From Simplicispira psychrophila DSM 11588 (GTDB lineage Bacteria > Pseudomonadota > Gammaproteobacteria > Burkholderiales > Burkholderiaceae_C), in the NCBI RefSeq assembly GCF_000688255.1, contig NZ_JHYS01000007.1, forward strand, positions 62,001 through 126,000: a stretch of DNA of 64,000 nucleotides, written 5' to 3'. Made by a program: the position numbers and the translations under genes. Positions 1-64,000 of the stretch are shown piece by piece; the first letter of the stretch is position 1, and the number at the start of each line of letters is the position of its first letter. The notes under the pieces were generated by a model. It searched no databases and was not told the DNA's origin. It worked only from the letters and a program-made list of their open reading frames with translations.

Positions 1-139
1 CGAGTTTGACGTGGTCGATATGCCCGTCACCGTGGCGGTCGATGCCGGCGGCACCAGCGTCCACAACACCGGCCCCGCCGAGTGGCAAGAGCGCATTGCT
101 ACCGGTGAGTTCAAGGGCATTGAAGTAGCAGCCGCCTGA
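1..139 (+). CDS. fumarate hydratase class I, C-terminal end (partial)
   Basis: This is the last 45 codons of a gene that enters from the left edge; the frame begins at base 2. The visible protein contains DMPVTVAVDAGGTSVH and then TGPAEWQ, which I recognise as the C-terminal end of class I (iron-sulfur) fumarases, the TCA-cycle enzymes that interconvert fumarate and malate in the cytoplasm. No catalytic residues are in the visible part. A strong hairpin follows the stop and murI begins 69 bases later. The family call rests only on this tail. Confidence 0.7.
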   Translation, partial: EFDVVDMPVTVAVDAGGTSVHNTGPAEWQERIATGEFKGIEVAAA

Positions 140-156
140 CGCTCTGCCCCATGTCT

Positions 157-183
157 CCTTGCCAGCCACACCGGCTGGCAAGG
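157..183 (+). terminator. hairpin after the fumarase gene
   Basis: CCTTGCCAGC (157-166) pairs perfectly with GCTGGCAAGG (174-183) around a 7-base loop, just after the fumarase stop. There is no T-run, so it may be a transcript-stabilising or Rho-assisted 3' end rather than a classical intrinsic terminator. Confidence 0.45.
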
Positions 184-208
184 CGCCGCCACCTGCCCAC
201 CTGCCCAC

Positions 209-1078
209 ATGCCCATCGTTCAGCAGCCCATCGGCGTTTTTGACAGCGGCATCGGCGGCCTGAGCGTGCTGCAAGCGTTGCGCGCCGAACTGCCACACGA
301 GCACTTTGTCTATCTGGCCGATACGGCCCACGCGCCCTATGGCGAGCGCAGCGCCGAGTTTGTTGCCGAGCGCAGCTACGCCATTGCGGCGCACTTAGTG
401 GCGCAACACGGCATCAAGGCGCTGGTGGTGGCCTGCAACACCGCTACCGCCGCCGCCATCCACGAGATTCGGGCGCGCTACCCGCAGCTGCCGCTGGTCG
501 GCGTCGAGCCGGCACTCAAACCCGCTGTCGCCCTGAGCCGTACCGGACGCATCGGCGTCATCGGCACACGCGGCACGTTGAACAGCGCCAAATTTGGCAA
601 ATTGCTGATTTCATTGCAGGGGCAGGCGCAATTCATTGTCCAGCCCTGCGACGGCTTGGCGCACGCCATTGAGCGCAGCACGGCACTGGACTTATCCCGC
701 CCTGAATTTGCTACAGAAATAAGAGCTATTTGCGCAGGATACACGAGCATTATGGGCCGTTTTGGTATTCAATCGGGGGAAATAGACACCTTGGTGCTGG
801 GCTGCACCCATTACGTATTTGCACAAAACGAATTGCGTGATTTGCTCGGCCCTGACATCCGCCTGATCGCCACCGGCGAACCTGTGGCGCGGCAAACACG
901 GCGCCTACTGCATACCGCCGCTGCACTGACCGCCAATCAACCCGATGGCACTGCAGCCAGCGCCGAGCGCTTACCGCTGCTACTCACCACTGGCCTGCTG
1001 ACACCACTGCAAACCGCCGCCGCGCGCTGGCTGCAACTGCCCCAGGAATGCTGCAGCACAGCGCTGGTGGCTGCTTGA
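209..1078 (+). CDS. murI: glutamate racemase
   Basis: It interconverts L- and D-glutamate in the cytoplasm, supplying D-glutamate for peptidoglycan. The 289-residue protein opens with the family signature FDSGIGGLSVL. The two catalytic cysteines are visible: Cys76 in VVACNTATA and Cys199 in LGCTHYVF. Length is normal to slightly long (family about 260-285). Residues about 166-188, just before the second catalytic Cys, are encoded by a copy of the dispersed repeat (703-772) and are probably the source of the extra length. It stands alone between the fumarase and a minus-strand gene, with the start chosen directly upstream of the signature. Confidence 0.95.
   Translation: MPIVQQPIGVFDSGIGGLSVLQALRAELPHEHFVYLADTAHAPYGERSAEFVAERSYAIAAHLVAQHGIKALVVACNTATAAAIHEIRARYPQLPLVGVEPALKPAVALSRTGRIGVIGTRGTLNSAKFGKLLISLQGQAQFIVQPCDGLAHAIERSTALDLSRPEFATEIRAICAGYTSIMGRFGIQSGEIDTLVLGCTHYVFAQNELRDLLGPDIRLIATGEPVARQTRRLLHTAAALTANQPDGTAASAERLPLLLTTGLLTPLQTAAARWLQLPQECCSTALVAA
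703..772 (+). repeat. dispersed repeat copy 1 (inside murI)
   Basis: It contains AAGAGCTATTTGCGCA, then about 20 bases on GGCCGTTTT. This matches the core GAGCTA-n2-(G)GCGCA ... GGCC seen in mutS (35334-35400) and trmJ (32507-32576). It is read in frame as part of MurI. Confidence 0.6.
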
Positions 1079-1090
1079 CCTCTATTCACA

Positions 1091-1145
1091 ATCAAATCAG
1101 GCTGCAGCCCTTATACGTCAAGTGGTATAAGCTATCAAAATAAGA
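1091..1145 (-). repeat. dispersed repeat copy 2 (intergenic)
   Basis: On the minus strand it reads TTTTGATAGCT, about 17 bases, then AAGGGCTGCAGCCTG and ATTTGAT. It is the best match in the window to the copy at 25362-25416 and lies between the convergent murI and the YgjP-like gene. Confidence 0.65.
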
Positions 1146-1154
1146 GCTTGAGAA

Positions 1155-1679
1155 TCAAGCTGCCGCCCATAAACGCGCTCCGGCGCCTTCCAGGTGGGTA
1201 AGGTACAGGCGCACGTCGAACTCATACTGGTGGTAGTTCGGCTCCATGTAGGCGCACAGTTGGTAGAAGGCTTTGTTGTGCTCACGTTCGCGCAGGTGGG
1301 CCAATTCGTGCACCACGATCATGCGCAAAAACTCATCCGGCACCTGTTTGAACATCGCCGCCACACGGATCTCGTGCTTAGCCGCCAGTTTGCCGCCCTG
1401 CACGCGCGAGATGCTGGTGTGCAGCCCCAAGGCATTGCGCACAACGTGGATCTTGCTGTCAAACAGGACCTTGTTGACCGCATCGGCATTGCGCAGATGG
1501 CGGTTTTTCAGCTCGGTGGTGTAGTGGTAGAGCGCCTTGTCGGTGCGCACGGCATGGGCTTGCGGGTATTTGCGCTGCAGCATAGGCGCCAAACCATTGG
1601 CGCCGTCCCGCAGCAGAGTACGCACCTGCTCTTGCAGCGCCTCTGGGTAGGCGCGCAAGTAAGGCAGATCGCGGTGCAT
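1155..1679 (-). CDS. YgjP-like zinc metalloprotein (SprT/DUF45-type)
   Basis: This is a predicted cytoplasmic metal-dependent hydrolase of 174 residues. The zinc motif is clear: VVHELAHLREREHNKAF gives HExxH followed by a third histidine, as in the YgjP/DUF45 family. The substrate of this family is not firmly established. The start lies 20 bases downstream of the stop of the acidic protein at 1700-2341, so the two are probably one transcript. No signal peptide is visible. Confidence is high for the family and low for any physiological role. Confidence 0.75.
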   Translation of the reverse strand: MHRDLPYLRAYPEALQEQVRTLLRDGANGLAPMLQRKYPQAHAVRTDKALYHYTTELKNRHLRNADAVNKVLFDSKIHVVRNALGLHTSISRVQGGKLAAKHEIRVAAMFKQVPDEFLRMIVVHELAHLREREHNKAFYQLCAYMEPNYHQYEFDVRLYLTHLEGAGARLWAAA

Positions 1680-1699
1680 GGGAGAGGGGGAAATCAGCC

Positions 1700-2341
1700 T
1701 CAGTGCAGATGGCGTGGACGGCGGCCGCCGCTGCCACCATGGCTACCGCCCGAGCCACCGGAGCCGCCAGGGCCACGGGGTGGCTTGCCAATTTCGAGTG
1801 AATTCACCAGAGCGTCAAAGCGCTGGCTGAAAAGTCGGTCGATCTCAGCCACCACACCGCCGAGTTCGGCACCGTCAAAATGGCGCTCCATCATGTTGAC
1901 CACGTCCTGCACCAGCAAATCGCGCTGTACCTGCATGATGGCGGCCGGCGTCGGGCCGACAAACAGCATGAGGAAATCATCGCGCGACTCAGCTTCTTCC
2001 TCTTCTTCGTCCTCATCGAACTCGGCGTCATAGAACGTCACCTCGATGGCAGCGCCCTCCTGGGCCAATTCGTTCAGACTCATGCACATTTCGTCGAGCG
2101 ACTGGCGAAAGTCTTCGTCGCCGCGCACCGTCCAACACAACTGCAAAGAATGCGCCTTGGCATCGAACTGGATTCCAGGCTCCTCTTCGTAGGCACTGAC
2201 TGCGCCGTCCGCCAGAGAACGGGCACCCGCGTACTTCCACAACGGCTTGAGCGCCTCTTGCAACTGCTCGTAGCCCACTTCAGGGCGCAAAGGCACTAGG
2301 CCATGGACATGAATTTCGAAGGGAGCGTTGTAATTTGACAT
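1700..2341 (-). CDS. conserved acidic hypothetical protein
   Basis: The 213-residue protein has no function that I recognise; similar proteins occur in Burkholderiales genomes as a domain of unknown function. It has a folded-looking N-terminal half, a strongly acidic stretch (DEDEEEEEAES, about residues 110-120), a second conserved segment rich in hydrophobics, and a Gly/Ser-rich then His/Arg-rich C-terminal tail (GGSGGSGGSHGGSGG). No signal peptide or membrane segment is seen. It begins just after tRNA-Leu(TAA) and precedes the YgjP-like gene by 20 bases. The Gly/His tail could bind metal, but that is inference. Confidence 0.7.
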   Translation of the reverse strand: MSNYNAPFEIHVHGLVPLRPEVGYEQLQEALKPLWKYAGARSLADGAVSAYEEEPGIQFDAKAHSLQLCWTVRGDEDFRQSLDEMCMSLNELAQEGAAIEVTFYDAEFDEDEEEEEAESRDDFLMLFVGPTPAAIMQVQRDLLVQDVVNMMERHFDGAELGGVVAEIDRLFSQRFDALVNSLEIGKPPRGPGGSGGSGGSHGGSGGRRPRHLH

Positions 2342-2354
2342 GATTGAATCGTAA

Positions 2355-2447
2355 TGGTGCCCCGAGCCGGGGTCGAACCGGCACGCCCCTTTTCAGGAAA
2401 GCGGCGGATTTTAAGTCCGCAGTGTCTACCAATTTCACCATCGGGGC
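2355..2447 (-). tRNA. tRNA-Leu(TAA)
   Basis: The minus-strand acceptor stem GCCCCGA pairs with TCGGGGC, followed by A and an encoded CCA (2355-2357). The anticodon stem CGGAC/GTCCG type encloses CTTAAAA, giving anticodon TAA. It has the long variable arm of class II tRNAs and an intact T-loop GGTTCGACC. Confidence 0.95.
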
Positions 2448-2542
2448 CTGCAGTGGCTTGACGACAAGCCTGCAGCGTAACCCGGGCCGCACACGCGTGC
2501 AATGCCCAATATTTTTCTCAGTTCGCTGGTTGCGAACCCCCA

Positions 2543-2571
2543 ATAAAAAAGGGAAGCCGAAGCTTCCCTTT
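2543..2571 (-). terminator. intrinsic terminator after tRNA-Gly copy 2
   Basis: The minus strand forms AAGGGAAGC-TTCG-GCTTCCCTT (2549-2570): a 9-bp stem closed by a UUCG tetraloop and followed by a T-run. The same hairpin recurs after the other tRNA-Gly copy at 2873-2897. Confidence 0.8.
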
Positions 2572-2576
2572 AGAAA

Positions 2577-2652
2577 TGGAGCGGGAAAAGAGGCTCGAAC
2601 TCTCGACCTCAACCTTGGCAAGGTTGCGCTCTACCAACTGAGCTATTCCCGC
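2577..2652 (-). tRNA. tRNA-Gly(GCC), copy 2
   Basis: The acceptor GCGGGAA pairs with TTCCCGC, then T and an encoded CCA (2577-2579). The anticodon loop TTGCCAA gives anticodon GCC. The sequence matches the copy at 2906-2981, and both are followed by the same UUCG-loop terminator. Confidence 0.95.
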
Positions 2653-2762
2653 ATTTGCTTGTTGGCAACTTTGATTTCTCAAAGATGCTGTTTAGCAAGT
2701 ATAAAATTATATTGCATTTTTTAGTGACTAAAAGAAGTTAGCAAGAAAAAACAATTTAATTT

Positions 2763-2836
2763 TGGAGGCGCGACCCGGAGTCGAACCGGGCTAACCGGAT
2801 TTGCAATCCGGGGCATAACCGCTTTGCTATCGCGCC
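2763..2836 (-). tRNA. tRNA-Cys(GCA)
   Basis: The acceptor GGCGCGA pairs with TCGCGCC, and CCA is encoded (2763-2765). The anticodon loop TTGCAAA gives GCA. It lies between the two duplicated tRNA-Gly/terminator units. Confidence 0.95.
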
Positions 2837-2872
2837 AAACCTCTGAAGACCATCTGTCTTATTTTTCTTAGC

Positions 2873-2897
2873 AAAAAGGGAAGCCGAAGCTTCCCTT
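2873..2897 (-). terminator. intrinsic terminator after tRNA-Gly copy 1
   Basis: This is the same 9-bp stem and UUCG loop as at 2543-2571 (stem 2876-2897), followed by T residues on the minus strand. It would stop or attenuate transcription before tRNA-Cys, so the downstream tRNAs need read-through or a second promoter. Confidence 0.75.
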
Positions 2898-2905
2898 TTT
2901 ATATA

Positions 2906-2981
2906 TGGAGCGGGAAAAGAGGCTCGAACTCTCGACCTCAACCTTGGCAAGGTTGCGCTCTACCAACTGAGCTATTCCCGC
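2906..2981 (-). tRNA. tRNA-Gly(GCC), copy 1
   Basis: The acceptor GCGGGAA/TTCCCGC, encoded CCA (2906-2908) and anticodon loop TTGCCAA (GCC) are all present. It is the first gene of the minus-strand tRNA block, about 45 bases downstream of a good -10 element. Confidence 0.95.
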
Positions 2982-3026
2982 ATTTACTACAGCCTTACAT
3001 TGTACAACGCTTAGTGCAGTGGATGT

Positions 3027-3055
3027 ATTGTAGCGCACTTTTTATCGTGCGCCAA
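3027..3055 (-). promoter_or_regulatory. promoter of the tRNA block
   Basis: On the minus strand TTGGCG (3050-3055) and TACAAT (3027-3032) are separated by exactly 17 bases, a good sigma-70 spacing just upstream of tRNA-Gly. A GCGCAC/GTGCGC inverted repeat falls around the spacer and could also serve the 3' end of lon. Confidence 0.6.
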
Positions 3056-3073
3056 AAAAATATCCATTAAAAC

Positions 3074-5497
3074 TCAATGTTTCACTGCTGGCAGTGCTGC
3101 CGCCTTATCGGCAACCACCACTGCTGGTACGACAACAGCTTCCTCGTCGGGCAGAGGCTCGGGCTTGCGCTCCAGCGCCAATTCCAGCACCTTGTCGATC
3201 CAACGCACCGGAACGATTTCAAGACCTTTTTTGACGTTATCAGGAATCTCTTGCAGATCCTTGACGTTTTCTTCCGGGATCAGAACCGTCTTGATACCAC
3301 CGCGCAAAGCCGCCAGCAGTTTTTCTTTCAGGCCACCAATACCGGTAATTTCGCCACGCAAGGTGATCTCGCCAGTCATGGCCACATCACCACGTACCGG
3401 GATACCGGTGAGCGCAGACACCAACGCCGTGGCCATGGCGGCACCCGCGCTGGGGCCATCTTTGGGCGTGGCTCCGTCGGGCACATGTACATGCACGTCT
3501 TTTTTCTCAAACGCTTCGTCTTTGATGCCCAGCGCCCGCGCCCGGCTGCGCACCACCGTTCGCGCGGCCTCGACCGATTCTTTCATCACATCGCCCAGAG
3601 AACCAGTGCGCGTGATCACGCCTTTGCCGGGCATGGTCACAGCCTCAATGGTCAGCAGGTCACCGCCCACTTCGGTCCACGCCAGACCCACCACTTGGCC
3701 CACCTGGTTTTGCTGTTCCGCCAGGCCGTAGGTGTATTTGCGCACACTGAGGAAATCGGGCAGATTGTCGGCCGTCACCACCACCTGGGGCGTGCGCTCC
3801 TTGAGAAGCAACGCCTTCACCACCTTGCGGCAGATTTTGGAGAGTTCGCGTTCCAGCGAACGCACACCTGCCTCACGGGTGTAATAGCGCACGATGTCGC
3901 GCACAGCACCCTCCGTGATCTGCAATTCCTCGTCTTTGACGCCGTTGTTGGCCATCTGCTTGGGCAGCAGATATTTCATGGCGATATTGGTTTTTTCATC
4001 TTCGGTGTATCCCGACAGACGAATGATTTCCATGCGATCGAGCAACGCCGAAGGGATGTTCATCGAGTTCGAGGTAGCCACAAACATGACATCACTCAGG
4101 TCAAAATCAACCTCGACATAATGATCGCCAAAGGTGTGGTTCTGCTCAGGGTCAAGCACCTCTAGCAAGGCACTGGAGGGATCACCCCGAAAATCCGTGC
4201 CCAGCTTATCGATCTCATCCAGCAGGAACAGCGGATTGCGCGTCTCGACCTTGGCCAGGCTTTGCAGCACTTTGCCCGGCATGGCGCCAATGTAGGTGCG
4301 CCGATGCCCGCGAATTTCCGCCTCATCGCGCATCCCGCCCAGCGCCACGCGCACATATTTGCGCCCGGTGGCCTTGGCAATGGATTGGCCCAGGGAGGTT
4401 TTACCCACGCCCGGTGGCCCTACCAAGCAAAGAATGGGTGCCTTCACCTTGGTCACACGCTGCTGCACCGCAAGGTATTCCAGGATGCGGTCCTTGACCC
4501 TATCCAGGCCGTAATGGTCTTCGTTCAGCACAATTTCAGCATGGCCCAAATCGTGTTTTATCTTGGTCTTTTTGCTCCAAGGCAAGGAGATCAGCACGTC
4601 GATGTAATTGCGCACTACGGTGGCTTCAGCCGACATGGGTGACATCAGTTTGAGCTTTTTCAGCTCACTTTCGGCCTTTTTGCGTGCCTCAGTTGGCATC
4701 TTGGCCAGCTTGATTTTTTTCTCGACCTCTTCCAGATCAGCGCCCTCTTCCCCCTCGCCCAATTCTTTCTGGATAGCCTTGACTTGCTCGTTCAGATAAA
4801 AGTCGCGCTGGTTCTTTTCCATCTGGCGCTTGACACGGCCGCGGATTTTTTTATCCACGTTCAAAATGTCCACTTCGCGGTCAAGTTGCTCGAAGAGATT
4901 TTCTAGGCGCGCCTTGACGTCAGATAAATCCAGCACCGCCTGCTTGTTTTCCAGCTTGAGCGGTAAATGGGCGGCAATGGTGTCTGCCAGACGGCCCGGG
5001 TCGTCAATGCTGGAAATGGAAGTCAAAATCTCCGGCGGAATTTTTTTATTCAGTTTGACGTAGAGATCAAACTGCTGCATCACTGCGCGGCGCAGCGCCT
5101 CGATTTCGCTGGGCTTGTAGTCACCTTGAGTGGCCTGCACCGGCGTCACCGTAGTAGTGAAGTGGGTTTGCAGATCTTCAATGGCATTGACTTGGGCACG
5201 CTGCTGGCCTTCGACCAACACCTTGACCGTACCATCGGGAAGCTTGAGCATCTGCAAGATGGTCGAGACACAGCCGACCGCAAACATGTCGGAAACCGAG
5301 GGCTCGTCTTTGGCCGCTGCCTTCTGGGCCACCAGCATGATGCGGCGGTCGGTCTCCATCGCCAATTCAAGCGCTTTGATGCTCTTGGGCCGCCCAACAA
5401 ACAGTGGAATGACCATATGGGGAAATACCACCACATCGCGCAAAGGCAGCAGCGGCAAATCAATGGGGGTAGCGAGCAGGGGGGAATGTCCGGACAT
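3074..5497 (-). CDS. lon: ATP-dependent protease Lon
   Basis: Cytoplasmic hexameric AAA+ protease that degrades misfolded and regulatory proteins. In order the 807-residue protein shows the N-terminal substrate domain ([15 protein letters not shown]), a coiled-coil middle, the AAA+ module with Walker [10 protein letters not shown] and Walker [10 protein letters not shown], and the C-terminal Ser-Lys protease domain with the catalytic serine in PKDGPSAG. The open frame extends to 5560, but the Met at 5497 matches the usual MSGHSPLL start and has AGGA about 8 bases upstream. It is last in the tig-clpP-clpX-lon block, with its own probable promoter in the clpX-lon gap. Confidence 0.97.
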
Positions 5498-5519
5498 GGG
5501 AATCCTCATGAAATTGGAT

Positions 5520-5549
5520 TGAATATGGTCCGCTTGCAGGCATTTGCAA
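5520..5549 (-). promoter_or_regulatory. possible lon promoter
   Basis: Minus-strand TTGCAA (5544-5549) and TATTCA (5520-5525) are separated by 18 bases, about 20-25 bases upstream of the chosen lon start. I saw no clear heat-shock sigma-32 element, so the assignment is tentative. Confidence 0.35.
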
Positions 5550-5643
5550 CCCACCAGCACACCTGCGCTGGCTCAGGGGTTGACGCAGATGGAAGGAAAT
5601 GGTGGGGAACGTGGAGTCACTACACCATCCCCGACATCCTTTC

Positions 5644-6912
5644 TCAAGCCTTTTTGGCTGCTTCCCGGCGGTACACCAACAGCGGCGGCTTGTCTTCATC
5701 GATAGTCGATTCATCCAGCACCACTTTTTCGACATTGGTGGCATTGGGCAAATCAAACATGGTACCAATGAGCGACTGCTCCAGGATTGAGCGCAAGCCG
5801 CGCGCCCCGGTTTTGCGCGCAAGCGCCTTGCGAGCAATGGCCTTCAGCGCAGCGGGACGAATTTCCAGCTCAACGCCTTCCATGGCCAGCAATTTGCCGT
5901 ACTGCTTGATCAGGGCATTTTTCGGCTCTGTCAAAATGCGTACCAGCGCGTCTTCACTCAGTTCAGTCAAGGCAGTCACCACCGGCATACGGCCAACCAA
6001 CTCCGGGATCAGACCAAATTTGATCAGGTCTTCCGGCTCGATCTCGGTGAATACATCCGACAGCGAACGCTGCTTCTTGCTCTTGACTGTGGCGCCAAAA
6101 CCAATACCCGAAGCTTCGGTGCGGTTTTCGATGACTTTTTCCAGCCCGGCAAAAGCACCGCCGCAAATGAACAGGATGTTGGTCGTGTCGATCTGCAAAA
6201 AATCCTGGTTTGGGTGCTTGCGTCCACCCTGCGGCGGCACGCTGGCCATGGTGCCTTCAATCAGTTTAAGCAGCGCTTGTTGCACGCCTTCACCAGAGAC
6301 ATCACGGGTGATCGACGGGTTATCTGACTTGCGCGAGATCTTGTCGATTTCGTCGATGTACACAATGCCACGTTGGGCACGTTCGACTTCGTAGTTGCAG
6401 CTTTGCAGCAGCTTTTGCACGATGTTCTCAACGTCTTCGCCCACATAACCGGCCTCGGTCAGGGTGGTGGCGTCGGCCATGACAAACGGCACGTCCAACA
6501 TGCGTGCCAGAGTTTGCGCCAGCAGCGTCTTGCCAGAACCCGTTGGGCCGATGAGCAAGATGTTGCTTTTGGACAATTCGACATCGTCCTTACCAGCCTT
6601 TTCCTTATGACGCAACCGTTTGTAGTGGTTGTAGACCGCTACCGCCAGCGTGCGCTTGGCAGGCTCCTGACCAATAACGTAACTATCGAGATTAGCCTTG
6701 ATTTCTGCCGGTGTCGGAAGATCGCCACGCCCATCCTTGCTCGCTTCTTCGGCGGGAAGCTCGTCCCGGACGATTTCATTGCACAGGTCAATGCATTCGT
6801 CGCAGATAAAAACCGAAGGACCGGCGATCAGCTTCTTGACCTCGTGCTGACTCTTTCCGCAAAAAGAGCAGTAAAGGGTTTTTTCGCTGGAAGAGCCTTT
6901 TTTATCGGCCAT
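5644..6912 (-). CDS. clpX: ClpX, ATP-binding unfoldase of ClpXP
   Basis: It unfolds tagged proteins and feeds them to ClpP in the cytoplasm. The 422-residue protein has the N-terminal four-cysteine zinc domain (CSFCGK ... CDECIDLC, about residues 15-40), Walker A GPTGSGKT near residue 120, Walker [10 protein letters not shown] and the GAR-type sensor region ([11 protein letters not shown]). Length is typical. It lies 108 bases downstream of clpP. A 13-base perfect palindrome sits about 20 bases before the start. Confidence 0.97.
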
Positions 6913-6932
6913 GAGAACAATGCCTTGTATGA

Positions 6933-6945
6933 CTAGTATTACTAG
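6933..6945. promoter_or_regulatory. 13-base palindrome upstream of clpX
   Basis: CTAGTA-T-TACTAG is a perfect inverted repeat about 20 bases before the clpX start. A palindrome of the same size lies at a similar distance upstream of clpP (7647-7659). Function unknown; operator or 5' leader hairpin are possible. Confidence 0.35.
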
Positions 6946-7020
6946 AGAAATGGTGGAGGATAGCCAGAACGCAGCGATGCCTGCCTAGAGCAAAACCCCG
7001 TGCGCGCCCGATGGAAGCGC

Positions 7021-7629
7021 TCAAGAGCGCTTGGCGATCACTTCGTCGATCAGGCCGTAGTCCTTAGCCTCATCGGCCGTCAGGAAGTAATCACGCTCGG
7101 TATCGCGCTGGATTTTTTCCAATGGCTGTCCAGTGCGCTCAGCCAAGATACGGTTCATCTGGTCCTTGGTGCGCAAGATATCACGGGCATGGATTTCAAT
7201 GTCGGTCGCCTGACCACGTGCACCACCCAAAACTTGGTGGATCATGACCTTGGAGTTGGGCAATGAAAAGCGTTTGCCCTTGGTACCTGCAGCCAGCAGG
7301 AAAGCGCCCATGCTGGCCGCAAAACCGCAGCAAAGCGTAGACACGTCGGGCTTGATAAAGTTCATGGTGTCATAGATCGCCATGCCTGCCGTGACGCTGC
7401 CGCCAGGCGAGTTGATGTAGAAAGAAATGTCCTTTTCAGGGTTTTCGCTCTCCAGAAATAGCAACTGTGCCACCACCAGATTGGCGGTCTGGTCATTGAC
7501 CTCGCCGACCAAAAAAATCACGCGCTCCTTGAGCAAACGCGAATAAATATCGTAGGACCGCTCGCCACGGCCCGACTGCTCGATGACCATGGGAACCATG
7601 CCCAAGCCTTGAATTTCCTGTGTGCTCAT
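7021..7629 (-). CDS. clpP: ClpP, proteolytic subunit
   Basis: Serine peptidase that forms the barrel of ClpXP. The protein of 202 residues shows the catalytic Ser in [15 protein letters not shown] and the catalytic His in MIHQVLGG, with Asp in the following helix region. The frame opens at 7686, but the ATG at 7629 gives the usual MSTQEIQ start and is preceded by GGAGAAATA, so it is preferred. It lies between tig and clpX. Confidence 0.96.
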
Positions 7630-7646
7630 TATTTCTCCAGTCAGGC

Positions 7647-7659
7647 GGGTACTGTACCC
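7647..7659. promoter_or_regulatory. 13-base palindrome upstream of clpP
   Basis: GGGTAC-T-GTACCC is a perfect inverted repeat 17 bases before the clpP start. It is comparable in size and position to the palindrome before clpX. Confidence 0.35.
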
Positions 7660-7670
7660 AGAAACGAATT

Positions 7671-7698
7671 GGGGCTTGTGCGCCAAAGCACAAGCCCC
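7671..7698 (-). promoter_or_regulatory. strong hairpin between tig and clpP
   Basis: GGGGCTTGTGC (7671-7681) pairs perfectly with GCACAAGCCCC (7688-7698) around 6 bases. There is no T-run in either direction, so in the tig-clpP transcript it is more likely a processing, stability or partial attenuation element than a simple terminator. Confidence 0.5.
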
Positions 7699-7754
7699 CG
7701 GATGCCATACGCCAGCGTAACGCCCATGCAGGCGCGCGGCTCAAGGGCGGGCGA

Positions 7755-9065
7755 TCAGCCTTGGCCCATCAGTTCGTCAAACGACAACGCTTTGTCGGTC
7801 ACCTTGGCTTTGCTCATGACAAAGTCGGCAACATTGTTTTCAATCACCACGGCCTCGACTTCGCCGAGGCGCTGGCGGTCGCCAAAGTACCAGCGCACCA
7901 CATCTTCCGGCTTTTCGTAGCTGGCAGCCAACTCATCGATATGCGCCTTGAGTTGCTCGGGCTTGGCATACAGCTCATTGGCACGCACCAGCTCGGACAC
8001 TACCAGACCCAAGCGCACGCGGCGCTCGGCTTGGGGACGGAAAATATCGTCAGGGATTTCTGCCTTGTCCGCATCCTTCACACCGCGCTGCTTGAGGTCA
8101 GCGCGAGCGCTGGTTTTCAAGCGTTCGATTTCAGACTGCACGCTAGAGTTGGGCAAATCCAGTTCGGCCTTGGTCAACAGGGCATCCATCACGGCGGCCT
8201 TGTTGCGTGCCAGCAAACGGAATTTGACTTCGCGCTCCAGGTTTTTCTTGATGTCAGCGCGCAGACCATCGACGGTGCCGTCGGCAATACCCAGCGACTT
8301 GGCCAAGGCATCGTTAATTTCAGGCAAGTTGGCAGCTTCGATCTTGTTCAGCGTCACCAGAAAATCGGCGGTCTTGCCGGCTACATCCTTACCGTGGTAT
8401 TCCTCGGGGAAGGCCAGCGGGAAGGTCTTGCTTTCGCCGATCTTCATGCCGCGCACAGCGTCTTCAAACTCTTTCAGCATCTGGCCTTCGCCGACCAGGA
8501 ACTGGAAGCCTTCGGCTTTGCCGCCCTCAAATGACTCGCCTTCCAGCTTGCCTTCAAAGTCCACCGTCACGCGGTCGCCGTCCTGGGCGGCTGCGTCTGC
8601 TGCGCGCTGCGCAAAGGTGCGACGCTGCTTGCGCAGAATGTCGATGGTTTTCTCAATGGCGTCATCGGTCACGTCGGTCGAGATTTTCTCGACTTCGGCC
8701 TCGGCCAAATCACCGATCTTGACTTCCGGGAACACTTCAAAGACGGCATCAAACGTGGCCTGACCTTCCGGGGCGCCTTCTTTTTCGGTGATGCGGGGCT
8801 GGCCGGCGACACGCAGATTGGCTTCGTTGGCAGCGCTGGCAAAAGCTTCGCCGACTTTGTCGTTCAGCACTTCGTACTGGACAGAATAGCCATAGCGCTC
8901 GGATACCACCTTCATAGGCACCTTACCGGGACGGAAACCGTCCATCTTTACGGTGCGTGCCAGGCGCTTGAGGCGCGACTCCACCTCGGTCTGGATGGTG
9001 GCCAAGGGCAAGCTCAGGGTGATCTTGCGCTCCAGCTTTTCAAGGGTCTCAACGGTAACGGCCAT
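7755..9065 (-). CDS. tig: trigger factor
   Basis: Ribosome-associated chaperone and peptidyl-prolyl isomerase that meets nascent chains. The 436-residue protein has the N-terminal ribosome-binding domain with the signature GFRPGKVPM (the GFRxGxxP motif, about residues 44-52), the FKBP-like domain with VDFEGKLEGESFEGG (about 165-180), and a long helical C-terminal domain. It is the first protein gene of the tig-clpP-clpX-lon block; tRNA-Leu(TAG) lies 73 bases upstream on the same strand. Confidence 0.96.
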   Translation of the reverse strand: MAVTVETLEKLERKITLSLPLATIQTEVESRLKRLARTVKMDGFRPGKVPMKVVSERYGYSVQYEVLNDKVGEAFASAANEANLRVAGQPRITEKEGAPEGQATFDAVFEVFPEVKIGDLAEAEVEKISTDVTDDAIEKTIDILRKQRRTFAQRAADAAAQDGDRVTVDFEGKLEGESFEGGKAEGFQFLVGEGQMLKEFEDAVRGMKIGESKTFPLAFPEEYHGKDVAGKTADFLVTLNKIEAANLPEINDALAKSLGIADGTVDGLRADIKKNLEREVKFRLLARNKAAVMDALLTKAELDLPNSSVQSEIERLKTSARADLKQRGVKDADKAEIPDDIFRPQAERRVRLGLVVSELVRANELYAKPEQLKAHIDELAASYEKPEDVVRWYFGDRQRLGEVEAVVIENNVADFVMSKAKVTDKALSFDELMGQG

Positions 9066-9138
9066 GGCTATTCCTAGTGTTTAGTCACACGGGCCGTTGA
9101 ACTGTGCAGCGGCGCCGTGTTGGCAAAGTTTTACATGG

Positions 9139-9225
9139 TGGTGCGCGGGGGGGGACTCGAACCCCCACAGTATTGCTACCGTCAGGACCTAAACCTGGTG
9201 CGTCTACCAATTTCGCCACCCGCGC
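9139..9225 (-). tRNA. tRNA-Leu(TAG)
   Basis: The acceptor GCGCGGG pairs with CCCGCGC, followed by A and an encoded CCA (9139-9141). The anticodon stem CAGG/CCTG encloses TTTAGGT, giving TAG. The variable arm is long, as expected for leucine, and the T-arm GGGGGTTCGAGTCCCCC is intact. Confidence 0.95.
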
Positions 9226-9309
9226 AATCTATCAAACAAGCAGGCGGCAAATTGTCTTGTCGCCTGCGTGAAATTGGTCAACTTTAGATTTTAACCTGTT
9301 GGCGTGGTC

Positions 9310-12300
9310 TCAATCCACATCCATCGGCACGGATTCGGGCCGACGCACTCGAAACCACGCGGCATACATGGCTGGCAGCGCCAGCAAGGTCAGTACCGTG
9401 GCCACGATCAGCCCGCCCATGATGGCCACCGCCATCGGTCCCCAGAAGATGCTGCGCGACAGCGGAATCATGGCCAGCACTGCCGCGGCAGCCGTCAGCA
9501 CGATAGGCCGCAGACGCCGCACCGCCGATTCAACAATCGCCGTCCACGTCGGCACGCCGCGTGCCCGGTCGCTCTCGATCTGGTCGATCAGAATGACTGA
9601 ATTGCGCTGGATCATGCCCATCAGCGCGATCACGCCGAGCAGCGCCACGAAGCCAAACGGCCGTCCCAACAACAGCAATGCCGCCGCCACCCCGGCAATG
9701 CCCAGCGGCCCGGTCAGGAACACCAGCATGGCACGGCTGAAGCTGTGCAGTTGCAGCATCAGCAGCGTGAAGGTGATGAACAACATGATCGGAATGCCGG
9801 CCGCAATCGACGACGCGCCCTTGGAGCTTTCTTCGACTGCGCCTGCCACCTCGATGCGGTAGGCGTTCTGGCCAGCGCCGTGCCAGGCGGCCTCGATCTT
9901 GCGCAGCTCGGGCAACAGCACCTGCGTCACCGTAGCGCCCTGCAGACCCTCTACCACGTCGCCCTGCACGGTGATGGCGTAGTCACGGTTTTCGCGCCAC
10001 ATCACGCCCGGCTCCCAGGCCAGCACTGGCTTGGCGATCTGCGTCAGCGGAATTGACTGACCCGAGGCCGTGGTCAGGTAGGCGTTGGCAATATCGCTGA
10101 TGAAGCGGTGCTCATCCTCGGGCTGGCGCAGCACGATGTCGATCAGCTTGTCACCCTCGCGGTACTGACCGACCTGCATGCCCGACTGCATCACCCGCGA
10201 TGCCTGGGCAATCGACTGGCTGGTCACGCCCAAGGCGCGCGCCTTGGCCTGATCGACCTCCAGGCGCAGCACCTTGACCGACTCGTTCCAGTTGTCGTTG
10301 ACGCCGCGCATCTGCTCTGCCGCACGCAGCACGTCCTTGACCTCATCGGCATGCACGCGCAGTGCCGCCGGATCAGGCCCGACAACGCGAAACTGCACTG
10401 GGTACGGCACCGGCGGCCCGCTGGGCAGCAGCTTGACGCGGCCGCGCACCTCCGGGAATTCGCTGGCCAGCAGGCTAGGCAGTTTGACACGCAAGGTTTC
10501 GCGCACCTTCACGTCCTGCGCCATGACGATGAATTGCGAGACGTTGGTTTGGGGAAACACCTGATCCAGCGGCAGGTAAAAACGCGGCACGCCCGAGCCC
10601 ACCCAGGTCGCCACATTAGCCACGCCCGGCTCGGCGCGCAGGCGTGCTTCGACGCGGCGCGTCACCGCCTCGTTGCCGGCAAATGAGGTACCTTCCGGGA
10701 ACCAGACATCGACCATGATTTCGGGCCGTGCTGAATCGGGGAAGAACTGCTGCTGGACCCGGCCCATGCCGAAAATACCCAGCGCAAAAATCAGCAAGGT
10801 GGCGCCAATGGTCAGCCAGCGGTACTCGACGCACCAGTTCACCGTGCGCCGAAAGGTGTTGTAGAACGCGCTATCAAACACCTCGTGCGGATGCGCCGTG
10901 ATACCCGGCGCAGCACCTGGAATGGCCGGCAACAGTTCGACGTGTGCCGGCGTTTTCAGCAGCAGCGTGCCTAGATAGGGCACAAAATACACCGAGACGA
11001 TCCACGACAGCACCAACGCAATCACCGTCACGGCAAAAATCGCAAAGGTGTATTCGCCGGTCATGGAGCGGGCAATGCCAATCGGCAGAAAACCCGCCGC
11101 CGTGATTAGCGTGCCGGTCAGCATCGGGATAGCGGTGATCTCGTAGGCAAAAGTGGCCGAGCGCACCTTGTCGTAGCCCTCTTCCATTTTGCGCACCATC
11201 ATCTCGACGGCAATGATGGCATCGTCCACCAGCAAGCCCAGCGCAATGATCAGCGAGCCGAGCGAAATTTTGTGCAGGCCAATATCCCAGTACCACATGG
11301 CCAGGAAAGTAACGGCCAGCACCAGCGGAATGGTGATCCCAACCACCAGACCCGGGCGTGGGTCGATATACCAGCGCTTCCACCACGGTTGGGGCCCACT
11401 GCGCTGGTGCAGGCCCAGCGCGACAAAACTGACCGCCAGCACGATCACCACCGCCTCGATCAGCACCTTGACAAACTCATTGACCGAGCTGGCCACGGCC
11501 TGGGGCTGGTCTTGCACATTCACCAGCTGCACGCCGGCCGGCAGCTGCTTTTCAATGCGCTGCGTGGTGGCGTGCAAGGCCTTGCCCAGGCGAATGATGT
11601 CGCCGCCCTTGGCCATCGACACCCCCAGCGCAATCACCTCTTGGCCCTCAAAGCGCACCTTGACGTTGGGCGGATCGACATAACCGCGTTGGACTTCGGC
11701 AATATCGCCCAAGCGCAGCTGCCGCCCTGAGGCCCCGCGGATCGGCATGGCGCGCAGGTCTTCAATGGCATTGAACTGGCCGGCCACGCGCACCTGCACC
11801 TGGTCTTGCGCGGTTTGCACCGTGCCGGCACTTTCAACGGCATTTTGCTGGCCTAACTGCGCCAAGACCTGATTCATGTCCAAACCGAATTGCGACAGGC
11901 GCTTTTGCGAAATCTCAATGAAGATTTTCTCGTCCTGCACCCCAAACAACTCGACCTTGGCTACGTCCTGTACGCGCAGCAGTTGCTGGCGCAGATCATC
12001 GGCAAACACCTTCAGTTCGGCGTTACTGAACCCCTCGCCTTCCAGTGCATAAATGACGCCATAGACATCGCCAAAATCGTCGTTGAAAAACGGCCCCTGC
12101 ACACCCTGCGGCAAGGTGTAACGCATGTCGCCAATCTTCTTGCGCACGGCATACCAGACGCCCGCCACCTCGGAGGCGCGCGATGAATCCTTGATCTGAA
12201 AAATAATTTGCGACTCGCCCGGCTTGGAATAGCTGCGAATCTTGTCGGCGTAAGGCACCTCTTGCAGCGTGCGCTCAATCTTGTCGGTGACCTGCTCTGC

Positions 12301-12504
12301 CACCTGCTGCGCCGTCGCGCCGGGCCAATAGGTGCGCACCACCATGGCGCGGAAAGTGAAGGGCGGGTCTTCGTCCTGCCCGAGTTGGAAATAAGCCCCC
12401 ACGCCCATCAGCAGCAGCACCACCATCAGGTAGCGCGTCAGCGCCGGATGATCGAGCGCCCATTTGGAGAGGTTAAAACCCTTGGTTGGTTCGACTGGCG
12501 TCAT
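9310..12504 (-). CDS. RND efflux transporter, inner-membrane permease
   Basis: Proton-driven efflux permease of the AcrB/HAE1 superfamily, 1064 residues, close to the family norm. It has an N-terminal membrane helix (ALTRYLMVVLLLMGVGAYF), two large periplasmic loops, and two sets of membrane helices. The proton-relay region LGLLVDDAIIAVEMMVRKME is the conserved helix 4 motif with two adjacent aspartates. The second half contains GVIALMGMIQRNSVILIDQIE. It follows the adaptor gene by 7 bases. No outer-membrane factor or regulator is adjacent, so it may use a TolC-like protein from elsewhere. The substrate cannot be predicted. Confidence 0.93.
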   Translation of the reverse strand: MTPVEPTKGFNLSKWALDHPALTRYLMVVLLLMGVGAYFQLGQDEDPPFTFRAMVVRTYWPGATAQQVAEQVTDKIERTLQEVPYADKIRSYSKPGESQIIFQIKDSSRASEVAGVWYAVRKKIGDMRYTLPQGVQGPFFNDDFGDVYGVIYALEGEGFSNAELKVFADDLRQQLLRVQDVAKVELFGVQDEKIFIEISQKRLSQFGLDMNQVLAQLGQQNAVESAGTVQTAQDQVQVRVAGQFNAIEDLRAMPIRGASGRQLRLGDIAEVQRGYVDPPNVKVRFEGQEVIALGVSMAKGGDIIRLGKALHATTQRIEKQLPAGVQLVNVQDQPQAVASSVNEFVKVLIEAVVIVLAVSFVALGLHQRSGPQPWWKRWYIDPRPGLVVGITIPLVLAVTFLAMWYWDIGLHKISLGSLIIALGLLVDDAIIAVEMMVRKMEEGYDKVRSATFAYEITAIPMLTGTLITAAGFLPIGIARSMTGEYTFAIFAVTVIALVLSWIVSVYFVPYLGTLLLKTPAHVELLPAIPGAAPGITAHPHEVFDSAFYNTFRRTVNWCVEYRWLTIGATLLIFALGIFGMGRVQQQFFPDSARPEIMVDVWFPEGTSFAGNEAVTRRVEARLRAEPGVANVATWVGSGVPRFYLPLDQVFPQTNVSQFIVMAQDVKVRETLRVKLPSLLASEFPEVRGRVKLLPSGPPVPYPVQFRVVGPDPAALRVHADEVKDVLRAAEQMRGVNDNWNESVKVLRLEVDQAKARALGVTSQSIAQASRVMQSGMQVGQYREGDKLIDIVLRQPEDEHRFISDIANAYLTTASGQSIPLTQIAKPVLAWEPGVMWRENRDYAITVQGDVVEGLQGATVTQVLLPELRKIEAAWHGAGQNAYRIEVAGAVEESSKGASSIAAGIPIMLFITFTLLMLQLHSFSRAMLVFLTGPLGIAGVAAALLLLGRPFGFVALLGVIALMGMIQRNSVILIDQIESDRARGVPTWTAIVESAVRRLRPIVLTAAAAVLAMIPLSRSIFWGPMAVAIMGGLIVATVLTLLALPAMYAAWFRVRRPESVPMDVD

Positions 12505-12511
12505 GACAGGC

Positions 12512-13777
12512 TCACGGCTTGGCAGCAGAGGCTGCCGGTTGCACCGCAGGAGCGGCCTTATCTGCTGCGTTATCAGGAGCTAACGGCGCTTGATTGGCGG
12601 GCGCTCCAGGCACTTTTGACTCATAAATCACCACTTTCTGCCCAGGCGAGAGCACATGCACGCCCGTCGCCACCACCTGCATGCCCGGCGTCAGGCCCGA
12701 GGCCACCACCGCGGCGTTGCCATCGGCACTGGCAATCTCCACTTCCTGCGAGCGCACCGTGCTGGTCGCCGGCTCGTACACCCACACCGCCGTGCCCTGG
12801 CCCTGCTGGCGCAGCGCCGTCGTCGGCAGCGTGATGGCCTGGGTGCCGGCGTGACCGAGGCCCTGCGGCGCCACATACACCGTGGCCCCCAGCGGCAGCG
12901 CCGTGGCGCCGTCTAACCCGACCTTGACCGCATAGGTGCGCGTCACCGGGTCAGCGCTGGCCGCCACCTCACGCACACGGCCCACCAGGGTCTCGCCGCC
13001 CGACCAGGCGCGCACGCGCACCGCCTGGCCCGGAGCCATCTGCGCCACCTTGTCTTCCGGCACGGCAAACACCACGTCGCGCGCGCCATCCTGGGCAATG
13101 CGCAACACCGGCGTGCCAGCCGCCACCACCTGGCCAGGCTCGGCGTCAATCCCCGTGACCACCCCGGCCATATCCGCCAGCAGGCGCGTGTAGTCCGTCT
13201 GGTTGCCCTGCGACGACGACTGCGCGCGCGCCTGCGCCAGCGTCGCCTGCGCCGCCTGGAGCGTTGCTTGGCGACGCTCCAGTTCGGCGCCGCTAATAAA
13301 GTTCTGCGCTTTCAGCGCGGCATAGCGCTTGAAATCAGCTGCCGCCAAATCACGTTGTGTCTGCGCTGCGCTCACTTGCGCCTGCGCAGCTTGTGCGGCC
13401 AACTGGTAGTCCTGCGGATCGAGCTGCGCCAACACTTGGCCGGCGCGCACGCGCTGGCCCAGTTCGGCCTGGCGCCGCACGATCTTGCCGGCAACACGAA
13501 AGCCCAGGCGCGACTCGACACGTGCGCGCACCTCCCCAGCATATTCAATCTGCGATTGCAGCGCGGTCACACCCACCGTCAGCAGCTTGACCGAGCGCAC
13601 CGGCTCGGGCGGCGGCTCGGGGCGCGAACAGCCCGCCACCAGTACGGCCAGCGCTGTGACCGTCACCCCGGTCAGCGCCCGCCCCCGCCTGTCCAGACGG
13701 AAAAAAAGCCCCGATGGGGGCCATAAAAATTCTGCCCGGGGCAAAACTGTGGAGCGGGTGCGCACGACAAATTCCAT
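12512..13777 (-). CDS. RND efflux periplasmic adaptor (membrane fusion) lipoprotein
   Basis: Links the RND permease to the outer-membrane channel. Hallmarks are the beta-barrel/lipoyl segments (RVESRLGFRVAGKIVRR; LGQRVRAGQVLAQLDPQDY), a coiled-coil hairpin, and PGQVVAAGTPVLRIA. A lipobox LVAGC lies unusually deep, near residue 50 of this frame. The stretch before it includes a terminator-like hairpin (13701-13721), so the true start may be a non-ATG codon near 13696 giving D-R-R-G-R before the hydrophobic core. It is co-transcribed with the permease 7 bases downstream. A dispersed-repeat copy encodes part of the C-terminal tail. Confidence 0.88.
   Translation of the reverse strand: MEFVVRTRSTVLPRAEFLWPPSGLFFRLDRRGRALTGVTVTALAVLVAGCSRPEPPPEPVRSVKLLTVGVTALQSQIEYAGEVRARVESRLGFRVAGKIVRRQAELGQRVRAGQVLAQLDPQDYQLAAQAAQAQVSAAQTQRDLAAADFKRYAALKAQNFISGAELERRQATLQAAQATLAQARAQSSSQGNQTDYTRLLADMAGVVTGIDAEPGQVVAAGTPVLRIAQDGARDVVFAVPEDKVAQMAPGQAVRVRAWSGGETLVGRVREVAASADPVTRTYAVKVGLDGATALPLGATVYVAPQGLGHAGTQAITLPTTALRQQGQGTAVWVYEPATSTVRSQEVEIASADGNAAVVASGLTPGMQVVATGVHVLSPGQKVVIYESKVPGAPANQAPLAPDNAADKAAPAVQPAASAAKP
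12570..12625 (+). repeat. dispersed repeat copy 3 (inside the adaptor gene)
   Basis: GGAGCTAACGGCGC, then GGGCGCTCCAGGCAC and TTTTGACTCA. It aligns with the mutS copy, which has GAGCTAATAGCGCA, GGGCTAGAGGCC and TTTGACTCA at the same spacing. It encodes part of the low-complexity C-terminus, read on the minus strand. Confidence 0.5.
13701..13721 (-). terminator. terminator-like hairpin in the adaptor leader
   Basis: On the minus strand GCCCC-CATC-GGGGC is followed by seven T residues, the form of an intrinsic terminator. It lies inside the annotated 5' end of the adaptor gene, about 60-75 bases after the ATG at 13777. It may be an attenuator or mark a 5' untranslated leader. Confidence 0.5.
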
Positions 13778-13872
13778 GATGCATCTCTTAATGACTGGCT
13801 GGTTAGTAATTTAGGGGATAGCCCTGACACTGTCAAGAAAGAAGACAACCGGCTGAACAGGCTGCTGCGACA

Positions 13873-14742
13873 ATGCGCGCCGTGAACCACCCTGCCCCCT
13901 CCAGCGCACCGCTTCCGGTGACGCACTATGAAAATTTTCCGGTGGCCTCGCTGCTGTGCCCGCCGCAGTTGCGCGCGCCGATTGCCGTTATCTACACCTT
14001 TGCCCGCACCGCCGATGACATCGCCGACGAGGGCAACGCAACAGCTGCCGAGCGCTTGCAGGATCTGGCCGACTACCGCGCCGACCTACAAGCTATCGCC
14101 GCCGGCGCCGCACCATCGCCGCGCTGGGCCAGCGTGTTTTTACCGCTCGCCGGCATCTTGCGCAGCCACCAGCTACCGATACCCCTGCTGGACGATTTGC
14201 TGAGTGCTTTTGCGCAAGACGTGGCTAAAACCGACGCCGCTGCTGGCTACGCCGACCGCGCCGAACTGCTGGACTATTGCCGCCGCTCGGCCAACCCGGT
14301 GGGGCGTTTGTTGCTGCACTTGTATGGCGTGCAAGCGCCGTCCGCGCTGGAGCAAAGCGATGCCATCTGCACCGCGCTGCAACTCATCAATTTCTGGCAA
14401 GACCTGAGCGTGGATCTGCCCCGTGGACGCTTTTACCTGCCCGAAGCCGATTGCGCCGCCCATGGCGTGCAACGCACTGACCTGCTGGCCCGGCGCAACA
14501 CGCTGCACACTACACAATTAATAGCTGATAGCGCAGACTGGGCAAGGTCTAGCATGACAAAAGGTTCTCCCTTGGTCCACCGCTTGCCGGGCCGCGCCGG
14601 CTGGGAGTTGCGCCTGGTGGTGCAAGGCGGATTGCGCATTCTGGCCAAAGTGGATGCCCTGCGCGGCGCCAGCCTGCACACCCGCCCGCGCATCCGTGCC
14701 TGGGACGGGCCGCTGATGCTGGCGCGCGCATGGGCCATGTGA
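13873..14742 (+). CDS. hpnC: squalene synthase-like HpnC (hydroxysqualene synthase)
   Basis: Member of the trans-isoprenyl diphosphate synthase family; HpnC converts presqualene diphosphate to hydroxysqualene in the HpnCDE route to squalene and hopanoids. Visible motifs are HYENFPVASLLCP at the N-terminus, the first Asp-rich motif ARTADDIADEG, and the second, INFWQDLSVDLPRGRFYLP. Residues about 214-231 come from a dispersed repeat (14511-14566). No hpnD or hpnE is next to it, so the partners must be elsewhere. It is divergent from the efflux adaptor and convergent with the CBS gene. Confidence 0.85.
   Translation: MRAVNHPAPSSAPLPVTHYENFPVASLLCPPQLRAPIAVIYTFARTADDIADEGNATAAERLQDLADYRADLQAIAAGAAPSPRWASVFLPLAGILRSHQLPIPLLDDLLSAFAQDVAKTDAAAGYADRAELLDYCRRSANPVGRLLLHLYGVQAPSALEQSDAICTALQLINFWQDLSVDLPRGRFYLPEADCAAHGVQRTDLLARRNTLHTTQLIADSADWARSSMTKGSPLVHRLPGRAGWELRLVVQGGLRILAKVDALRGASLHTRPRIRAWDGPLMLARAWAM
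14511..14566 (+). repeat. dispersed repeat copy 4 (inside hpnC)
   Basis: Contains AATAGCTGATAGCGCAGA and CAAGGTCTAG, matching the mutS copy's GAGCTAATAGCGCA and CAAGGGCTAG at the same spacing. Translated in frame as T-Q-L-I-A-D-S-A-D-W-A-R. Confidence 0.55.
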
Positions 14743-14744
14743 AA

Positions 14745-14762
14745 AGGCCCGCCACCGGGCCT
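14745..14762. terminator. hairpin between convergent hpnC and CBS gene
   Basis: AGGCCCG-CCAC-CGGGCCT, a 7-bp perfect stem starting 2 bases after the hpnC stop, without a T-run. Confidence 0.4.
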
Positions 14763-14794
14763 AGTGACAACGCCAGCGCCCGCAGTGCTCAGGC

Positions 14795-15235
14795 TCAGCT
14801 ATTGCGGCCGGTGATGTAGTGCTTCATCTGCTCGATGATGAATTTCTGCTCGGAGATGATGTCCTTGACCAGGTCACCAATAGAAATCATGCCCACCAGC
14901 GCATCGTCCTCGACCACCGGCAGGTGGCGCAGACGGTTTTCCGTCATCAGCGCCATGCACTCTTCGCTGGTCTGTGTCGGCTGCACATACATCACCGCCG
15001 TGGTCATGACATCACGCACCAACGTAGCCACCGAAGTTCGCCCCATCAGGGCGATTTTGCGAGCGTAGTCGCGCTCGGTCACGATACCCACAATGGTGCT
15101 GCCTTCCATGACCAGCAAGGCACCAATGTGCAGGTCGGCCATGCTTTGCAGCGCCTCCAGTACCGAGGCCGTCGGCCGAATGGAATGCACCAGACCATCG
15201 GGTTTGGATTTGAGAATTTCAGCAACAACCGTCAT
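14795..15235 (-). CDS. tandem CBS-domain protein
   Basis: The 146-residue cytoplasmic protein consists of two CBS domains. The first (about residues 10-60) contains ALLVMEGSTIVGIVTERDY; the second (about 75-130) contains LRHLPVVEDDALVGMISIGDLVK. Such pairs bind adenine nucleotides and often sense energy state, but stand-alone versions have no assigned target. The start is supported by AGGAGG 5 bases before the ATG. Convergent with hpnC. Confidence 0.88.
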   Translation of the reverse strand: MTVVAEILKSKPDGLVHSIRPTASVLEALQSMADLHIGALLVMEGSTIVGIVTERDYARKIALMGRTSVATLVRDVMTTAVMYVQPTQTSEECMALMTENRLRHLPVVEDDALVGMISIGDLVKDIISEQKFIIEQMKHYITGRNS

Positions 15236-15297
15236 GGGATCCTCCTAAAAAATAGCGATATACGAGAGTATTTCAGTACTGTGGCGCGGCACGCCTG

Positions 15298-15945
15298 TCA
15301 GCGGCGGCCGCCGAGAAAATTACCACCAATTTTCATCAGATCGCTCAGGCCCACTTGGCCATCACCGTCCTGGTCCAGCAGGGAAGCGAGCAAACCACCG
15401 CCCAGGCCGCCTTGCTGCTGCACACGTGCATGTTCCTGCCCCAGCACCTGGCCCAGGCCATCGGCGCTCAGGCCGCCGGCGCTGGCGCGCTGCGCCAAGA
15501 AGGACATCACGATAGGCGCCAGCATCTGCAGCAATTGCCCGGCATGGGCACCCAGACCGGTGGCCTGGCCCAGACCCGCTTCAACGCGCTGCTGATTGCC
15601 ACCAAAAATATGGCCCAGGATGGCGGCGCCATCGGGTGCCGCACTGGCGCCGCCAGAGTGGCCGCCACCGAGCAGGCCACCCAGCAAACCACCGAGCCCG
15701 CCCAAGCCACTCAAACCGCCAGCCGCACCGTCCTGGTACTGCTGCAGTGCGCCGAACAAATCCATGGCGCCCTGCGGTTGTGCCGCATTGCGCCCCAGCG
15801 CACCCAGCATCAAGGGCAGCGCAGCACTCACGGCACTGTGCATCTGGGCGGTATCGGTGCCCAGCTGCTGCGCCATTTGTTGCAGCGGCGCGCCTTGCAA
15901 TTGGGACATCAGTTCTTCAACAAGGGAAGGCGAGGAGGTAGTCAT
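15298..15945 (-). CDS. DUF937/YidB-like protein with one EF-hand-like loop
   Basis: A protein of 215 residues. The N-terminal part (EELMSQLQGAPLQQMAQQLG, then SAALPLMLGALGRNA) is typical of the DUF937/YidB family, whose role is not well known. The middle is glycine-rich (GLGGLLGGLLGGG). Near the C-terminus DQDGDGQVGLSDL has the spacing of a calcium-binding EF-hand loop. The open frame continues to 16143, but the Met at 15945 begins the family-like MTTSSPSLVEEL and has AAGGAG-like bases upstream. No signal peptide. Confidence 0.78.
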   Translation of the reverse strand: MTTSSPSLVEELMSQLQGAPLQQMAQQLGTDTAQMHSAVSAALPLMLGALGRNAAQPQGAMDLFGALQQYQDGAAGGLSGLGGLGGLLGGLLGGGHSGGASAAPDGAAILGHIFGGNQQRVEAGLGQATGLGAHAGQLLQMLAPIVMSFLAQRASAGGLSADGLGQVLGQEHARVQQQGGLGGGLLASLLDQDGDGQVGLSDLMKIGGNFLGGRR

Positions 15946-16065
15946 GGAAGCTTCTTTCAAAAGGAGTGGCGTTGAAAGACCATCGTAGCGGCAAGACAGC
16001 CAAGCGGCCATGCAGATCGTGCCAGTGCCATGCCAGCGTGCACGAAGGCTCTGGCATGCCCAATC

Positions 16066-16116
16066 TGGTGCAGCCCAGCGCAACCATCTACCCAAGCTGG
16101 TGCAGCGCAGTGCACC
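16066..16116 (+). promoter_or_regulatory. putative activator sites upstream of nirB
   Basis: TGGTGCA occurs at 16066-16072 and 16098-16104, 32 bases (three helical turns) apart. The second is part of the inverted repeat GGTGCA-GCGCAG-TGCACC (16099-16116). These resemble NtrC half-sites (TGCACC/GGTGCA), although the order of the halves is reversed compared with the classical site. They lie about 130-180 bases upstream of a sigma-54 promoter, a typical enhancer distance. Confidence 0.4.
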
Positions 16117-16244
16117 GGACAGGGCCCTGGCAAGGACAGACAAGGGCGGGCGCCGGCTTTCATCTATTTGATTTCCATAGCAAGGGAGTCACTTCCCTCC
16201 AGCGCCAGCGCCCTATTTGATTCAAATTTACAGCCGACAAAACA

Positions 16245-16260
16245 TGGCATGAACATTGCT
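16245..16260 (+). promoter_or_regulatory. sigma-54 promoter of the nirBD cluster
   Basis: TGGCATGAACATTGCT matches the -24/-12 consensus TGGCAC-n5-TTGCW, with the invariant GG and GC separated by exactly 10 bases. It fits nitrogen control of nitrite assimilation. Transcription would begin near 16271, leaving a leader of about 100 bases before the nirB start. Confidence 0.65.
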
Positions 16261-16370
16261 TTATGTTTAGGGAAACCGCCCTAAGCGGATGGCACGTGGG
16301 CCATTGTGCAGTAGCGCTGCCGCTAGCTCCGCCACTTTTTTGTTTCTCTCAACTGCAAGCGAGGCTCCCG

Positions 16371-18821
16371 ATGAACAAACACCGGTTGGTAATGGTGGGC
16401 AATGGCATGGCGGGCGTCCGCACGCTGGAAGAATTGCTCAAGATCGCGCCTGATCTGTACGACATCACCGTATTCGGCGCCGAGCCACACCCGAACTACA
16501 ACCGCATCCTGCTCTCGCCGGTGCTGGCCGGCGAGCAGACGCTGGACGACATCGTCCTGAACGACCGGCAGTGGTACGCCGACCACGGCATCACGCTGCA
16601 CACTGGCTTCACGGTCACCGAGGTCAACCGGATGCGGCGCTTGGTCAGTGCGACGGACAGTGCAGGCGCCACACTCACCGCTCCCTACGACCGCCTCATC
16701 ATGGCGACGGGCTCCACGCCTTTCATCTTGCCCCTGCCCGGCAAGGACCTGCAGGGGGTGCTGGCCTACCGCGACATTGCCGACACCCAGGCCATGATCG
16801 ACGCCGCCGCGCGCTACCGCCATGCGGTGGTCATCGGTGGCGGCTTGCTGGGTCTGGAAGCCGCCAACGGCCTGATGAAGCGCGGCATGGCAGTCACGGT
16901 GGTGCACGCCGGCGAGTGGCTGATGGAGCGCCAGCTCGACCGCGTGGCCGGCACGCTGCTGCAAAAGTCGCTGGCAGAGCGCGGCATGCAGTTCCTGATG
17001 CAGGCGCAAACGCAGGCGTTGCTGGGCAACGCCGACGGTCGGGTGGCCCGCGTGCAGTTCAAGGACGGCTCCGAAGTGCCCGCCGACCTGGTGGTGATGG
17101 CGGTGGGCATTCGTCCCAACACCGCGCTGGCCGAGCAGATGCGCCTGCATGTGGACCGCGGCATCGTGGTCAGCGACACGCTACAGACCACCACCGACGC
17201 GCGCATCTACGCCGTGGGCGAGTGCGCAGCGCACCGAGGCATCGCCTACGGGCTGGTGGCTCCGCTGTTTGAGCAGGGCAAGGTGTTGGCCAACCACTTG
17301 GCCGAATTCGGCATTGGCCGTTATGTGGGCTCGCTCACCTCGACCAAGCTCAAGGTCACCGGCATCGACCTGTTCTCGGCCGGCAATTTCCAAGGCGGTG
17401 AAGGCACCGAAGAAATCGTGCTTTCCGACCCCTCTTCGGGCGTCTACAAAAAGCTGGTTATCAAAGACGACAAGCTGGTCGGCGCTTGCCTATATGGCGA
17501 CACGGTCGATGGCAGCTGGTACTTCAAATTGCTGCGCGATGGCCGCGCTGTCGGCGATCTGCGCGAGCGGCTGATGTTTGGCGAATCCAACATGGGCGAC
17601 GCCGGCCACCAAGGCCACAACAAGGCTGCCGCCATGCAAGACAGCGATGAGGTCTGCGGCTGCAACGGCGTCACCAAGGGCCAAATCTGCAAGGCCATCC
17701 AGGACAAAGGCCTGTTCACCCTGGACGAAGTGCGCAAGCACACCAAGGCCAGCGCCAGTTGCGGCTCATGCACCGGTTTGGTGGAGCAGATTTTGATGGC
17801 TACGGCGGGCGGCGACTACTCGGCCACGCCCAAGACCAAGCCCGTCTGCGCCTGCACCGACCATGGCCACCAAGCGGTGCGCGACACCATCGTCCAGCAC
17901 CATTTGCTGACCAACGCGGCGGTGATGCGCTTCTTGGAATGGAAGACACCCGACGGCTGCCCGACCTGCCGCCCGGCCATCAACTACTACCGCCTGTGCA
18001 GCTGGCCGCATGAAGCCGAGGACGACCCGCAAAGCCGCCTCATCAACGAGCGCAGCCACGCCAACATCCAAAAAGACGGCACCTATTCGGTGGTGCCGCG
18101 CATGTGGGGCGGCGAAACCACGGCGGCTGAACTGCGCCGCATTGCCGATGTGGTGGACAAGTACCAGATTCCCACGGTCAAAGTCACTGGCGGCCAGCGC
18201 ATCGACCTGCTGGGCGTGAAGAAAGAAGACTTGCAAGGCGTTTGGCGCGATATCGGTATGCCCTGCGGCCACGCCTACGCCAAGGCGCTGCGCACCGTCA
18301 AGACCTGTGTCGGCAGTGAGTGGTGCCGCATGGGCACGCAAGACAGCACCAAGATGGGGCAAGACCTGGAGCGCGCTTTTGTCGGGATGCAGGCACCGCA
18401 CAAAGTGAAGTTTGCCGTCAGCGGCTGCCCACGCAACTGCGCCGAAAGCGGCATCAAGGACGTCGGCATCATCGGCGTGGACAGCGGCTGGGAAATGTAT
18501 GTGGCCGGCAACGGCGGCATCAAAACCGAAGTGGCGCAGTTCTTCGCCAAGCTCAAAACCGCCGAAGAAGTGATGGAGCACACCGGCGCCTTCATGCAGC
18601 TGTACCGCGAAGAGGGCTGGTACCTAGAGCGCACCGTGCACTACGTCGCCCGTGTCGGCTTGGAGCATGTGAAGAAAAAAATCCTCGGCGACCCGGCTGG
18701 CCGCGCCGTGCTGTGGGCACGGCTGCAGGACACGCTGGCGGGCGAGCCAGATCCGTGGTTCGAATTCGAGAAGGCCCGGGTGGATGAGCGCCAGTTCATC
18801 CCGATTGCCAGCGCCGCCTGA
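16371..18821 (+). CDS. nirB: assimilatory nitrite reductase [NAD(P)H], large subunit
   Basis: Reduces nitrite to ammonium with NAD(P)H in the cytoplasm. The 816-residue protein has an N-terminal FAD/NAD oxidoreductase domain (VMVGNGMAGVRTLEEL; second nucleotide site VVIGGGLLGLEAANG), a BFD-type [2Fe-2S] domain near residue 428 (CGCNGVTKGQICKAI, later CGSCTGLV), and the siroheme/[4Fe-4S] domain with TCVGSEWCRMG (about 644) and SGCPRNCAESG (about 683). The frame is open from 16263, but the ATG at 16371 starts the family's MNKHRLVMVGNG and has GAGG upstream. First gene of the nirB-nirD-nirC order behind a sigma-54 promoter. Confidence 0.96.
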   Translation: MNKHRLVMVGNGMAGVRTLEELLKIAPDLYDITVFGAEPHPNYNRILLSPVLAGEQTLDDIVLNDRQWYADHGITLHTGFTVTEVNRMRRLVSATDSAGATLTAPYDRLIMATGSTPFILPLPGKDLQGVLAYRDIADTQAMIDAAARYRHAVVIGGGLLGLEAANGLMKRGMAVTVVHAGEWLMERQLDRVAGTLLQKSLAERGMQFLMQAQTQALLGNADGRVARVQFKDGSEVPADLVVMAVGIRPNTALAEQMRLHVDRGIVVSDTLQTTTDARIYAVGECAAHRGIAYGLVAPLFEQGKVLANHLAEFGIGRYVGSLTSTKLKVTGIDLFSAGNFQGGEGTEEIVLSDPSSGVYKKLVIKDDKLVGACLYGDTVDGSWYFKLLRDGRAVGDLRERLMFGESNMGDAGHQGHNKAAAMQDSDEVCGCNGVTKGQICKAIQDKGLFTLDEVRKHTKASASCGSCTGLVEQILMATAGGDYSATPKTKPVCACTDHGHQAVRDTIVQHHLLTNAAVMRFLEWKTPDGCPTCRPAINYYRLCSWPHEAEDDPQSRLINERSHANIQKDGTYSVVPRMWGGETTAAELRRIADVVDKYQIPTVKVTGGQRIDLLGVKKEDLQGVWRDIGMPCGHAYAKALRTVKTCVGSEWCRMGTQDSTKMGQDLERAFVGMQAPHKVKFAVSGCPRNCAESGIKDVGIIGVDSGWEMYVAGNGGIKTEVAQFFAKLKTAEEVMEHTGAFMQLYREEGWYLERTVHYVARVGLEHVKKKILGDPAGRAVLWARLQDTLAGEPDPWFEFEKARVDERQFIPIASAA

Positions 18822-18867
18822 ATCCGCCCTTTATTTGCAAACGTTAGCAGCTACCAAAGGAATAGCA

Positions 18868-19254
18868 ATGATCTCCTGGACATTCATCTGCCGTGTGGAC
18901 GACATTCCACCCCTGGGTGCACGGCGCGTGGCGCGGGCCAGCGGCCTGGACGTGGCCATTTTTCGCAGCGCCGACGATCAAATTTTTGCCCTACTCGACC
19001 GCTGCCCGCACAAAGGCGGGCCGCTGTCGCAAGGCCTGGTTTTTGGCACCAGCGTGGCCTGCCCGTTGCATAACTGGACTATCGGCCTGTGCACCGGCCA
19101 GGCCGCCGCGCCCGACGAGGGCTGTACGCCCAAATTTGCCGTCAAGGTGGACAACGGCGCCGTGTTTCTCGACGCCGCCGAACTGGCCAGCCACGCCACC
19201 AGCGCAACGCGCCCGCTGGCCGGCCCGTGTCAGCGCAGCGCCGCTGCGGCCTGA
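18868..19254 (+). CDS. nirD: nitrite reductase small subunit, Rieske-type
   Basis: The 128-residue partner of NirB has a Rieske-fold: C-P-H (CPHKGGPL, about residues 43-50) and CPLHNW (about 63-68) carry the Cys/His ligand pairs for a [2Fe-2S] cluster. The open frame extends upstream into nirB, but the ATG at 18868 gives the expected MISWTFICRVDDIP start with AAGGAAT upstream. It lies 46 bases after nirB and 32 bases before the nitrite channel. Confidence 0.93.
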   Translation: MISWTFICRVDDIPPLGARRVARASGLDVAIFRSADDQIFALLDRCPHKGGPLSQGLVFGTSVACPLHNWTIGLCTGQAAAPDEGCTPKFAVKVDNGAVFLDAAELASHATSATRPLAGPCQRSAAAA

Positions 19255-19286
19255 CATCTTTCCCTTGCATTGCACGAAAGCACCCC

Positions 19287-20099
19287 ATGTCCTACCTCGC
19301 CCCTGCTGAATTCGTCACCAAGATGGTGGACGCCGGTGAATCCAAGATTTACATGTCCACGCGCGACACCCTGATCCGCGCCTACATGGCCGGTGCCATC
19401 CTCTCGCTGGCGGCTGTCTTTGCCGTGACCGCCTCGGTCATGACCGGCTCGCCGCTGGTCGGCGCCATCTTGTTTCCAGTGGGCTTTTGCATGCTTTACC
19501 TGCTGGGCTTTGACTTGCTGACCGGCGTATTTGTGCTCACACCACTGGCCTGGCTCGACAAGCGCCCGGGCGTCACCATCAAGGGCATTCTGCGCAACTG
19601 GGGGCTGGTGTTTACCGGCAACTTTCTCGGAGCGCTGACGGTGGCCTTCATGATGGCTTTCATCTTCACCTACGGCTTTTCGGTACTGCCCAGCGATGTC
19701 GGCCAGAAAATCGGCCACATCGGCGAAGCGCGCACCCTGGGCTATGCCCAATACGGCCTGATGGGCTGGATCACCATTTTTATCCGTGGAATGCTGTGCA
19801 ACTGGATGGTCTCTACCGGCGTGGTCGGGGCGATGATTTCGACCACCGTCAGCGGCAAGGTGATTGCGATGTGGATGCCCATCATGCTGTTCTTTGCCAT
19901 GACTTTCGAGCACTCGGTGGTCAACATGTTTTTGTTCCCCTCGGGCCTGATGATGGGCGGCAACTTCTCGCTTCTTGACTACTTCATCTGGAATGAAATC
20001 CCGGTGGTGCTAGGCAATCTGGTGGGTGGTTTGGCCTTTACCGGCCTCACGCTCTACGTCACCCACATCCGCACCGCCCCCAAGCGCGCGCCCGTCTGA
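19287..20099 (+). CDS. formate/nitrite transporter (NirC-type)
   Basis: A pentameric inner-membrane channel of the FNT family, 270 residues with about six membrane helices. Family features are LLGFDLLTGVFVL near the first half-membrane loop, RGMLCNWMVSTGVVGAM, and FEHSVVNMF, which contains the conserved pore histidine. Its place directly after nirBD points to nitrite uptake (or export of excess nitrite) rather than formate. The ATG at 19287 is chosen because the frame upstream runs through nirD. Confidence 0.92.
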   Translation: MSYLAPAEFVTKMVDAGESKIYMSTRDTLIRAYMAGAILSLAAVFAVTASVMTGSPLVGAILFPVGFCMLYLLGFDLLTGVFVLTPLAWLDKRPGVTIKGILRNWGLVFTGNFLGALTVAFMMAFIFTYGFSVLPSDVGQKIGHIGEARTLGYAQYGLMGWITIFIRGMLCNWMVSTGVVGAMISTTVSGKVIAMWMPIMLFFAMTFEHSVVNMFLFPSGLMMGGNFSLLDYFIWNEIPVVLGNLVGGLAFTGLTLYVTHIRTAPKRAPV

Positions 20100-20126
20100 G
20101 CACGCCCCCGTCACCGAGGTCAGCCC

Positions 20127-21866
20127 ATGCACGACACACTGAGGGTTCGCGTCGGACAACACACCGACCGGGGGCACAAAGAGGTCAACCAGGATTTTCA
20201 TGGCGCCTGCATTCCCCACGGCTCGGCACTGACCACCAAAGGCGTGGCGGTGGCGCTGGCCGACGGCATCAGCAGCAGCCAGGTCAGCCATATCGCCAGC
20301 GCAGCGGCGGTACACGCCCTGCTGGTGGATTACTACTGCACCTCTGACGCCTGGACGGTACGCCGCTCGGTGCAGTGCGTGCTGGCGGCCACCAACTCCT
20401 GGCTGCACGCACAAAGCCGACGCGGCCCGCACCGTTTTGATGCCGACCAGGGCCATGTGTGCACGCTCAGTGCCCTGGTTCTCAAGTCGGCCACCGCGCA
20501 CCTGTTCCACGTGGGCGATGCACGCATCTACCGGGTGCAGGGCCAAGCGCTAGAGCAACTCACCCAAGACCACCGCGTTCACCTGCCCGGCGGGCACAGC
20601 CATCTGGCCCGCGCCATGGGCTTTCAGCCCCAGCTGGACATGGATTACCGCACCCTGGCCGTCGAGCCCGGCGACACCTTCGTGCTGACCACCGACGGCG
20701 TACACGAGCATGTGCCCGCCCCCTGCATCACCCAGGCACTGCAAGACCATGCCGACGACCTGGACCAGGCCGCGCGCACCATCGTCGCTGCGGCCTTGCA
20801 GCGCGGCAGCCCTGACAACCTGACGGTGCAGATCGTGTGTATTGACGCGCTGCCCCTGCATCCCCCCGATGGGCTGCAGCGCCAGCGCTTGGCCCTGCGC
20901 CTGCCCGGGCTGCTAGCGCCGCGCGACACCCTGGACGGCTACCACATCGTGCGCGAGTTGCACGCCAGCCACCGCAGCCACCTCTACTTGGCCATCGCCC
21001 CGGACAGCGGCGCGCAGGTGGTGATCAAGACCCCCTCGATTGCCTTGCAGGACGATACGGCCTACCTTGAGCGCTTTTTGCTTGAAGAATGGATTGCCCG
21101 GCGTATCCACAGCCCGCATGTGCTGCGGGCCGTCGCCAACAGCCACAAGCGCGAACACCTCTTCGTGGTACTGGAATACTTGCAGGGCCAGACACTGGCG
21201 CAGTGGATGCTGGACCACCCCCGCCCCGCGCTGGCCGAGGTGCGCGACATCGTGGCGCAAATCGCGCGCGGGCTGCAGGCCTTTCACCAAAGGGAGATGC
21301 TGCACCAGGACTTGCGCCCCGAAAACATCATGATTGACACCACTGGCACCGTGAAGATCATCGACTTTGGCGCCGTACGCGTCGCCGGACTGGCCGAAGC
21401 TGCGGCGCACCCGGACAGCGACGCCCTCCTGGGCACGGTGCAATACACCGCGCCCGAGTTGTTCTTGGGTGAGCCGGCCACACCGCGCTCGGACCTGTTT
21501 TCGCTCGGTGTCATCACCTACCAGATGCTCACCGGTCGCCTGCCCTACGGCACCCAAGTGGCGGGCCTGCGCACCCGCGCGGCCCTGACACGGTTGCGCT
21601 ATGCCAGCGCGCTGCACGATGAGCGCCGTCCGATTCCCGCCTGGATAGACGCCGTGCTGGAGCGCGCCGTCCACCCGCACCCGCTCAAACGCCAGGAGGC
21701 GCTGTCTGAATTCGTGCACGACCTGCGCCAACCCAGCGCCGCCACGCTGGCCCGACAGCGCCCACCGCTGACCCAGCGCAACCCGCTGCTGTTCTGGCGC
21801 GCCACGGCGCTGGTGCTGGCCATCACCGTGGTGGCACTGCTGGGAGTGCTGCACGCGCGGGGATGA
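20127..21866 (+). CDS. PP2C phosphatase-Ser/Thr kinase fusion, membrane anchored
   Basis: The 579-residue protein has two enzyme domains. Residues about 1-245 are a PP2C phosphatase: NQDFHG, VALADGISSS, FHVGDARIYR, LTTDGVHEH and GSPDNLTVQ carry the metal-binding aspartates. Residues about 265-535 are a Hanks-type kinase: VVIKTPS (Lys), HQDLRPENIMID (catalytic loop, with Gln replacing the usual Arg), KIIDFGAVR (DFG). The glycine loop is poor. A single hydrophobic helix (ATALVLAITVVALLGVL) ends the protein, so the enzyme domains are probably cytoplasmic. It follows the nitrite channel by 27 bases, suggesting control of nitrite assimilation; the target is unknown. Confidence 0.88.
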   Translation: MHDTLRVRVGQHTDRGHKEVNQDFHGACIPHGSALTTKGVAVALADGISSSQVSHIASAAAVHALLVDYYCTSDAWTVRRSVQCVLAATNSWLHAQSRRGPHRFDADQGHVCTLSALVLKSATAHLFHVGDARIYRVQGQALEQLTQDHRVHLPGGHSHLARAMGFQPQLDMDYRTLAVEPGDTFVLTTDGVHEHVPAPCITQALQDHADDLDQAARTIVAAALQRGSPDNLTVQIVCIDALPLHPPDGLQRQRLALRLPGLLAPRDTLDGYHIVRELHASHRSHLYLAIAPDSGAQVVIKTPSIALQDDTAYLERFLLEEWIARRIHSPHVLRAVANSHKREHLFVVLEYLQGQTLAQWMLDHPRPALAEVRDIVAQIARGLQAFHQREMLHQDLRPENIMIDTTGTVKIIDFGAVRVAGLAEAAAHPDSDALLGTVQYTAPELFLGEPATPRSDLFSLGVITYQMLTGRLPYGTQVAGLRTRAALTRLRYASALHDERRPIPAWIDAVLERAVHPHPLKRQEALSEFVHDLRQPSAATLARQRPPLTQRNPLLFWRATALVLAITVVALLGVLHARG

Positions 21867-22024
21867 GGTGCGAGCACAAGGCTTATCAGCGTCGGCACCA
21901 CCCTGGTGCGGCGGCTGCTGTCAGGGGTGGGCAGCGGCGTCGGCATTCTTCGATAAGAACCGCAGTGTGGAGTTGCGGCCTCAGCCTACACAGGCAAGGG
22001 AAAGGGCCACCCGATACTGCACCC

Positions 22025-24235
22025 ATGAAAAAACCACCGTATCTGTCCTTTGCTTGCGTGGGCTGTAACGCCCCTCGCAGCCAGCGCGGCTGGTCTACCG
22101 TTTTTTTGCAATCCACGTTTTCCCCTTCCCGCTGGCACCGCCTCGCACCACTCGTTGCCAGTTGTGCCTGCGCAGCGGTGCAAGCGCAGGCCCCAGCGCA
22201 GGAAGACGTTGACCAGACAGCCGCTGCAGCGGTGTCTGCCCTGGCCACGGTGGAGGTGATCGACAGCGTGCAGGCACAGCGCCGTTTCGATAGCGCGGCC
22301 AGCCACACCAGCGTGGTGGTGGAAGGCTTTTCTGCCACCACCCCGCTGGTCCATCTGTCTGAACTGCTGGCTGGGCAAGCCGGGGTGGTAGCGCAGGACC
22401 GCGGCAACTACGCGCAGGATCTGCAGATCGCCGTGCGCGGCTTTGGCGCCCGCTCGACCTTTGGCGTGCGCGGGGTGCGCATCCTTGTTGATGGCATTCC
22501 CGCCAGTATGCCGGACGGACAAGGCCAGGCGGCCACGGCGCAGCTGTCGTCAGCCGCACAGGTCGATGTGCTGCGCGGCCCGTTGGCACAGTTGTATGGC
22601 AATGCGGCATGCGGTGTGGTGCAGGTCACCACGCGCGACCCGCGGCTTGGCGGCGCGGCGCAGGCGGGCATCGCCATGGGATCGCAGGGTCAACGGTTGG
22701 TGGATGCGTCGCTTGATTTTGGCGACCAGCGCCTGGGTGGACTGGTGGATATTTCGCATTTTGAGACGGATGGCTGGCGCGCGCACAGCGCAGCGCGCCG
22801 GACGCACTTCAACGGCAAGTTGGTAGCTCGCCCGGATAGCAGCACGCGCATTACGGCGCTGCTCAACTTGTACGACCAGCCGCTGGCGCAAGACCCGCTG
22901 GGCCTGAACTGGCAGCAGTTTCAAAGCGATCCGCGCCAAGCCACCAGCGTGGCCAGCGCGTTTGACACGCGCAAGTCGGTCGGGCAAAACCAGCTCGGCG
23001 TGGTCGTGGAGCGCCAGCTCAACGCGCTCGATAGCGTGCAGTTGCGGGCCTATGGCGGCACACGCCAGCTCACGCAGTCCCTGTCGTTCAGCGGCGCAGT
23101 CGCCAACAGCGCCGGTGGTGTGGTGGACCTGGACCGCGGCTACCAAGGCGTGGGCGTGGCCTGGACCCGTGCCCTGCGGCTGGCCTCGGGCCTGCCGCTG
23201 ACCTGGACCGCAGGCCTGGAGGCGAACCGCATGTCCGAGCACCGACAGGGGTTCGTGAATCAGGCAGGCAGCCGCGCAGACTTGCGCCGCAATGAACAGG
23301 ACCGCGCCAGCAACACCGACTTGTACGCCCAACTGGATGCCTGGCTCTCAACGCGCTGGCGCGCTGTGGCCGGACTGCGCACCAGCCAAGTGCGCGTACA
23401 GGTGGACGATCACTACATCACACCGGCCAACCCCGACGACAGCGGTGCACGCACCTGGCGCCATACCCGCCCTGTGGTAGGCTTGGTGTGGAGTGCGACC
23501 GACGCGCTCAACCTGTATGCCAACACCGGCAGCGGTTTTGAGACCCCAACGCTCTCCGAGATGGCCTACAGCACAGGCAATGCCGGACCCAACTTCGGGC
23601 TGTCTGCCGCGCGCAGTCGGCAGTGGGAGGTGGGCGCCAAGTGGCGCAGCCAGCACCAGCAGCTGGAGCTGGCCTGGTTCGACACCCGCAGCCGCAGTGA
23701 AATCGTGCCGGTGGAAGCGGTGAATGGCCGGTCGGTATTCCAGAACGTGGACAACGTCCGGCGCCGCGGCCTGGAGCTGGCATGGCGGGCCGAAAGGGGT
23801 GCGTGGGCGCCCAAGGCCAGTTACACCTACCTCGATGCCTACTTTGGCAACCCCTACACCGGGGCCGGCGGGACTGCCGTGGCAGCGGGCAACCGCCTGC
23901 CCGGCACGGCGCGGCATGTGGCGCAGCTGGCACTGGACTACGCCGCCACGCCGCAGTGGCGCGTGGGCGGCACGCTGCAGCTGGCGGGCGCAGTGTTTGC
24001 CAACGACACCAACACGGCATCGGCCCCCGGCTACGCTGCAGCGAGCTTGCACACCGGCTACCAGCTGGGCAGTGAAACCCCCGGCAGCACCCGCTGGCAA
24101 GTCTGGGCGCGGCTGGACAACCTGTTCAACCGCCGCTATGCAAGCACCCTGATCGTCAACGACGGCAACGGCCGCTTTTTTGAGCCCACCGCTGGCCGCA
24201 GGCTGATGGTGGGTGTGCGCGCGCAGTTCCTGTGA
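22025..24235 (+). CDS. TonB-dependent outer-membrane receptor
   Basis: A 736-residue outer-membrane active-transport receptor. The N-terminus (MKKPPYLSF... to AAVQAQA) is a long atypical signal peptide. The plug domain shows LSELLAGQAGVVAQDR, QIAVRGFGARSTFGVRG, LVDGIP and DVLRGPLAQLYGNAACGVV. The barrel ends with DNLFNRRYASTLIVN and a C-terminal RAQFL. Related receptors carry siderophores or other metal chelates; the substrate here is not predictable. The frame is open from 21863, but the start at 22025 is preferred because upstream codons overlap the kinase end. It lies between the kinase fusion and ybiB. Confidence 0.9.
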   Translation: MKKPPYLSFACVGCNAPRSQRGWSTVFLQSTFSPSRWHRLAPLVASCACAAVQAQAPAQEDVDQTAAAAVSALATVEVIDSVQAQRRFDSAASHTSVVVEGFSATTPLVHLSELLAGQAGVVAQDRGNYAQDLQIAVRGFGARSTFGVRGVRILVDGIPASMPDGQGQAATAQLSSAAQVDVLRGPLAQLYGNAACGVVQVTTRDPRLGGAAQAGIAMGSQGQRLVDASLDFGDQRLGGLVDISHFETDGWRAHSAARRTHFNGKLVARPDSSTRITALLNLYDQPLAQDPLGLNWQQFQSDPRQATSVASAFDTRKSVGQNQLGVVVERQLNALDSVQLRAYGGTRQLTQSLSFSGAVANSAGGVVDLDRGYQGVGVAWTRALRLASGLPLTWTAGLEANRMSEHRQGFVNQAGSRADLRRNEQDRASNTDLYAQLDAWLSTRWRAVAGLRTSQVRVQVDDHYITPANPDDSGARTWRHTRPVVGLVWSATDALNLYANTGSGFETPTLSEMAYSTGNAGPNFGLSAARSRQWEVGAKWRSQHQQLELAWFDTRSRSEIVPVEAVNGRSVFQNVDNVRRRGLELAWRAERGAWAPKASYTYLDAYFGNPYTGAGGTAVAAGNRLPGTARHVAQLALDYAATPQWRVGGTLQLAGAVFANDTNTASAPGYAAASLHTGYQLGSETPGSTRWQVWARLDNLFNRRYASTLIVNDGNGRFFEPTAGRRLMVGVRAQFL

Positions 24236-24270
24236 TTCAGCCTACCGATGCAGCCATACCAAGTCGGCTT

Positions 24271-24344
24271 AGCGCAACAGGCCAAGTGGGCAATGGGGTC
24301 ACGGTGCAGAGAGCCCAGTGCAGCGAATTGCCCAAGTTGGCGCT
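24271..24344. other. long imperfect stem-loop between the receptor gene and ybiB
   Basis: GCCAAGTGGGCAAT (24281-24294) pairs imperfectly with ATTGCCCAAGTTGGC (24327-24341), extended by AGCGC/GCGCT on the outside. It sits in the 189-bp gap after the receptor stop. No T-run follows; it may be a 3' stability hairpin. Confidence 0.4.
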
Positions 24345-24424
24345 GCTCCCCAAGCGCTGACACCCCCCGCCTGCCGCACTTGCAGGACAATGCGCTCCTT
24401 ACAGCATTACAGGCATTCAGACCC

Positions 24425-25339
24425 ATGGGCATTCGGCATTACCTCAAAGACATCGCACGCGGCAAAGACGGCGCCCGCGCCCTGACGCGTGACCAGGCCG
24501 CCGACCTGATGGGCCAAGTGCTGGACGGCACAGCCAGTGACCTGGAAGTGGGCGCTTTCTGCGTCGCCATGCGCATCAAGGCCGAGACACCGCAAGAAAT
24601 GGCCGGCTTTCTAGACGCCGTCCACGCGCGCCTGGAGATGCTGCCCGCCAGCACCCGCCCGCTGATCGTGCTGCCCAGTTACAACGGCGCACGCAAGCTG
24701 CCGGTGCTGACGCCGCTGCTGGCCTTGTTGCTGGCGCAGCGCGGCTGGCCAGTACTGGTACATGGCAACAGCACCGAAGAGCGCCGCGCCAGCAGCCAAG
24801 ACGTACTGGCAGCGCTGGACATTAACGCGCTGACAACGCTGGAAGAAATCGAATCCGGCCAAGTCGCCTTCGCCCCCACCGCGCTACTGCTGCCGGGACT
24901 GGCGCGTCTGTTGGACGTACGCCGCACGCTGGGCCTGCGCAACAGCGCGCACAGTTTGGTCAAGCTGATGGACCCGCTGGCGCCGGTGGCCGGCGACAGC
25001 CTGATCGTCAGCAGCTACACGCACCCGGAATACGCCCTTTCGATGGCCGAAACCATCGCCCTGACCGGACTGGACGCGCTGCTGCTGCGCGGCACCGAGG
25101 GCGAGCCGGTGGCCGACCCGCGCCGCACACCACAAATGGACGGCTATCAAGCCGGGCGCGGCCACCGCGTGCAAGAAGCGCAAGAAGGCCCGCTCACCGC
25201 CCTGCCGCAGCTGCCCAGCGACATCAGCGCCGCCAGCACCGCCGACTACATCCGCGCCGTCATGGCCGGCACGCTGCCGGTGCCCACGCCGATTGCGTTG
25301 CAGGTCGATCACATCTGCCAACTGGCCGAAAAAATATAA
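24425..25339 (+). CDS. ybiB: YbiB-type DNA-binding protein (TrpD-like fold)
   Basis: 304 residues, related to anthranilate phosphoribosyltransferase but belonging to the YbiB/TrpD2 branch, which binds nucleic acid instead. Visible are the TrpD-like helical N-terminus (ALTRDQAADLMGQVLDG), VLPSYNGARKLPVLTPLLALLLAQ, VLVHGNSTEERRASSQDVL, and GLRNSAHSLVKLMDPL. The catalytic phosphoribosyl-diphosphate motif of true TrpD is altered. The start is the ATG at 24425 (MGIRHYLKDIARG). YbiB genes are commonly found with assimilatory nitrite genes in Burkholderiales; a role there is inference. Confidence 0.82.
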   Translation: MGIRHYLKDIARGKDGARALTRDQAADLMGQVLDGTASDLEVGAFCVAMRIKAETPQEMAGFLDAVHARLEMLPASTRPLIVLPSYNGARKLPVLTPLLALLLAQRGWPVLVHGNSTEERRASSQDVLAALDINALTTLEEIESGQVAFAPTALLLPGLARLLDVRRTLGLRNSAHSLVKLMDPLAPVAGDSLIVSSYTHPEYALSMAETIALTGLDALLLRGTEGEPVADPRRTPQMDGYQAGRGHRVQEAQEGPLTALPQLPSDISAASTADYIRAVMAGTLPVPTPIALQVDHICQLAEKI

Positions 25340-25361
25340 GCCCGTGTGCGCCAAAAATAAC

Positions 25362-25416
25362 TATTTTGATAGCTACCAGCGCACGTATCTGAAGGGCTGG
25401 AGCCTGTTTTGATCCA
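25362..25416 (+). repeat. dispersed repeat copy 5 (intergenic, carries the baiN start)
   Basis: ATTTTGATAGCTACCAGCGC, then AAGGGCTGGAGCCTG and TTTTGAT. Among the clearest copies. Its right end supplies the TTG start codon of the next gene at 25409. Confidence 0.7.
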
Positions 25417-26647
25417 AAAATTTGATGTAGTGGTGATTGGTGCTGGTGCGGCCGGGCTGTTCTGCGCCGCCCAAGCCGGCCAACGCGGCTTGAAGGTGCT
25501 GCTGATCGACCACGCCGACAAGGTCGCCGAAAAAATCCGCATCTCCGGCGGTGGGCGCTGCAACTTCACCAACCGCGACCTCGACCCGCGTGCGCCGCAC
25601 AAGCACTTTGTCAGCCATAACCCGCAGTTTTGCCGCTCGGCGCTATCGCGCTACACGCCACAAGACTTCATCGCCCTGCTCGATAAACACGGCGTGCCGT
25701 ACCAAGAAAAGCACAAAGGCCAGCTGTTTGCCGAGCGCTCAGCCGAAGACATCATCAATTTACTGCTGGCCGAATGCGCGGCGGGCAAGGTTGAGCGCTG
25801 GCAGCCGTGTAGCGTTAAAAAAGTAGTGTTTTTTGCTTCTAGCCCAATAGATACTGGCGCTAGCAGCTATCAAATTGAGACCAGCCGTGGCCCGGTGCAG
25901 GCGCGCAGCTTGGTCGTGGCCACGGGCGGTTTGTCGATCCCGAAAATCGGCGCGACCGATTGGGGCTACCGGCTGGCGCAGCAGTTCGACATTCCTCTGG
26001 TTGAGCGACGCCCCGGCTTGGTGCCGCTGACGTTTGACGGCGCGGCTTGGGCACCGTATGCGCAACTGTCCGGGCTGGCGCTGCCGGTGCAGATCAGCAC
26101 CGGCGCCAAGAAGTCCCGCATGGCGTTTGACGAGGATTTGCTGTTCACGCACCGCGGCCTGTCCGGGCCAGCGGTGCTGCAAATCTCCAGCTACTGGAAT
26201 GAAGGCACGCCGCTGTCCGTCCACTTGGCCCCCGGCGTGGATCTGCCCACCGCGCTGGCACAGGCCAAAGCGCGCTCGCGCAAGCTGTTGGCGAACGAGT
26301 TGGCCACCATCGTGCCGAGCCGCTTGGCCGATGCCTGGGTGGCGCAAAGCAGCGACTGGCAGCGCCCGGTGGCCGATGTCTCCGACAAAGCGCTGGCCAA
26401 ACTGGCCGAGCAACTGGCCGGCTGGCAGCTGACACCGACCGGCACCGAAGGCTACAAAAAGGCCGAAGTCACCTTGGGCGGTGTCGATACGCGCGGGCTG
26501 TCACAGCAAAGCATGGAGAGCAAAACCCAGTCCGGCCTGTACTTTATTGGCGAAGTGGTAGACGTGACCGGCTGGCTGGGCGGCTACAACTTTCAATGGG
26601 CCTGGGCCAGCGCGGCGGCCTGCGCGCAGTCGCTGCCGTTGGCCTGA
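25409..26647 (+). CDS. NAD(P)/FAD-dependent oxidoreductase, HI0933/BaiN family
   Basis: 412-residue flavoprotein. The dinucleotide fold DVVVIGAGAAGLFCAAQAG opens the protein, the family signature ISGGGRCNFTNRD follows (about residues 45-57), and the C-terminus has GLYFIGEVVDVTGWLGGYNFQWAWASG-like sequence. The best start is TTG at 25409, because the next in-frame starts would cut the FAD motif; this TTG lies inside a dispersed repeat. Residues about 137-157 come from a second repeat copy in opposite orientation. The substrate of this family is uncertain in most bacteria. Confidence 0.88.
   Translation: MIQKFDVVVIGAGAAGLFCAAQAGQRGLKVLLIDHADKVAEKIRISGGGRCNFTNRDLDPRAPHKHFVSHNPQFCRSALSRYTPQDFIALLDKHGVPYQEKHKGQLFAERSAEDIINLLLAECAAGKVERWQPCSVKKVVFFASSPIDTGASSYQIETSRGPVQARSLVVATGGLSIPKIGATDWGYRLAQQFDIPLVERRPGLVPLTFDGAAWAPYAQLSGLALPVQISTGAKKSRMAFDEDLLFTHRGLSGPAVLQISSYWNEGTPLSVHLAPGVDLPTALAQAKARSRKLLANELATIVPSRLADAWVAQSSDWQRPVADVSDKALAKLAEQLAGWQLTPTGTEGYKKAEVTLGGVDTRGLSQQSMESKTQSGLYFIGEVVDVTGWLGGYNFQWAWASAAACAQSLPLA
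25815..25880 (-). repeat. dispersed repeat copy 6 (inside the baiN-like gene)
   Basis: The minus strand reads AATTTGATAGCTGCTAGCGC, CAGTATCT and GGGCTAGAAGC, aligned base for base with copy 5 over the core. It is in opposite orientation and translated as part of the flavoprotein. Confidence 0.65.
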
Positions 26648-26671
26648 CAGCCCATCGCGCCTTGACATTTT

Positions 26672-26699
26672 TTGATTTGTCCCGCGCAACCGTTATAAT
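26672..26699 (+). promoter_or_regulatory. rpsU promoter
   Basis: TTGATT (26672-26677), 16-base spacer, perfect TATAAT (26694-26699). It lies about 125 bases before rpsU. A TTGACA at 26662 is nearby but 26 bases from the -10, too far for sigma-70. Confidence 0.6.
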
Positions 26700-26825
26700 T
26701 GCGGGCTTCGCTGGCAACCCCCGTCGGCCAATACTAGTTAGAGACGGGGAAACCGCTGCGCAAGGTCTTGAGGCCCGATCTCCCCAAGACCCTCTACCAG
26801 CACCATTTTTGGAAAACATTAGCTA

Positions 26826-27038
26826 ATGACCACCGTACGCCTGAAAGAAAACGAACCCTTTGACGTTGCACTGCGCCGCTTTAAGCGCACCATTGAAAAG
26901 CTCGGCTTGCTGACCGACCTGCGCGCCCGCGAGTTCTATGAGAAGCCCACCGCCGAGCGCAAGCGCAAAAAGGCCGCCGCCGTCAAGCGCCACTACAAGC
27001 GCGTGCGCAGTATGCAGCTGCCCAAGAAAATGTACTGA
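26826..27038 (+). CDS. rpsU: 30S ribosomal protein S21
   Basis: 70 residues, the normal length. Sequence [19 protein letters not shown] and the basic C-terminal half ([16 protein letters not shown]) are unmistakable. It joins the 30S subunit and helps initiation. It has a consensus-like promoter and an intrinsic terminator just downstream; yqeY follows, as is common. Confidence 0.97.
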
Positions 27039-27073
27039 TCGCCGGATTTCCAGCCTGACTGGAAACCGATAAA

Positions 27074-27105
27074 CCCGCGCTAGGGACGCCAAGCGCGGGT
27101 TTTTT
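27074..27105 (+). terminator. rpsU terminator
   Basis: CCCGCGCT (27074-27081) pairs with AGCGCGGG (27092-27099) and is followed by TTTTTT, a standard intrinsic terminator. Confidence 0.9.
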
Positions 27106-27169
27106 GCTTTCCGATTCCTTATTTTTTGCCCCTCATTACCCTTTCGTCCACTTTTTTCAGGAGAACCCC

Positions 27170-27616
27170 ATGTCCCTCAAAGACCAAATCACCGAAGACA
27201 TGAAAACCGCCATGCGCGCCAAAGACAGCGAACGCCTGTTGACGGTGCGCACCTTGCTGGCCGCTATGAAACAAAAAGAAGTGGACGAACGTGTGGTGTT
27301 GGACGATGTAGCCATCGTCGCCATCGTCGATAAGCTGGTGAAGCAGCGCAAAGACTCGATTGCCGCCTTTGAAAGCGGCAATCGCCAAGATTTGGCAGAC
27401 AAAGAAAAGGCTGAAATGCTGGTCTTGCAGGGCTATTTGCCCCAGCGCATGTCAGCCGAAGAAACCACCGCTGCCGTGCAAGCCATCGTCACCGAACTCG
27501 GTGCCAAAGGCCCGGGCGACATGGGCAAAGTGATGGGCGTGGTCAAAACCCGTTTGGCTGGCAAGGCCGACATGGGCCAGGTGTCGGCGGCGGTGAAAGC
27601 GGCGCTGGCGCCCTGA
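27170..27616 (+). CDS. yqeY: GatB/YqeY domain protein
   Basis: 148 residues. The sequence SLKDQITEDMKTAMRAKDSERL, MKQKEVDERV and the C-terminal MGKVMGVVKTRLAGKADMG are typical of YqeY, related to the tail domain of the amidotransferase GatB and possibly tRNA-linked; its role is not settled. The start at 27170 is preceded by CAGGAG. Downstream of rpsU and convergent with pmbA. Confidence 0.92.
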   Translation: MSLKDQITEDMKTAMRAKDSERLLTVRTLLAAMKQKEVDERVVLDDVAIVAIVDKLVKQRKDSIAAFESGNRQDLADKEKAEMLVLQGYLPQRMSAEETTAAVQAIVTELGAKGPGDMGKVMGVVKTRLAGKADMGQVSAAVKAALAP

Positions 27617-27636
27617 AGCGGTTCGTAGCCAGCGAC

Positions 27637-27667
27637 AAAAAAGCCTCTGCAGGGCAGAGGCTTTTTT
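27637..27667. terminator. bidirectional terminator between yqeY and pmbA
   Basis: AAAAAAGCCTCTGC (27637-27650) and GCAGAGGCTTTTTT (27654-27667) are perfect complements around a 3-base loop. The A- and T-tracts give a terminator for both converging genes. Confidence 0.9.
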
Positions 27668-27687
27668 CATGGCCGTGCGCTGCATTT

Positions 27688-29073
27688 TCAGCTGCCGGCC
27701 ACCTTCATGCGGTTGATCAGCACCGAGCCCACCGTTTTAGAGCCGTAGTTATAAGCGTCAGCACCGACGGCTTCAATGCCCTTGAGCATGGTTTTGACGT
27801 TGCCGGCAATGGTGATCTCATCGACCGGGAAGGCGATGGCGCCGTTCTCCACCCAAAAACCGCTGGCGCCGCGTGAATAGTCGCCGGTGACGTAGTTGAC
27901 GCCCTGGCCCATCAACTCGACAACAAACAGGCCGGTGCCGAGCTTTTTCAGCATCGCCTCCAGATCGTCGCCGGACTTGGTGCGGCGCGAGGTCAGCACC
28001 AGATTGTGCGAACCGCCCGAGTTGCCGGTGGTCTGCATCCCCAGTTTGCGCGCTGAATAGCTGGACAGGAAATAGCCTTCGACACGCCCGGCATCGATCA
28101 CCTTGCGCGCCTGCACGCGCACGCCTTCGCTGTCAAACGGTGAGCTGCCCTTGCCGCGCAGGATGAACGGGTCTTCCAGCACATCAATGTGTTTGGGCAA
28201 CACCATCTTGCCGAGCGAGTCGAGCAAAAACGTGCTCTTGCGGTACAGCGCACCGCCGCTGAGGGCCTGCACCAGCGCGCCCAGCAGGCCGGCGGCCAAG
28301 GGCGATTCGAACAGCACCGGGCATTCGGTGGTCGGCACCTTGCGCGCGCTCAGGCGGCTCAAGGCGCGCTGCGCGGCGTAGCGGCCGACGTCCTGCGGCG
28401 GCGCCAGCTGGCCCGCGTCGCGCATCGAGCTGTACCAAGAGTCGCGCTGCATCTCGCCGTTCTTACCGGGCAGGCTGGCAATCGGCGCCACCGACAGGCT
28501 GTGGCGCGAGGTGGCATAACCACCGCGAAAGCCGTGCGTGTGGGCGCTGAAAAAATGGCTTTGCTGCGCCGAGACGCCCGCGCCTTCGCTGTTGGTGATG
28601 CGCTTGTGCGTGGCAAACGCCGCCGCTTCGCATTCCAGCGCCATGCGCGCCGCTTCTTCGCTGGTCAAGGCCCAGGGGTGAAACAGGTCCAGATCGCGGT
28701 GCGTGTCAGTCGGTGCAATATCTTGCGCGTCGGGCAGGCCCGCCACCGGGTCGGCGGCAGTAAAGCGGGCAATGTCGTAGGCCGCTTGCACAGTCTGCTC
28801 GATCGCTGCGGCAGAAAAATCGGACGTGCTGGCATTGCCGCGGCGGTGGCCGAGGTAGACGGTGATGCCCAGCGACTTGTCGCGGTTGCGCTCGACGGTT
28901 TCCAACTCGCCCTTGCGCACGCCGACCGACAGGCCGCAGCCCTCGGAGGCCTCGGCACCGGCATCGGTGGCGCCGAGCTTTTTGGCGTGCGCCAGCGCGT
29001 GGTCCACGAGTTGTTCAAAAAATGGGCGGGAGTAGCTGAAGCCCGCATCGGCGGTGGTGTGCATTTGATTCAT
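27688..29073 (-). CDS. pmbA: TldD/PmbA family metallopeptidase subunit
   Basis: 461 residues. PmbA (TldE) acts with TldD as a heterodimeric metalloprotease that matures some peptides and degrades CcdA. Recognisable segments are the N-terminal GCGLSVGVRKGELETVERN, SVSAQQSHFFSAHT region and the C-terminal NLVLTSRRTKSGDDLEAMLKK and VELMGQGVNYVTGDYSRGASG. The open frame reaches 29172; the Met at 29073 (MNQMHTT) is preferred because longer starts overlap the darP promoter side. It is divergent from darP, a frequent neighbour in Proteobacteria. Confidence 0.93.
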   Translation of the reverse strand: MNQMHTTADAGFSYSRPFFEQLVDHALAHAKKLGATDAGAEASEGCGLSVGVRKGELETVERNRDKSLGITVYLGHRRGNASTSDFSAAAIEQTVQAAYDIARFTAADPVAGLPDAQDIAPTDTHRDLDLFHPWALTSEEAARMALECEAAAFATHKRITNSEGAGVSAQQSHFFSAHTHGFRGGYATSRHSLSVAPIASLPGKNGEMQRDSWYSSMRDAGQLAPPQDVGRYAAQRALSRLSARKVPTTECPVLFESPLAAGLLGALVQALSGGALYRKSTFLLDSLGKMVLPKHIDVLEDPFILRGKGSSPFDSEGVRVQARKVIDAGRVEGYFLSSYSARKLGMQTTGNSGGSHNLVLTSRRTKSGDDLEAMLKKLGTGLFVVELMGQGVNYVTGDYSRGASGFWVENGAIAFPVDEITIAGNVKTMLKGIEAVGADAYNYGSKTVGSVLINRMKVAGS

Positions 29074-29155
29074 GGCGACGGCTATGATACTTGCCGCAGT
29101 GGTTCCCGCCCGGCACGGCTTGGCAACCACACCCCTCTCTTCCCCGGATTTATCC

Positions 29156-29830
29156 ATGTCACGCAAACCCAAAAAAGGCTATTTTGTGCGCGGCCAGTTT
29201 GTTGCCGAAGGCAGCGAAATGGACATCGCCCTCAAAGCCGAACTCAAAGGCACGCACGACGCGAGCCGCACCGATATGAAACGCGAAAGCGACGAGCTGC
29301 AAGACCTGGGCAAAGCCTTGCTGACCTTGCGTGCTGACCTGCTCAGCGGCATTGGTCTACCCGACAAGCTGCTCGGCGCCTTGATCGAAGCCAAACGCAT
29401 CAGCAACTTTGAAGGCAAACGCCGCCAGATGCAGTTTGTCGGCAAGCTGATGCGCAAGCTCACCCCGCAGCAAGTGCTGGACACGCGCGCCGCGCTGGAG
29501 ACCCAGCGCAGCGGCTCGGCCCACGAAAAACTTGCTCTGCATCTGGCCGAGCAGTGGCGCGACCGGCTGATCGGCGAAGACGCCGCCCAGGCCGAATGGA
29601 TTGCCCACCACCCCGGCAGCGACATCCAGCAGCTGCGCGCGCTGATCCGCCAGGCACGCAAGGATGCGGCCAGCACGCACGAGGCCGCTGTCGCCGAATC
29701 CCAAGGCCTGGCACCGCGCAAAAGCCGCGCCTTCCGCGAGCTGTTTGCCCTGGTGCGCGCGCAGTTGAGCGGCGATGCAGCGGCGGCAGAGGAGGCCGCC
29801 CAGGCACCGGAAGGCGACGATGAGCACTGA
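29156..29830 (+). CDS. darP: ribosome biogenesis factor DarP (YjgA, DUF615)
   Basis: 224-residue helical cytoplasmic protein that binds pre-50S particles during assembly. The start MSRKPKKGYFVRG at 29156 is typical, followed by RESDELQDLGKALLTL, KRISNFEGKRRQMQFVGKLMR and the C-terminal ARKDAASTHE...SRAFRELF. The last codons overlap the start of mog (ATG at 29820), so the two are co-transcribed and probably coupled. Confidence 0.93.
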   Translation: MSRKPKKGYFVRGQFVAEGSEMDIALKAELKGTHDASRTDMKRESDELQDLGKALLTLRADLLSGIGLPDKLLGALIEAKRISNFEGKRRQMQFVGKLMRKLTPQQVLDTRAALETQRSGSAHEKLALHLAEQWRDRLIGEDAAQAEWIAHHPGSDIQQLRALIRQARKDAASTHEAAVAESQGLAPRKSRAFRELFALVRAQLSGDAAAAEEAAQAPEGDDEH

Positions 29831-30449
29831 GCCGACCCTGCAGGCCACTGACCGCCCTGACGCCGTCAAGATAGGTATCGTCTCCATCAGCGACCGCGCC
29901 AGCAACGGCGTCTATGAAGACCAAGGCCTACCGGCTCTGCAAGACTGGCTGACCCGCGCCCTGCGCAACCCCATCGCCTTTGAAGCGCGGCTGATTCCCG
30001 ACGAGCAGGCCGGCATCAGCGCCGCGCTGGTGGAGTTAGTGGAGGCTGGTTGCAGCTTGGTGCTGACCACCGGCGGCACCGGCCCCGCCCTGCGTGACGT
30101 CACGCCCGAAGCCACGCTGGCCGTGGCCGACAAAGAAATGCCTGGCTTTGGCGAGCAAATGCGCCAGATCAGCCTGCACTTTGTGCCCACCGCCATCCTC
30201 TCGCGCCAGGTGGCGGTGATTCGCAGCCAGAGTCTGATCATCAACCTGCCCGGCCAACCCAAGGCGATTGCCGAAACGCTGACCGGCTTGAAAGACGCAG
30301 ACGGAAAACAGCTGGTGCCCGGCATCTTCGCCGCCGTGCCCTACTGCATCGACCTGATCGGTGGGCCGTATCTGGAAACGCACGACGCGGTCTGCAAAGC
30401 GTTTCGGCCCAAGAACGCGGTCCGTGCTCCACGCATGGCACCTTTATAG
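29820..30449 (+). CDS. mog: molybdopterin adenylyltransferase (Mog/MoaB family)
   Basis: Activates molybdopterin by adenylation for molybdenum insertion. 209 residues. The family motif VLTTGGTGPALRDVTPEA (about residues 80-97) binds the pterin/nucleotide; IGIVSISDRASNGVYEDQG near the N-terminus is also typical. Overlaps darP by 11 bases. Confidence 0.93.
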   Translation: MSTEPTLQATDRPDAVKIGIVSISDRASNGVYEDQGLPALQDWLTRALRNPIAFEARLIPDEQAGISAALVELVEAGCSLVLTTGGTGPALRDVTPEATLAVADKEMPGFGEQMRQISLHFVPTAILSRQVAVIRSQSLIINLPGQPKAIAETLTGLKDADGKQLVPGIFAAVPYCIDLIGGPYLETHDAVCKAFRPKNAVRAPRMAPL

Positions 30450-30829
30450 GCAAAAAATCACTTTCCAATTTGATAGCTAGAACCCCTTGCTACAAATGAA
30501 TGTGCATATCAAAAGAGTCTGAAAGCATTTGAATACAAGCGCTTGCAGCTCTCTTTTTAGATACGGCATCGACCTGCTCAGCGTTCCCTCTCTGGCTTGG
30601 CCATCAGCGCGGTAGCGTGCTGAGGATCACCATCAAGACACCCTGACCCGCGCACGTCGGCCTCAAAAGTGACAAGCAGTCGTGGGGCCGTCCTACACCA
30701 CCCCCTGAACTTTGTCTGTAAATTTGCACTGCAGCTTATCAATGACTATTGAAGGTCATGGCAAGTAAGAAACTACACGCACAGTTTCATCGTCACGTGC
30801 GTTTTTATCTCATTACATACAAGGTTTCC
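30450..30829. other. 380-bp intergenic region
   Basis: No gene seen. It contains a degenerate dispersed-repeat copy (30464-30520) directly after mog and an A/T-rich stretch before the collagen-like gene. I could not define a convincing promoter. Confidence 0.5.
30464..30520 (+). repeat. dispersed repeat copy 7 (degenerate)
   Basis: AATTTGATAGCTAGAACCCC then CTTGCTACAA. Only the left part of the repeat is well preserved. Confidence 0.4.
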
Positions 30830-31180
30830 ATGAAATATTCATTCCTGCTCGCCGCCCTGATTGCCACGCTCGGTCTGGCCGCTTGCGAAAAAACGGTCGT
30901 TACCCCGCCGGTTACCGCACCGGTGGTAGTGGTTCCAGGCCCTGCAGGCCCCGCTGGCGCCCCGGGTGCTACTGGATCGACCGGCTCCACGGTGGCCATT
31001 CCCGGCCCCACGGGCGCTACCGGCGCCACGGGTGCAACCGGCGATGAAGGTGCCAAGGGCTCTACGGGCTCCACCGGCGCCACCGGTGATTCGGGTGCAA
31101 CCGGTTATGACGGTGCCAAGGGCGATACGGGCGCTGATGGCAAAAAGGGCGACACCGTGATCGTCGTTCCCGCCAAGTAA
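30830..31180 (+). CDS. collagen-like lipoprotein
   Basis: 116 residues. The signal peptide [19 protein letters not shown] ends in a lipobox (LAAC), so the mature protein is probably membrane anchored. After a Pro/Val-rich linker come about 25 Gly-X-X triplets ([17 protein letters not shown], later [17 protein letters not shown]), the pattern that forms collagen triple helices in bacteria. The C-terminus VIVVPAK is short and lacks a recognised trimerisation domain. A strong terminator follows. Longer starts in this frame lack the signal peptide. Function unknown; surface adhesion or envelope roles are known for bacterial collagens. Confidence 0.85.
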
Positions 31181-31201
31181 TTTCTCGGCATGAGCCGACG
31201 G

Positions 31202-31233
31202 GCGCAGGCGGTTTTCCGCCTGCGCTTTTTTTT
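31202..31233 (+). terminator. terminator of the collagen-like gene
   Basis: GCGCAGGCGG-TTTT-CCGCCTGCGC followed by eight T residues, 22 bases after the stop. Confidence 0.93.
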
Positions 31234-31284
31234 GACCAAATGGTAGGGTACCGCTGTGCGCACACTGCAAATGTGCACGGGAGG

Positions 31285-32043
31285 CTATTTGCCGATCAGC
31301 GCGTTGAGCCTATCGGCCTCGAAGTTTTCCTGGCGCGCCGCGTCGTCTGGCTGGGCCGTGCCCGATAGTTTCTCAAGCGCCTGCCACAACAGGGCGATCT
31401 GGTGCTCCTGTGCGCCGGCGTTATCGATCAGGCCGCGCAGTGCCTGGCTCAAGGGGTCATCGTTCTGCGTCACACCGTAGGCAGAAAACCCCATCTTGGA
31501 GGCCGCCGCCTCACGCCGCGCATCTCCATCGGCCTCGATGATGCGCGCCGGATTACCGACTGCCGTGGCGCCAGCCGGCACCGGTTTGGTGACGACAGCG
31601 TTGCTGCCAATCTTGGCGCCGTCGCCCACGGCAAAGCCGCCCAGCACCTGCGCACCAGCGCCGACGATGACGTTTTTGCCCAGCGTCGGATGGCGTTTGG
31701 CGCCCTTGTAAAGCGAGGTACCGCCCAGCGTGACGCCGTGGTAGATGGTGCAGCCGGAGCCGATTTCGGCGGTTTCGCCAATCACCACGCCCATGCCATG
31801 GTCGATGAAGACGCAACCGGCAATTTGTGCGCCAGGGTGAATTTCAATGCCAGTGAGCCAGCGCGCCATATGCGAGATAAAGCGCCCGGGCCATTTCAGG
31901 CCATGCGTCCAGCACCAGTGCGCGCGCCGGTGCAGCACCAGCGCGTGCAGACCGGGGTAGCAGGTCAGCACTTCCCAGCGCGTACGCGCCGCCGGATCGC
32001 GCTCAAGAATGCACTGGATGTCGGAACGCAGGCGAGAGAACAT
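31285..32043 (-). CDS. cysE: serine O-acetyltransferase
   Basis: Makes O-acetylserine for cysteine synthesis in the cytoplasm. 252 residues. The helical N-terminus (MFSRLRSDIQCILERDPAAR) leads into the left-handed hexapeptide helix: GCVFIDHGMGVVIGETAEIG, YHGVTLGGTSLYKGAKRHPTL, VGAGAQVLGGFAVGDGAKIG. The histidine in FIDHGMG and the one in KRHPTLG are the usual catalytic and CoA-site residues. The start at 32043 is the family start; the frame upstream overlaps trmJ. The two minus-strand genes trmJ and cysE are 47 bases apart. Confidence 0.93.
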   Translation of the reverse strand: MFSRLRSDIQCILERDPAARTRWEVLTCYPGLHALVLHRRAHWCWTHGLKWPGRFISHMARWLTGIEIHPGAQIAGCVFIDHGMGVVIGETAEIGSGCTIYHGVTLGGTSLYKGAKRHPTLGKNVIVGAGAQVLGGFAVGDGAKIGSNAVVTKPVPAGATAVGNPARIIEADGDARREAAASKMGFSAYGVTQNDDPLSQALRGLIDNAGAQEHQIALLWQALEKLSGTAQPDDAARQENFEADRLNALIGK

Positions 32044-32090
32044 GGGCAAATCTGCAAACGGTGCAGCGCAACAAAAAGAAGAAAGGCAGT

Positions 32091-32870
32091 TTAGTGCTTT
32101 GACTGTGCCGTCTGCAGCATGGCTTTGGCAACACCGCGCAGGATGTGGATTTCTTCCGGCGACAGCTGCGCGCGGTTGAACAACTGGTTCAGGCGCGGCA
32201 TCAGCTTTTTCGGCGCTGCCGGGTCGAGAAAACCAATCGCCGTCAGCGCCTGCTCCCAGTGGGTCAACATGCCGGCGACTTGCGCGGCGTCGGCCAGCGT
32301 CGGCTCGGGCGTGGCGCTGTGGACGGCAAAACCACCCAGCGCTTGGCGCCATTCGTAGGCAATCACCTGAATCGCCGCGCCCAAGTTCAGCGAGCCAAAG
32401 TGGGGGTCGGTGGGGATTTGCAGCGCGACGTGGCAGCGGTAAACGTCCTCGTTCGACATGCCAAAGCGCTCGCAGCCAAACAGAAAGCCAATGCCGGCCT
32501 CGGTAGAATTTTCAGTATTTTCGGCCTCTAACCCTTGGGGTGTCTGCGCTGATAGCTCATTTTTCAAGAGCAAATCAAAGTGCTCGCGCGGCGCGCGCGT
32601 CGGTGGACCAAAGTCGCGCGGCGTCATGGCGGTGGCGCACAGGTGGCTGATGCCGTCCAGCGCCTCGTCCAGCGTCTCGACGATGCGGGCGTTCTTCAGC
32701 ACGTCCAGGGCACCGCTGGCGCGTTGGATGGTTTCTTCGCGCCGCAGCACATTCGGCCAGCGCGGTGCGACTAGCACCAGGTCGTCAAAGCCCATGGTTT
32801 TCATGGCGCGCGCGCAGGCGCCGACGTTGCCAGCGTGGCTGGTGTGGATCAATATGAAACGGGTCTTCAT
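32091..32870 (-). CDS. trmJ: tRNA (cytidine/uridine-2'-O-)-methyltransferase TrmJ
   Basis: SPOUT methyltransferase that modifies position 32 of tRNAs. 259 residues. MKTRFILIHTSHAGNVGACARAMKTMGF is the N-terminal family pattern (its long form begins upstream, but the ATG at 32870 fits); the knot region shows FLFGCERFGMSNEDVYRCH and IPTDPHFGSLNLGAAIQVIAYE. Residues about 100-122 are encoded by a dispersed-repeat copy and form an extra surface loop before the knot. Divergent from suhB. Confidence 0.92.
   Translation of the reverse strand: MKTRFILIHTSHAGNVGACARAMKTMGFDDLVLVAPRWPNVLRREETIQRASGALDVLKNARIVETLDEALDGISHLCATAMTPRDFGPPTRAPREHFDLLLKNELSAQTPQGLEAENTENSTEAGIGFLFGCERFGMSNEDVYRCHVALQIPTDPHFGSLNLGAAIQVIAYEWRQALGGFAVHSATPEPTLADAAQVAGMLTHWEQALTAIGFLDPAAPKKLMPRLNQLFNRAQLSPEEIHILRGVAKAMLQTAQSKH
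32507..32576 (-). repeat. dispersed repeat copy 8 (inside trmJ)
   Basis: The minus strand has GAGCTATCAGCGCAGAC, then CCCAAGGGTTAGAGGCC. It aligns with mutS copy 9 over about 36 bases and is read in the same frame: N-E-L-S-A-Q-T-P-Q-G-L-E-A in TrmJ and [13 protein letters not shown] in MutS. Confidence 0.8.
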
Positions 32871-33041
32871 CGGGGCAAAGCAGTCAAACAGTACAGCCCG
32901 CCATTGTCGCTGCCCCGTGGCGGGGTGAGGCGCAGGTAAAATCACGCCCCATTGCCGCTGCCCGCATCGCCGGGCAGATTCTTTTTGTTCTTACGCCCCA
33001 GCGCCACGGCCACCGCCCGGCGCGACCAAGGTCTACAACTT

Positions 33042-34028
33042 ATGTCATCCAACCTGCACCCCATGCTCAACGTGGCCACCAAGGCTGCACGCGCCGCCGG
33101 CGCCCTTATCAACCGCGCGGCCCTGGACGTGGAAGCCGTGCGCATTTCGCAAAAGCAGATCAACGACTTTGTCACTGAAGTCGATCACGCCAGCGAAAAA
33201 GCCATCATCGAAACCCTGCTCACCGCCTACCCCGGCCACGGCATCCTGGCCGAAGAATCGGGCCAAGAGTACGGCGCCAAAGACTCCGAATTTGTCTGGA
33301 TCATTGATCCGTTGGATGGCACGACCAACTTTATCCATGGCTTTCCGGCCTACTGCGTCAGCATTGCGCTGGCGGTGCGCGGCAAGATCGAGCAGGCCGT
33401 GGTTTACGACCCCTCGCGCAACGACCTGTTCACCGCCACCAAGGGCCGCGGCGCCTACATGAACGAGCGCCGCATCCGCGTCAGCAAACGCACCCGCCTG
33501 CAAGAGTGCCTGATCGCCACCGGCTTCCCGTTTCGTCCAGGCGACGACATGCCGACCTACCTGAGTACCATGAGCAGCGTGATGCAGCGCACCGCTGGCG
33601 TGCGCCAGTCGGGCTCGGCAGCGCTGGATTTGGCCTATACGGCGGCGGGCTTTACCGATGGCTTCTTCCACAGCGGCCTGCAAATCTGGGACGTGGCGGC
33701 GGGCTCGCTGCTGGTCACCGAAGCCGGTGGCCTAGTCGGCAACTTCACTGGTGAAGCCGATTTTCTGGAGCAGCGCGAATGCCTAGCCGCCAGCCCGCGC
33801 CTGTACGCCCAACTGGTGCCGCTGCTGAGCAAATACAGCCAATTTGCCAGCGCTGGCGAAAAAGCCGGCCTGCGCCAAGCGGCCACCAGCAACGCCACCC
33901 CAGCACCCGAGCGCGCTGATCTGGCAGACAGCACCGCTCTCACACCCGAAGCTGCACTCCGCGCCAGCCTGGCTGGGGACCCAACCAGCGCCGCCAGCGC
34001 CACGCCACCTGGCGACGCACTGGTCTAA
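33042..34028 (+). CDS. suhB: inositol monophosphatase family protein (SuhB)
   Basis: Magnesium-dependent phosphatase; SuhB also takes part in rRNA transcription complexes. Motifs are LAEESG (metal Glu), [17 protein letters not shown] (DPLDGT) and [18 protein letters not shown] (WDxAAG). The 328-residue protein is about 55 residues longer than the E. coli form because of an Ala/Pro-rich, probably disordered C-terminal tail. Start at 33042 ([12 protein letters not shown]); the frame upstream is non-conserved. Divergent from trmJ, a frequent arrangement in Burkholderiales. Confidence 0.93.
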
Positions 34029-34163
34029 GCACCGGCGCCCCGCCATCCAAGGCATCCTGCAGGGCTGGCCAACCTGTGCTGGCCCGCCAGCAACCCTGCA
34101 GGCGCGGGATGGCCGCATGAATCCGCCCGACACCGGGCCCAACCCAATAGCGCCAAGCCCCTG

Positions 34164-36800
34164 ATGTCCAAGGAAAAAGCCCCGCCCGCCGCCAGCGCCC
34201 CTGAGCACACACCCATGATGCAGCAATATTTGCGTCTGAAAGCCGACCACCCGGACACCCTGCTGCTCTACCGCATGGGCGATTTCTACGAGCTGTTCTA
34301 CGGCGATGCAGAAAAAGCCGCGCAGCTGCTGGACATCACGCTGACGCAGCGCGGCCAGTCGGCCGGGCAGCCGGTGGCGATGGCCGGGGTGCCATTCCAT
34401 GCGCTGGAAACGTACTTGGCGCGGCTCATCAAGCTGGGCGAATCGGTGGCAATTTGTGAGCAAGTCGGCGAAGTCGGTGCCAGCAAAGGGCCGGTGGAGC
34501 GCAAGGTGGTGCGTGTGGTCACGCCCGGCACGCTGACCGATGCGGAACTGCTGTCCGACAAAACCGAAGCGCTGCTGCTGGCCGTGCACCAGGGCCCGCG
34601 CGCCCGCTGCGGTCTGGCGTGGATGAGCGTGACGCAAGGCGTGGTGCAGCTGGCCGAATGCGCGCCCGATGCTTTGGGTGCCTGGCTGGCGCGGATTGCC
34701 CCGAGCGAGCTGATTTACAGCGCCGGCGTCACTGAGCGCTTTGAGCTGCAACTGCTGGCACTGCGCAAAGCCGGTGCGTTCAACTGCCCGGTCAGCCCGC
34801 GACCCGACTGGCAATTTGACAGCCCGCTGGGCGCGCGCAAATTGCTGGAACATTTGGGTGCCGCCAGCCTGCTGGCTTGGGGCGCTCAAGAGATGCCGCA
34901 GGCGCACGCCGCCGCCGCTGCGCTGCTGCAATACGCCGAGCACACCCAAGGCCGCGCCCTGAACCACGTCGCCAGCGTGCAGGTGCAGCGCGAGGGCGAT
35001 TTGATTGATCTACCGGCCAGCACGCGGCGCAACTTGGAGCTGATCAAAACCCTGCGCGGCGAGGAGGCGCCGACGCTGTTTGCGCTGCTCGACACCTGCA
35101 TGACCGGCATGGGCAGCCGGCTGCTGAAAAGCTGGCTACTGACACCGCAGCGCGACCGCACAGCCGCGCGCGCGCGCCTGTCGGCCACCACCGCACTGCG
35201 CGGCGCCGGCAGCGGCGGGCCGTGGCAGGCGCTGCGCGGCGCGCTCAAGGGGGTGGCCGATGTGGAACGCATCACGGCCCGTATCGCACTGCGCCAGGTG
35301 CGCCCGCGCGAGCTGGTAGCGCTGGCGCAAACACTACAAAAAACAGAGCTAATAGCGCACGCCCCACAAGGGCTAGAGGCCTATTTGACTCAAATTTTTA
35401 CCGATTTGCAGCCGCCGACCGCGTGCGCGGCGCTGCTGCAAGGCGCCATCGACCCCGAACCGGCGGCTTTGGTGCGCGACGGCGGTGTGATTGCGCCCGG
35501 CTTCGATGCCGAGCTGGATACGCTGCGCGCCATCCAAACCGACTGCGATAGCTTTTTGCTCGACTTAGAGACGCGCGAAAAAGCCCGCACCGGTATCAGC
35601 AACCTGCGCGTGCAGTTCAACAAGGTGCACGGCTTCTATATTGAAGTGACGCAGGGCCAGGCCAGCAAGGTGCCCGACGACTACCGCCGCCGCCAGACGC
35701 TGAAAAATGCCGAGCGCTTCACCACGCCCGAGCTGAAAGCCTTTGAAGACCAAGCCCTGTCGGCCAACGAGCGCGCGCTGGCGCGGGAGAAGTGGCTGTA
35801 CGAACAAGTGCTGGACGAGCTGCAACCGCACGTTCCGGCGTTGACCCGCTTGGCGCAGGCGCTGGCGGCGTTGGACGTGCTGGCCTGCTTTGCCGAGCGC
35901 TCGCTGACCTTGAACTGGTGCGCGCCGCAGTTTGTAGCCGAGCCGTGCATCGACATCGACGGCGGTCGCCACCCGGTGGTGGAGGCGCGCTTGGCCGAAA
36001 CATCGAGTGGCGCCTTCATCGCCAACCACACCCGGCTGAACACCAACACGCGGTTGCAAATCATCACCGGGCCGAACATGGGCGGCAAATCGACCTATAT
36101 GCGCCAAGTCGCGCTGATCGTGTTGCTGGCCAGCATTGGCAGCCATGTGCCGGCCAGCGCCTGCCGCTTGGGGCCGATTGACGCCATCCACACCCGTATT
36201 GGCGCAGCGGACGACCTGGCCAATGCGCAATCGACCTTCATGCTGGAGATGACCGAAGCGGCGCAAATTTTGCATTCCGCCACTGCGCACAGCCTGGTGC
36301 TGATGGACGAGATTGGCCGCGGCACCAGCACCTTTGACGGGCTGGCGCTGGCCAGCGGCATTGCCATGCACCTGCACGACAAAACCAAGGCCTTCACGCT
36401 GTTTGCCACGCACTACTTTGAGCTGACTGAGTTGCCGGCCACGGCGCGCCATGCCGTCAACCTGCACGTGGCGGCGGCAGAATCGGGCGCGGACATTGTG
36501 TTTCTGCACGAAATCCAGCCCGGCCCGGCCAGCCGCAGTTACGGCATTCAGGTGGCGAAATTAGCCGGCGTGCCGGCCGCCGTGCTGCACCACGCCCGCC
36601 ATGCGCTGGCGGCGCTGGAAGAACGCGCCAGCGCCGGGGACGTGCAGATCGATTTGTTTGTCGAGCCGCCAGCGCCCGAGTCTGCCGGCACCAGCCCATT
36701 ACAAGCCGCGCTGGCCGTCCTGCAGCCTGACACCCTGAGCCCGCGCGAGGCGCTGGACGCGCTGTATCAGCTGAAAAAATTGGCGCAGAGGGGCCTCTGA
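34164..36800 (+). CDS. mutS: DNA mismatch repair protein MutS
   Basis: Recognises mismatches and recruits MutL. 878 residues. Domain order is normal: mismatch-binding domain with the Phe-x-Glu motif in [15 protein letters not shown] (about residue 39), connector, lever/clamp, and the ABC ATPase with Walker [16 protein letters not shown] (about 637) and signature/Walker [18 protein letters not shown]. The C-terminus contains the short tetramer/beta-clamp region. Residues about 391-412 are encoded by a dispersed repeat in the lever domain. Alone on its strand behind suhB. Confidence 0.96.
35334..35400 (+). repeat. dispersed repeat copy 9 (inside mutS)
   Basis: CAGAGCTAATAGCGCACG, CCCCACAAGGGCTAGAGGCC, then TATTTGACTCAAATTTTT. 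This is the fullest copy and is used here as the reference. It is read in the same frame as copy 8 in trmJ. Confidence 0.8.
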
Positions 36801-36908
36801 AGCGGCACCGGCAGAAGCCGCACGCCGCGTACCCGCAAACAGTTCGCCGGCAGAGTCCTTCTGCTTCTAAAATCCAAGAACGCAATTTCTGCGTCAAAGA
36901 GTAACAGC

Positions 36909-37871
36909 ATGACCAATGTCCAGCACGAAATCGACGAGCGCACCAACCTCACCAACTCGAACAAGTTCGAGCTCTTGTTGTTTCGTCTGGGCGCTGACAG
37001 CGCTCTGGGCCAGTCAGAGCTGTTTGGCATCAACGTGTTCAAGATCCGCGAGATCGTGGCCATGCCCAGCATCACGCCCATCGTCGGCGCCACGCCGCAT
37101 TCGCTGGGCATCGTCAATTTGCGCGGCCAGGTAATTCCGGTGTTTGACCTGCCTGCCATCGTCGGCTGCACTCCCAAGACGGGGCTGAACATCATGCTGG
37201 TCACCGAGTACGCCCGCACCACGCAGGCCTTCGCGGTCGAGTCGGTGGAAGACATCGTGCGGCTGGACTGGAAGCAGGTACTGTCGGCCGACAGCAGCGG
37301 CGCCGGACGCAACATGGTCACCAGCATTGCCCGGCTGGACGGCAATGCCGATGGCACGCGTCTGGCGCAGGTGCTGGACGTCGAGGCGATTTTGCAAATG
37401 GTATCGCCGTCCGCTACGCCGGAAATGGATGATGAGAGAAAAATAGGGCCCGAACTCAAGCTCAAACCCGGCACCCTCATTTTGGCGGCGGATGATTCTT
37501 TTGTCGCCCGCTCGCTGATCGAGCGCGGCCTCAAAGCCATGCATGCGCCGTTTGAAATGACCAAATCCGGCAAGGAAGCCTGGGATCGGCTCAACGCCAT
37601 CGCCGACGAAGCCGAAGCCGAGGGCAAAACCATCCTGGACAAGGTGTGTCTGGTGCTGACCGATCTGGAAATGCCCGAAATGGATGGTTTCACCCTGACC
37701 CGCAACATCAAGCAAAGCCCGCGCTTTAGCAAGCTGCCCGTGGTCATCCATTCCTCCCTCTCCGGCTCGGCCAATGAAGACCATGTGCGCAGCGTTGGTG
37801 CCGATGCCTACGTCGCCAAGTTTGTCGCTGAAGACCTGGCCAAGACCATCCGCTCGGTGCTGCCGCACTGA
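36909..37871 (+). CDS. cheV: chemotaxis protein CheV (CheW-REC fusion)
   Basis: 320-residue cytoplasmic adaptor. The CheW-like domain occupies about residues 1-165 (FELLLFRLG, FGINVFKIREIV, PHSLGIVNLRGQVIPVFDL); the receiver domain about 190-318 has the acidic pair in ILAADDSFVARS, the phospho-acceptor Asp in LVLTDLEMPEMDGFTLTR and the Lys in AYVAKF. It couples receptors to CheA and is tuned by phosphorylation. No other chemotaxis gene is adjacent. The start at 36909 has AGAG-like bases upstream. Confidence 0.93.
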   Translation: MTNVQHEIDERTNLTNSNKFELLLFRLGADSALGQSELFGINVFKIREIVAMPSITPIVGATPHSLGIVNLRGQVIPVFDLPAIVGCTPKTGLNIMLVTEYARTTQAFAVESVEDIVRLDWKQVLSADSSGAGRNMVTSIARLDGNADGTRLAQVLDVEAILQMVSPSATPEMDDERKIGPELKLKPGTLILAADDSFVARSLIERGLKAMHAPFEMTKSGKEAWDRLNAIADEAEAEGKTILDKVCLVLTDLEMPEMDGFTLTRNIKQSPRFSKLPVVIHSSLSGSANEDHVRSVGADAYVAKFVAEDLAKTIRSVLPH

Positions 37872-38284
37872 GAACGCCTTCCTTTCAATTTATTCTCTCT
37901 TCAAGCCCTGGCTTCGCTGGCCTGCATAGGAGGCCAGCCACTGGGCGCAGACAAATCCAAGTCTTGCGCATGGCCGAGGAGTTGAGGCGCCCTCATTTGC
38001 ACCCATGACACGGGCTGGAGATCTCGTTGGTGCGCACCATAGTTTGCTAAAGCCTGTCGTCCAAGGGCTCCAATGCCTGCTCCCGCGCATATCTTGCTGT
38101 GCGCCCACGCGGGACACAGCAGCGCCAATAAATTTTTTTCTGATGAAAAAGCAATAAGTAATTGCGATAGTTACTTATTCCGTATTTAAATTACAATAAG
38201 AATTGATATTTCTCATGGTAATTCGGTCTGTTTTTTGCAAAACCGCCAAGAGGTTGTCGATTCAATTTTCCCGAGGAATACCGG
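37872..38284. other. 413-bp region upstream of the novel operon
   Basis: No convincing gene. A hairpin GCTGGCCT-n7-AGGCCAGC (37916-37938) could end cheV. The last 165 bp are strikingly A/T-rich compared with the rest of the window and contain a 27-base palindrome (38153-38179) and candidate -10 elements TATTTA (38183) and TACAAT (38192). Minus-strand frames at 37890-38128 look non-coding. Confidence 0.5.
38153..38179. promoter_or_regulatory. palindromic operator candidate
   Basis: AATAAGTAA-n9-TTACTTATT, two perfect 9-bp arms, about 105 bases before the first gene of the 38.3-51 kb operon and just upstream of A/T-rich -10-like sequences. Size and spacing suit a dimeric repressor or activator. 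No regulator gene is adjacent. Confidence 0.5.
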
Positions 38285-38764
38285 ATGTCTTTGCTTGGTC
38301 GGGCTTCACGTCGCCAATTTTTGCTGACCCTCTCGGGCTGCGTAGCAGGCATGGTCTCGCCAGCCCATTCGCACGCCTTTGCGAGCGCTGACGTCGCTAC
38401 CCTTCCCGCCAGCCAGGTGCAGGCGTTCATGGCGGTGTGCAATACCCTGGCCGGTACCGCCATCTCCAATACCCCCTTGGCACGCCAATATCTGGCCGTG
38501 CTGGTCGAGCATCTGGAGCCCTCGCAGATCCATGCCTTGCTGGCATTGGCGAAGCTGCCTGCGGGCACCGAAGGCGCCGCCTCGCTACGCAAACCTTTGC
38601 GGGAAGTGGTCGAGTTTGCCCTGCAACTGTGGATGAGCGGCATGGTCGGCAACGATCGTGTGCTGGCCTACGTCGAAGCGCCGGTGTGGTCAACCCTCCC
38701 GTTTACCAAGCCCCCGGGCGTGTGTGGCGGCGCCTTTGGCTATTGGGCTAACGCGCCGATCTGA
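38285..38764 (+). CDS. Tat-exported small subunit of an FAD-dependent dehydrogenase
   Basis: 159 residues. The twin-arginine signal RASRRQFLLTLSG is near the consensus S-R-R-x-F-L; a hydrophobic stretch and AHSHAFA cleavage region follow. The mature part (LVEHLEPSQIHALLALAKLP, LRKPLREVVEFALQLWMSG) and the C-terminal AFGYWANAPI resemble small subunits of FAD-linked sorbitol/gluconate/glucose dehydrogenases, which help export the larger flavoprotein. The GMC flavoprotein follows 78 bases later. GAGGA lies before the ATG. First gene of a ten-gene operon. The usual third subunit, a cytochrome c, is absent. Confidence 0.78.
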   Translation: MSLLGRASRRQFLLTLSGCVAGMVSPAHSHAFASADVATLPASQVQAFMAVCNTLAGTAISNTPLARQYLAVLVEHLEPSQIHALLALAKLPAGTEGAASLRKPLREVVEFALQLWMSGMVGNDRVLAYVEAPVWSTLPFTKPPGVCGGAFGYWANAPI

Positions 38765-38842
38765 AGCACGCCCCCCAATTTCATCTCGTTTTCGACCCGG
38801 GCATGCCCGGACCGCAGGCGCTCTCCTGTGAGACCCACACCC

Positions 38843-40495
38843 ATGACCCCTCAGAAACCCCAGAATGAAGTTTTATCGGCCGATGTGATCGTAATCGGCG
38901 CTGGCGCTGTCGGCAGCTTCATGGCTTGGCAATTGGCCAGCCAAGGCGCCAAGGTATTGATGATCGAAGCCGGGCCGCGCATCGACCGTGCCACCGCCGT
39001 GGGCCATTTCTACGACTCTGCGGTCAAGGGCCCCAACTCGCCCTACCCCAGCGAGGTCTATGCGCCGCATCCCATGCACGCGCACGACTACATGGTGCAG
39101 GCCGGGCCCCAAGTCTTTGGTGGCAGCTTTCTGCGTGCGGTGGGTGGCACCACTTGGCACTGGACGGGGTTTGCCACACGCTTTCGGCCCGACGACTTCA
39201 AGACCAAAACCTTGTATGGCGTCGGCGAGGACTGGCCGCTGGCCTACGAAGATTTGCTAGACCACTACCTGTTCATCGAGCGCGAATGGGGTACGGCAGG
39301 GGACAACGACTTTGATCAGGGTGGGCCACGCCACGGCAAATCATTTCCGTTGCCGCCGGTACCCATGACCTATGCCGACAAGCTGATCCGTGACGCCTTG
39401 GCGCCACTCGGCTATTCGGTCGGCCCCTTCAGCCATGCACGCAACTCCGAGCCGTTTGACGGACGTCCGCCTTGCTGCGGCAGTGCCAGTTGCGTGCCGA
39501 TTTGCCCGGTGGGCGCCAAGTACGATGCCAGTGTGCATGTCGCCAAAGCCGAGGCGGCGGGCGTACAGCTGCTGCCGCAGGCGCTGGTGGAACACATCGA
39601 GGTAGGGAGCGATTCCCTGATCCAAGGTCTTCGCATCCGTCACCCAGATGGCAGCCACACCATGGCCCGTGCCAAGCTGTATGTGCTGGCGGCGCATGCC
39701 ATCGAAACGCCCAATCTGCTACTGCGCTCGGCCCAACCGAATGCGCCTTTGGGTGTGGCCAACCGCAGCGATGCGGTCGGGCGCTATTTGATGGGCCAAG
39801 TCGATTTAGACACCCGCGCACTGACCCGCGATCTGCTCTATACCTATCGGGCACCCACCACCACGGGCGGCATTCTGGAGCTGCGCGACGGCCCGGTGCG
39901 CAAAGAACACGCCGCCATCGGCACCTCGTTTCTGAACCGTGGCTGGCGCACTGGGCTGGGGCCGATGCAGCGCTCGGCGCATCTGATCAAAGGGGGGCTG
40001 CGCGGCAGCGCATTGGCGGCGGCGCTGAACGATCAATGCGCCCGTGAGTTAGCCATCAACAGCTCGGTCGAAATACTGCCGGTGGCCAGTAACCGCATCC
40101 AGCCCGATCCCGAACTGCGCGATAGCAGTGGTATGCCGCGCCCTCGGGTGAGTTTCACGGTCGATGATTACAGTCTGCGCGCCATAGATAAAGCACGCCA
40201 GCGCCATGATGACATCACCAAAGCACTGGGGTGTACCGACATCATCAGCGACGAGCCTTCGGTGGCGACGGCCATCATTGCCGGCACCGCTCGCATGGGG
40301 ACGGATGCCGGGCAGTCGGTGGTTGATCCGTGGTGCCGCAGCCATGACCACGCCAATCTGTTCGTCGTCGGAACGGCTAATTTTCCGACGATGCCGATCA
40401 ACGCCCCAACCTTGACTGCTGTCGCGCTGGGATTGCGTGCCTTGCCCTTGCTGCACAAAGACCTTGTTGCTGGCCGCTTCAACCCTGTTGCCTGA
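38843..40495 (+). CDS. GMC-type FAD dehydrogenase, large subunit
   Basis: 550 residues. FAD fold VIVIGAGAVGSFMAWQLAS, then FGGSFLRAVGGTTWHWTG. A cysteine cluster CCGSASCVPICP (about residue 211) has the CC-x4-C-x3-C spacing that binds a [3Fe-4S] cluster in FAD glucose dehydrogenase. The C-terminal GMC domain reads IIAGTARMGTDAGQSVVD and NLFVVGTANFPTMPINAPTLT. The histidine that usually precedes GTxRMG is missing, which is odd for an active oxidase/dehydrogenase. No signal peptide: it probably crosses the membrane with the Tat small subunit upstream. ATG at 38843 is preferred over GTG at 38828. Confidence 0.85.
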   Translation: MTPQKPQNEVLSADVIVIGAGAVGSFMAWQLASQGAKVLMIEAGPRIDRATAVGHFYDSAVKGPNSPYPSEVYAPHPMHAHDYMVQAGPQVFGGSFLRAVGGTTWHWTGFATRFRPDDFKTKTLYGVGEDWPLAYEDLLDHYLFIEREWGTAGDNDFDQGGPRHGKSFPLPPVPMTYADKLIRDALAPLGYSVGPFSHARNSEPFDGRPPCCGSASCVPICPVGAKYDASVHVAKAEAAGVQLLPQALVEHIEVGSDSLIQGLRIRHPDGSHTMARAKLYVLAAHAIETPNLLLRSAQPNAPLGVANRSDAVGRYLMGQVDLDTRALTRDLLYTYRAPTTTGGILELRDGPVRKEHAAIGTSFLNRGWRTGLGPMQRSAHLIKGGLRGSALAAALNDQCARELAINSSVEILPVASNRIQPDPELRDSSGMPRPRVSFTVDDYSLRAIDKARQRHDDITKALGCTDIISDEPSVATAIIAGTARMGTDAGQSVVDPWCRSHDHANLFVVGTANFPTMPINAPTLTAVALGLRALPLLHKDLVAGRFNPVA

Positions 40496-40513
40496 TTTAT
40501 CTGGAGATATCAC

Positions 40514-42253
40514 ATGCTCAGACGCTCTTGGCTCCAAGCCTCAGCCCTTGCCTCGATGGTGGCCACGTTACCTATGCGCGCTAAAGCCGCTGTCAAGGCG
40601 CACCAATCCGATGCCACGGTCGGAACGGAAGGCTACAAACGCATCGTTCGCTCCATTCGTGATGCCTTTCCTTCGCCTACGCACTCGACATCCGCTGACA
40701 GCCGCTTTTCCCGACTCATGGCCTATGCCTTGCTAGAGTATGAAAAGCTGAAATCGCACCGCACTTTCTTGGGTAAGCGCAACGCATTGGACTATGCCGG
40801 CGCCCGTAAAGCGCGCGTCAACAAAGACATGGGCGAGATGCGCAGCACCATCCGCGAGACGGCACGCTACCTAGAAGGCCAGTTCACTTGGAGTCATCCG
40901 GATGTGCACCGTCTGCATGGCTCGTCCACCTCGGTGTCCATCATTGGGCAGTTGTATGGCTCGCTGGCAGACCCCAATACGGTGTGGGACGACCTGTCGC
41001 ACAAGGGCGCAGAAGCCGAGGTGCGTGTCTCTGCCATGTGCGCTGCCTTGGTCGGCTACGACCCTGAAAAGGCGCTGGGGTTGTTCACCTTTGGCGGCAC
41101 CGGCACCACGCTCTACGGCATCAAACTGGGTGCGGAGCGGGCGCAGCCCGGCTTGTTCACCGACGGCATACGACAGCCGCTGCGCGTGTTTGGCTCGGAT
41201 ATGGCGCACTACGCCAAGCTCAGTGCCTGCGCGTGGCTGGGCTTGGGCAGTCAGGCGGCTATTTCAGTGGCAACCGGTGAAGACAACGCCATGGACGTGG
41301 TGGCGCTAGAAAAAGCCTTGCGTGCGTGCATTGAAAAAGGGGAACGCATTGCGGCGATTGTGGTGACGATGGGCAGCACGGATGCGTTTGGTGTCGATGA
41401 CATCGTGGCCGTCAACGCGCTGCGCCAGCGTCTGGCCAAAGAGTATCGGCTTGATTACCTGCCCTACCTCCATGCCGATGCGGTGATTGGCTGGGCCTAT
41501 TCGGTGTTCAATGACTACGAGTTCGACGCCAATCCGCTGGGTATTCCTGCCGAAGCCCTGCATTCGCTCAAGACGGTGCGTGAGCGTATCCAGCACCTGT
41601 CGCTGGCCGATTCGCTGGGCATTGACTTCCACAAGAGCGGCTACACCCCGTACGCATCGAGTCTGTTCTTGGCGGGCGATGCCCAGCTGCTCAACCCGGT
41701 GCGCCGCGACAAAGTGGCTATGCCGTATTTGTTCCAGTTTGGTGAATACGACCCCGGTATCTACACCTTGGAGTGTTCGCGTTCTGGCGGCCCGGTGCTG
41801 GCGGCGCTGTCGAACCTGATGCTGCTGGGCAAAGATGGTTTTCGGGGTTTATTGAGCCATTGCTTGCAGATGTCGCACTTGCTGCGTGATAAGGCGCGCG
41901 GCCTGCCATGGTTGACGGTACTGAACGAAGACAACCATGGTGCTGTGGTCGTGATCCGCGTCTATCCGGACGGGGTGGATGCCGACAGCGCCTACCAAGC
42001 TGAGAGAAGCAACGCCGCCCAGCGCACCACCTTGCTTGAACACAATGAGTTCAACAAAGCGGTCTACATGAGTACGCGCGAAGCCGCTGAGTCTGGTGAA
42101 AGTCCGGTTTTTGTGCAGACCAACCGTTACCGCGACACCACCTATGGCGAGCCGATTGTGGGCATTAAATTCTTTACGCTGTCGGTTTTTACCGACCCCA
42201 AATCCATTGATAACGCTTTGGCCGCATTGATGCAGGCACGCAAAAAAGTATGA
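40514..42253 (+). CDS. exported PLP-dependent group II decarboxylase
   Basis: 579 residues. The N-terminus MLRRSWLQASALASMVATLP with AKAA cleavage looks like a Tat-type signal peptide. The rest is a group II (aromatic/glutamate-type) amino-acid decarboxylase: LFTFGGTGTTLYGIKLGAER, the PLP-ring aspartate Asp322 in YLHADAVIGWA and the Schiff-base lysine Lys374 in LGIDFHKSGYTPYASS. Cofactor-bearing folded enzymes need Tat, so a periplasmic location is plausible, unusual for this family. It overlaps the next gene by 4 bases (ATGA) and follows the dehydrogenase by 18. The substrate is unknown. Confidence 0.8.
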   Translation: MLRRSWLQASALASMVATLPMRAKAAVKAHQSDATVGTEGYKRIVRSIRDAFPSPTHSTSADSRFSRLMAYALLEYEKLKSHRTFLGKRNALDYAGARKARVNKDMGEMRSTIRETARYLEGQFTWSHPDVHRLHGSSTSVSIIGQLYGSLADPNTVWDDLSHKGAEAEVRVSAMCAALVGYDPEKALGLFTFGGTGTTLYGIKLGAERAQPGLFTDGIRQPLRVFGSDMAHYAKLSACAWLGLGSQAAISVATGEDNAMDVVALEKALRACIEKGERIAAIVVTMGSTDAFGVDDIVAVNALRQRLAKEYRLDYLPYLHADAVIGWAYSVFNDYEFDANPLGIPAEALHSLKTVRERIQHLSLADSLGIDFHKSGYTPYASSLFLAGDAQLLNPVRRDKVAMPYLFQFGEYDPGIYTLECSRSGGPVLAALSNLMLLGKDGFRGLLSHCLQMSHLLRDKARGLPWLTVLNEDNHGAVVVIRVYPDGVDADSAYQAERSNAAQRTTLLEHNEFNKAVYMSTREAAESGESPVFVQTNRYRDTTYGEPIVGIKFFTLSVFTDPKSIDNALAALMQARKKV

Positions 42254-43053
42254 AAAATTCTGCATCTCTGCTTCAGCGCCCGCGCTCGTGGGTCGCCCAT
42301 ACCTTGCTCGCTGGTCTGTTCACAGCCTCTCTGCTTGCCCTGCCCCCAGCGTCCATGGCGCGCGAGGTGGCCGCACCGGTTGCGGCGACCACAGTCGTCG
42401 CGCAGCCGCTGCAGATACCCAACAGTCTGTTTGTGCTGTCACACCCTATTGGGCAGCAGCGCTTGTTGCAAAGCGACTACCGCCAAGCCTATTGGCCGCT
42501 GGCTACTTACTTTGAGACCCAGCGCAACCAAGCCTATTGCTCCGTAGCTACCTCGGTGATTGCACTCAACGCCTTGGGCTTGCCCCGTCCCGTGACAGCG
42601 TTGTACCCAGACTTCCCCTTTTTCACACAACAAGACTTCTTTGCCAATGTCGATCGGCGCATCGCCAATCCGGAGGTGGTATCCAAGGAAGGCATGACGC
42701 TAGACCAATTGGCGACGGTCTTGGTGCAGTTTCCGGTGGATGTCGAGAAAATTTCTGGGGACGCGCTGGATGCGCCCCAGTTGCGCGAGCTGCTGAAGAA
42801 GCATTTACGCGAGCAGGATCGTTTTGTGCTGTTCAACTTCAACCGCCGTTTTATTGGCGAGGTCGGTGGTGGCCACTGGTCGCCGTTGGCGGCCTACCAT
42901 GAGGCCAGCGATTCGGTGCTGCTGATGGACGTGGCGCGCTACAAATACCCGCCGGTGTGGGTGCCGCTGGCAGACCTGTTGCAGGCGGCCCAAGACCCTG
43001 ACAGCGTCAGCGGCAAGGCGCGTGGTTTGCTGGTCGTTACCAAGAAGCGTTAG
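42250..43053 (+). CDS. exported phytochelatin synthase-like gamma-glutamylcysteine transferase
   Basis: 267 residues. A Sec-type signal peptide (hydrophobic HTLLAGLFTASLLALPPASMA) is followed by a papain-like phytochelatin synthase domain. The triad is visible: Cys97 in NQAYCSVATSVIALNALG, His209 in GGGHWSPLAAYHE and Asp227 in LLMDVARYKYPPVW, with the His-Asp spacing of 18 seen in plant enzymes. Bacterial homologues mostly cleave glycine from glutathione. Exported, it could act on glutathione or gamma-glutamyl thiols in the periplasm. Starts inside the decarboxylase stop; the next gene starts 3 bases after its stop. Confidence 0.85.
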   Translation: MKNSASLLQRPRSWVAHTLLAGLFTASLLALPPASMAREVAAPVAATTVVAQPLQIPNSLFVLSHPIGQQRLLQSDYRQAYWPLATYFETQRNQAYCSVATSVIALNALGLPRPVTALYPDFPFFTQQDFFANVDRRIANPEVVSKEGMTLDQLATVLVQFPVDVEKISGDALDAPQLRELLKKHLREQDRFVLFNFNRRFIGEVGGGHWSPLAAYHEASDSVLLMDVARYKYPPVWVPLADLLQAAQDPDSVSGKARGLLVVTKKR

Positions 43054-43056
43054 ACC

Positions 43057-44145
43057 ATGACCGCGCAGGTGCTTGCTCTGGCGGCGGGTCGAGACCACAG
43101 CCTGGTCCTGCGGGCCGGTCAGCGGCTGGTTGGCTGGGGCGGTGACGGCACCGGGCGCTTTCCTGCGCCGGAGGGCGTGTGCTCTGCGCCACCGTCTGAC
43201 AATAGAGCCGTGTATGTGCCGACTGACGTGCAGTTGCAGCAAATTACGGCCAGTGCCGGCATCAGTCTGGCGCTCGATGTGCAGGGTGCCGCGTATGTTT
43301 GGGGAGCCAACCGCGCGGGTTTGGGTGGCCGGCTTTCCTCCATCATGGCGCAGCAGCCCCGGCGGTTGCTGGGTCTGCCAGCCTTGGCGCAACTCAGTGG
43401 GAGCGAATTTTTTACCCTCGCCCGTGCCCGCGATGGCCGCCTGTACCACTGGGGGCTGACGCCGGGTTCCGCGCAGGCGCGCAATGTGGCGCCTGTGCGG
43501 GTTGCAGCTGTGCCCGCCATCACTGACTGCTGTGCCGGCGCCGGCCATGCGTTGTTGCTCGACGGCCTGCACCGCGTATGGGCTTGGGGCGCCAATGCTG
43601 CCGGCCAATTGGGCGCGGGCCACTTGCAGGACTACAGCGCGCCAGCGCTGGTGCCTATGCCGCGCAAGATCGTCGCGCTGGCAGCGGGGGCCAGCCACAG
43701 TCTGGCCATTGATGCCCGGGGCCAAGCTTGGGCGTGGGGCAGTAACCAGCACGGGCAGCTGGGCGACGGCAGCGCGCCCTACCGCACTGCGCCGCACCAA
43801 GTGTCCTTGCCTGAAGCGGTGACCCACGTGGCGGCAGGCCAGTATGTGTCGTATGCGCTGGGGCGCTCTGGCCGTTTGTACGCTTGGGGCTGGAACGCCC
43901 GGGGCCAGCTGGGACAAGGCCACACCGAAGCTTTATCGGGCGTGCAAACCGTGAAGCATTTGCCGGCGCTGAAAAAAATCAGCGCCGGCCAAGGCCATGT
44001 GCTTGTCAGCGACGGCTGGCAGGTATGGGCATGGGGAGACAACCGCAACGGCCAACTGGGCCAGATGGCAGCGTACCGGGCGAAGCCCGGCCAGCTTAAC
44101 GATACAGCCTCTCCCGTAACAACAAAACAAGAAAGCACCACATGA
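43057..44145 (+). CDS. RCC1-repeat seven-bladed propeller protein
   Basis: 362 residues made of seven RCC1-type repeats, recognisable by A-x-G-x-x-H-S-x-x-L cores: AAGRDHSLVL, GISLALD, SEFFTLAR, AGAGHALLLD, AAGASHSLAID, AAGQYVSYAL and SAGQGHVLVS, each followed by a VWAWG-like strand (AWGANAAGQLG, AWGSNQHGQLG, AWGWNARGQLGQG). Seven repeats complete one propeller. No signal peptide is seen, unlike its neighbours, so it may remain in the cytoplasm or be carried by a partner. It is probably a scaffold or binding protein; bacterial RCC1 proteins have few known roles. The stop overlaps the start of the oxidase gene. Confidence 0.85.
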   Translation: MTAQVLALAAGRDHSLVLRAGQRLVGWGGDGTGRFPAPEGVCSAPPSDNRAVYVPTDVQLQQITASAGISLALDVQGAAYVWGANRAGLGGRLSSIMAQQPRRLLGLPALAQLSGSEFFTLARARDGRLYHWGLTPGSAQARNVAPVRVAAVPAITDCCAGAGHALLLDGLHRVWAWGANAAGQLGAGHLQDYSAPALVPMPRKIVALAAGASHSLAIDARGQAWAWGSNQHGQLGDGSAPYRTAPHQVSLPEAVTHVAAGQYVSYALGRSGRLYAWGWNARGQLGQGHTEALSGVQTVKHLPALKKISAGQGHVLVSDGWQVWAWGDNRNGQLGQMAAYRAKPGQLNDTASPVTTKQESTT

Positions 44146-45839
44146 GCCAAGCCTACACACGCCGTGATTTTTTGAACGTCTCTTGGAAGCTCGGTGCCGG
44201 CGCTGTTTTGCCCGCTGCACTGGTCGCTTGCGGCGGCAGCAATACCTCGGGCGAGCCGGGAACACCCGAAACTTTTGTGGAGCCGCTGCGCTTAGTGGCG
44301 CGCGATGGCGTGCTCGACTACACCTTGCGCATGGTCTATGCAGACCTGCACCTCAATGGCAAGCCGGTGCACTTGCGCACCTACAACGCCATGGTGCCAG
44401 CGCCTACCTTGCAGGTGCGCGCCGGTGAGACCTTGCGCATCCGCGTGGTCAATGACCTGCCGCCTAATCCGCAAAGCACCGAGCCCGCAGAGCATTTGCG
44501 CTACATGAACAGCGCCAATTTGCACACCCATGGCCTGCATGTGGCACCTGGCTTGGTCGGCGAGAACCTGTATGGCGACTACGTAGTGGATAGCTCCGAG
44601 TCTGCGGTACAGCCCGGACAGTCACGCCAGCATCAATACGCCATCGTGGCCGACCATCCAGCCGGTACGTCTTGGTACCACCCGCATTTGCATGGCGCTA
44701 CCGCAGTGCAAGTGGGCAGTGGCATGGCCGGTGCCATTGTGATCACCGGCCCGCTGGACGACGTGCCCGAAATCGCCGCTGCGCGCGATCGCGTGATGAT
44801 GTTCCAAGCACCCATCTTTGACGCCCAAGGTAAGCTGGAAAGCTTCTCGCAGGTGGCTAACCCGGATGCCGAGCCAGCCTTTCTGATCAACGGCGTGCGC
44901 CGTCCCACCTTGGTTTTGCGTCCGGGCCAGGTCGAGCGCTGGCGCTTGATCAATGCCGGCATTGCCAACTACCTCAATCTGGCATTGGAGAAGCATTCTC
45001 TGCACTTGATTGCGCTGGATTCTTGCCCGCGCGCGCAGCCTCAAGTTTTTTCGCCCGATACGGCTGAAGGACTGGTGCTGGCCCCCGGCAACCGGGCCGA
45101 CATCCTGATCCAAGCCGGTGCACCGGGGCGCTATGTGCTGTCCACCAAGTCTTATGACATGGGTTTCCCCGCACTGCTGGCCGAAGACATCTTGGCCGAT
45201 ATCGTTGTCGAGGGTGTGCCGCTAATGATGGCGCTGCCCGCCAGCCCCTTGCCGGTGCCGGCGGCGCTGAAATCGATCAGTGACGAAGAGCTGGCTGCCC
45301 ACGGTGGGCTGCGCCGCAACATCGTATTGCGCTCGGTCTTTAACAATAGCGGCGCACCGCTGACAGAAGCACCGGCGATCGATGCCCTCGACTTGCCGCC
45401 CGGTGAACTGGGCCAGTGGCAGTATCAAACCGATGCCACTTTTCTGTCCGACACCGCCTTCACCATGGGTGCGGGTGGCAAGTCGGCATCTACCCATCCG
45501 CCCATGCCGCAACGCTTGGCACCGTTCCAGTCGCACCGCGCTGTCTGCCAAACCGTAGCGCTCAATAGCGTGGAGGAGTGGACTGTCTACAACATGAATC
45601 AGGTGCAGCATCCGTTTCACATCCACATCAACCCCTTTGAGGTGGTGAAAATCAATGGCTTGCCGGTCAAGCCTTTTTGGTCAGACACCATCGGACTGCC
45701 GCGCAACGGTACGCCCGAGGCGCCAACATCAGTGACATTTCGCACCCGCTTTACCGATTTTTCAGGGGCTTATGTGATGCACTGCCACATCCTCGCGCAC
45801 GAAGATATGGGAATGATGCAGATCGTCGAAGTGGTATGA
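44142..45839 (+). CDS. Tat-exported multicopper oxidase lipoprotein
   Basis: 565 residues. The signal YTRRDFLNVSWKLGAGAVLP carries a twin-arginine motif and ends at ALVACGG, a lipobox, so the mature enzyme is probably a membrane-anchored lipoprotein. All four copper motifs are intact: NLHTHGLH, WYHPHLHG, HPFHIHINPF and HCHILAHEDMGM (type 1 ligand Met). It is a laccase-like oxidase using oxygen; no Met-rich region typical of CueO is obvious. Starts inside the RCC1 stop and overlaps the permease start by ATGA. It may reoxidise the flavoprotein or oxidise the pathway product; both are inference. Confidence 0.88.
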   Translation: MSQAYTRRDFLNVSWKLGAGAVLPAALVACGGSNTSGEPGTPETFVEPLRLVARDGVLDYTLRMVYADLHLNGKPVHLRTYNAMVPAPTLQVRAGETLRIRVVNDLPPNPQSTEPAEHLRYMNSANLHTHGLHVAPGLVGENLYGDYVVDSSESAVQPGQSRQHQYAIVADHPAGTSWYHPHLHGATAVQVGSGMAGAIVITGPLDDVPEIAAARDRVMMFQAPIFDAQGKLESFSQVANPDAEPAFLINGVRRPTLVLRPGQVERWRLINAGIANYLNLALEKHSLHLIALDSCPRAQPQVFSPDTAEGLVLAPGNRADILIQAGAPGRYVLSTKSYDMGFPALLAEDILADIVVEGVPLMMALPASPLPVPAALKSISDEELAAHGGLRRNIVLRSVFNNSGAPLTEAPAIDALDLPPGELGQWQYQTDATFLSDTAFTMGAGGKSASTHPPMPQRLAPFQSHRAVCQTVALNSVEEWTVYNMNQVQHPFHIHINPFEVVKINGLPVKPFWSDTIGLPRNGTPEAPTSVTFRTRFTDFSGAYVMHCHILAHEDMGMMQIVEVV

Positions 45840-47197
45840 GCGTGCGGGTGCAGCAGCGCCCCCAGACCACCCGGCAGGGCCGGTGGCCTGATGGTTTTTC
45901 ACATCCTGCCGCTTGGGTTTTGTGCGCTGCGGCTGCCTTGCTCGGCGCGCTCATTTATCAATGGGAGCCGCTCCTGCCCGTGCTGCTGGGTGCTAGTAGT
46001 CGGCAGGCTGGCATCTGGCTGACCATGGCCCTGCTGCTGGGGCTGTGGATGATTCCGTCCTTACCACGGATTTTTTCGATCTTGTTGGCCTTGCTGGCCA
46101 TGCGCCTGTTTGACCTTGCTTCTACTGCCCTGCTACTGACCGGCGCGGTCAGTGATGTGGCGCTGTGGTGGCTGGGTTCCTTTGCTGTGTGCGTAGCGGC
46201 GCAGCAGTGTGGATTACTGGGCGTTTTGTGGGCCTACGCGCTGCGCAGCCTACAGACGCCGGGTGTTCAAGGGCTGCGCCCACCCGCCGTGCTGTGGCTG
46301 ACAATGGTTTTTTCTTTGTTGCCATCGCCCATGCAGGCCAGCCGCTGGACACGTAGTTTTTGTCTAGCGCCGTGGTGCGCATCACCCGCTGTCTCGCGTG
46401 ATGTGGTCAGTGCGGCGCAGCTGGCGGCACGGCTGGCATGGCTACCCGCCCATCCGGTCAACCTAATGCTTTTGGCACTGCTGCCGATGGGCGGACTAGA
46501 CCGGTTTGTCCCAGCCCATTGGGTGTTGAGCACTTGGCCTTTACTACTGCTGGCGCTGGTCTATGCCACCTATGCACAGTGGCGGGCACCGCTTGCGCCA
46601 GACTTTGCACCCCCGGTGCCAGAGCTTGTGCCAGTGCCGCAAGAAGACCGCTTTGCCATGCAATGCACCGGTGCCATTGCCGTGGTTTTAGTGCTGATGG
46701 TGGCGCTGCAGCCATTTCATGGATTCGCGCCCGGTCTCGTATCGCTGTTGGCCATGGTGGCGCTGTTTGCTTTGAAGATTCTGCCCCCTCAGAGCTACCA
46801 CCGGGGGGTGGACTGGCAACTGTTCGTTATCGCGACAGTGCTGCCGGGGTTGATCGCTAGTTTTGCGGCGGCCCTGCCAGCCTGGAGCCTGGATGCCGGC
46901 GGTACATTTTTAGCATTGCCTTTTTTATTTTTTCTGCGCATGGTGCTGCCACCAGGGGTGACGATCGTGGCCGCGCTGGTGCTGGCCGTGTCTTGGTCGT
47001 CCACTCATGGACACGATCTGCTCAATACCGCCCTGTCGGTGCTGGTGGCGTTCCATCTGGTTGATTTCATGTTCTGTCGCAACACCGCTGGCTCGGCGGT
47101 CACACGCTGGCAACTGGCTTGGAACACTCTGCGCCGCCCTGTGACGTGGGGAACATGCGCTGCGTACTATGCTTGGGCAGGGTGGTATGGATGGTGA
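45836..47197 (+). CDS. DASS/SLC13-like permease, module 1
   Basis: 453 residues with about 11-12 hydrophobic helices. It resembles the divalent anion/sodium symporter (SLC13) fold but is divergent: HPVNLMLLALLP matches NPANFIVLGILP in the second permease of the operon, and SLLPSPMQASRW lies where that protein has LFIPSTAGRLQ. Those two segments correspond to the paired helix-hairpin motifs of the family, here changed in the substrate positions. It overlaps the oxidase stop (ATGA). An anion symporter in single-component families needs no binding protein, yet a binding-protein-like gene follows. Confidence 0.65.
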   Translation: MSVRVQQRPQTTRQGRWPDGFSHPAAWVLCAAAALLGALIYQWEPLLPVLLGASSRQAGIWLTMALLLGLWMIPSLPRIFSILLALLAMRLFDLASTALLLTGAVSDVALWWLGSFAVCVAAQQCGLLGVLWAYALRSLQTPGVQGLRPPAVLWLTMVFSLLPSPMQASRWTRSFCLAPWCASPAVSRDVVSAAQLAARLAWLPAHPVNLMLLALLPMGGLDRFVPAHWVLSTWPLLLLALVYATYAQWRAPLAPDFAPPVPELVPVPQEDRFAMQCTGAIAVVLVLMVALQPFHGFAPGLVSLLAMVALFALKILPPQSYHRGVDWQLFVIATVLPGLIASFAAALPAWSLDAGGTFLALPFLFFLRMVLPPGVTIVAALVLAVSWSSTHGHDLLNTALSVLVAFHLVDFMFCRNTAGSAVTRWQLAWNTLRRPVTWGTCAAYYAWAGWYGW

Positions 47198-48279
47198 CGG
47201 TACACCTTGGGATGCAGCGCAAGCGCCGTTTTTGGGTGGCCATGGGGGTCGTGGCGATGGTTGCGGCGCTGGCGTGGACGGGGATGCGACGTCCGGCGAT
47301 TTTGGTATTGCACAGCCAGAGCGAGCGGATTCCGTGGACTCGGGGCGTGGATGCCGGGATTGACCGTGTCATTGACCAAAACAGTGGCATCCGCCTGCAA
47401 CGCATTTATTTCTCTGCGCATAACCAAGAGCAGGCGGTCACGCAGATGACCGAAGTCCGCCGCTTCATTGCCCGCTGGCGGCCCGATGTGATCTTGGCGG
47501 TAGATGATCTCGCGCAAGCGCAAGTGGGCGCTGCTTATCTGGCCAAAGGCACGCCGCAGATTGTTTATAGCGGTATCGAAGACCAAGAGCGAACACTGTC
47601 ACACAGTGCCATGCCCCAGGTTCGAGGAATTGCCGAGCGCACGCCTTGGCCGATTGTTGAGCGCACTCTGTTGCAGCTCGCAGAACTCAGCAGCGTGCAG
47701 GCAGCCAGTTCGGGCCCGTTTAAGCCTCAACGCATTGCGCTGCTCTCGGACACCGGTTCAGCGGCAGAAGAAGAGGCCAGAGGCTTCGCCGCGCATGTTT
47801 GGCAGGCGGCGCAACCTGTCGGAGCGTGGCGCTGCACCACCTTAGAACAATGGCAGCAAGCGCTGGATGAAATTGCCCAGCAGGCCGATGTGGTGGTTAT
47901 TGGTGACTATCGCAACCTTGCCGGGCCCGAGGGTTTGTCCCGCGCTGCGTGGAGACAGCTGTTGGCCAACACGGTGTTGGCGCGCCTACAGCTGCCGATG
48001 ACGGCGTTGTCGGCCTATGCCGTGTCTGACGGCATACCGATGGGCATCCTGCCATCGCCCATCGAGCAAGGCGAGGTAGCAGCCCAAATGGCGCTGCATA
48101 TCTCCCGAGAAGGTGCCTCTCCTGCGGCGCTGCCAGAGCACCAGAAACACCTGCTGACGCAAGACTTCGCGCTGATTTTGAATCCGCAGCAAATGCAACG
48201 GCGCCATCTCTCCTTGGGTGCCATGGATACCTACTACGCACGTATTTCTGGCCGTTTGATCGGCAGCGGCACGCCATGA
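47191..48279 (+). CDS. membrane-anchored substrate-binding-like protein, module 1
   Basis: 362 residues. A basic start (QRKRRF) precedes one membrane helix (WVAMGVVAMVAALAW), then a periplasmic domain beginning PAILVLHSQSERIPWTRGVD, which resembles the ABC_sub_bind (PF04392) type of periplasmic binding domain. Further PBP-like strands include PDVILAVDDLAQAQVGAAYL, PQIVYSGIED and DVVVIGDYRNLAG. No ATPase or ABC permease is nearby. It overlaps the permease stop by 7 bases and the next permease start by 4. The alternative start at 47212 is possible. A similar gene closes the operon. Confidence 0.65.
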   Translation: MVTVHLGMQRKRRFWVAMGVVAMVAALAWTGMRRPAILVLHSQSERIPWTRGVDAGIDRVIDQNSGIRLQRIYFSAHNQEQAVTQMTEVRRFIARWRPDVILAVDDLAQAQVGAAYLAKGTPQIVYSGIEDQERTLSHSAMPQVRGIAERTPWPIVERTLLQLAELSSVQAASSGPFKPQRIALLSDTGSAAEEEARGFAAHVWQAAQPVGAWRCTTLEQWQQALDEIAQQADVVVIGDYRNLAGPEGLSRAAWRQLLANTVLARLQLPMTALSAYAVSDGIPMGILPSPIEQGEVAAQMALHISREGASPAALPEHQKHLLTQDFALILNPQQMQRRHLSLGAMDTYYARISGRLIGSGTP

Positions 48280-49991
48280 CTCTGCCACTGCGCGAGCATC
48301 CTTTATGGCGGCACATCGACCGCTCCAGCGGTTATTTACTGGAAACGATGGCGCGGGCCGTGGTCTGGCAGGACACATCCGAGCTGGCACGCATGGCGCA
48401 AGACAGCGTGGTGTTGGGCTGGACGCGCGACGGACAAGCCCTCACCTTGGTGGCAGCGCTGCAACTGGAGTGGACTGCGCCGCCGCTACTGCCCGCCGGA
48501 GCCGGCTCAGGGTGGCTGATTCCCAGCGATCCCCTGCGGGTGCTGCTACAGGATCAGGAGGCTTGCCGTGCGTACCTAGAGTGCGCGCCAGCACCCGCTG
48601 AAATGACCGCCAGCGCCCTTGCCCTGTCGGCACGCGAAGTCTGGGGCTGGCTGCTGGCCTTGGGGTTGCCGGTCTTGGCCATGCTGCTACTTGGCGGGCG
48701 CGGCGACACGCTGGCACAGTGGTTGCTATTTTTGTCGGCCATCAGCGCCGGCTTGTGCGTGTGGGTGCTGGGCTTGGCACCGCCGTTTGTTGGTGCCCTG
48801 CTGGCGCTGCTGTTGATGATGGCGGTCAGCCACTTGCCGCCTGCGCAGGCGCTGGCAGGGTTTGGCAGCGGTAGCTTTTTCTTGCTGCTTGGCATGTTTG
48901 GTATCAGTTCTGCGGTGCAGCACAGCGGACTAATGGAGCGCCTTTTGAGTGTGCTGCTACGGCGTTTTTCGCACACTACGCGGATGTTGCAAGCATGTCT
49001 GGTGCTGGTGGGCGCGGTGATGACCTTGTTCATTCCGAGCACTGCTGGGCGATTACAACTGGTAGCGCCGATGGTCAAGGTGCTGGCGCACCCCGGCAAC
49101 AGCGCGGTGCTGGCCTTTGCCGCTTTGTCGGGCAGCACCTTGTTTTCCACCGCATTTTTGCTGGGCAATCCGGCCAATTTCATCGTGCTGGGCATCCTGC
49201 CAGAGCACTGGCAGCCGCATGTCAACTGGCTCACTTGGTTCCAGTGTGCCGCTGTGTACACGCTGGTGATGGGGGTTTGTTTGGCGTTGGGACTGGTGGG
49301 CCGAGCGGGTCAACGCCCCCAAGATACCGGTGCCGGCGCATGGAAGCCCACCGTCCTGCCACGCTTCTCTTCCGCCGAAGCCATCACGGCCGTGGCATTG
49401 GCCTGCCTCACGCTGGGTGTAGCGCTGGGCAACGTTCACCACATTGAAACGGCTTGGTTGGCGCTCTTCGTGCTGCTGTTGCTACTGGCGACAGGTGTGC
49501 TTTCTGTCGACCGGTTGCACAAGGATATCCATTGGCCGATTCTGATTTATTTGCTGTGTACCGTAGGTTTTGCACGCAGCTTTTCCCATATGGGCATACA
49601 GGAATGGATCGCCGGAAATATGGGACTGCTAGAGCAGCTGATGCGTGAAGCGCAGGTGGCCTTTCTACTGCTGCTGGCTATCGCGGTGGTGCTGTTGCGG
49701 CTGGTGTTGCCGGCGCTGGTGTGCATCACCACACTGTGTGCGGTGTTGCTGCCTTTGGCGGATACCCATGGCATGAACCCGCTGGTGGTCGGATTTGTAG
49801 TGCTGACCGCCAGTGAAATATGGTTTTTTCCGCACCAGAGTACAGACTACATCCTGTTTCGCGAATCCCTGAATATGCCGCAGAGCCAGAGTGCTGGGAT
49901 GCTGCGCAGCAACGCCCGCATTCAAGTCTGTCGCCTTTTGGCCTTGGTGGTATCGATTCCCTACTGGTATCACTTGGGGTATTTGCAATGA
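48276..49991 (+). CDS. DASS/SLC13 permease with N-terminal domain, module 2
   Basis: 571 residues. Residues 1 to about 112 form a soluble domain of unknown type (no signal peptide). The rest is a recognisable SLC13-type permease with about 11 helices: GFGSGSFFLLLGMFGISSAVQ, LFIPSTAGRLQLVAPMV and GNPANFIVLGILPEH in the first half, and FVVLTASEIWFFPHQST in the second. Family members import citrate, dicarboxylates or sulfate with sodium, or export organic acids. The N-terminal extension could be a sensor or interaction domain. ATGA overlaps join it to both neighbours. Confidence 0.72.
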   Translation: MTLPLREHPLWRHIDRSSGYLLETMARAVVWQDTSELARMAQDSVVLGWTRDGQALTLVAALQLEWTAPPLLPAGAGSGWLIPSDPLRVLLQDQEACRAYLECAPAPAEMTASALALSAREVWGWLLALGLPVLAMLLLGGRGDTLAQWLLFLSAISAGLCVWVLGLAPPFVGALLALLLMMAVSHLPPAQALAGFGSGSFFLLLGMFGISSAVQHSGLMERLLSVLLRRFSHTTRMLQACLVLVGAVMTLFIPSTAGRLQLVAPMVKVLAHPGNSAVLAFAALSGSTLFSTAFLLGNPANFIVLGILPEHWQPHVNWLTWFQCAAVYTLVMGVCLALGLVGRAGQRPQDTGAGAWKPTVLPRFSSAEAITAVALACLTLGVALGNVHHIETAWLALFVLLLLLATGVLSVDRLHKDIHWPILIYLLCTVGFARSFSHMGIQEWIAGNMGLLEQLMREAQVAFLLLLAIAVVLLRLVLPALVCITTLCAVLLPLADTHGMNPLVVGFVVLTASEIWFFPHQSTDYILFRESLNMPQSQSAGMLRSNARIQVCRLLALVVSIPYWYHLGYLQ

Positions 49992-50950
49992 GCCGCACCC
50001 TGCGTTGGGCCTGGGTCGCGCTGTTTTTGCTGCTGGCGATGGGGGCGGTGGTGACCAATATGAACAGCCGCCGGATTTTGGTCTTGCACGAGGGCGCAGC
50101 CGACAGTGCGGCAGTGCGCGCCTTTGGCCAAGGGGTGGGCTCCATGTTGGGACAAGTCTCTCACCTCAAACTGCGCCAGCAATATCTGGGCTTTGACCTT
50201 GGGGTGTGCCACCGCGTGCTGGATCAACTACGGGCTTTTGATCCTGACGCAGTGATCGCCGAAGGGCTGAAGGCGCGCCAATGTCTTGATAGCCAAACCG
50301 CGCAAGCACAGCCCATCGTGGTGTCGATGCCGGAGACACCCTCTTTGAGGATCGATCAGGGCAGTTATGTGGCCGCGTGGGCCAAGGTCTTGGCGGACAT
50401 CGCCCCCCCAGGCGGCCTGCTGCTGGCGCTGCCTGGGGACGACCAGGAAGGGCAGCTGGAATACCGCTTACTGGGGGATGCCGCCCGAAGAGTGGGTTTG
50501 CGCATCCAGTCTTTGGGGCAGGCAGTGGTTTTAGAGCCCCGTGTACTGGCGAATGCTGTCCGCCTGGCTGCACCGGACATGGTGTTCGTCGGCCGCACGC
50601 TGGGGGCACAACTGGGGGCACAACACAAGGACACACAGGACAAACCCCAAACAGGCCTGTTGCAGGCACTGCGGCGATCCACACCGAACCCAATTCTGGC
50701 CTCCCGACTTGAAAGCCTGGAACTGGGCGCTGACCTGGTGTTACTACAGGCTCCCGAGCAGCGAGGCGAGTTGCTGGCGCAGGCCACACTGGCAGCGCTG
50801 GCGCGCGGTACAGCTGCGCTACCTGAGCCCACGCCACCCTATGAGATGGCGGTGGGCTTGCGCCAGGATTTCGTGGCGCGCCAGCACCATGCCTTGCCGT
50901 CCTTTTACGTACTCAGTGCGCGACTGGCCGGCTTTTTGACCGGACCTTGA
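49988..50950 (+). CDS. membrane-anchored substrate-binding-like protein, module 2
   Basis: 320 residues. One N-terminal helix (WAWVALFLLLAMGAVVT) anchors a periplasmic domain starting SRRILVLHEGAADSAAVRAF, followed by DAVIAEGLKARQCLD and DMVFVGRTLGAQLG, patterned like the module-1 protein at 47191. The two share order and size with their permeases, suggesting tandem duplication and divergence. It is the last gene of the operon; a dispersed repeat follows 7 bases after its stop. No function can be assigned. Confidence 0.62.
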   Translation: MSRTLRWAWVALFLLLAMGAVVTNMNSRRILVLHEGAADSAAVRAFGQGVGSMLGQVSHLKLRQQYLGFDLGVCHRVLDQLRAFDPDAVIAEGLKARQCLDSQTAQAQPIVVSMPETPSLRIDQGSYVAAWAKVLADIAPPGGLLLALPGDDQEGQLEYRLLGDAARRVGLRIQSLGQAVVLEPRVLANAVRLAAPDMVFVGRTLGAQLGAQHKDTQDKPQTGLLQALRRSTPNPILASRLESLELGADLVLLQAPEQRGELLAQATLAALARGTAALPEPTPPYEMAVGLRQDFVARQHHALPSFYVLSARLAGFLTGP

Positions 50951-50957
50951 ATGCCTA

Positions 50958-51010
50958 AAAAGCCGCAAGCGCTGTACCAGCAAGCGCGAGCAGCTATCAA
51001 AAAAGACTAC
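50958..51010 (-). repeat. dispersed repeat copy 10 (3' end of the operon)
   Basis: The minus strand reads TTTTTTGATAGCTGCTCGCG, then ACAGCGCTTGCGGCTTTTT. It lies between the end of the operon and the convergent hydrolase gene, and may serve as a 3' end for both. Confidence 0.55.
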
Positions 51011-52233
51011 AAATCCTGCGCTATCGGCGCCAGCTTACCCAGCATGAAACCAATGAACGGCGCCACACAGCCGATGTGGCTTGACGGCGTGGCAGGGCAG
51101 TCGGTCAGGCTGACCAGCTCTCCTGCGCCTTGTGCCTGCATGGCAGCCAGGGTACTGGTGGAACTGGCGTAGGGCACGGTGCGGTCGTCCCGGCCGTGGT
51201 AGAGGTACACTGGCGCCTGCGGGCGCCAGTCGTGCACATTGCTGATGCGGGCGGTGGCGGCCACGTTATCCGCCAGAAAATTGTCCAGAAACAGCGGATC
51301 GATCACGGTATCGGCATCGTCCGGCAGGAGCTCCCTGAGCAGTGCACGGCGCACTTCGCGTTGTGCGCTGCCGCCCAGATAGCGCAGAAAACCCGGGTTG
51401 ATGAGCGCTCCCACCAAGGAATTTTCTTTGCGCACAATATTAATCAGGCTGTCGAGCGTGACTTGCACGTTATAGGGGCCAGCACCGGGGACTGCGGCAC
51501 GCAGTTGCTGCAAGTGCACCGAGTTGTTCATCTGCAGGGCACGGTGCGCTGCCATGGTGGCGTAGCCGCCTTCGGAGTAGCCGGTCAGAAACAGCTGCTG
51601 GTTATCGACCACTCCCTCTTGGCTGCGCCAGGTTTTGGCGGCCGTCAGAAAGTCTACGACCGACGCCGCCATGGGTGCTGACTGCAGGTAGGGATGTGGT
51701 GTGCCCTTGCTGACGCCATAACCGACGTAATCGGGCGCCAGCACGATGTAGCCCAGCGAGGCCATCACTACGGCTACTTCAGAGGCCACAGCGTTGTTGC
51801 TGGGAGTTTCGGCATCGCGAAAGATAGTGCCGTGCTGGTAGGACAGCAGCGGGCTTTTGGCGCCAGCGGGCTTCACAGGCACGCTAACCAGCCCCGAGGC
51901 GCGCACCGCTTGCCCCTGCGCACCAATGGTGAGGTATTCCAGCCGGTACGAAGTGACGGCGTAGCGCGGCTGCAGACCTTGCACGAGCGACTCCTTATCT
52001 GCCACGGCAGCACTGATGTCGGCTTGCGCAATGGTGCCCAGCAGGGTCGCCGCCTGCAGCGTGCCCTGGCTATTTGGATCGGACGGCTGTACGGGCGTAT
52101 TGCCACCACCATCGTTGCCAGCATTACCGCTGCTGTCCTGCGCTTTATCGCCACCGCCGCAGGCCGCCAAAGAAAAAACCAGTATCGCCACGCCTGTCAG
52201 ACGAGCACAGTGAGATGAAAAATTGCGCACCAC
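51007..52233 (-). CDS. secreted alpha/beta hydrolase lipoprotein
   Basis: 408 residues. VRNFSSHCARLTGVAILVFSLAACGGG is a signal peptide with lipobox SLAAC, so the enzyme is probably a lipoprotein. After a low-complexity linker the hydrolase domain shows the oxyanion segment LLSYQHGTIF, YIVLAPDYVGYGVS, the nucleophile elbow LTGYSEGGYAT and PVYLYHGRDDRTVPYA with the acid residue. Lipase/esterase or peptidase activity is plausible. The start is GTG at 52233 with GGAGG 5 bases upstream; the longer frame lacks a signal. Confidence 0.82.
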   Translation of the reverse strand: MVRNFSSHCARLTGVAILVFSLAACGGGDKAQDSSGNAGNDGGGNTPVQPSDPNSQGTLQAATLLGTIAQADISAAVADKESLVQGLQPRYAVTSYRLEYLTIGAQGQAVRASGLVSVPVKPAGAKSPLLSYQHGTIFRDAETPSNNAVASEVAVVMASLGYIVLAPDYVGYGVSKGTPHPYLQSAPMAASVVDFLTAAKTWRSQEGVVDNQQLFLTGYSEGGYATMAAHRALQMNNSVHLQQLRAAVPGAGPYNVQVTLDSLINIVRKENSLVGALINPGFLRYLGGSAQREVRRALLRELLPDDADTVIDPLFLDNFLADNVAATARISNVHDWRPQAPVYLYHGRDDRTVPYASSTSTLAAMQAQGAGELVSLTDCPATPSSHIGCVAPFIGFMLGKLAPIAQDL

Positions 52234-52388
52234 AGGTACCTCCAATGAGAAGCGCAATGATAGTAAGAATATGCGGCTGCGCCAGCCTGTCGCGCAGGAG
52301 CAGGCCGGCACCCGGCGGGGCGTACATACTTGCGCCTTTGCAAAAGGCACGCGCCAGCAGACCGGTAGCTGCAGGCCTCCCGTTTTTC

Positions 52389-53210
52389 ATGACCAAAATT
52401 GTTTTCGCACATGGCAACAGCTTTCCTGGCGCCACCTACAGCGTGTTGTTTGAGCATTTGCACCAGCGCGGCTTTACGGTCAGCGCGGTCGATCGCTTTG
52501 GCCACGATCCGCAGTACCCGGTGACCAGCAACTGGCCGCATCTGGTGCAGCAGTTGGCTGACTTCACCCGCCAGCAGGTGCAAGAGACCGGGGAGCCAGT
52601 GTTTCTGGTGGGCCATTCGTTGGGCGGTATTTTGAGCGTGATGGCGGCGGCGCAGCACCCACAAGGGGTACGCGGCGTGCTGATGCTGGACTCGCCGCTG
52701 GTCAGCGGCTGGCGTGCCACCACGGTGGGCATGGCCAAAAGCACGCGCATCGTCAGTGCCGTCTCACCCGGACGCGTGAGCCGCCAGCGCCGCATCAGCT
52801 GGGCCAGCACGGAAGAGGCGCTGGAACATTTTCGCAAAAAGAAGGCTTTTGCCCGCTGGGATGCGCAGATGCTGCGCGACTACGTGACGCACGGCCTGCA
52901 CGATGAAGAGGGACGGCGCGTACTGCGCTTTGACCGCGCCGTCGAAACCGCCATCTACAACACGCTGCCGCACAACTTGGACGCCCTGCTGCGCCAGCAC
53001 CCGCTGCGCTGTCCAGCCAGTTTTATTGGCGGACGCGCTTCGGTAGAGATGCGCCAGGTGGGCATGGCGCTGACGCAGCGCGTGACCGGCGGGCGGATCA
53101 TGATGCTCGACGGCACGCATTTATTCCCGATGGAGCAGCCGCGGACCACGGCAGCGGCCATCGAGGCCGCGCTGCTCAATCTATCAACGCTGGCGCCGAC
53201 AACCGCCTGA
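52389..53210 (+). CDS. alpha/beta hydrolase
   Basis: 273-residue cytoplasmic-looking hydrolase. HGNSFPGATY supplies the oxyanion region, FLVGHSLGGILS is the nucleophile elbow and MMLDGTHLFPMEQP carries the catalytic histidine. The frame is open from 52074 but the ATG at 52389 (MTKIVFAHGNSFPG) is the natural start. It is divergent from the secreted hydrolase. Substrate unknown. Confidence 0.85.
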   Translation: MTKIVFAHGNSFPGATYSVLFEHLHQRGFTVSAVDRFGHDPQYPVTSNWPHLVQQLADFTRQQVQETGEPVFLVGHSLGGILSVMAAAQHPQGVRGVLMLDSPLVSGWRATTVGMAKSTRIVSAVSPGRVSRQRRISWASTEEALEHFRKKKAFARWDAQMLRDYVTHGLHDEEGRRVLRFDRAVETAIYNTLPHNLDALLRQHPLRCPASFIGGRASVEMRQVGMALTQRVTGGRIMMLDGTHLFPMEQPRTTAAAIEAALLNLSTLAPTTA

Positions 53211-53227
53211 GCCATAGAAAACCGCTC

Positions 53228-54190
53228 TCAACGGCAGCAGCGGTACGCCACGCCGACCAAGACGCCGTAGTTGGTGGCGCGCTGCGTGAGCGGGCTGCGG
53301 CGCGCGTCGCCGCGCAATTGCGATACCCCGGCATTGGCAAACACCACCCAACGCCGGCTCAGTGCGGTCATCACGTCCAGCCCCATATCGACGTTGTAGA
53401 GACCTGCAGCCGGAGCAAAAGGAGACAACGGGCTGGTGCCGACAGCCGACGCCGGCACACCGAAATGACTGCGCATATAGGTACTATTGGCAAAGGCTGC
53501 GCCCAAGCCCACGCCGACCGTGGTCTGCGGCGTCAGATCCAACGCATAGCGCAGGCTGGTGTTCAGCTGCGCACCGCCCGAACGCCCGAGCAGGTCTTGC
53601 GACAGGCCGGCATTGACCGACCAGCGCTCGCTGAGTGCATAGCCGGCGCTGATGCGTCCGCGCAGCGTCGAGCGCACCTCGGGCAAGCCCTGCAGCAGGG
53701 GATCATCGGAGTTGCTGCGACCCCCATCGATACGCACCGAGGTGCTCAGATGGAAGCGCGCGCGCTCGACCAACAGGGCGCTGGCGCCCGAGCCACGGTC
53801 ATCAAAACCGTGATTCAGAACCGCGTTGCCGCGCGAAGAGCTAAACCGAAAACGCCCGTACTGCAGCGACAGCACCGGGCGCAGGTACGATTTGTGATCG
53901 TTGCTACCGACGTAGGTAGGGCTCCAGCCATACGCCATACCGAGCGCATAGTGGTGCGCGGAGGCGGCAGGAGTCAATGCTGCCGGCGCCTCTGGGGCCG
54001 CCGCCGATGCGGGCACAGAGGTGTCCACATCCCGGAAGGCGGCCTGTGGCTGCGGCTCTTGCACTTCGCGCGGCTGTTGCTGCGCTTGCACAGGGCAAGC
54101 CAAAGTCAGCCCCAGGAGCCAGGGAACGTAGCGGGCGGCACCGATGTCCTTGGTGCCCAAGCGTTGATGGAAGTAGCGAGCAGCTTTCAT
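53228..54190 (-). CDS. MipA/OmpV family outer-membrane protein
   Basis: 320 residues. A signal peptide (WLLGLTLACPVQAQ) precedes a Pro/Ala-rich linker and a beta-barrel of the MipA/OmpV type: YALGMAYGWSPTYVGSNDHK, LRPVLSLQYGRFRFSSSRG, RISAGYALSERWSVNAGL. OmpV-like proteins line the outer membrane and sometimes bind murein enzymes. The C-terminus ends VAYRCCR instead of an aromatic residue, which is unusual for barrel assembly. It lies 30 bases from uppP on the same strand. Confidence 0.83.
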   Translation of the reverse strand: MKAARYFHQRLGTKDIGAARYVPWLLGLTLACPVQAQQQPREVQEPQPQAAFRDVDTSVPASAAAPEAPAALTPAASAHHYALGMAYGWSPTYVGSNDHKSYLRPVLSLQYGRFRFSSSRGNAVLNHGFDDRGSGASALLVERARFHLSTSVRIDGGRSNSDDPLLQGLPEVRSTLRGRISAGYALSERWSVNAGLSQDLLGRSGGAQLNTSLRYALDLTPQTTVGVGLGAAFANSTYMRSHFGVPASAVGTSPLSPFAPAAGLYNVDMGLDVMTALSRRWVVFANAGVSQLRGDARRSPLTQRATNYGVLVGVAYRCCR

Positions 54191-54220
54191 GGGGGCAGGC
54201 AGCTTTCATACGTGGGTTGA

Positions 54221-55045
54221 TCAATCCGCCCAGCGCACCATGCCGGTCCAGGCGGTGAACAACACCACCACGCCAAACGCGATGCGATAGTAAGCAAAGG
54301 CGGCAAAACTGTGCGTGCTGATGTAGCGCAGCAGCCAGCGCACGCACAGCCAGGCACTCAGGAACGAAAACAGCAGGCCGACGGCAAACAGCGGCAGATC
54401 AGCGGCCGCCAGCAGGGCGCGTTCTTTGTACAAGCTGTAGACCCCGGCGCCAATCAGCGTCGGAATGGCGAGAAAGAACGAGTAGTCGGTAGCCGCCTTG
54501 CGCGACAGGCCCAGCACCATGCCGCCAATGATGGTGGCGCCGCTGCGGCTGGTACCGGGCACCATGGCCAGGCACTGCGCCAAGCCGACCTTGAGTGCAT
54601 CCAGCACGGTCATATCTTCCACCTCCTGCACACGCACTGCCGTCGCCGGACGCCGCTCAGCCCACAAAATGATGAAGCCGCCCAGGATGAAAGTGCTGGC
54701 CACCACCACCGGCGTGAACAAATGCTCCTTGATGGCCTTGCCAAACAGCAGACCCAGCACCACGGCGGGCAAAAAGCCCACCAGCACATTCAGTGCAAAA
54801 CGCTGCGCTTGGCGCTCGGTCGGCAGCGCTACCAGCGTGGCGCGGATTTTTTGCCAATACACCAGGATGACGGCAAAAATGGCGCCGGTCTGGATGGCGA
54901 TATCAAACACCTTGGCCTTGGCATCGTCAAAGCCGAGCAGGGAGCCGGCCAAAATCAGGTGTCCGGTGGAAGAAATAGGCAAAAACTCGGTCAGACCTTC
55001 AACCACGCCCATGATGGCGGCCTTGACCAGCAAAACAATATCCAC
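54221..55045 (-). CDS. uppP: undecaprenyl-diphosphatase (BacA/UppP)
   Basis: Recycles undecaprenyl diphosphate for cell-envelope synthesis. 274 residues with about eight membrane helices. Active-site motifs are [20 protein letters not shown] (Glu-rich, first repeat) and [20 protein letters not shown] (second repeat). The open frame starts at 55189, but GTG at 55045 has AGAGG 5 bases upstream and begins with the family's hydrophobic [13 protein letters not shown]. Confidence 0.94.
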
Positions 55046-55104
55046 GCGTACCTCTGCTTGATGTCGATGAAAGGAGGTAATTATCCTTGCGCGCACAGCG
55101 CCAG

Positions 55105-58100
55105 CTAGGTCACCAGCGCAGCTTTCTCCCGTGTCGGCACCACGATCAGATAGCAGCTGTGGTTGCCCACCGTGTCCAGCGACAACCATTCATTGGTATG
55201 CCACTGAATAGCACCACGTGCCTGGGCTTGCGCCAGTGCCTCGGGCGCATCGGCAGCGCACACCATGAACTCATGCACTCGCCCGGCGCGCCGCAAGGTC
55301 ACGTTGATGCTTGGCCAGTGCGACGGCAGGTGTGGACTGAAGCAGACCTGGTTATCGCGCACATGCAAGCCGCATATCGATTCGACCGCAGCGCGGTACA
55401 TCCATGCCGCCGAGCCGGTATACCAACTCCAGCCACCGCGCCCGACATAAGGCGCGTGGGTATAGACATCGGCGGCCATGACGTAGGGCTCCAACCCATA
55501 GACCGGCCCCTGCAGCGGGTCAGCACTGCGGTGTGCGGCACTGAGCTGCGTGAAGGTGCGGTAGGCACCATCGCCATCGCCCAGACGGGCTTGGGCCATG
55601 AGCTTCCAGACGCCGCCATGGGAATACTGGCCACCGTTTTCGCGCACACCAGGTGGGTAGGCTTGAATGTAGCCAGCGTTTGGCGCCGCGTCTTGCAGCG
55701 GCGGATCCAGCAGGCGATTCAGACCGTGCACCTCGTCTACCAGCAGGTGCGCTGCGGACTCCATGGCCGTGCGCTGGTGCTCAGGGCTGGCTACATTCGC
55801 CAGCACGCTCCAAGCCTGCGCAATCAGGTCGATGCGGCACTCGGCGGCGCTGTGCGTGCCCAGGGGTGTACCGTCATCAAAAAAGGCCCGCTTAAACCAT
55901 GCACCGTCCCAGCCTTCAGTGAGCAGCGCATTGCGCCAGCCCTGCACCGCCACGTCCCAGCGCACCGTGCGCTCCAAATCATCGCGTCCCAGCGCCAGTG
56001 GCATGAAGTCTTGCACCACCTGGCACAGGAACATACACAGCCACACCGATTCGCCGCGCCCCTGCTCGCCAACGCGGCTCATGCCGTCATTCCAGTCGCC
56101 ACTGCCGATCAACGGCAGACCATGCACACCCACGGTCAAGCTACGCTCCAGAGTGCGCGCGCAGTGTTCATACAGGGTGGCCGATTGGATGCTGATCTGC
56201 GGCACGTAGTAAGCGTCCTGGGTGTCGGGTGGGATCGGCGCTCCTTCCAGAAAGGGCACTGCTTCGTCCAGCACCGCCGTGTCGCCGGTGATGTCGATGT
56301 AGCGCGCCGTGGCATAAGGTAGCCACAGCAGGTCGTCCGAGCAGTGCGTGCGCACCCCCGCCCCCGTAGGCTCGTGCCACCAATGCTGCACATCGCCCTC
56401 CTGAAACTGGCGCGACGCCGCCAGCAGCAGTTGCTGGCGCAGCAGGTGCGGCGCGGCCAGCGCCAGCGCCATGGTGTCCTGCAACTGGTCGCGAAAACCA
56501 AACGCCCCACCCGCTTGGTAAAAACCGGCGCGTGCCCACAAGCGACATGCCACCGTCTGGTAGAGCAGCCAGCGGTTGGTCAGGGCGTCAAACAGCGGGT
56601 CCGGCGTCTGCACCGTCACGGCCTCCAGCAATTCATTCCAGTGCGCCAGCACCGCACTTTCGCGTTCCTGGGCACTCTCCGCCAAACACATACTGGCCAA
56701 TGCCAGTGCCTCCGCACGGGTAGCGCCATGGCCGAGGACAAAAACACATGCCGCTTGCCCGCCGCCCGGCACCAGGAGCTTGACGGAAGCCGCAGCACAC
56801 GGATCCAGCCCGGCAATAGCCTGGGCGCCCAGATGGTCAGGGATGACCCGCTGGCCGCTGGGGTCAAACAGCTCGCGCCGGTCGCACGTCCAGTCTCGCA
56901 AATGGGCATCCGGCGCGCCTTCGCGCCACACCATCAGGAACGCCGTATTGCCCCCCATGGCACCCTGGTCATCAGACTGCGTGGCCAGCAGCACATCGCC
57001 CGCCAGAGCATCCCCACCGGGCGCTGGCACGGCGACAAAAGCCGCGCGCACCGATTGCCGGTCCAGACGCTGCGCCCCCATGACCCACTCCAGCAGACCG
57101 ATGGCACGCAGGTTTACTGCGCGTCCGCCCTGGTTTTGCACGGCAATGCGCACCTGCTTGAGCGCCTGCGCGGCATCCACACACCAGGTGGCGCTGACCT
57201 CCAGATCGCCGCGCCGGTGGCGCAGCGTGGTACTGCCCTGGCGATGTTCGACGGTGTAGGCAGCATCGGCACAACCCGCCCCCGGCCCAATGTTCCAGAT
57301 CTCACGCGTGCGCAGGTCCTGCAGCCAGAAGCATTCACCGCCGGTGTCGGCCACCGGGTCATTGGTCCAGACAGTGAGCTGGTTGAGCCGGCTGTTACCA
57401 GCCCAGCTGTAGCCGGCACCGGCCTCGGAGATATGCGCACCAAAACCGGCATTGGCCAACACATTGATCCACGGACGCGGCGGCCGGCAGGTGGGTGACA
57501 CCTGAAAAGAATAGGCTCCGCTGGCCACATCAAATTGTCCTACCGCAGCACTGCCACTGGCGGCGGGGCGCAGCGGTGGAAATATCGACACGGCTTGCTC
57601 GGTCCGCGCACCCAGACTGTCGTCATGCCACTGCACCAGCTCGCCCACATGCGCGGACAGCGCTCGACCATCGGCGTGCAGATAAATGCGCGCCATCATG
57701 TTCAGGGCCACTTGCTCGGGTGGCGTGATGTCGGTGACATACAGCACATGCAGCCCACAGGCACGCGCCGGCGCGCTGCTCATGTCGCTGGCATAGCGCT
57801 CGCTCAGGGCACGCAATTCCAGTTGTACCGGCATCGAATAAGACCACGGCTCGGTATTGAGAATCACCAGATCGCACAGCACACCGCCCCAAGACCACAG
57901 GCGCAGCGCCTGCAGCAAAGAGCGCACTGGGCGCAAATCGTGCACCGCACCGACACTGATGATGATCAGCGGACGCTCGCCAGACAGCCCGAAACGCCAC
58001 AGCACGCGTCGATCAAACACGGCATGGAACTGGTCCACGGCACTGTACGCAAAAGGCCGCGCGTGCAGCAAAGTCAACAGCGTGGTCAGGGTCTGGATGG

Positions 58101-61100
58101 CGTTGCGCTCTGCCAGGGTCAGGCCCAACTCACGCATCCGCACACTGGCAAAGGTGGCAGACATGATGGTGGAACGCTCGATCACAGCCGGCTGGCGGTA
58201 GCGATCAACCAGGGTTTCAAGTGCATCGCGGCTGCGCGCTACAGCGCTGGCCAGCGTGATCTGCACGCTGGCCAGCGCCGGAATGGTGATGCCCACGGAC
58301 AACGAGGCCACTGGATCGAGTCCGGTGGCGCGCTCGGCTTTTTCTAGTCCGGCATCGTCGTAGTACGCCAACGGGTGCGCGGCGTCGTGGTTGCGCCCCA
58401 ACCACAGAGCGCGGTCGGTCTGTGCCTGCACTTTGGTCAGGACATAGTTGGTGTGGGCAATGAAATGAACCGCGTGCAGCGGCTCCTGTCGCTCCAGATG
58501 GGGCTTACGCACAAAATACAGCGCCTGATTGGCGCTGTCCCATTCAGCGTGCACAAACAGGTTGGCAAATGCCGGGTGTGATTCATCAGCCCGTGCATCG
58601 AGCAAGGAAACCTCCCAAAGCGACAACACATCCAGCGTGATGGGCTGATCTGAAAGGTTCCATAACTCGACCTTGCGCAGTTCAATGTCATCCTCGGGAC
58701 TGACCCATACCGTGCAGCAACTGCGCAGGTCAGGCCACTGGGCGTGCAGGCTGAGGTGGTCACTGTGAAAAGTGGCGCTGTAGTGGGCATGGGCATCGGG
58801 AGCCGGGTGCTGGGTCAGTGACACCGGCGTGGACGCAACGCCCGCCGAATGCCGCCGCAGATAAAAAAATGTACCGTAAGCATCGCGCAACGCATCATCG
58901 CGCCAGCGCGAGAGATCGGCACCCTCAAAGCGACTCCAGCCGGCCCCATTGGCACGCAGCGACACGCTGTAGCGGTTGTTGGACATCAGCAAGGTGGGCT
59001 GCAAGCCCTGCGCGCCGGGCAACGCATCGCGTGCAGCCGCCGCATCCGGCTGCTCAGGACGCCGCCGCCGCAGGGGTTCAGGGGCCACCAAGCGCGAAAC
59101 CTCTCGCGGCACGCGCTCTTGCAACAAGAACTCGATCGCCTCCAGTCGTCCCTGGCCCATGGCCCAGCGCCGCGGCGCGCCACCGAGCAGCACATTGGCC
59201 AGTGCCACGATGGACATGCCTTGGTGGTGCGACATGAAGGTATCCACTCGGATAAAGGTGCTTCCTTCCACTTGCCGCTCGGGCGTGAAGTCCAGTGCCT
59301 CGATAAAACCCATTTCACCGCGCGCCTGCAGACGCTCCAACCAGCGCAGGTTTTCAGCGGCGCGGCCGGTATCAAACATGGCGGCCAGCACACTGGCGTA
59401 AGGCGCCACCACCAGCTCATCGGGCGGCGTGCGGCGCAAGGCCAGTCGCGGCACCCCCTGCGGAGCGTACTGGTAGGCCAACGTCTGGTCACTGGCAGCG
59501 TAAGCCGACTCGGAAATGCCCCAGGGCACGCGGTGCTGGCGCGCAAACGCCTGTTGCTCATCCACTGCCGTGCGCGCAGCACGCTCCAGCGCACTACCAA
59601 CCGGCTCGGCCACCACCAGTGCCGGCATCAAATACTCGAACATCGAACCCGACCACGAGCGCAGGCCGACACGGCTGTCCATGGCATAGAAAGGCCGGCC
59701 CAGGGCTGCCCAGTGCGTCACCGGCACATCGCCCTTGGCAATGCCCCACAAGCTAGCCAAGCGTGCCTCAGAGGCCAGCAAGTCATAAAAACTTTTGTCC
59801 AGTTCAGCCCCATCCACCCGGTAACCAATATGAAACAGACGCCGGCGCGCGTCGTACAAAAAATCAAACTCCGGCTCCATGGCCCAGTGCTGCAGCTGGT
59901 CAGCCAGGCGCTGCACCCGTTGCAGGGACTCGCCTTGGCACAGCCCAGCAGGCCCGTTGATCAACTCTTGGCAGGCGCCCACCACGGCCACCAAGTGGCC
60001 GCACAAGTTGCCGCTGTCCACGGTAGAGACATACGCCGGGGCCAGCGTCTGCAGGGTTTGCGTGTCATACCAGTTCAAAAAATGCCCGCGGTGGCGCGCC
60101 AGCAGCGCCATGGTGGCGACGGTGTGCTCGCAGCGCTGCAAAAATTCCTCGGTTGTGATCCAGCCAAAGCGGCGTGCGCAGGCCACGGACAGCAGATACA
60201 GGCCCATATTGGTCGGCGAAGTCCGCTCGGCCACTATCTCATGGGGCGTCATTTGCACGTTATCAGGCGGCAAATGCCGGCTTTGCGGGCCAACGTGGCG
60301 GGAGAAAAATTCCCAGGTGTCGCGTGCCACACCGAGCAGGTATTCGCGGTCGCGAGTGCTGGGCACCGCATCACCACCGTACTGCCAAGCGCGGCTAGCC
60401 CACCAGATCCAGACTGGCGTGGCGGCCCACAGGGCACACACAGCCACCGCCAGCACCGGCCAGCGCGTCCCAGCCCACCACCAGAGCGCTCCTAGCAGGA
60501 CAGCGGCCAGAGTGGGCGGCGCATGGCGCATCGCCAAGCCGGTCAGACCGGGTTGTGCGACCCGCTGCGCACTGGCAGCGGTCGTCCAGCGCAGCAAGCC
60601 GCGCCGACTGACCAGCGTGCGCCACAGGGCGGTAGTGATGGCCCCCATCAGCAACAGTCCTTGCTGCAGCAAAACCAGCAAACCAAATAAGGTACTGCCC
60701 AGCGCGCGGACCACATCGGCCAGTGCCTGGCGGTAAAAATGCTCCAGCGCCACATCATCTCGGCCCGGGGCCAGGCCAGCCAGAGCGCCCAGCAGCGGTC
60801 CGGCGCCCAGCGCCGCCACCACCAGTGCCAGTGCCAGCCCCGGTGACAGTGTGGCGCTGGCCAGACAGACTGCGATCAACGCCACCGACATCGGCGCCAC
60901 CAGTGAGCGGCGCAGGTTGTCCAGCATCTTCCAGCGGTTGATGCCGGACAAATGGAAACTGCGCCAGCGCAGCAGCACCGGCCACAGCTGCCAGTCACCG
61001 CGTGTCCAGCGGTGAATCCGGGACGAGGCTACATCAGCGTGCATGGGCGCGTCTTCCATTAGCGTGATGTCTGTCACCACAGCGCAGCGCGCCAGCGCGC

Positions 61101-63426
61101 CTTCCAGCAAATCGTGGCTCAGGATTTGCTCTTGGGGCAGACGCCCGGACAACACCGCGTGCATGGCCGCGACGTGCAGCAACCCCTTGCCACTGAATGA
61201 GCCCTCGGCAAACACATCCTGATAAACCTCGGACGTGGCTGCACTGTAAGAGTCAATACCGCTTTGGCCGCCAAAGAACCAGTGAAACGGCGTTGCTGTT
61301 TGCGGGCTAGGCAGAGGCGTGGTGATGCGCGGCTGCAAGATGGTGTAGCCCGACAGCACCCGGCGGCGCAGCGTATCCAGGCAAGGTAGGTTCAAAGGGT
61401 GTGCCGCCACGCCCACCAGCGCGCGCAACGATCCAGGCGGCAGCACAGTATCACTGTCGAGGGTGACAACATACAGCGTGCCAGCAGCCGGGCGCGAATG
61501 CACGCCCAAATCGATAAAGGGCGAAGCAGAGGTGGGCTCAGCCAAAACGCCCAGCAACTGCTCCAACTTGCCACGCTTGCGCTCCCAGCCCATCCAGCAC
61601 TGTTCAGAGTCCGACCAGATGCGCTCGCGGTGCAGGAGCAAAAAACGCCGCTCTGGTCTCCAGGCGGCGCTGGGTGTACCCGGTGCGCTGCGTGGGTAGC
61701 GGGCTTCCAGCGCGTCCAGCGCAGCCAGGGTCTGCGCCACCAGGGCCGTATCGCCCTCCCTATGGGCCGCTTGGGCATCGGCGAAATCGGTTAACAAGGC
61801 AAACTGCGCCTGATCCTCAGGGTTGGCCAAGAAGTGCAACTCCAGCTGACGCACCAAACCGGACATGGTGGCAGGGTCGGTCAACATGGCAGGCACCACG
61901 ACCAGCACGCGGTGCTGCGGTGGTATCCCAGCGGCCAGCGCCAGACGTGGCAGGCGCTGGGGCTCCACAGACTCACTGATCAAGCGGTGCAGCACTGCAA
62001 TCACGGCCTCGCTGGCTGGCCAAACCGCCAGGAACGCTAGCACCCACAGCCCGGGCCAGGACGCACCGGGCAGCTCGTTTTGCGCCACAAACCAGGCGGT
62101 CAGGCCAATGCTGCCGACCGCCAGGACACTCAGATACGCCGGCGCAATAAAACGCTGCAGGCGACTGCGCCACGGCAGCAGGCGCCCCGACGCTCCCAGC
62201 ACCTGCAACAACTGCGGCAAACCCGGTCCGTGCAGCCAATACCCTGGTGCTTGGCGTTTCTCATCGAGCAGCACCGGACAACAGGCAGACGCTTCCTGCC
62301 CGCAGGACTCGATCAGCTTCAGTACCGCGCGGGCAATCGACAATTCGCTCAGCCCGGTACGCCGCCCCAATTTCTCGATCGCATGCAGGCTGACGTCCTG
62401 GGTGTCTTCACGTTCAGCACAAAAAATGGCACTGTCCTGCAACTGACGTATCAGCAAACTACAGCGCGAGATCAGGCCACGCCAGTCCGCATCCCCCAAC
62501 AATCGCAGCGAGGTAATGGCATTGCGTACGCTCAGGGCATCAGCGGCCTGGGCGGTATGCTCCTGAATTTGTGCCGTGGCCGGATCTGGCAGCACCTCGG
62601 CCAGTGTCTTTTGCATCTCTTGCAGCGTGGCCGTCGAGACCCCGGCGGGCTGGGCGCCCTGCGCGGCCAGATCGGTGCGCAGGCGCTGCAATACCTGCAA
62701 AGCAAAAACCTGCTCGACACCGCGCAGCGCCATGCTTTCCAGCAGCGAGGCCAGCGCGGGTTCAGGCTGACCACTGATTTTCAAGGCATCGCACCAGACG
62801 TTGGCACCGGCATGGGCTGCCCGGGCGGTGGCCACACGCTCGGACAGGCGGCGCAGGTTTTCGATCAACACCATGCGCAAGGTGGTGGGCAAGGCCCACA
62901 ACTCACCCAGCGTCAACTCACGCGTATCTTGGTAGGCACGCAAAAAATCGGCCAGCAAATCTTCATCAAAGGCGCTGTCGGTATGCGCGACAAAAGCCCA
63001 GGCCACGCCGTAAATGCGCGGCAGGCCCGCCAGATGGGCTTCCAGCAGCACCGGCAAATCACGAAAGTAGCTCCGCGGCAAGCCATCATGGATCTCTTTG
63101 ACCTGCGCCATCACCACATAAAAATTGTCGAGTAGCCATTCACCTGCCGGGCCGATGTGGTGACCGGCGGCATCGCGCTGGGCTATGGCGTCGTGCGCCT
63201 CGCGCAAGACGCGGATGTTGTCGCGCAGGCGCGGAAAAAATGGCGCCATCCGCCCATGGACACGCGCTTGGTGTGCCTGCGCCAAGCTGGCGCCATGCTG
63301 GGCAAAACGCGCACTGCCAAAGATCTCGGCACGTATCGGTGCCTCCACGGCCCCTCGTATCGGGTCTAAAAGCGCGGGACTTGCCGGCTTGGCAGACGGA
63401 GTGCGCTGAAAAACGGACATTCCCAT
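55105..63426 (-). CDS. ndvB: cyclic beta-1,2-glucan synthase (NdvB/ChvB type)
   Basis: Huge inner-membrane enzyme, 2773 residues, similar to the rhizobial proteins, that builds periplasmic cyclic glucans for osmotic adaptation. Order: helical N-terminal region; a GT84 transferase core with [11 protein letters not shown] (about residue 655) and [14 protein letters not shown] (about 805) between membrane helices (about 430-470 and 815-1000); then GH94-like phosphorylase segments, ending with [16 protein letters not shown] (about 2440) containing the catalytic Asp. The GT and GH94 parts fix chain length and cyclise. It follows a small membrane-protein gene by 20 bases. Confidence 0.9.
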
Positions 63427-63446
63427 CTTTGGCTACAGCACATCAC

Positions 63447-63644
63447 TCACCAGCCGCTGGCGACGACCAGTACGACAGCAAGCGCGATTGTGGTTACAAA
63501 ACGCTGCGCCAAAAACCCATGTGCCGCCTCGGCAACGCACCCCAAACGGTACCAAGAGCCACGGGCCAACCTGCATTGCTGCAGGTGACTGGACATCTGG
63601 GCCATATGCAAAGAGACAAAACGGGGAACGGGACGATCTGACAT
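63447..63644 (-). CDS. small membrane protein upstream of ndvB
   Basis: 65 residues: a polar N-terminal half with two cysteines and MAQMSSHLQQ, then a single C-terminal hydrophobic helix (RFVTTIALAVVLVVASGW). I do not recognise it. The start is well supported: AAGGAGG lies 5 bases before the ATG at 63644. It ends 20 bases before the glucan synthase, so a membrane-anchored accessory or regulatory peptide is plausible. Not to be taken as proven without expression data. Confidence 0.55.
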   Translation of the reverse strand: MSDRPVPRFVSLHMAQMSSHLQQCRLARGSWYRLGCVAEAAHGFLAQRFVTTIALAVVLVVASGW

Positions 63645-64000
63645 GGGGGCCTCCTTAAAGAACAAAACAGACAACTTCTTGCATCCGAAAACCTGTTCCA
63701 AAGGAAACAGGAAACGGCAGAAAGCGCCTCAACAACGACAGTTTTTTGCTTGTTCAACCTTCCCAGCCGCCGGCAGGGTTCCGAGACGGCGCTCTCAAAC
63801 AGCGGTAAAGCAAAAAACGAACAGCTGCAGCCGATACATACACAGCGCTGACGATCAGGATGCGGGATGCAGGAGTCGTGCCAGTCCATGCTAGGGCGGG
63901 GCACACGCCTCGTCTGTCAGACAACGCCCCTCAAGACAGGGCGGGCGAGCGCAGCAGCGTACCGCCCGCAGGCGTCCGCCTTTCTACCGAAATTTGCCCA
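63645..64000. other. upstream region of the glucan-synthase operon
   Basis: No gene seen. It contains the imperfect inverted repeat CCTGTTCC-AAA-GGAAACAGG (63692-63711) about 50-65 bases before the small gene, and the palindrome-like TCTGTCAGACA at 63914. The promoter of the operon is expected here, but no clear sigma-70 boxes were found. Confidence 0.45.

Follow-up and report, generated by a model that had tools for sequence, protein, structure and literature searches.

The FAD-dependent glucose dehydrogenase (FAD-GDH) of Burkholderia cepacia (BcGDH; PDB 6a2u and 8grj) and fructose dehydrogenase (7w2j) combine a GMC alpha subunit that carries [3Fe-4S] cysteines with a Tat 'hitchhiker' small subunit. 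One report on the Burkholderia parent enzyme gives His476 and Asn519 as its catalytic pair, a triheme cytochrome as its partner and the small subunit of FAD-GDH as the 'hitchhiker' (PMC6719666). Here we describe a locus that departs from this arrangement, found in a window of 64,000 nucleotides from Simplicispira psychrophila DSM 11588. Of the features of DET-type FAD dehydrogenase complexes, its core has the [3Fe-4S] cysteines and the Tat small subunit, as in BcGDH and fructose dehydrogenase, but lacks the His/Asn pair, whose positions hold other residues, and the gene for the triheme beta subunit, instead of which a multicopper oxidase (MCO) and a phytochelatin synthase-like enzyme (PCS) are linked.

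Other genes of the locus have their own described counterparts. The PCS, g4, shares its fold family and Cys/His/Asp triad with Alr0975 of Nostoc (PDB 2btw, 2bu3 and 6tho) and, judged by its N terminus, is exported; what sets it apart is an operon that also encodes an MCO and a GMC protein. The MCO, g6, has the four copper motifs of the Thermus laccase (PDB 2xu9 and 6wcn) but is a Tat lipoprotein linked to a flavo-iron-sulfur protein. In pyoverdine maturation, which the earlier note named as a precedent, PvdN is an exported PLP enzyme and PvdP an exported copper enzyme; the likeness to the operon lies at the level of families, both having exported PLP and copper enzymes, whereas g3 belongs to the Pyridoxal_deC family and g6 to the laccase-type MCOs. 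We found no description of this gene set, or of it in this genus, in the open-licence literature, in agreement with the earlier note, whose author knew of no such system.

Organization of the operon

Ten plus-strand open reading frames span positions 38285–50950 of the window:

g1, 38285..38764, +: Tat-exported small ('hitchhiker', gamma) subunit of an FAD dehydrogenase complex; core; PF12318 (FAD-SLDH small subunit), E 4.7e-11
g2, 38828..40495, +: GMC flavoprotein with [3Fe-4S] cysteines; core; Pfam GMC, best PDB matches 6a2u/8grj
g3, 40514..42253, +: group II PLP decarboxylase with an N-terminal Tat-like signal; PF00282 (Pyridoxal_deC), E 6.4e-14
g4, 42250..43053, +: exported phytochelatin synthase-like enzyme (PCS); core in two of the gene orders (types A and C); PF05023, E 6e-56
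g5, 43057..44145, +: RCC1 propeller; PF25390/PF00415; 78% in Simplicispira metamorpha
g6, 44142..45839, +: Tat multicopper oxidase (MCO) with lipobox LVAC; core; PF07731/PF07732/PF00394
g7, 45836..47197, +: permease with many hydrophobic segments, remote homologue of the g9 family (hhalign 97.6%)
g8, 47191..48279, +: membrane-anchored, periplasmic binding-protein-like; one N-terminal hydrophobic segment; ABC_sub_bind relatives
g9, 48276..49991, +: DASS/CitMHS-type permease with an N-terminal extension of ~115 aa; PF03600, PF00939 (Na_sulph_symp/CitMHS)
g10, 49988..50950, +: second binding-protein-like protein, remote g8 homologue (hhalign 96.5%); one N-terminal hydrophobic segment

Translation of g2 begins either with GTG at 38828 or with a downstream ATG in the same frame, and ATG codons at 45836, 47191 and 49988 are the likely starts of g7, g8 and g10. 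As the earlier note had described, most of the genes overlap: six of the nine junctions do so, by 4, 4, 4, 7, 4 and 4 bases, and the remaining three are gaps of 63, 18 and 3 bases. From gene spacing and conserved order only, we infer that g1–g10 are transcribed as a single unit. A sigma-70 consensus scan returned no promoter-like sites, against 4.2 in shuffles; the terminator-like sites listed included none from 49495 to 51100, hence none at the 3′ end of the operon.

By inspection, g1 (twin-arginine motif SRRQFLL), g3, g4 and g6 carry export signals, and g2 would be exported along with g1 by analogy with the hitchhiker subunit of FAD-GDH; in related loci, too, the small-subunit gene adjoins the GMC gene. 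The proposal that the products act outside the cytoplasm is thus supported for the four with signals; in g5, no signal peptide was visible by eye.

A GMC clade with a replaced catalytic pair

The best PDB matches of g2 were 6a2u and 8grj (E about 1e-115; 1.1e-115 to 6a2u), with fructose dehydrogenase also matched; by its sequence, g2 is a descendant of FAD-glucose/fructose dehydrogenase alpha subunits. Its cysteines C216, C217, C222 and C226 align with those of Burkholderia FAD-GDH, in keeping with the [3Fe-4S]-type pattern noticed earlier. What had been missed is that the alignment columns of the catalytic His and Asn are occupied by I483 and A526. Both residues were replaced in 23 of 23 MCO-linked GMC proteins (His by Ile, Val or Met; Asn by Ala or Ser), whereas the pair was kept in all 26 relatives without an MCO, which were the best-scoring matches and not a random draw. 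In the pair-less proteins, the neighbouring Asn475 position changed together with both members of the pair. The four Fe–S cysteines (CCCC) and the Rossmann motif were nevertheless kept in every pair-less protein (23/23 for each), and the FAD-site pattern GG[TS]xW[HN]W occurred in 16 of the 23, compared with 21 of the 26 others. Further residues, including W154, H203, H290 and T366, were invariant across the 23 but present in only 0, 1, 2 and 1 of the 26, respectively.

In the tree, a single branch (SH-aLRT 99) set the 23 pair-less proteins apart as one clade; the loss of the residues and the linkage to an MCO amount to one change, a single evolutionary event and not many independent ones. Among the 180 genomes of the window's family, GMC matches at E ≤ 1e-130 took the pair-less form in the window genome alone, and five further places in four genomes retained His and Asn. 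For the comparison as a whole, one set of 39 GMC places included 25 read in large neighbourhoods, the window among them, and 10 read in short loci only; in two further GMC sets, large neighbourhoods were read for 12 of 12 and 11 of 13 places.

Copper oxidase in place of the cytochrome

An MCO was encoded in the window and in 22 of 22 other pair-less loci, but in 0 of 26 pair-keeping neighbourhoods. Triheme cytochrome-like reading frames, with at least three CxxCH motifs, had the opposite distribution (0 of 22 non-window pair-less loci against 18 of 26 pair-keeping neighbourhoods), in fetched neighbourhoods of 10.7–20 kb, the shorter of which (for example, L150, L160, L179, L180 and L181) could hide a partner gene. 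By Pfam family, no triheme cytochrome was present among the ten operon products. In the short loci, PCS or MCO lay in reach of all 23 pair-less rows except the window itself (L084), many of these rows being the same places as large-neighbourhood loci; two of the pair-less short loci, L136 and L138, had a PCS in reach. The five pair-keeping relatives nearest the pair-less clade (L116, L160, L161, L162 and L178) had no triheme reading frame, and loss of the cytochrome may therefore predate gain of the MCO.

g6 has the Cu-oxidase domains of multicopper oxidases in the broad sense and all four copper motifs, and its structural matches are laccases. The four motifs were complete in 22 of 23 linked MCOs, the 23rd being cut by a contig end, and most bear a twin-arginine motif of their own. 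In this clade, then, both catalytic residues are replaced and the Fe–S ligands kept, and a copper oxidase takes the place of a multiheme cytochrome as the linked partner.

Recurrence of the core

All ten genes recurred in the same order in S. metamorpha, at 63–89% identity and between unmatched flanks (compared over 7.7 kb upstream and just 1.3 kb downstream there); no third locus carrying all ten was found. Far more widespread is the core of small subunit, GMC protein and MCO (g1, g2 and g6; 23 of 23 loci, that of the window included), accompanied in one sub-lineage by PCS (14 of 23). Twelve loci have a six-gene version (type A; MCO–cyt c–PCS–small–GMC–MFS-like), nine a three-gene version without PCS (small–GMC–MCO), and the third order is that of the Simplicispira operon; with three gene orders, linkage of the core has outlived rearrangement. 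The core extends to other proteobacterial classes: Salipiger and two Skermanella are Alphaproteobacteria, and other genomes are placed no more finely than in the window's phylum but outside its class. The genes g3, g5 and g7–g10 were found with the core in the two Simplicispira genomes only; elsewhere, permease/binding-protein pairs, g3-like decarboxylases and most of the PCS relatives read stood without it. The ten families are thus kept together and in order in a second species, and the outcome that would have refuted the earlier note, homologues occurring just as scattered genes, was not observed for g1, g2, g4 and g6.

g4 retains the Cys/His/Asp triad, as do all 14 core-linked PCS, and its structural matches are Alr0975. 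The tree places g4 beside a solitary PCS (L073, 58% identity); an AU test did not reject a single clade of six-gene and Simplicispira PCS (A+C; p 0.24), and the GMC tree favours one gain of PCS over independent recruitment in Simplicispira. A class search matched PCS relatives in 14 non-window genomes, and the other nine genes were absent from all eight neighbourhoods read, two of them on short contigs. Because PCS is absent from the nine three-gene loci, a thiol made by it cannot be required for the core reaction.

A candidate redox module and its alternatives

We propose tentatively, giving it nearly even chances, that the core is a periplasmic, probably O2-dependent redox module that evolved from FAD-glucose/fructose dehydrogenase complexes with altered flavin chemistry. 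In such a module, g1 would carry g2 across the membrane, and electrons would pass between the g2 flavin/Fe–S centres and the MCO, either straight or by way of the small cytochrome c that the six-gene version encodes, and end on O2. As donor we would expect, in place of a sugar or alcohol, a compound that requires no general base, such as a thiol or metal-thiolate. In Simplicispira, trimming of glutathione or one of its conjugates may fall to g4; the exported decarboxylase, g3, may act on an amino-acid part, and the two permease/binding-protein pairs may move small anions. A fuller version, which we hold possible but rather doubtful, is a new periplasmic oxidase in which the dyad-stripped flavo-[3Fe-4S] subunit, with a new conserved site (H203/H290), would oxidize a thiol or other base-independent donor and pass electrons to the MCO that replaced the multiheme cytochrome; in two of the three operon types, the donor would come from PCS-like trimming of glutathione conjugates, and an exported PLP decarboxylase and dedicated transporters would be additions in Simplicispira. 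We found no support for the earlier proposal of a series in which every step works on a single amine or thiol: g3, g5 and g7–g10 were found with the core in two Simplicispira genomes only, g5 has no visible signal, and the residues to which the known oxidation of the GMC family is ascribed are missing from g2.

The same loss would fit a pseudoenzyme: g2 might only relay electrons or serve as a structural partner, leaving the chemistry, for example on phenolics, to the MCO, whose copper motifs are complete wherever the gene is not truncated. We consider this unlikely, because the Fe–S cysteines and Rossmann motif persist throughout the clade, its new invariant residues suggest a retained redox role and most of the MCOs, with twin-arginine motifs of their own, need no carrier. 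Somewhat less likely still is that g2 continues to oxidize hydroxylated or amine substrates as a dehydrogenase, another residue standing in for the base (H203 and H290 are candidates, each invariant among the 23 proteins and seldom present in the other relatives) and the MCO serving as acceptor instead of the cytochrome; the high overall similarity to FAD-GDH agrees with this, but the pair and the neighbouring Asn475 position were altered together.

CueO-type MCOs and phytochelatin synthases have known roles that fit metal handling, and the locus could be a copper or thiophilic-metal cluster, with the MCO as cuprous oxidase and the PCS making metal-binding peptides. Inspection of neighbouring genes by eye showed a ZnuA-like one close to three type-A loci of a single genus (L114, L143 and L145) and an ArsC-like one close to L115, but the annotated neighbours of L081, L082 and L083 include no metal transporter. 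g6 scores far below the curated NCBIfam cut-offs for CueO (116.4 bits; cut-off 525) and CopA (78.4 bits; cut-off 479), and stretches rich in Met are absent from the linked MCOs (no more than 4 Met per 25 residues), a weak argument, since the count is only 3 in an MCO encoded next to a copper ATPase (L184). Metal handling also leaves the flavo-iron-sulfur protein and the decarboxylase without a role; its likelihood is lowered, and we judge it improbable. That the genes have no joint function, having come together by chance or selfish clustering, would suit the confinement of g3, g5 and g7–g10 to one genus and the solitary PCS and permease pairs elsewhere, yet the core persists in all 23 loci and in three orders, and we give this very little credence.

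If g2 and the MCO of the proposed redox module do exchange electrons, they would couple a flavo-iron-sulfur protein to periplasmic O2 in a way not recognised so far, and bacterial phytochelatin synthase-like enzymes would gain a defined genetic setting. The three- and six-gene versions are small and easy to express and test.

Additions in Simplicispira

On our best reading of the sequences, Simplicispira adds to the core a PLP decarboxylase, an RCC1 protein and two permease/binding-protein pairs. In g3, the PLP lysine (K374, in an FHK motif) is kept in alignment with GadC-linked relatives, two of which lack its N-terminal segment. The nearest distant relatives found, permease-linked plasmid decarboxylases, leave the operon unexplained. 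A scan of genome contigs with g3 returned S. metamorpha alone; it used two narrow peptide patterns, so absence elsewhere is weak evidence.

Among the transport genes, g9 falls below the curated cut-off of TIGR00785 (77 bits; cut-off 198.6) but matches the broader PF00939 and PF03600, and tblastn of g9 and g8 against plasmids gave no match. At the limits used, g7, g8 and g10 had no Pfam match. Profile comparison nonetheless joined g7 to the g9 family and g10 to the g8 family (hhalign probabilities of 97.6% and 96.5%), and two distant g8 relatives are ABC_sub_bind proteins, which together confirm the two permease/binding-protein-like pairs first noticed in the translations.

Organization of the operon

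The ten plus-strand genes at 38285–50950 (g1–g10: a Tat small subunit, a GMC flavo-[3Fe-4S] protein, a PLP decarboxylase, a phytochelatin synthase-like enzyme (PCS), an RCC1 protein, a multicopper oxidase (MCO) and the permease/binding-protein pairs g7–g8 and g9–g10) overlap at six of their nine junctions, bearing out an earlier note's statement that overlaps predominate. Its family labels for g1–g6 and g9 agree with Pfam, which gave no match for g7 or g10. Both were instead matched by hhalign, g7 to the g9-family profile (97.6%) and g10 to the g8-family profile (96.5%), so that the two permease/binding-protein-like pairs claimed in that note stand; because of these matches, they look like two diverged copies of a single pair.

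Export signals, judged by eye for g1–g6, are predicted in g1 (Tat), g3 (Tat-like), g4 (Sec-like) and g6 (Tat with a lipobox), and none was seen in g2 or g5. The lack of a signal in g2 fits export with the help of a hitchhiker subunit, an arrangement that a passage of PMC6719666 describes for the FAD-glucose dehydrogenase (FAD-GDH) complex, where such a subunit carries its partner.

A smaller core recurs beyond Simplicispira

When single genes were searched against plasmids by tblastn, g2, g4 and g6 all returned one common record, Salipiger sp. CCB-MM3, whose gene row reads MCO, small cytochrome c, PCS, small subunit, GMC and membrane protein; relatives of this membrane protein gave weak MFS_1 matches, below the cut-off. 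Skermanella mucosa and S. rosea carry contiguous small subunit, GMC and MCO genes. Searches of the phylum and two orders with GMC alignments, followed by reading of the neighbourhoods, gathered the loci below.

Versions of the locus (a few genera contribute many of the type A and type B loci, which therefore do not amount to 21 independent observations)
Type A: six genes; 12 loci (L081, L114, L115, L143–L145, L154–L159); all six genes in 12/12
Type B: three genes (small subunit, GMC, MCO); 9 loci (L082, L083, L146–L152)
Type C: ten genes; 2 loci, both Simplicispira

On both Skermanella plasmids (L082, 9822–24079; L083, 9851–24044), the module is flanked by a pyruvate kinase gene on one side and by glyoxylate-to-glycerate genes (gcl, hyi/otnI, glxR) on the other; genes for a tripartite tricarboxylate transporter are found upstream.

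Simplicispira metamorpha DSM 1837 has all ten genes in the order of the window, with identities from g1 to g10 of 73, 89, 89, 81, 78, 86, 63, 65, 73 and 68%. Neither the DNA nor the ORFs of the window's flanks matched the S. metamorpha locus, which extends 7.7 kb upstream of the operon and 1.3 kb downstream of it. A g3 search of 149 related genomes gave full-length matches in these two only; the third congeneric hit was a 27% partial match. The complete set is rare. Of the recurrence with conserved order in unrelated genomes that the earlier note proposed to look for, all ten genes were found in one other species, a congener; beyond it the core was found together (g1, g2 and g6, with PCS in types A and C). 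Its view that the gene set is undescribed stands as far as open-licence papers go, in which a literature search found no published description of the GMC/MCO linkage. Filed as a variant of FAD dehydrogenase complexes, the Simplicispira/type A–B–C module departs from them in two of four tested features.

Loss of the catalytic pair in the flavoprotein

The best PDB matches of g2 are FAD-GDH (6a2u, 8grj) and fructose dehydrogenase (FDH). A passage of PMC6719666 names His476 and Asn519 as the residues that probably form the catalytic pair in the enzyme of Burkholderia. A HMMER alignment places g2 I483 opposite the FDH position altered in 8k6j (H1147A), and A482 opposite FDH N1146. Aligned with MAFFT, 49 GMC proteins (23 of types A, B and C and 26 others) show I, V or M in the His column and A or S in the Asn column of all 23 (pair-less), and both residues kept in 26/26 of the others (pair-keeping). 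The pair-less proteins all retain the four Fe–S cysteines (23/23) and the Rossmann motif (23/23), and the pattern GG[TS]xW[HN]W occurs in 16 of 23, versus 21 of the 26 others. An Asn one position before the Asn column, present in types A and C and absent from type B, may be a shifted catalytic partner. Invariant in the pair-less clade and rare in the 26 others (count there in brackets) are T113 (3), W154 (0), H203 (1), H290 (2), T366 (1) and A482 (0). A482 adjoins the lost His position, and T113 should, we presume from GMC topology, lie near the flavin.

A proposed change of redox partner

FAD-GDH/FDH complexes have a triheme cytochrome, whereas pair-less loci have in its place an MCO, a member of an O2-reducing enzyme family. 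The MCO is found in the window and in 22/22 other pair-less loci (in L150 cut by a contig end) and in none of the 26 others; an ORF with at least three CxxCH motifs is found in 0/22 non-window pair-less loci versus 18/26 others, and short loci divide the same way. Of the 23 MCOs, 22 have all their copper motifs, the exception being the truncated one of L150, and the PCS triad is present in 14/14. A natural control is the paralogue L116 in the type A genome G1129, which retains both His and Asn and is without a neighbouring MCO. The GMC proteins of L116 (8381–10309) and L160 (4512–6371), both pair-keeping, are about 47% identical to g2, with neither triheme ORF nor MCO in their neighbourhoods.

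A quick, midpoint-rooted tree built from these 49 proteins separates the 23 pair-less ones from the rest by a single branch (SH-aLRT 99); types A and C group with each other (98), to the exclusion of B. This topology would most simply be explained by a single loss of the pair and by the gain of PCS in the common ancestor of types A and C. As the loss would be one event, counts such as 23/23 and 26/26 do not represent many independent confirmations; a working unit is favoured by the persistence of the linkage in three gene orders and in the distant Salipiger, Skermanella and Simplicispira. Of the pair-keeping proteins, the five closest to the pair-less clade lack both a triheme ORF and an MCO within reach; loss of the cytochrome may therefore have come first.

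Proposed function

Electrons in the parent complexes pass from sugar to FAD, [3Fe-4S] and triheme cytochrome, according to a passage of PMC6719666. This known sugar chemistry should be gone in the pair-less module, and on the simplest reading a periplasmic flavo-Fe–S/MCO module would take electrons from a donor that needs no general base. Our best reading, a periplasmic flavo-Fe–S/MCO redox module with altered flavin chemistry, we hold tentatively, at a shade below an even chance, and slightly less firmly for the fact that a triheme gene is missing also from the closest relatives that keep the pair. Beyond export, the kept cofactor ligands and the lost catalytic pair, all of this is what we infer.

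The PCS-like enzyme of types A and C suggests a glutathione-derived thiol. Type B lacks PCS, however, and the core must be able to do without a thiol of this kind. The decarboxylase and the transport pairs of Simplicispira would most plausibly be accessories that serve uptake, export or further processing.

Relatives of the accessory genes

A DASS-type permease adjoins a membrane-anchored ABC_sub_bind-like protein in 8/8 of the best-scoring distant g8 relatives (L041–L045, L224–L226, five from one search and three from another; compare window 45836–50950), a recurrence that suggests a binding-protein-assisted DASS transporter. The pair thus also occurs elsewhere without the rest of the operon. 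Weaker g8 relatives had no permease in 3/3 neighbourhoods and 21/21 short loci. Two of the permeases scanned beside distant g8 relatives carry an N-terminal cNMP-binding domain, whose place in g9 is occupied by an extension of about 115 aa (window 48276–48620), possibly a degenerate version of it.

One distant genome encodes a long RCC1-repeat protein (L042, 14545–17418) two genes away from a permease/binding-protein pair, which resembles the position of g5 near g7–g10 but may be chance. On plasmids from Plesiomonas, Polymorphobacter, Escherichia albertii and Sphingomonas (L022–L025), the gene of a PLP decarboxylase 28–35% identical to g3 precedes one for a GadC antiporter or an amino acid permease; the decarboxylases of L022 and L024 are without the N-terminal signal segment of g3. 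The closest g4 relative found (58%; L073, 2943–3875) is an exported PCS that stands without other operon genes on an 8-kb contig, downstream of what appears by eye to be a toxin–antitoxin gene pair.
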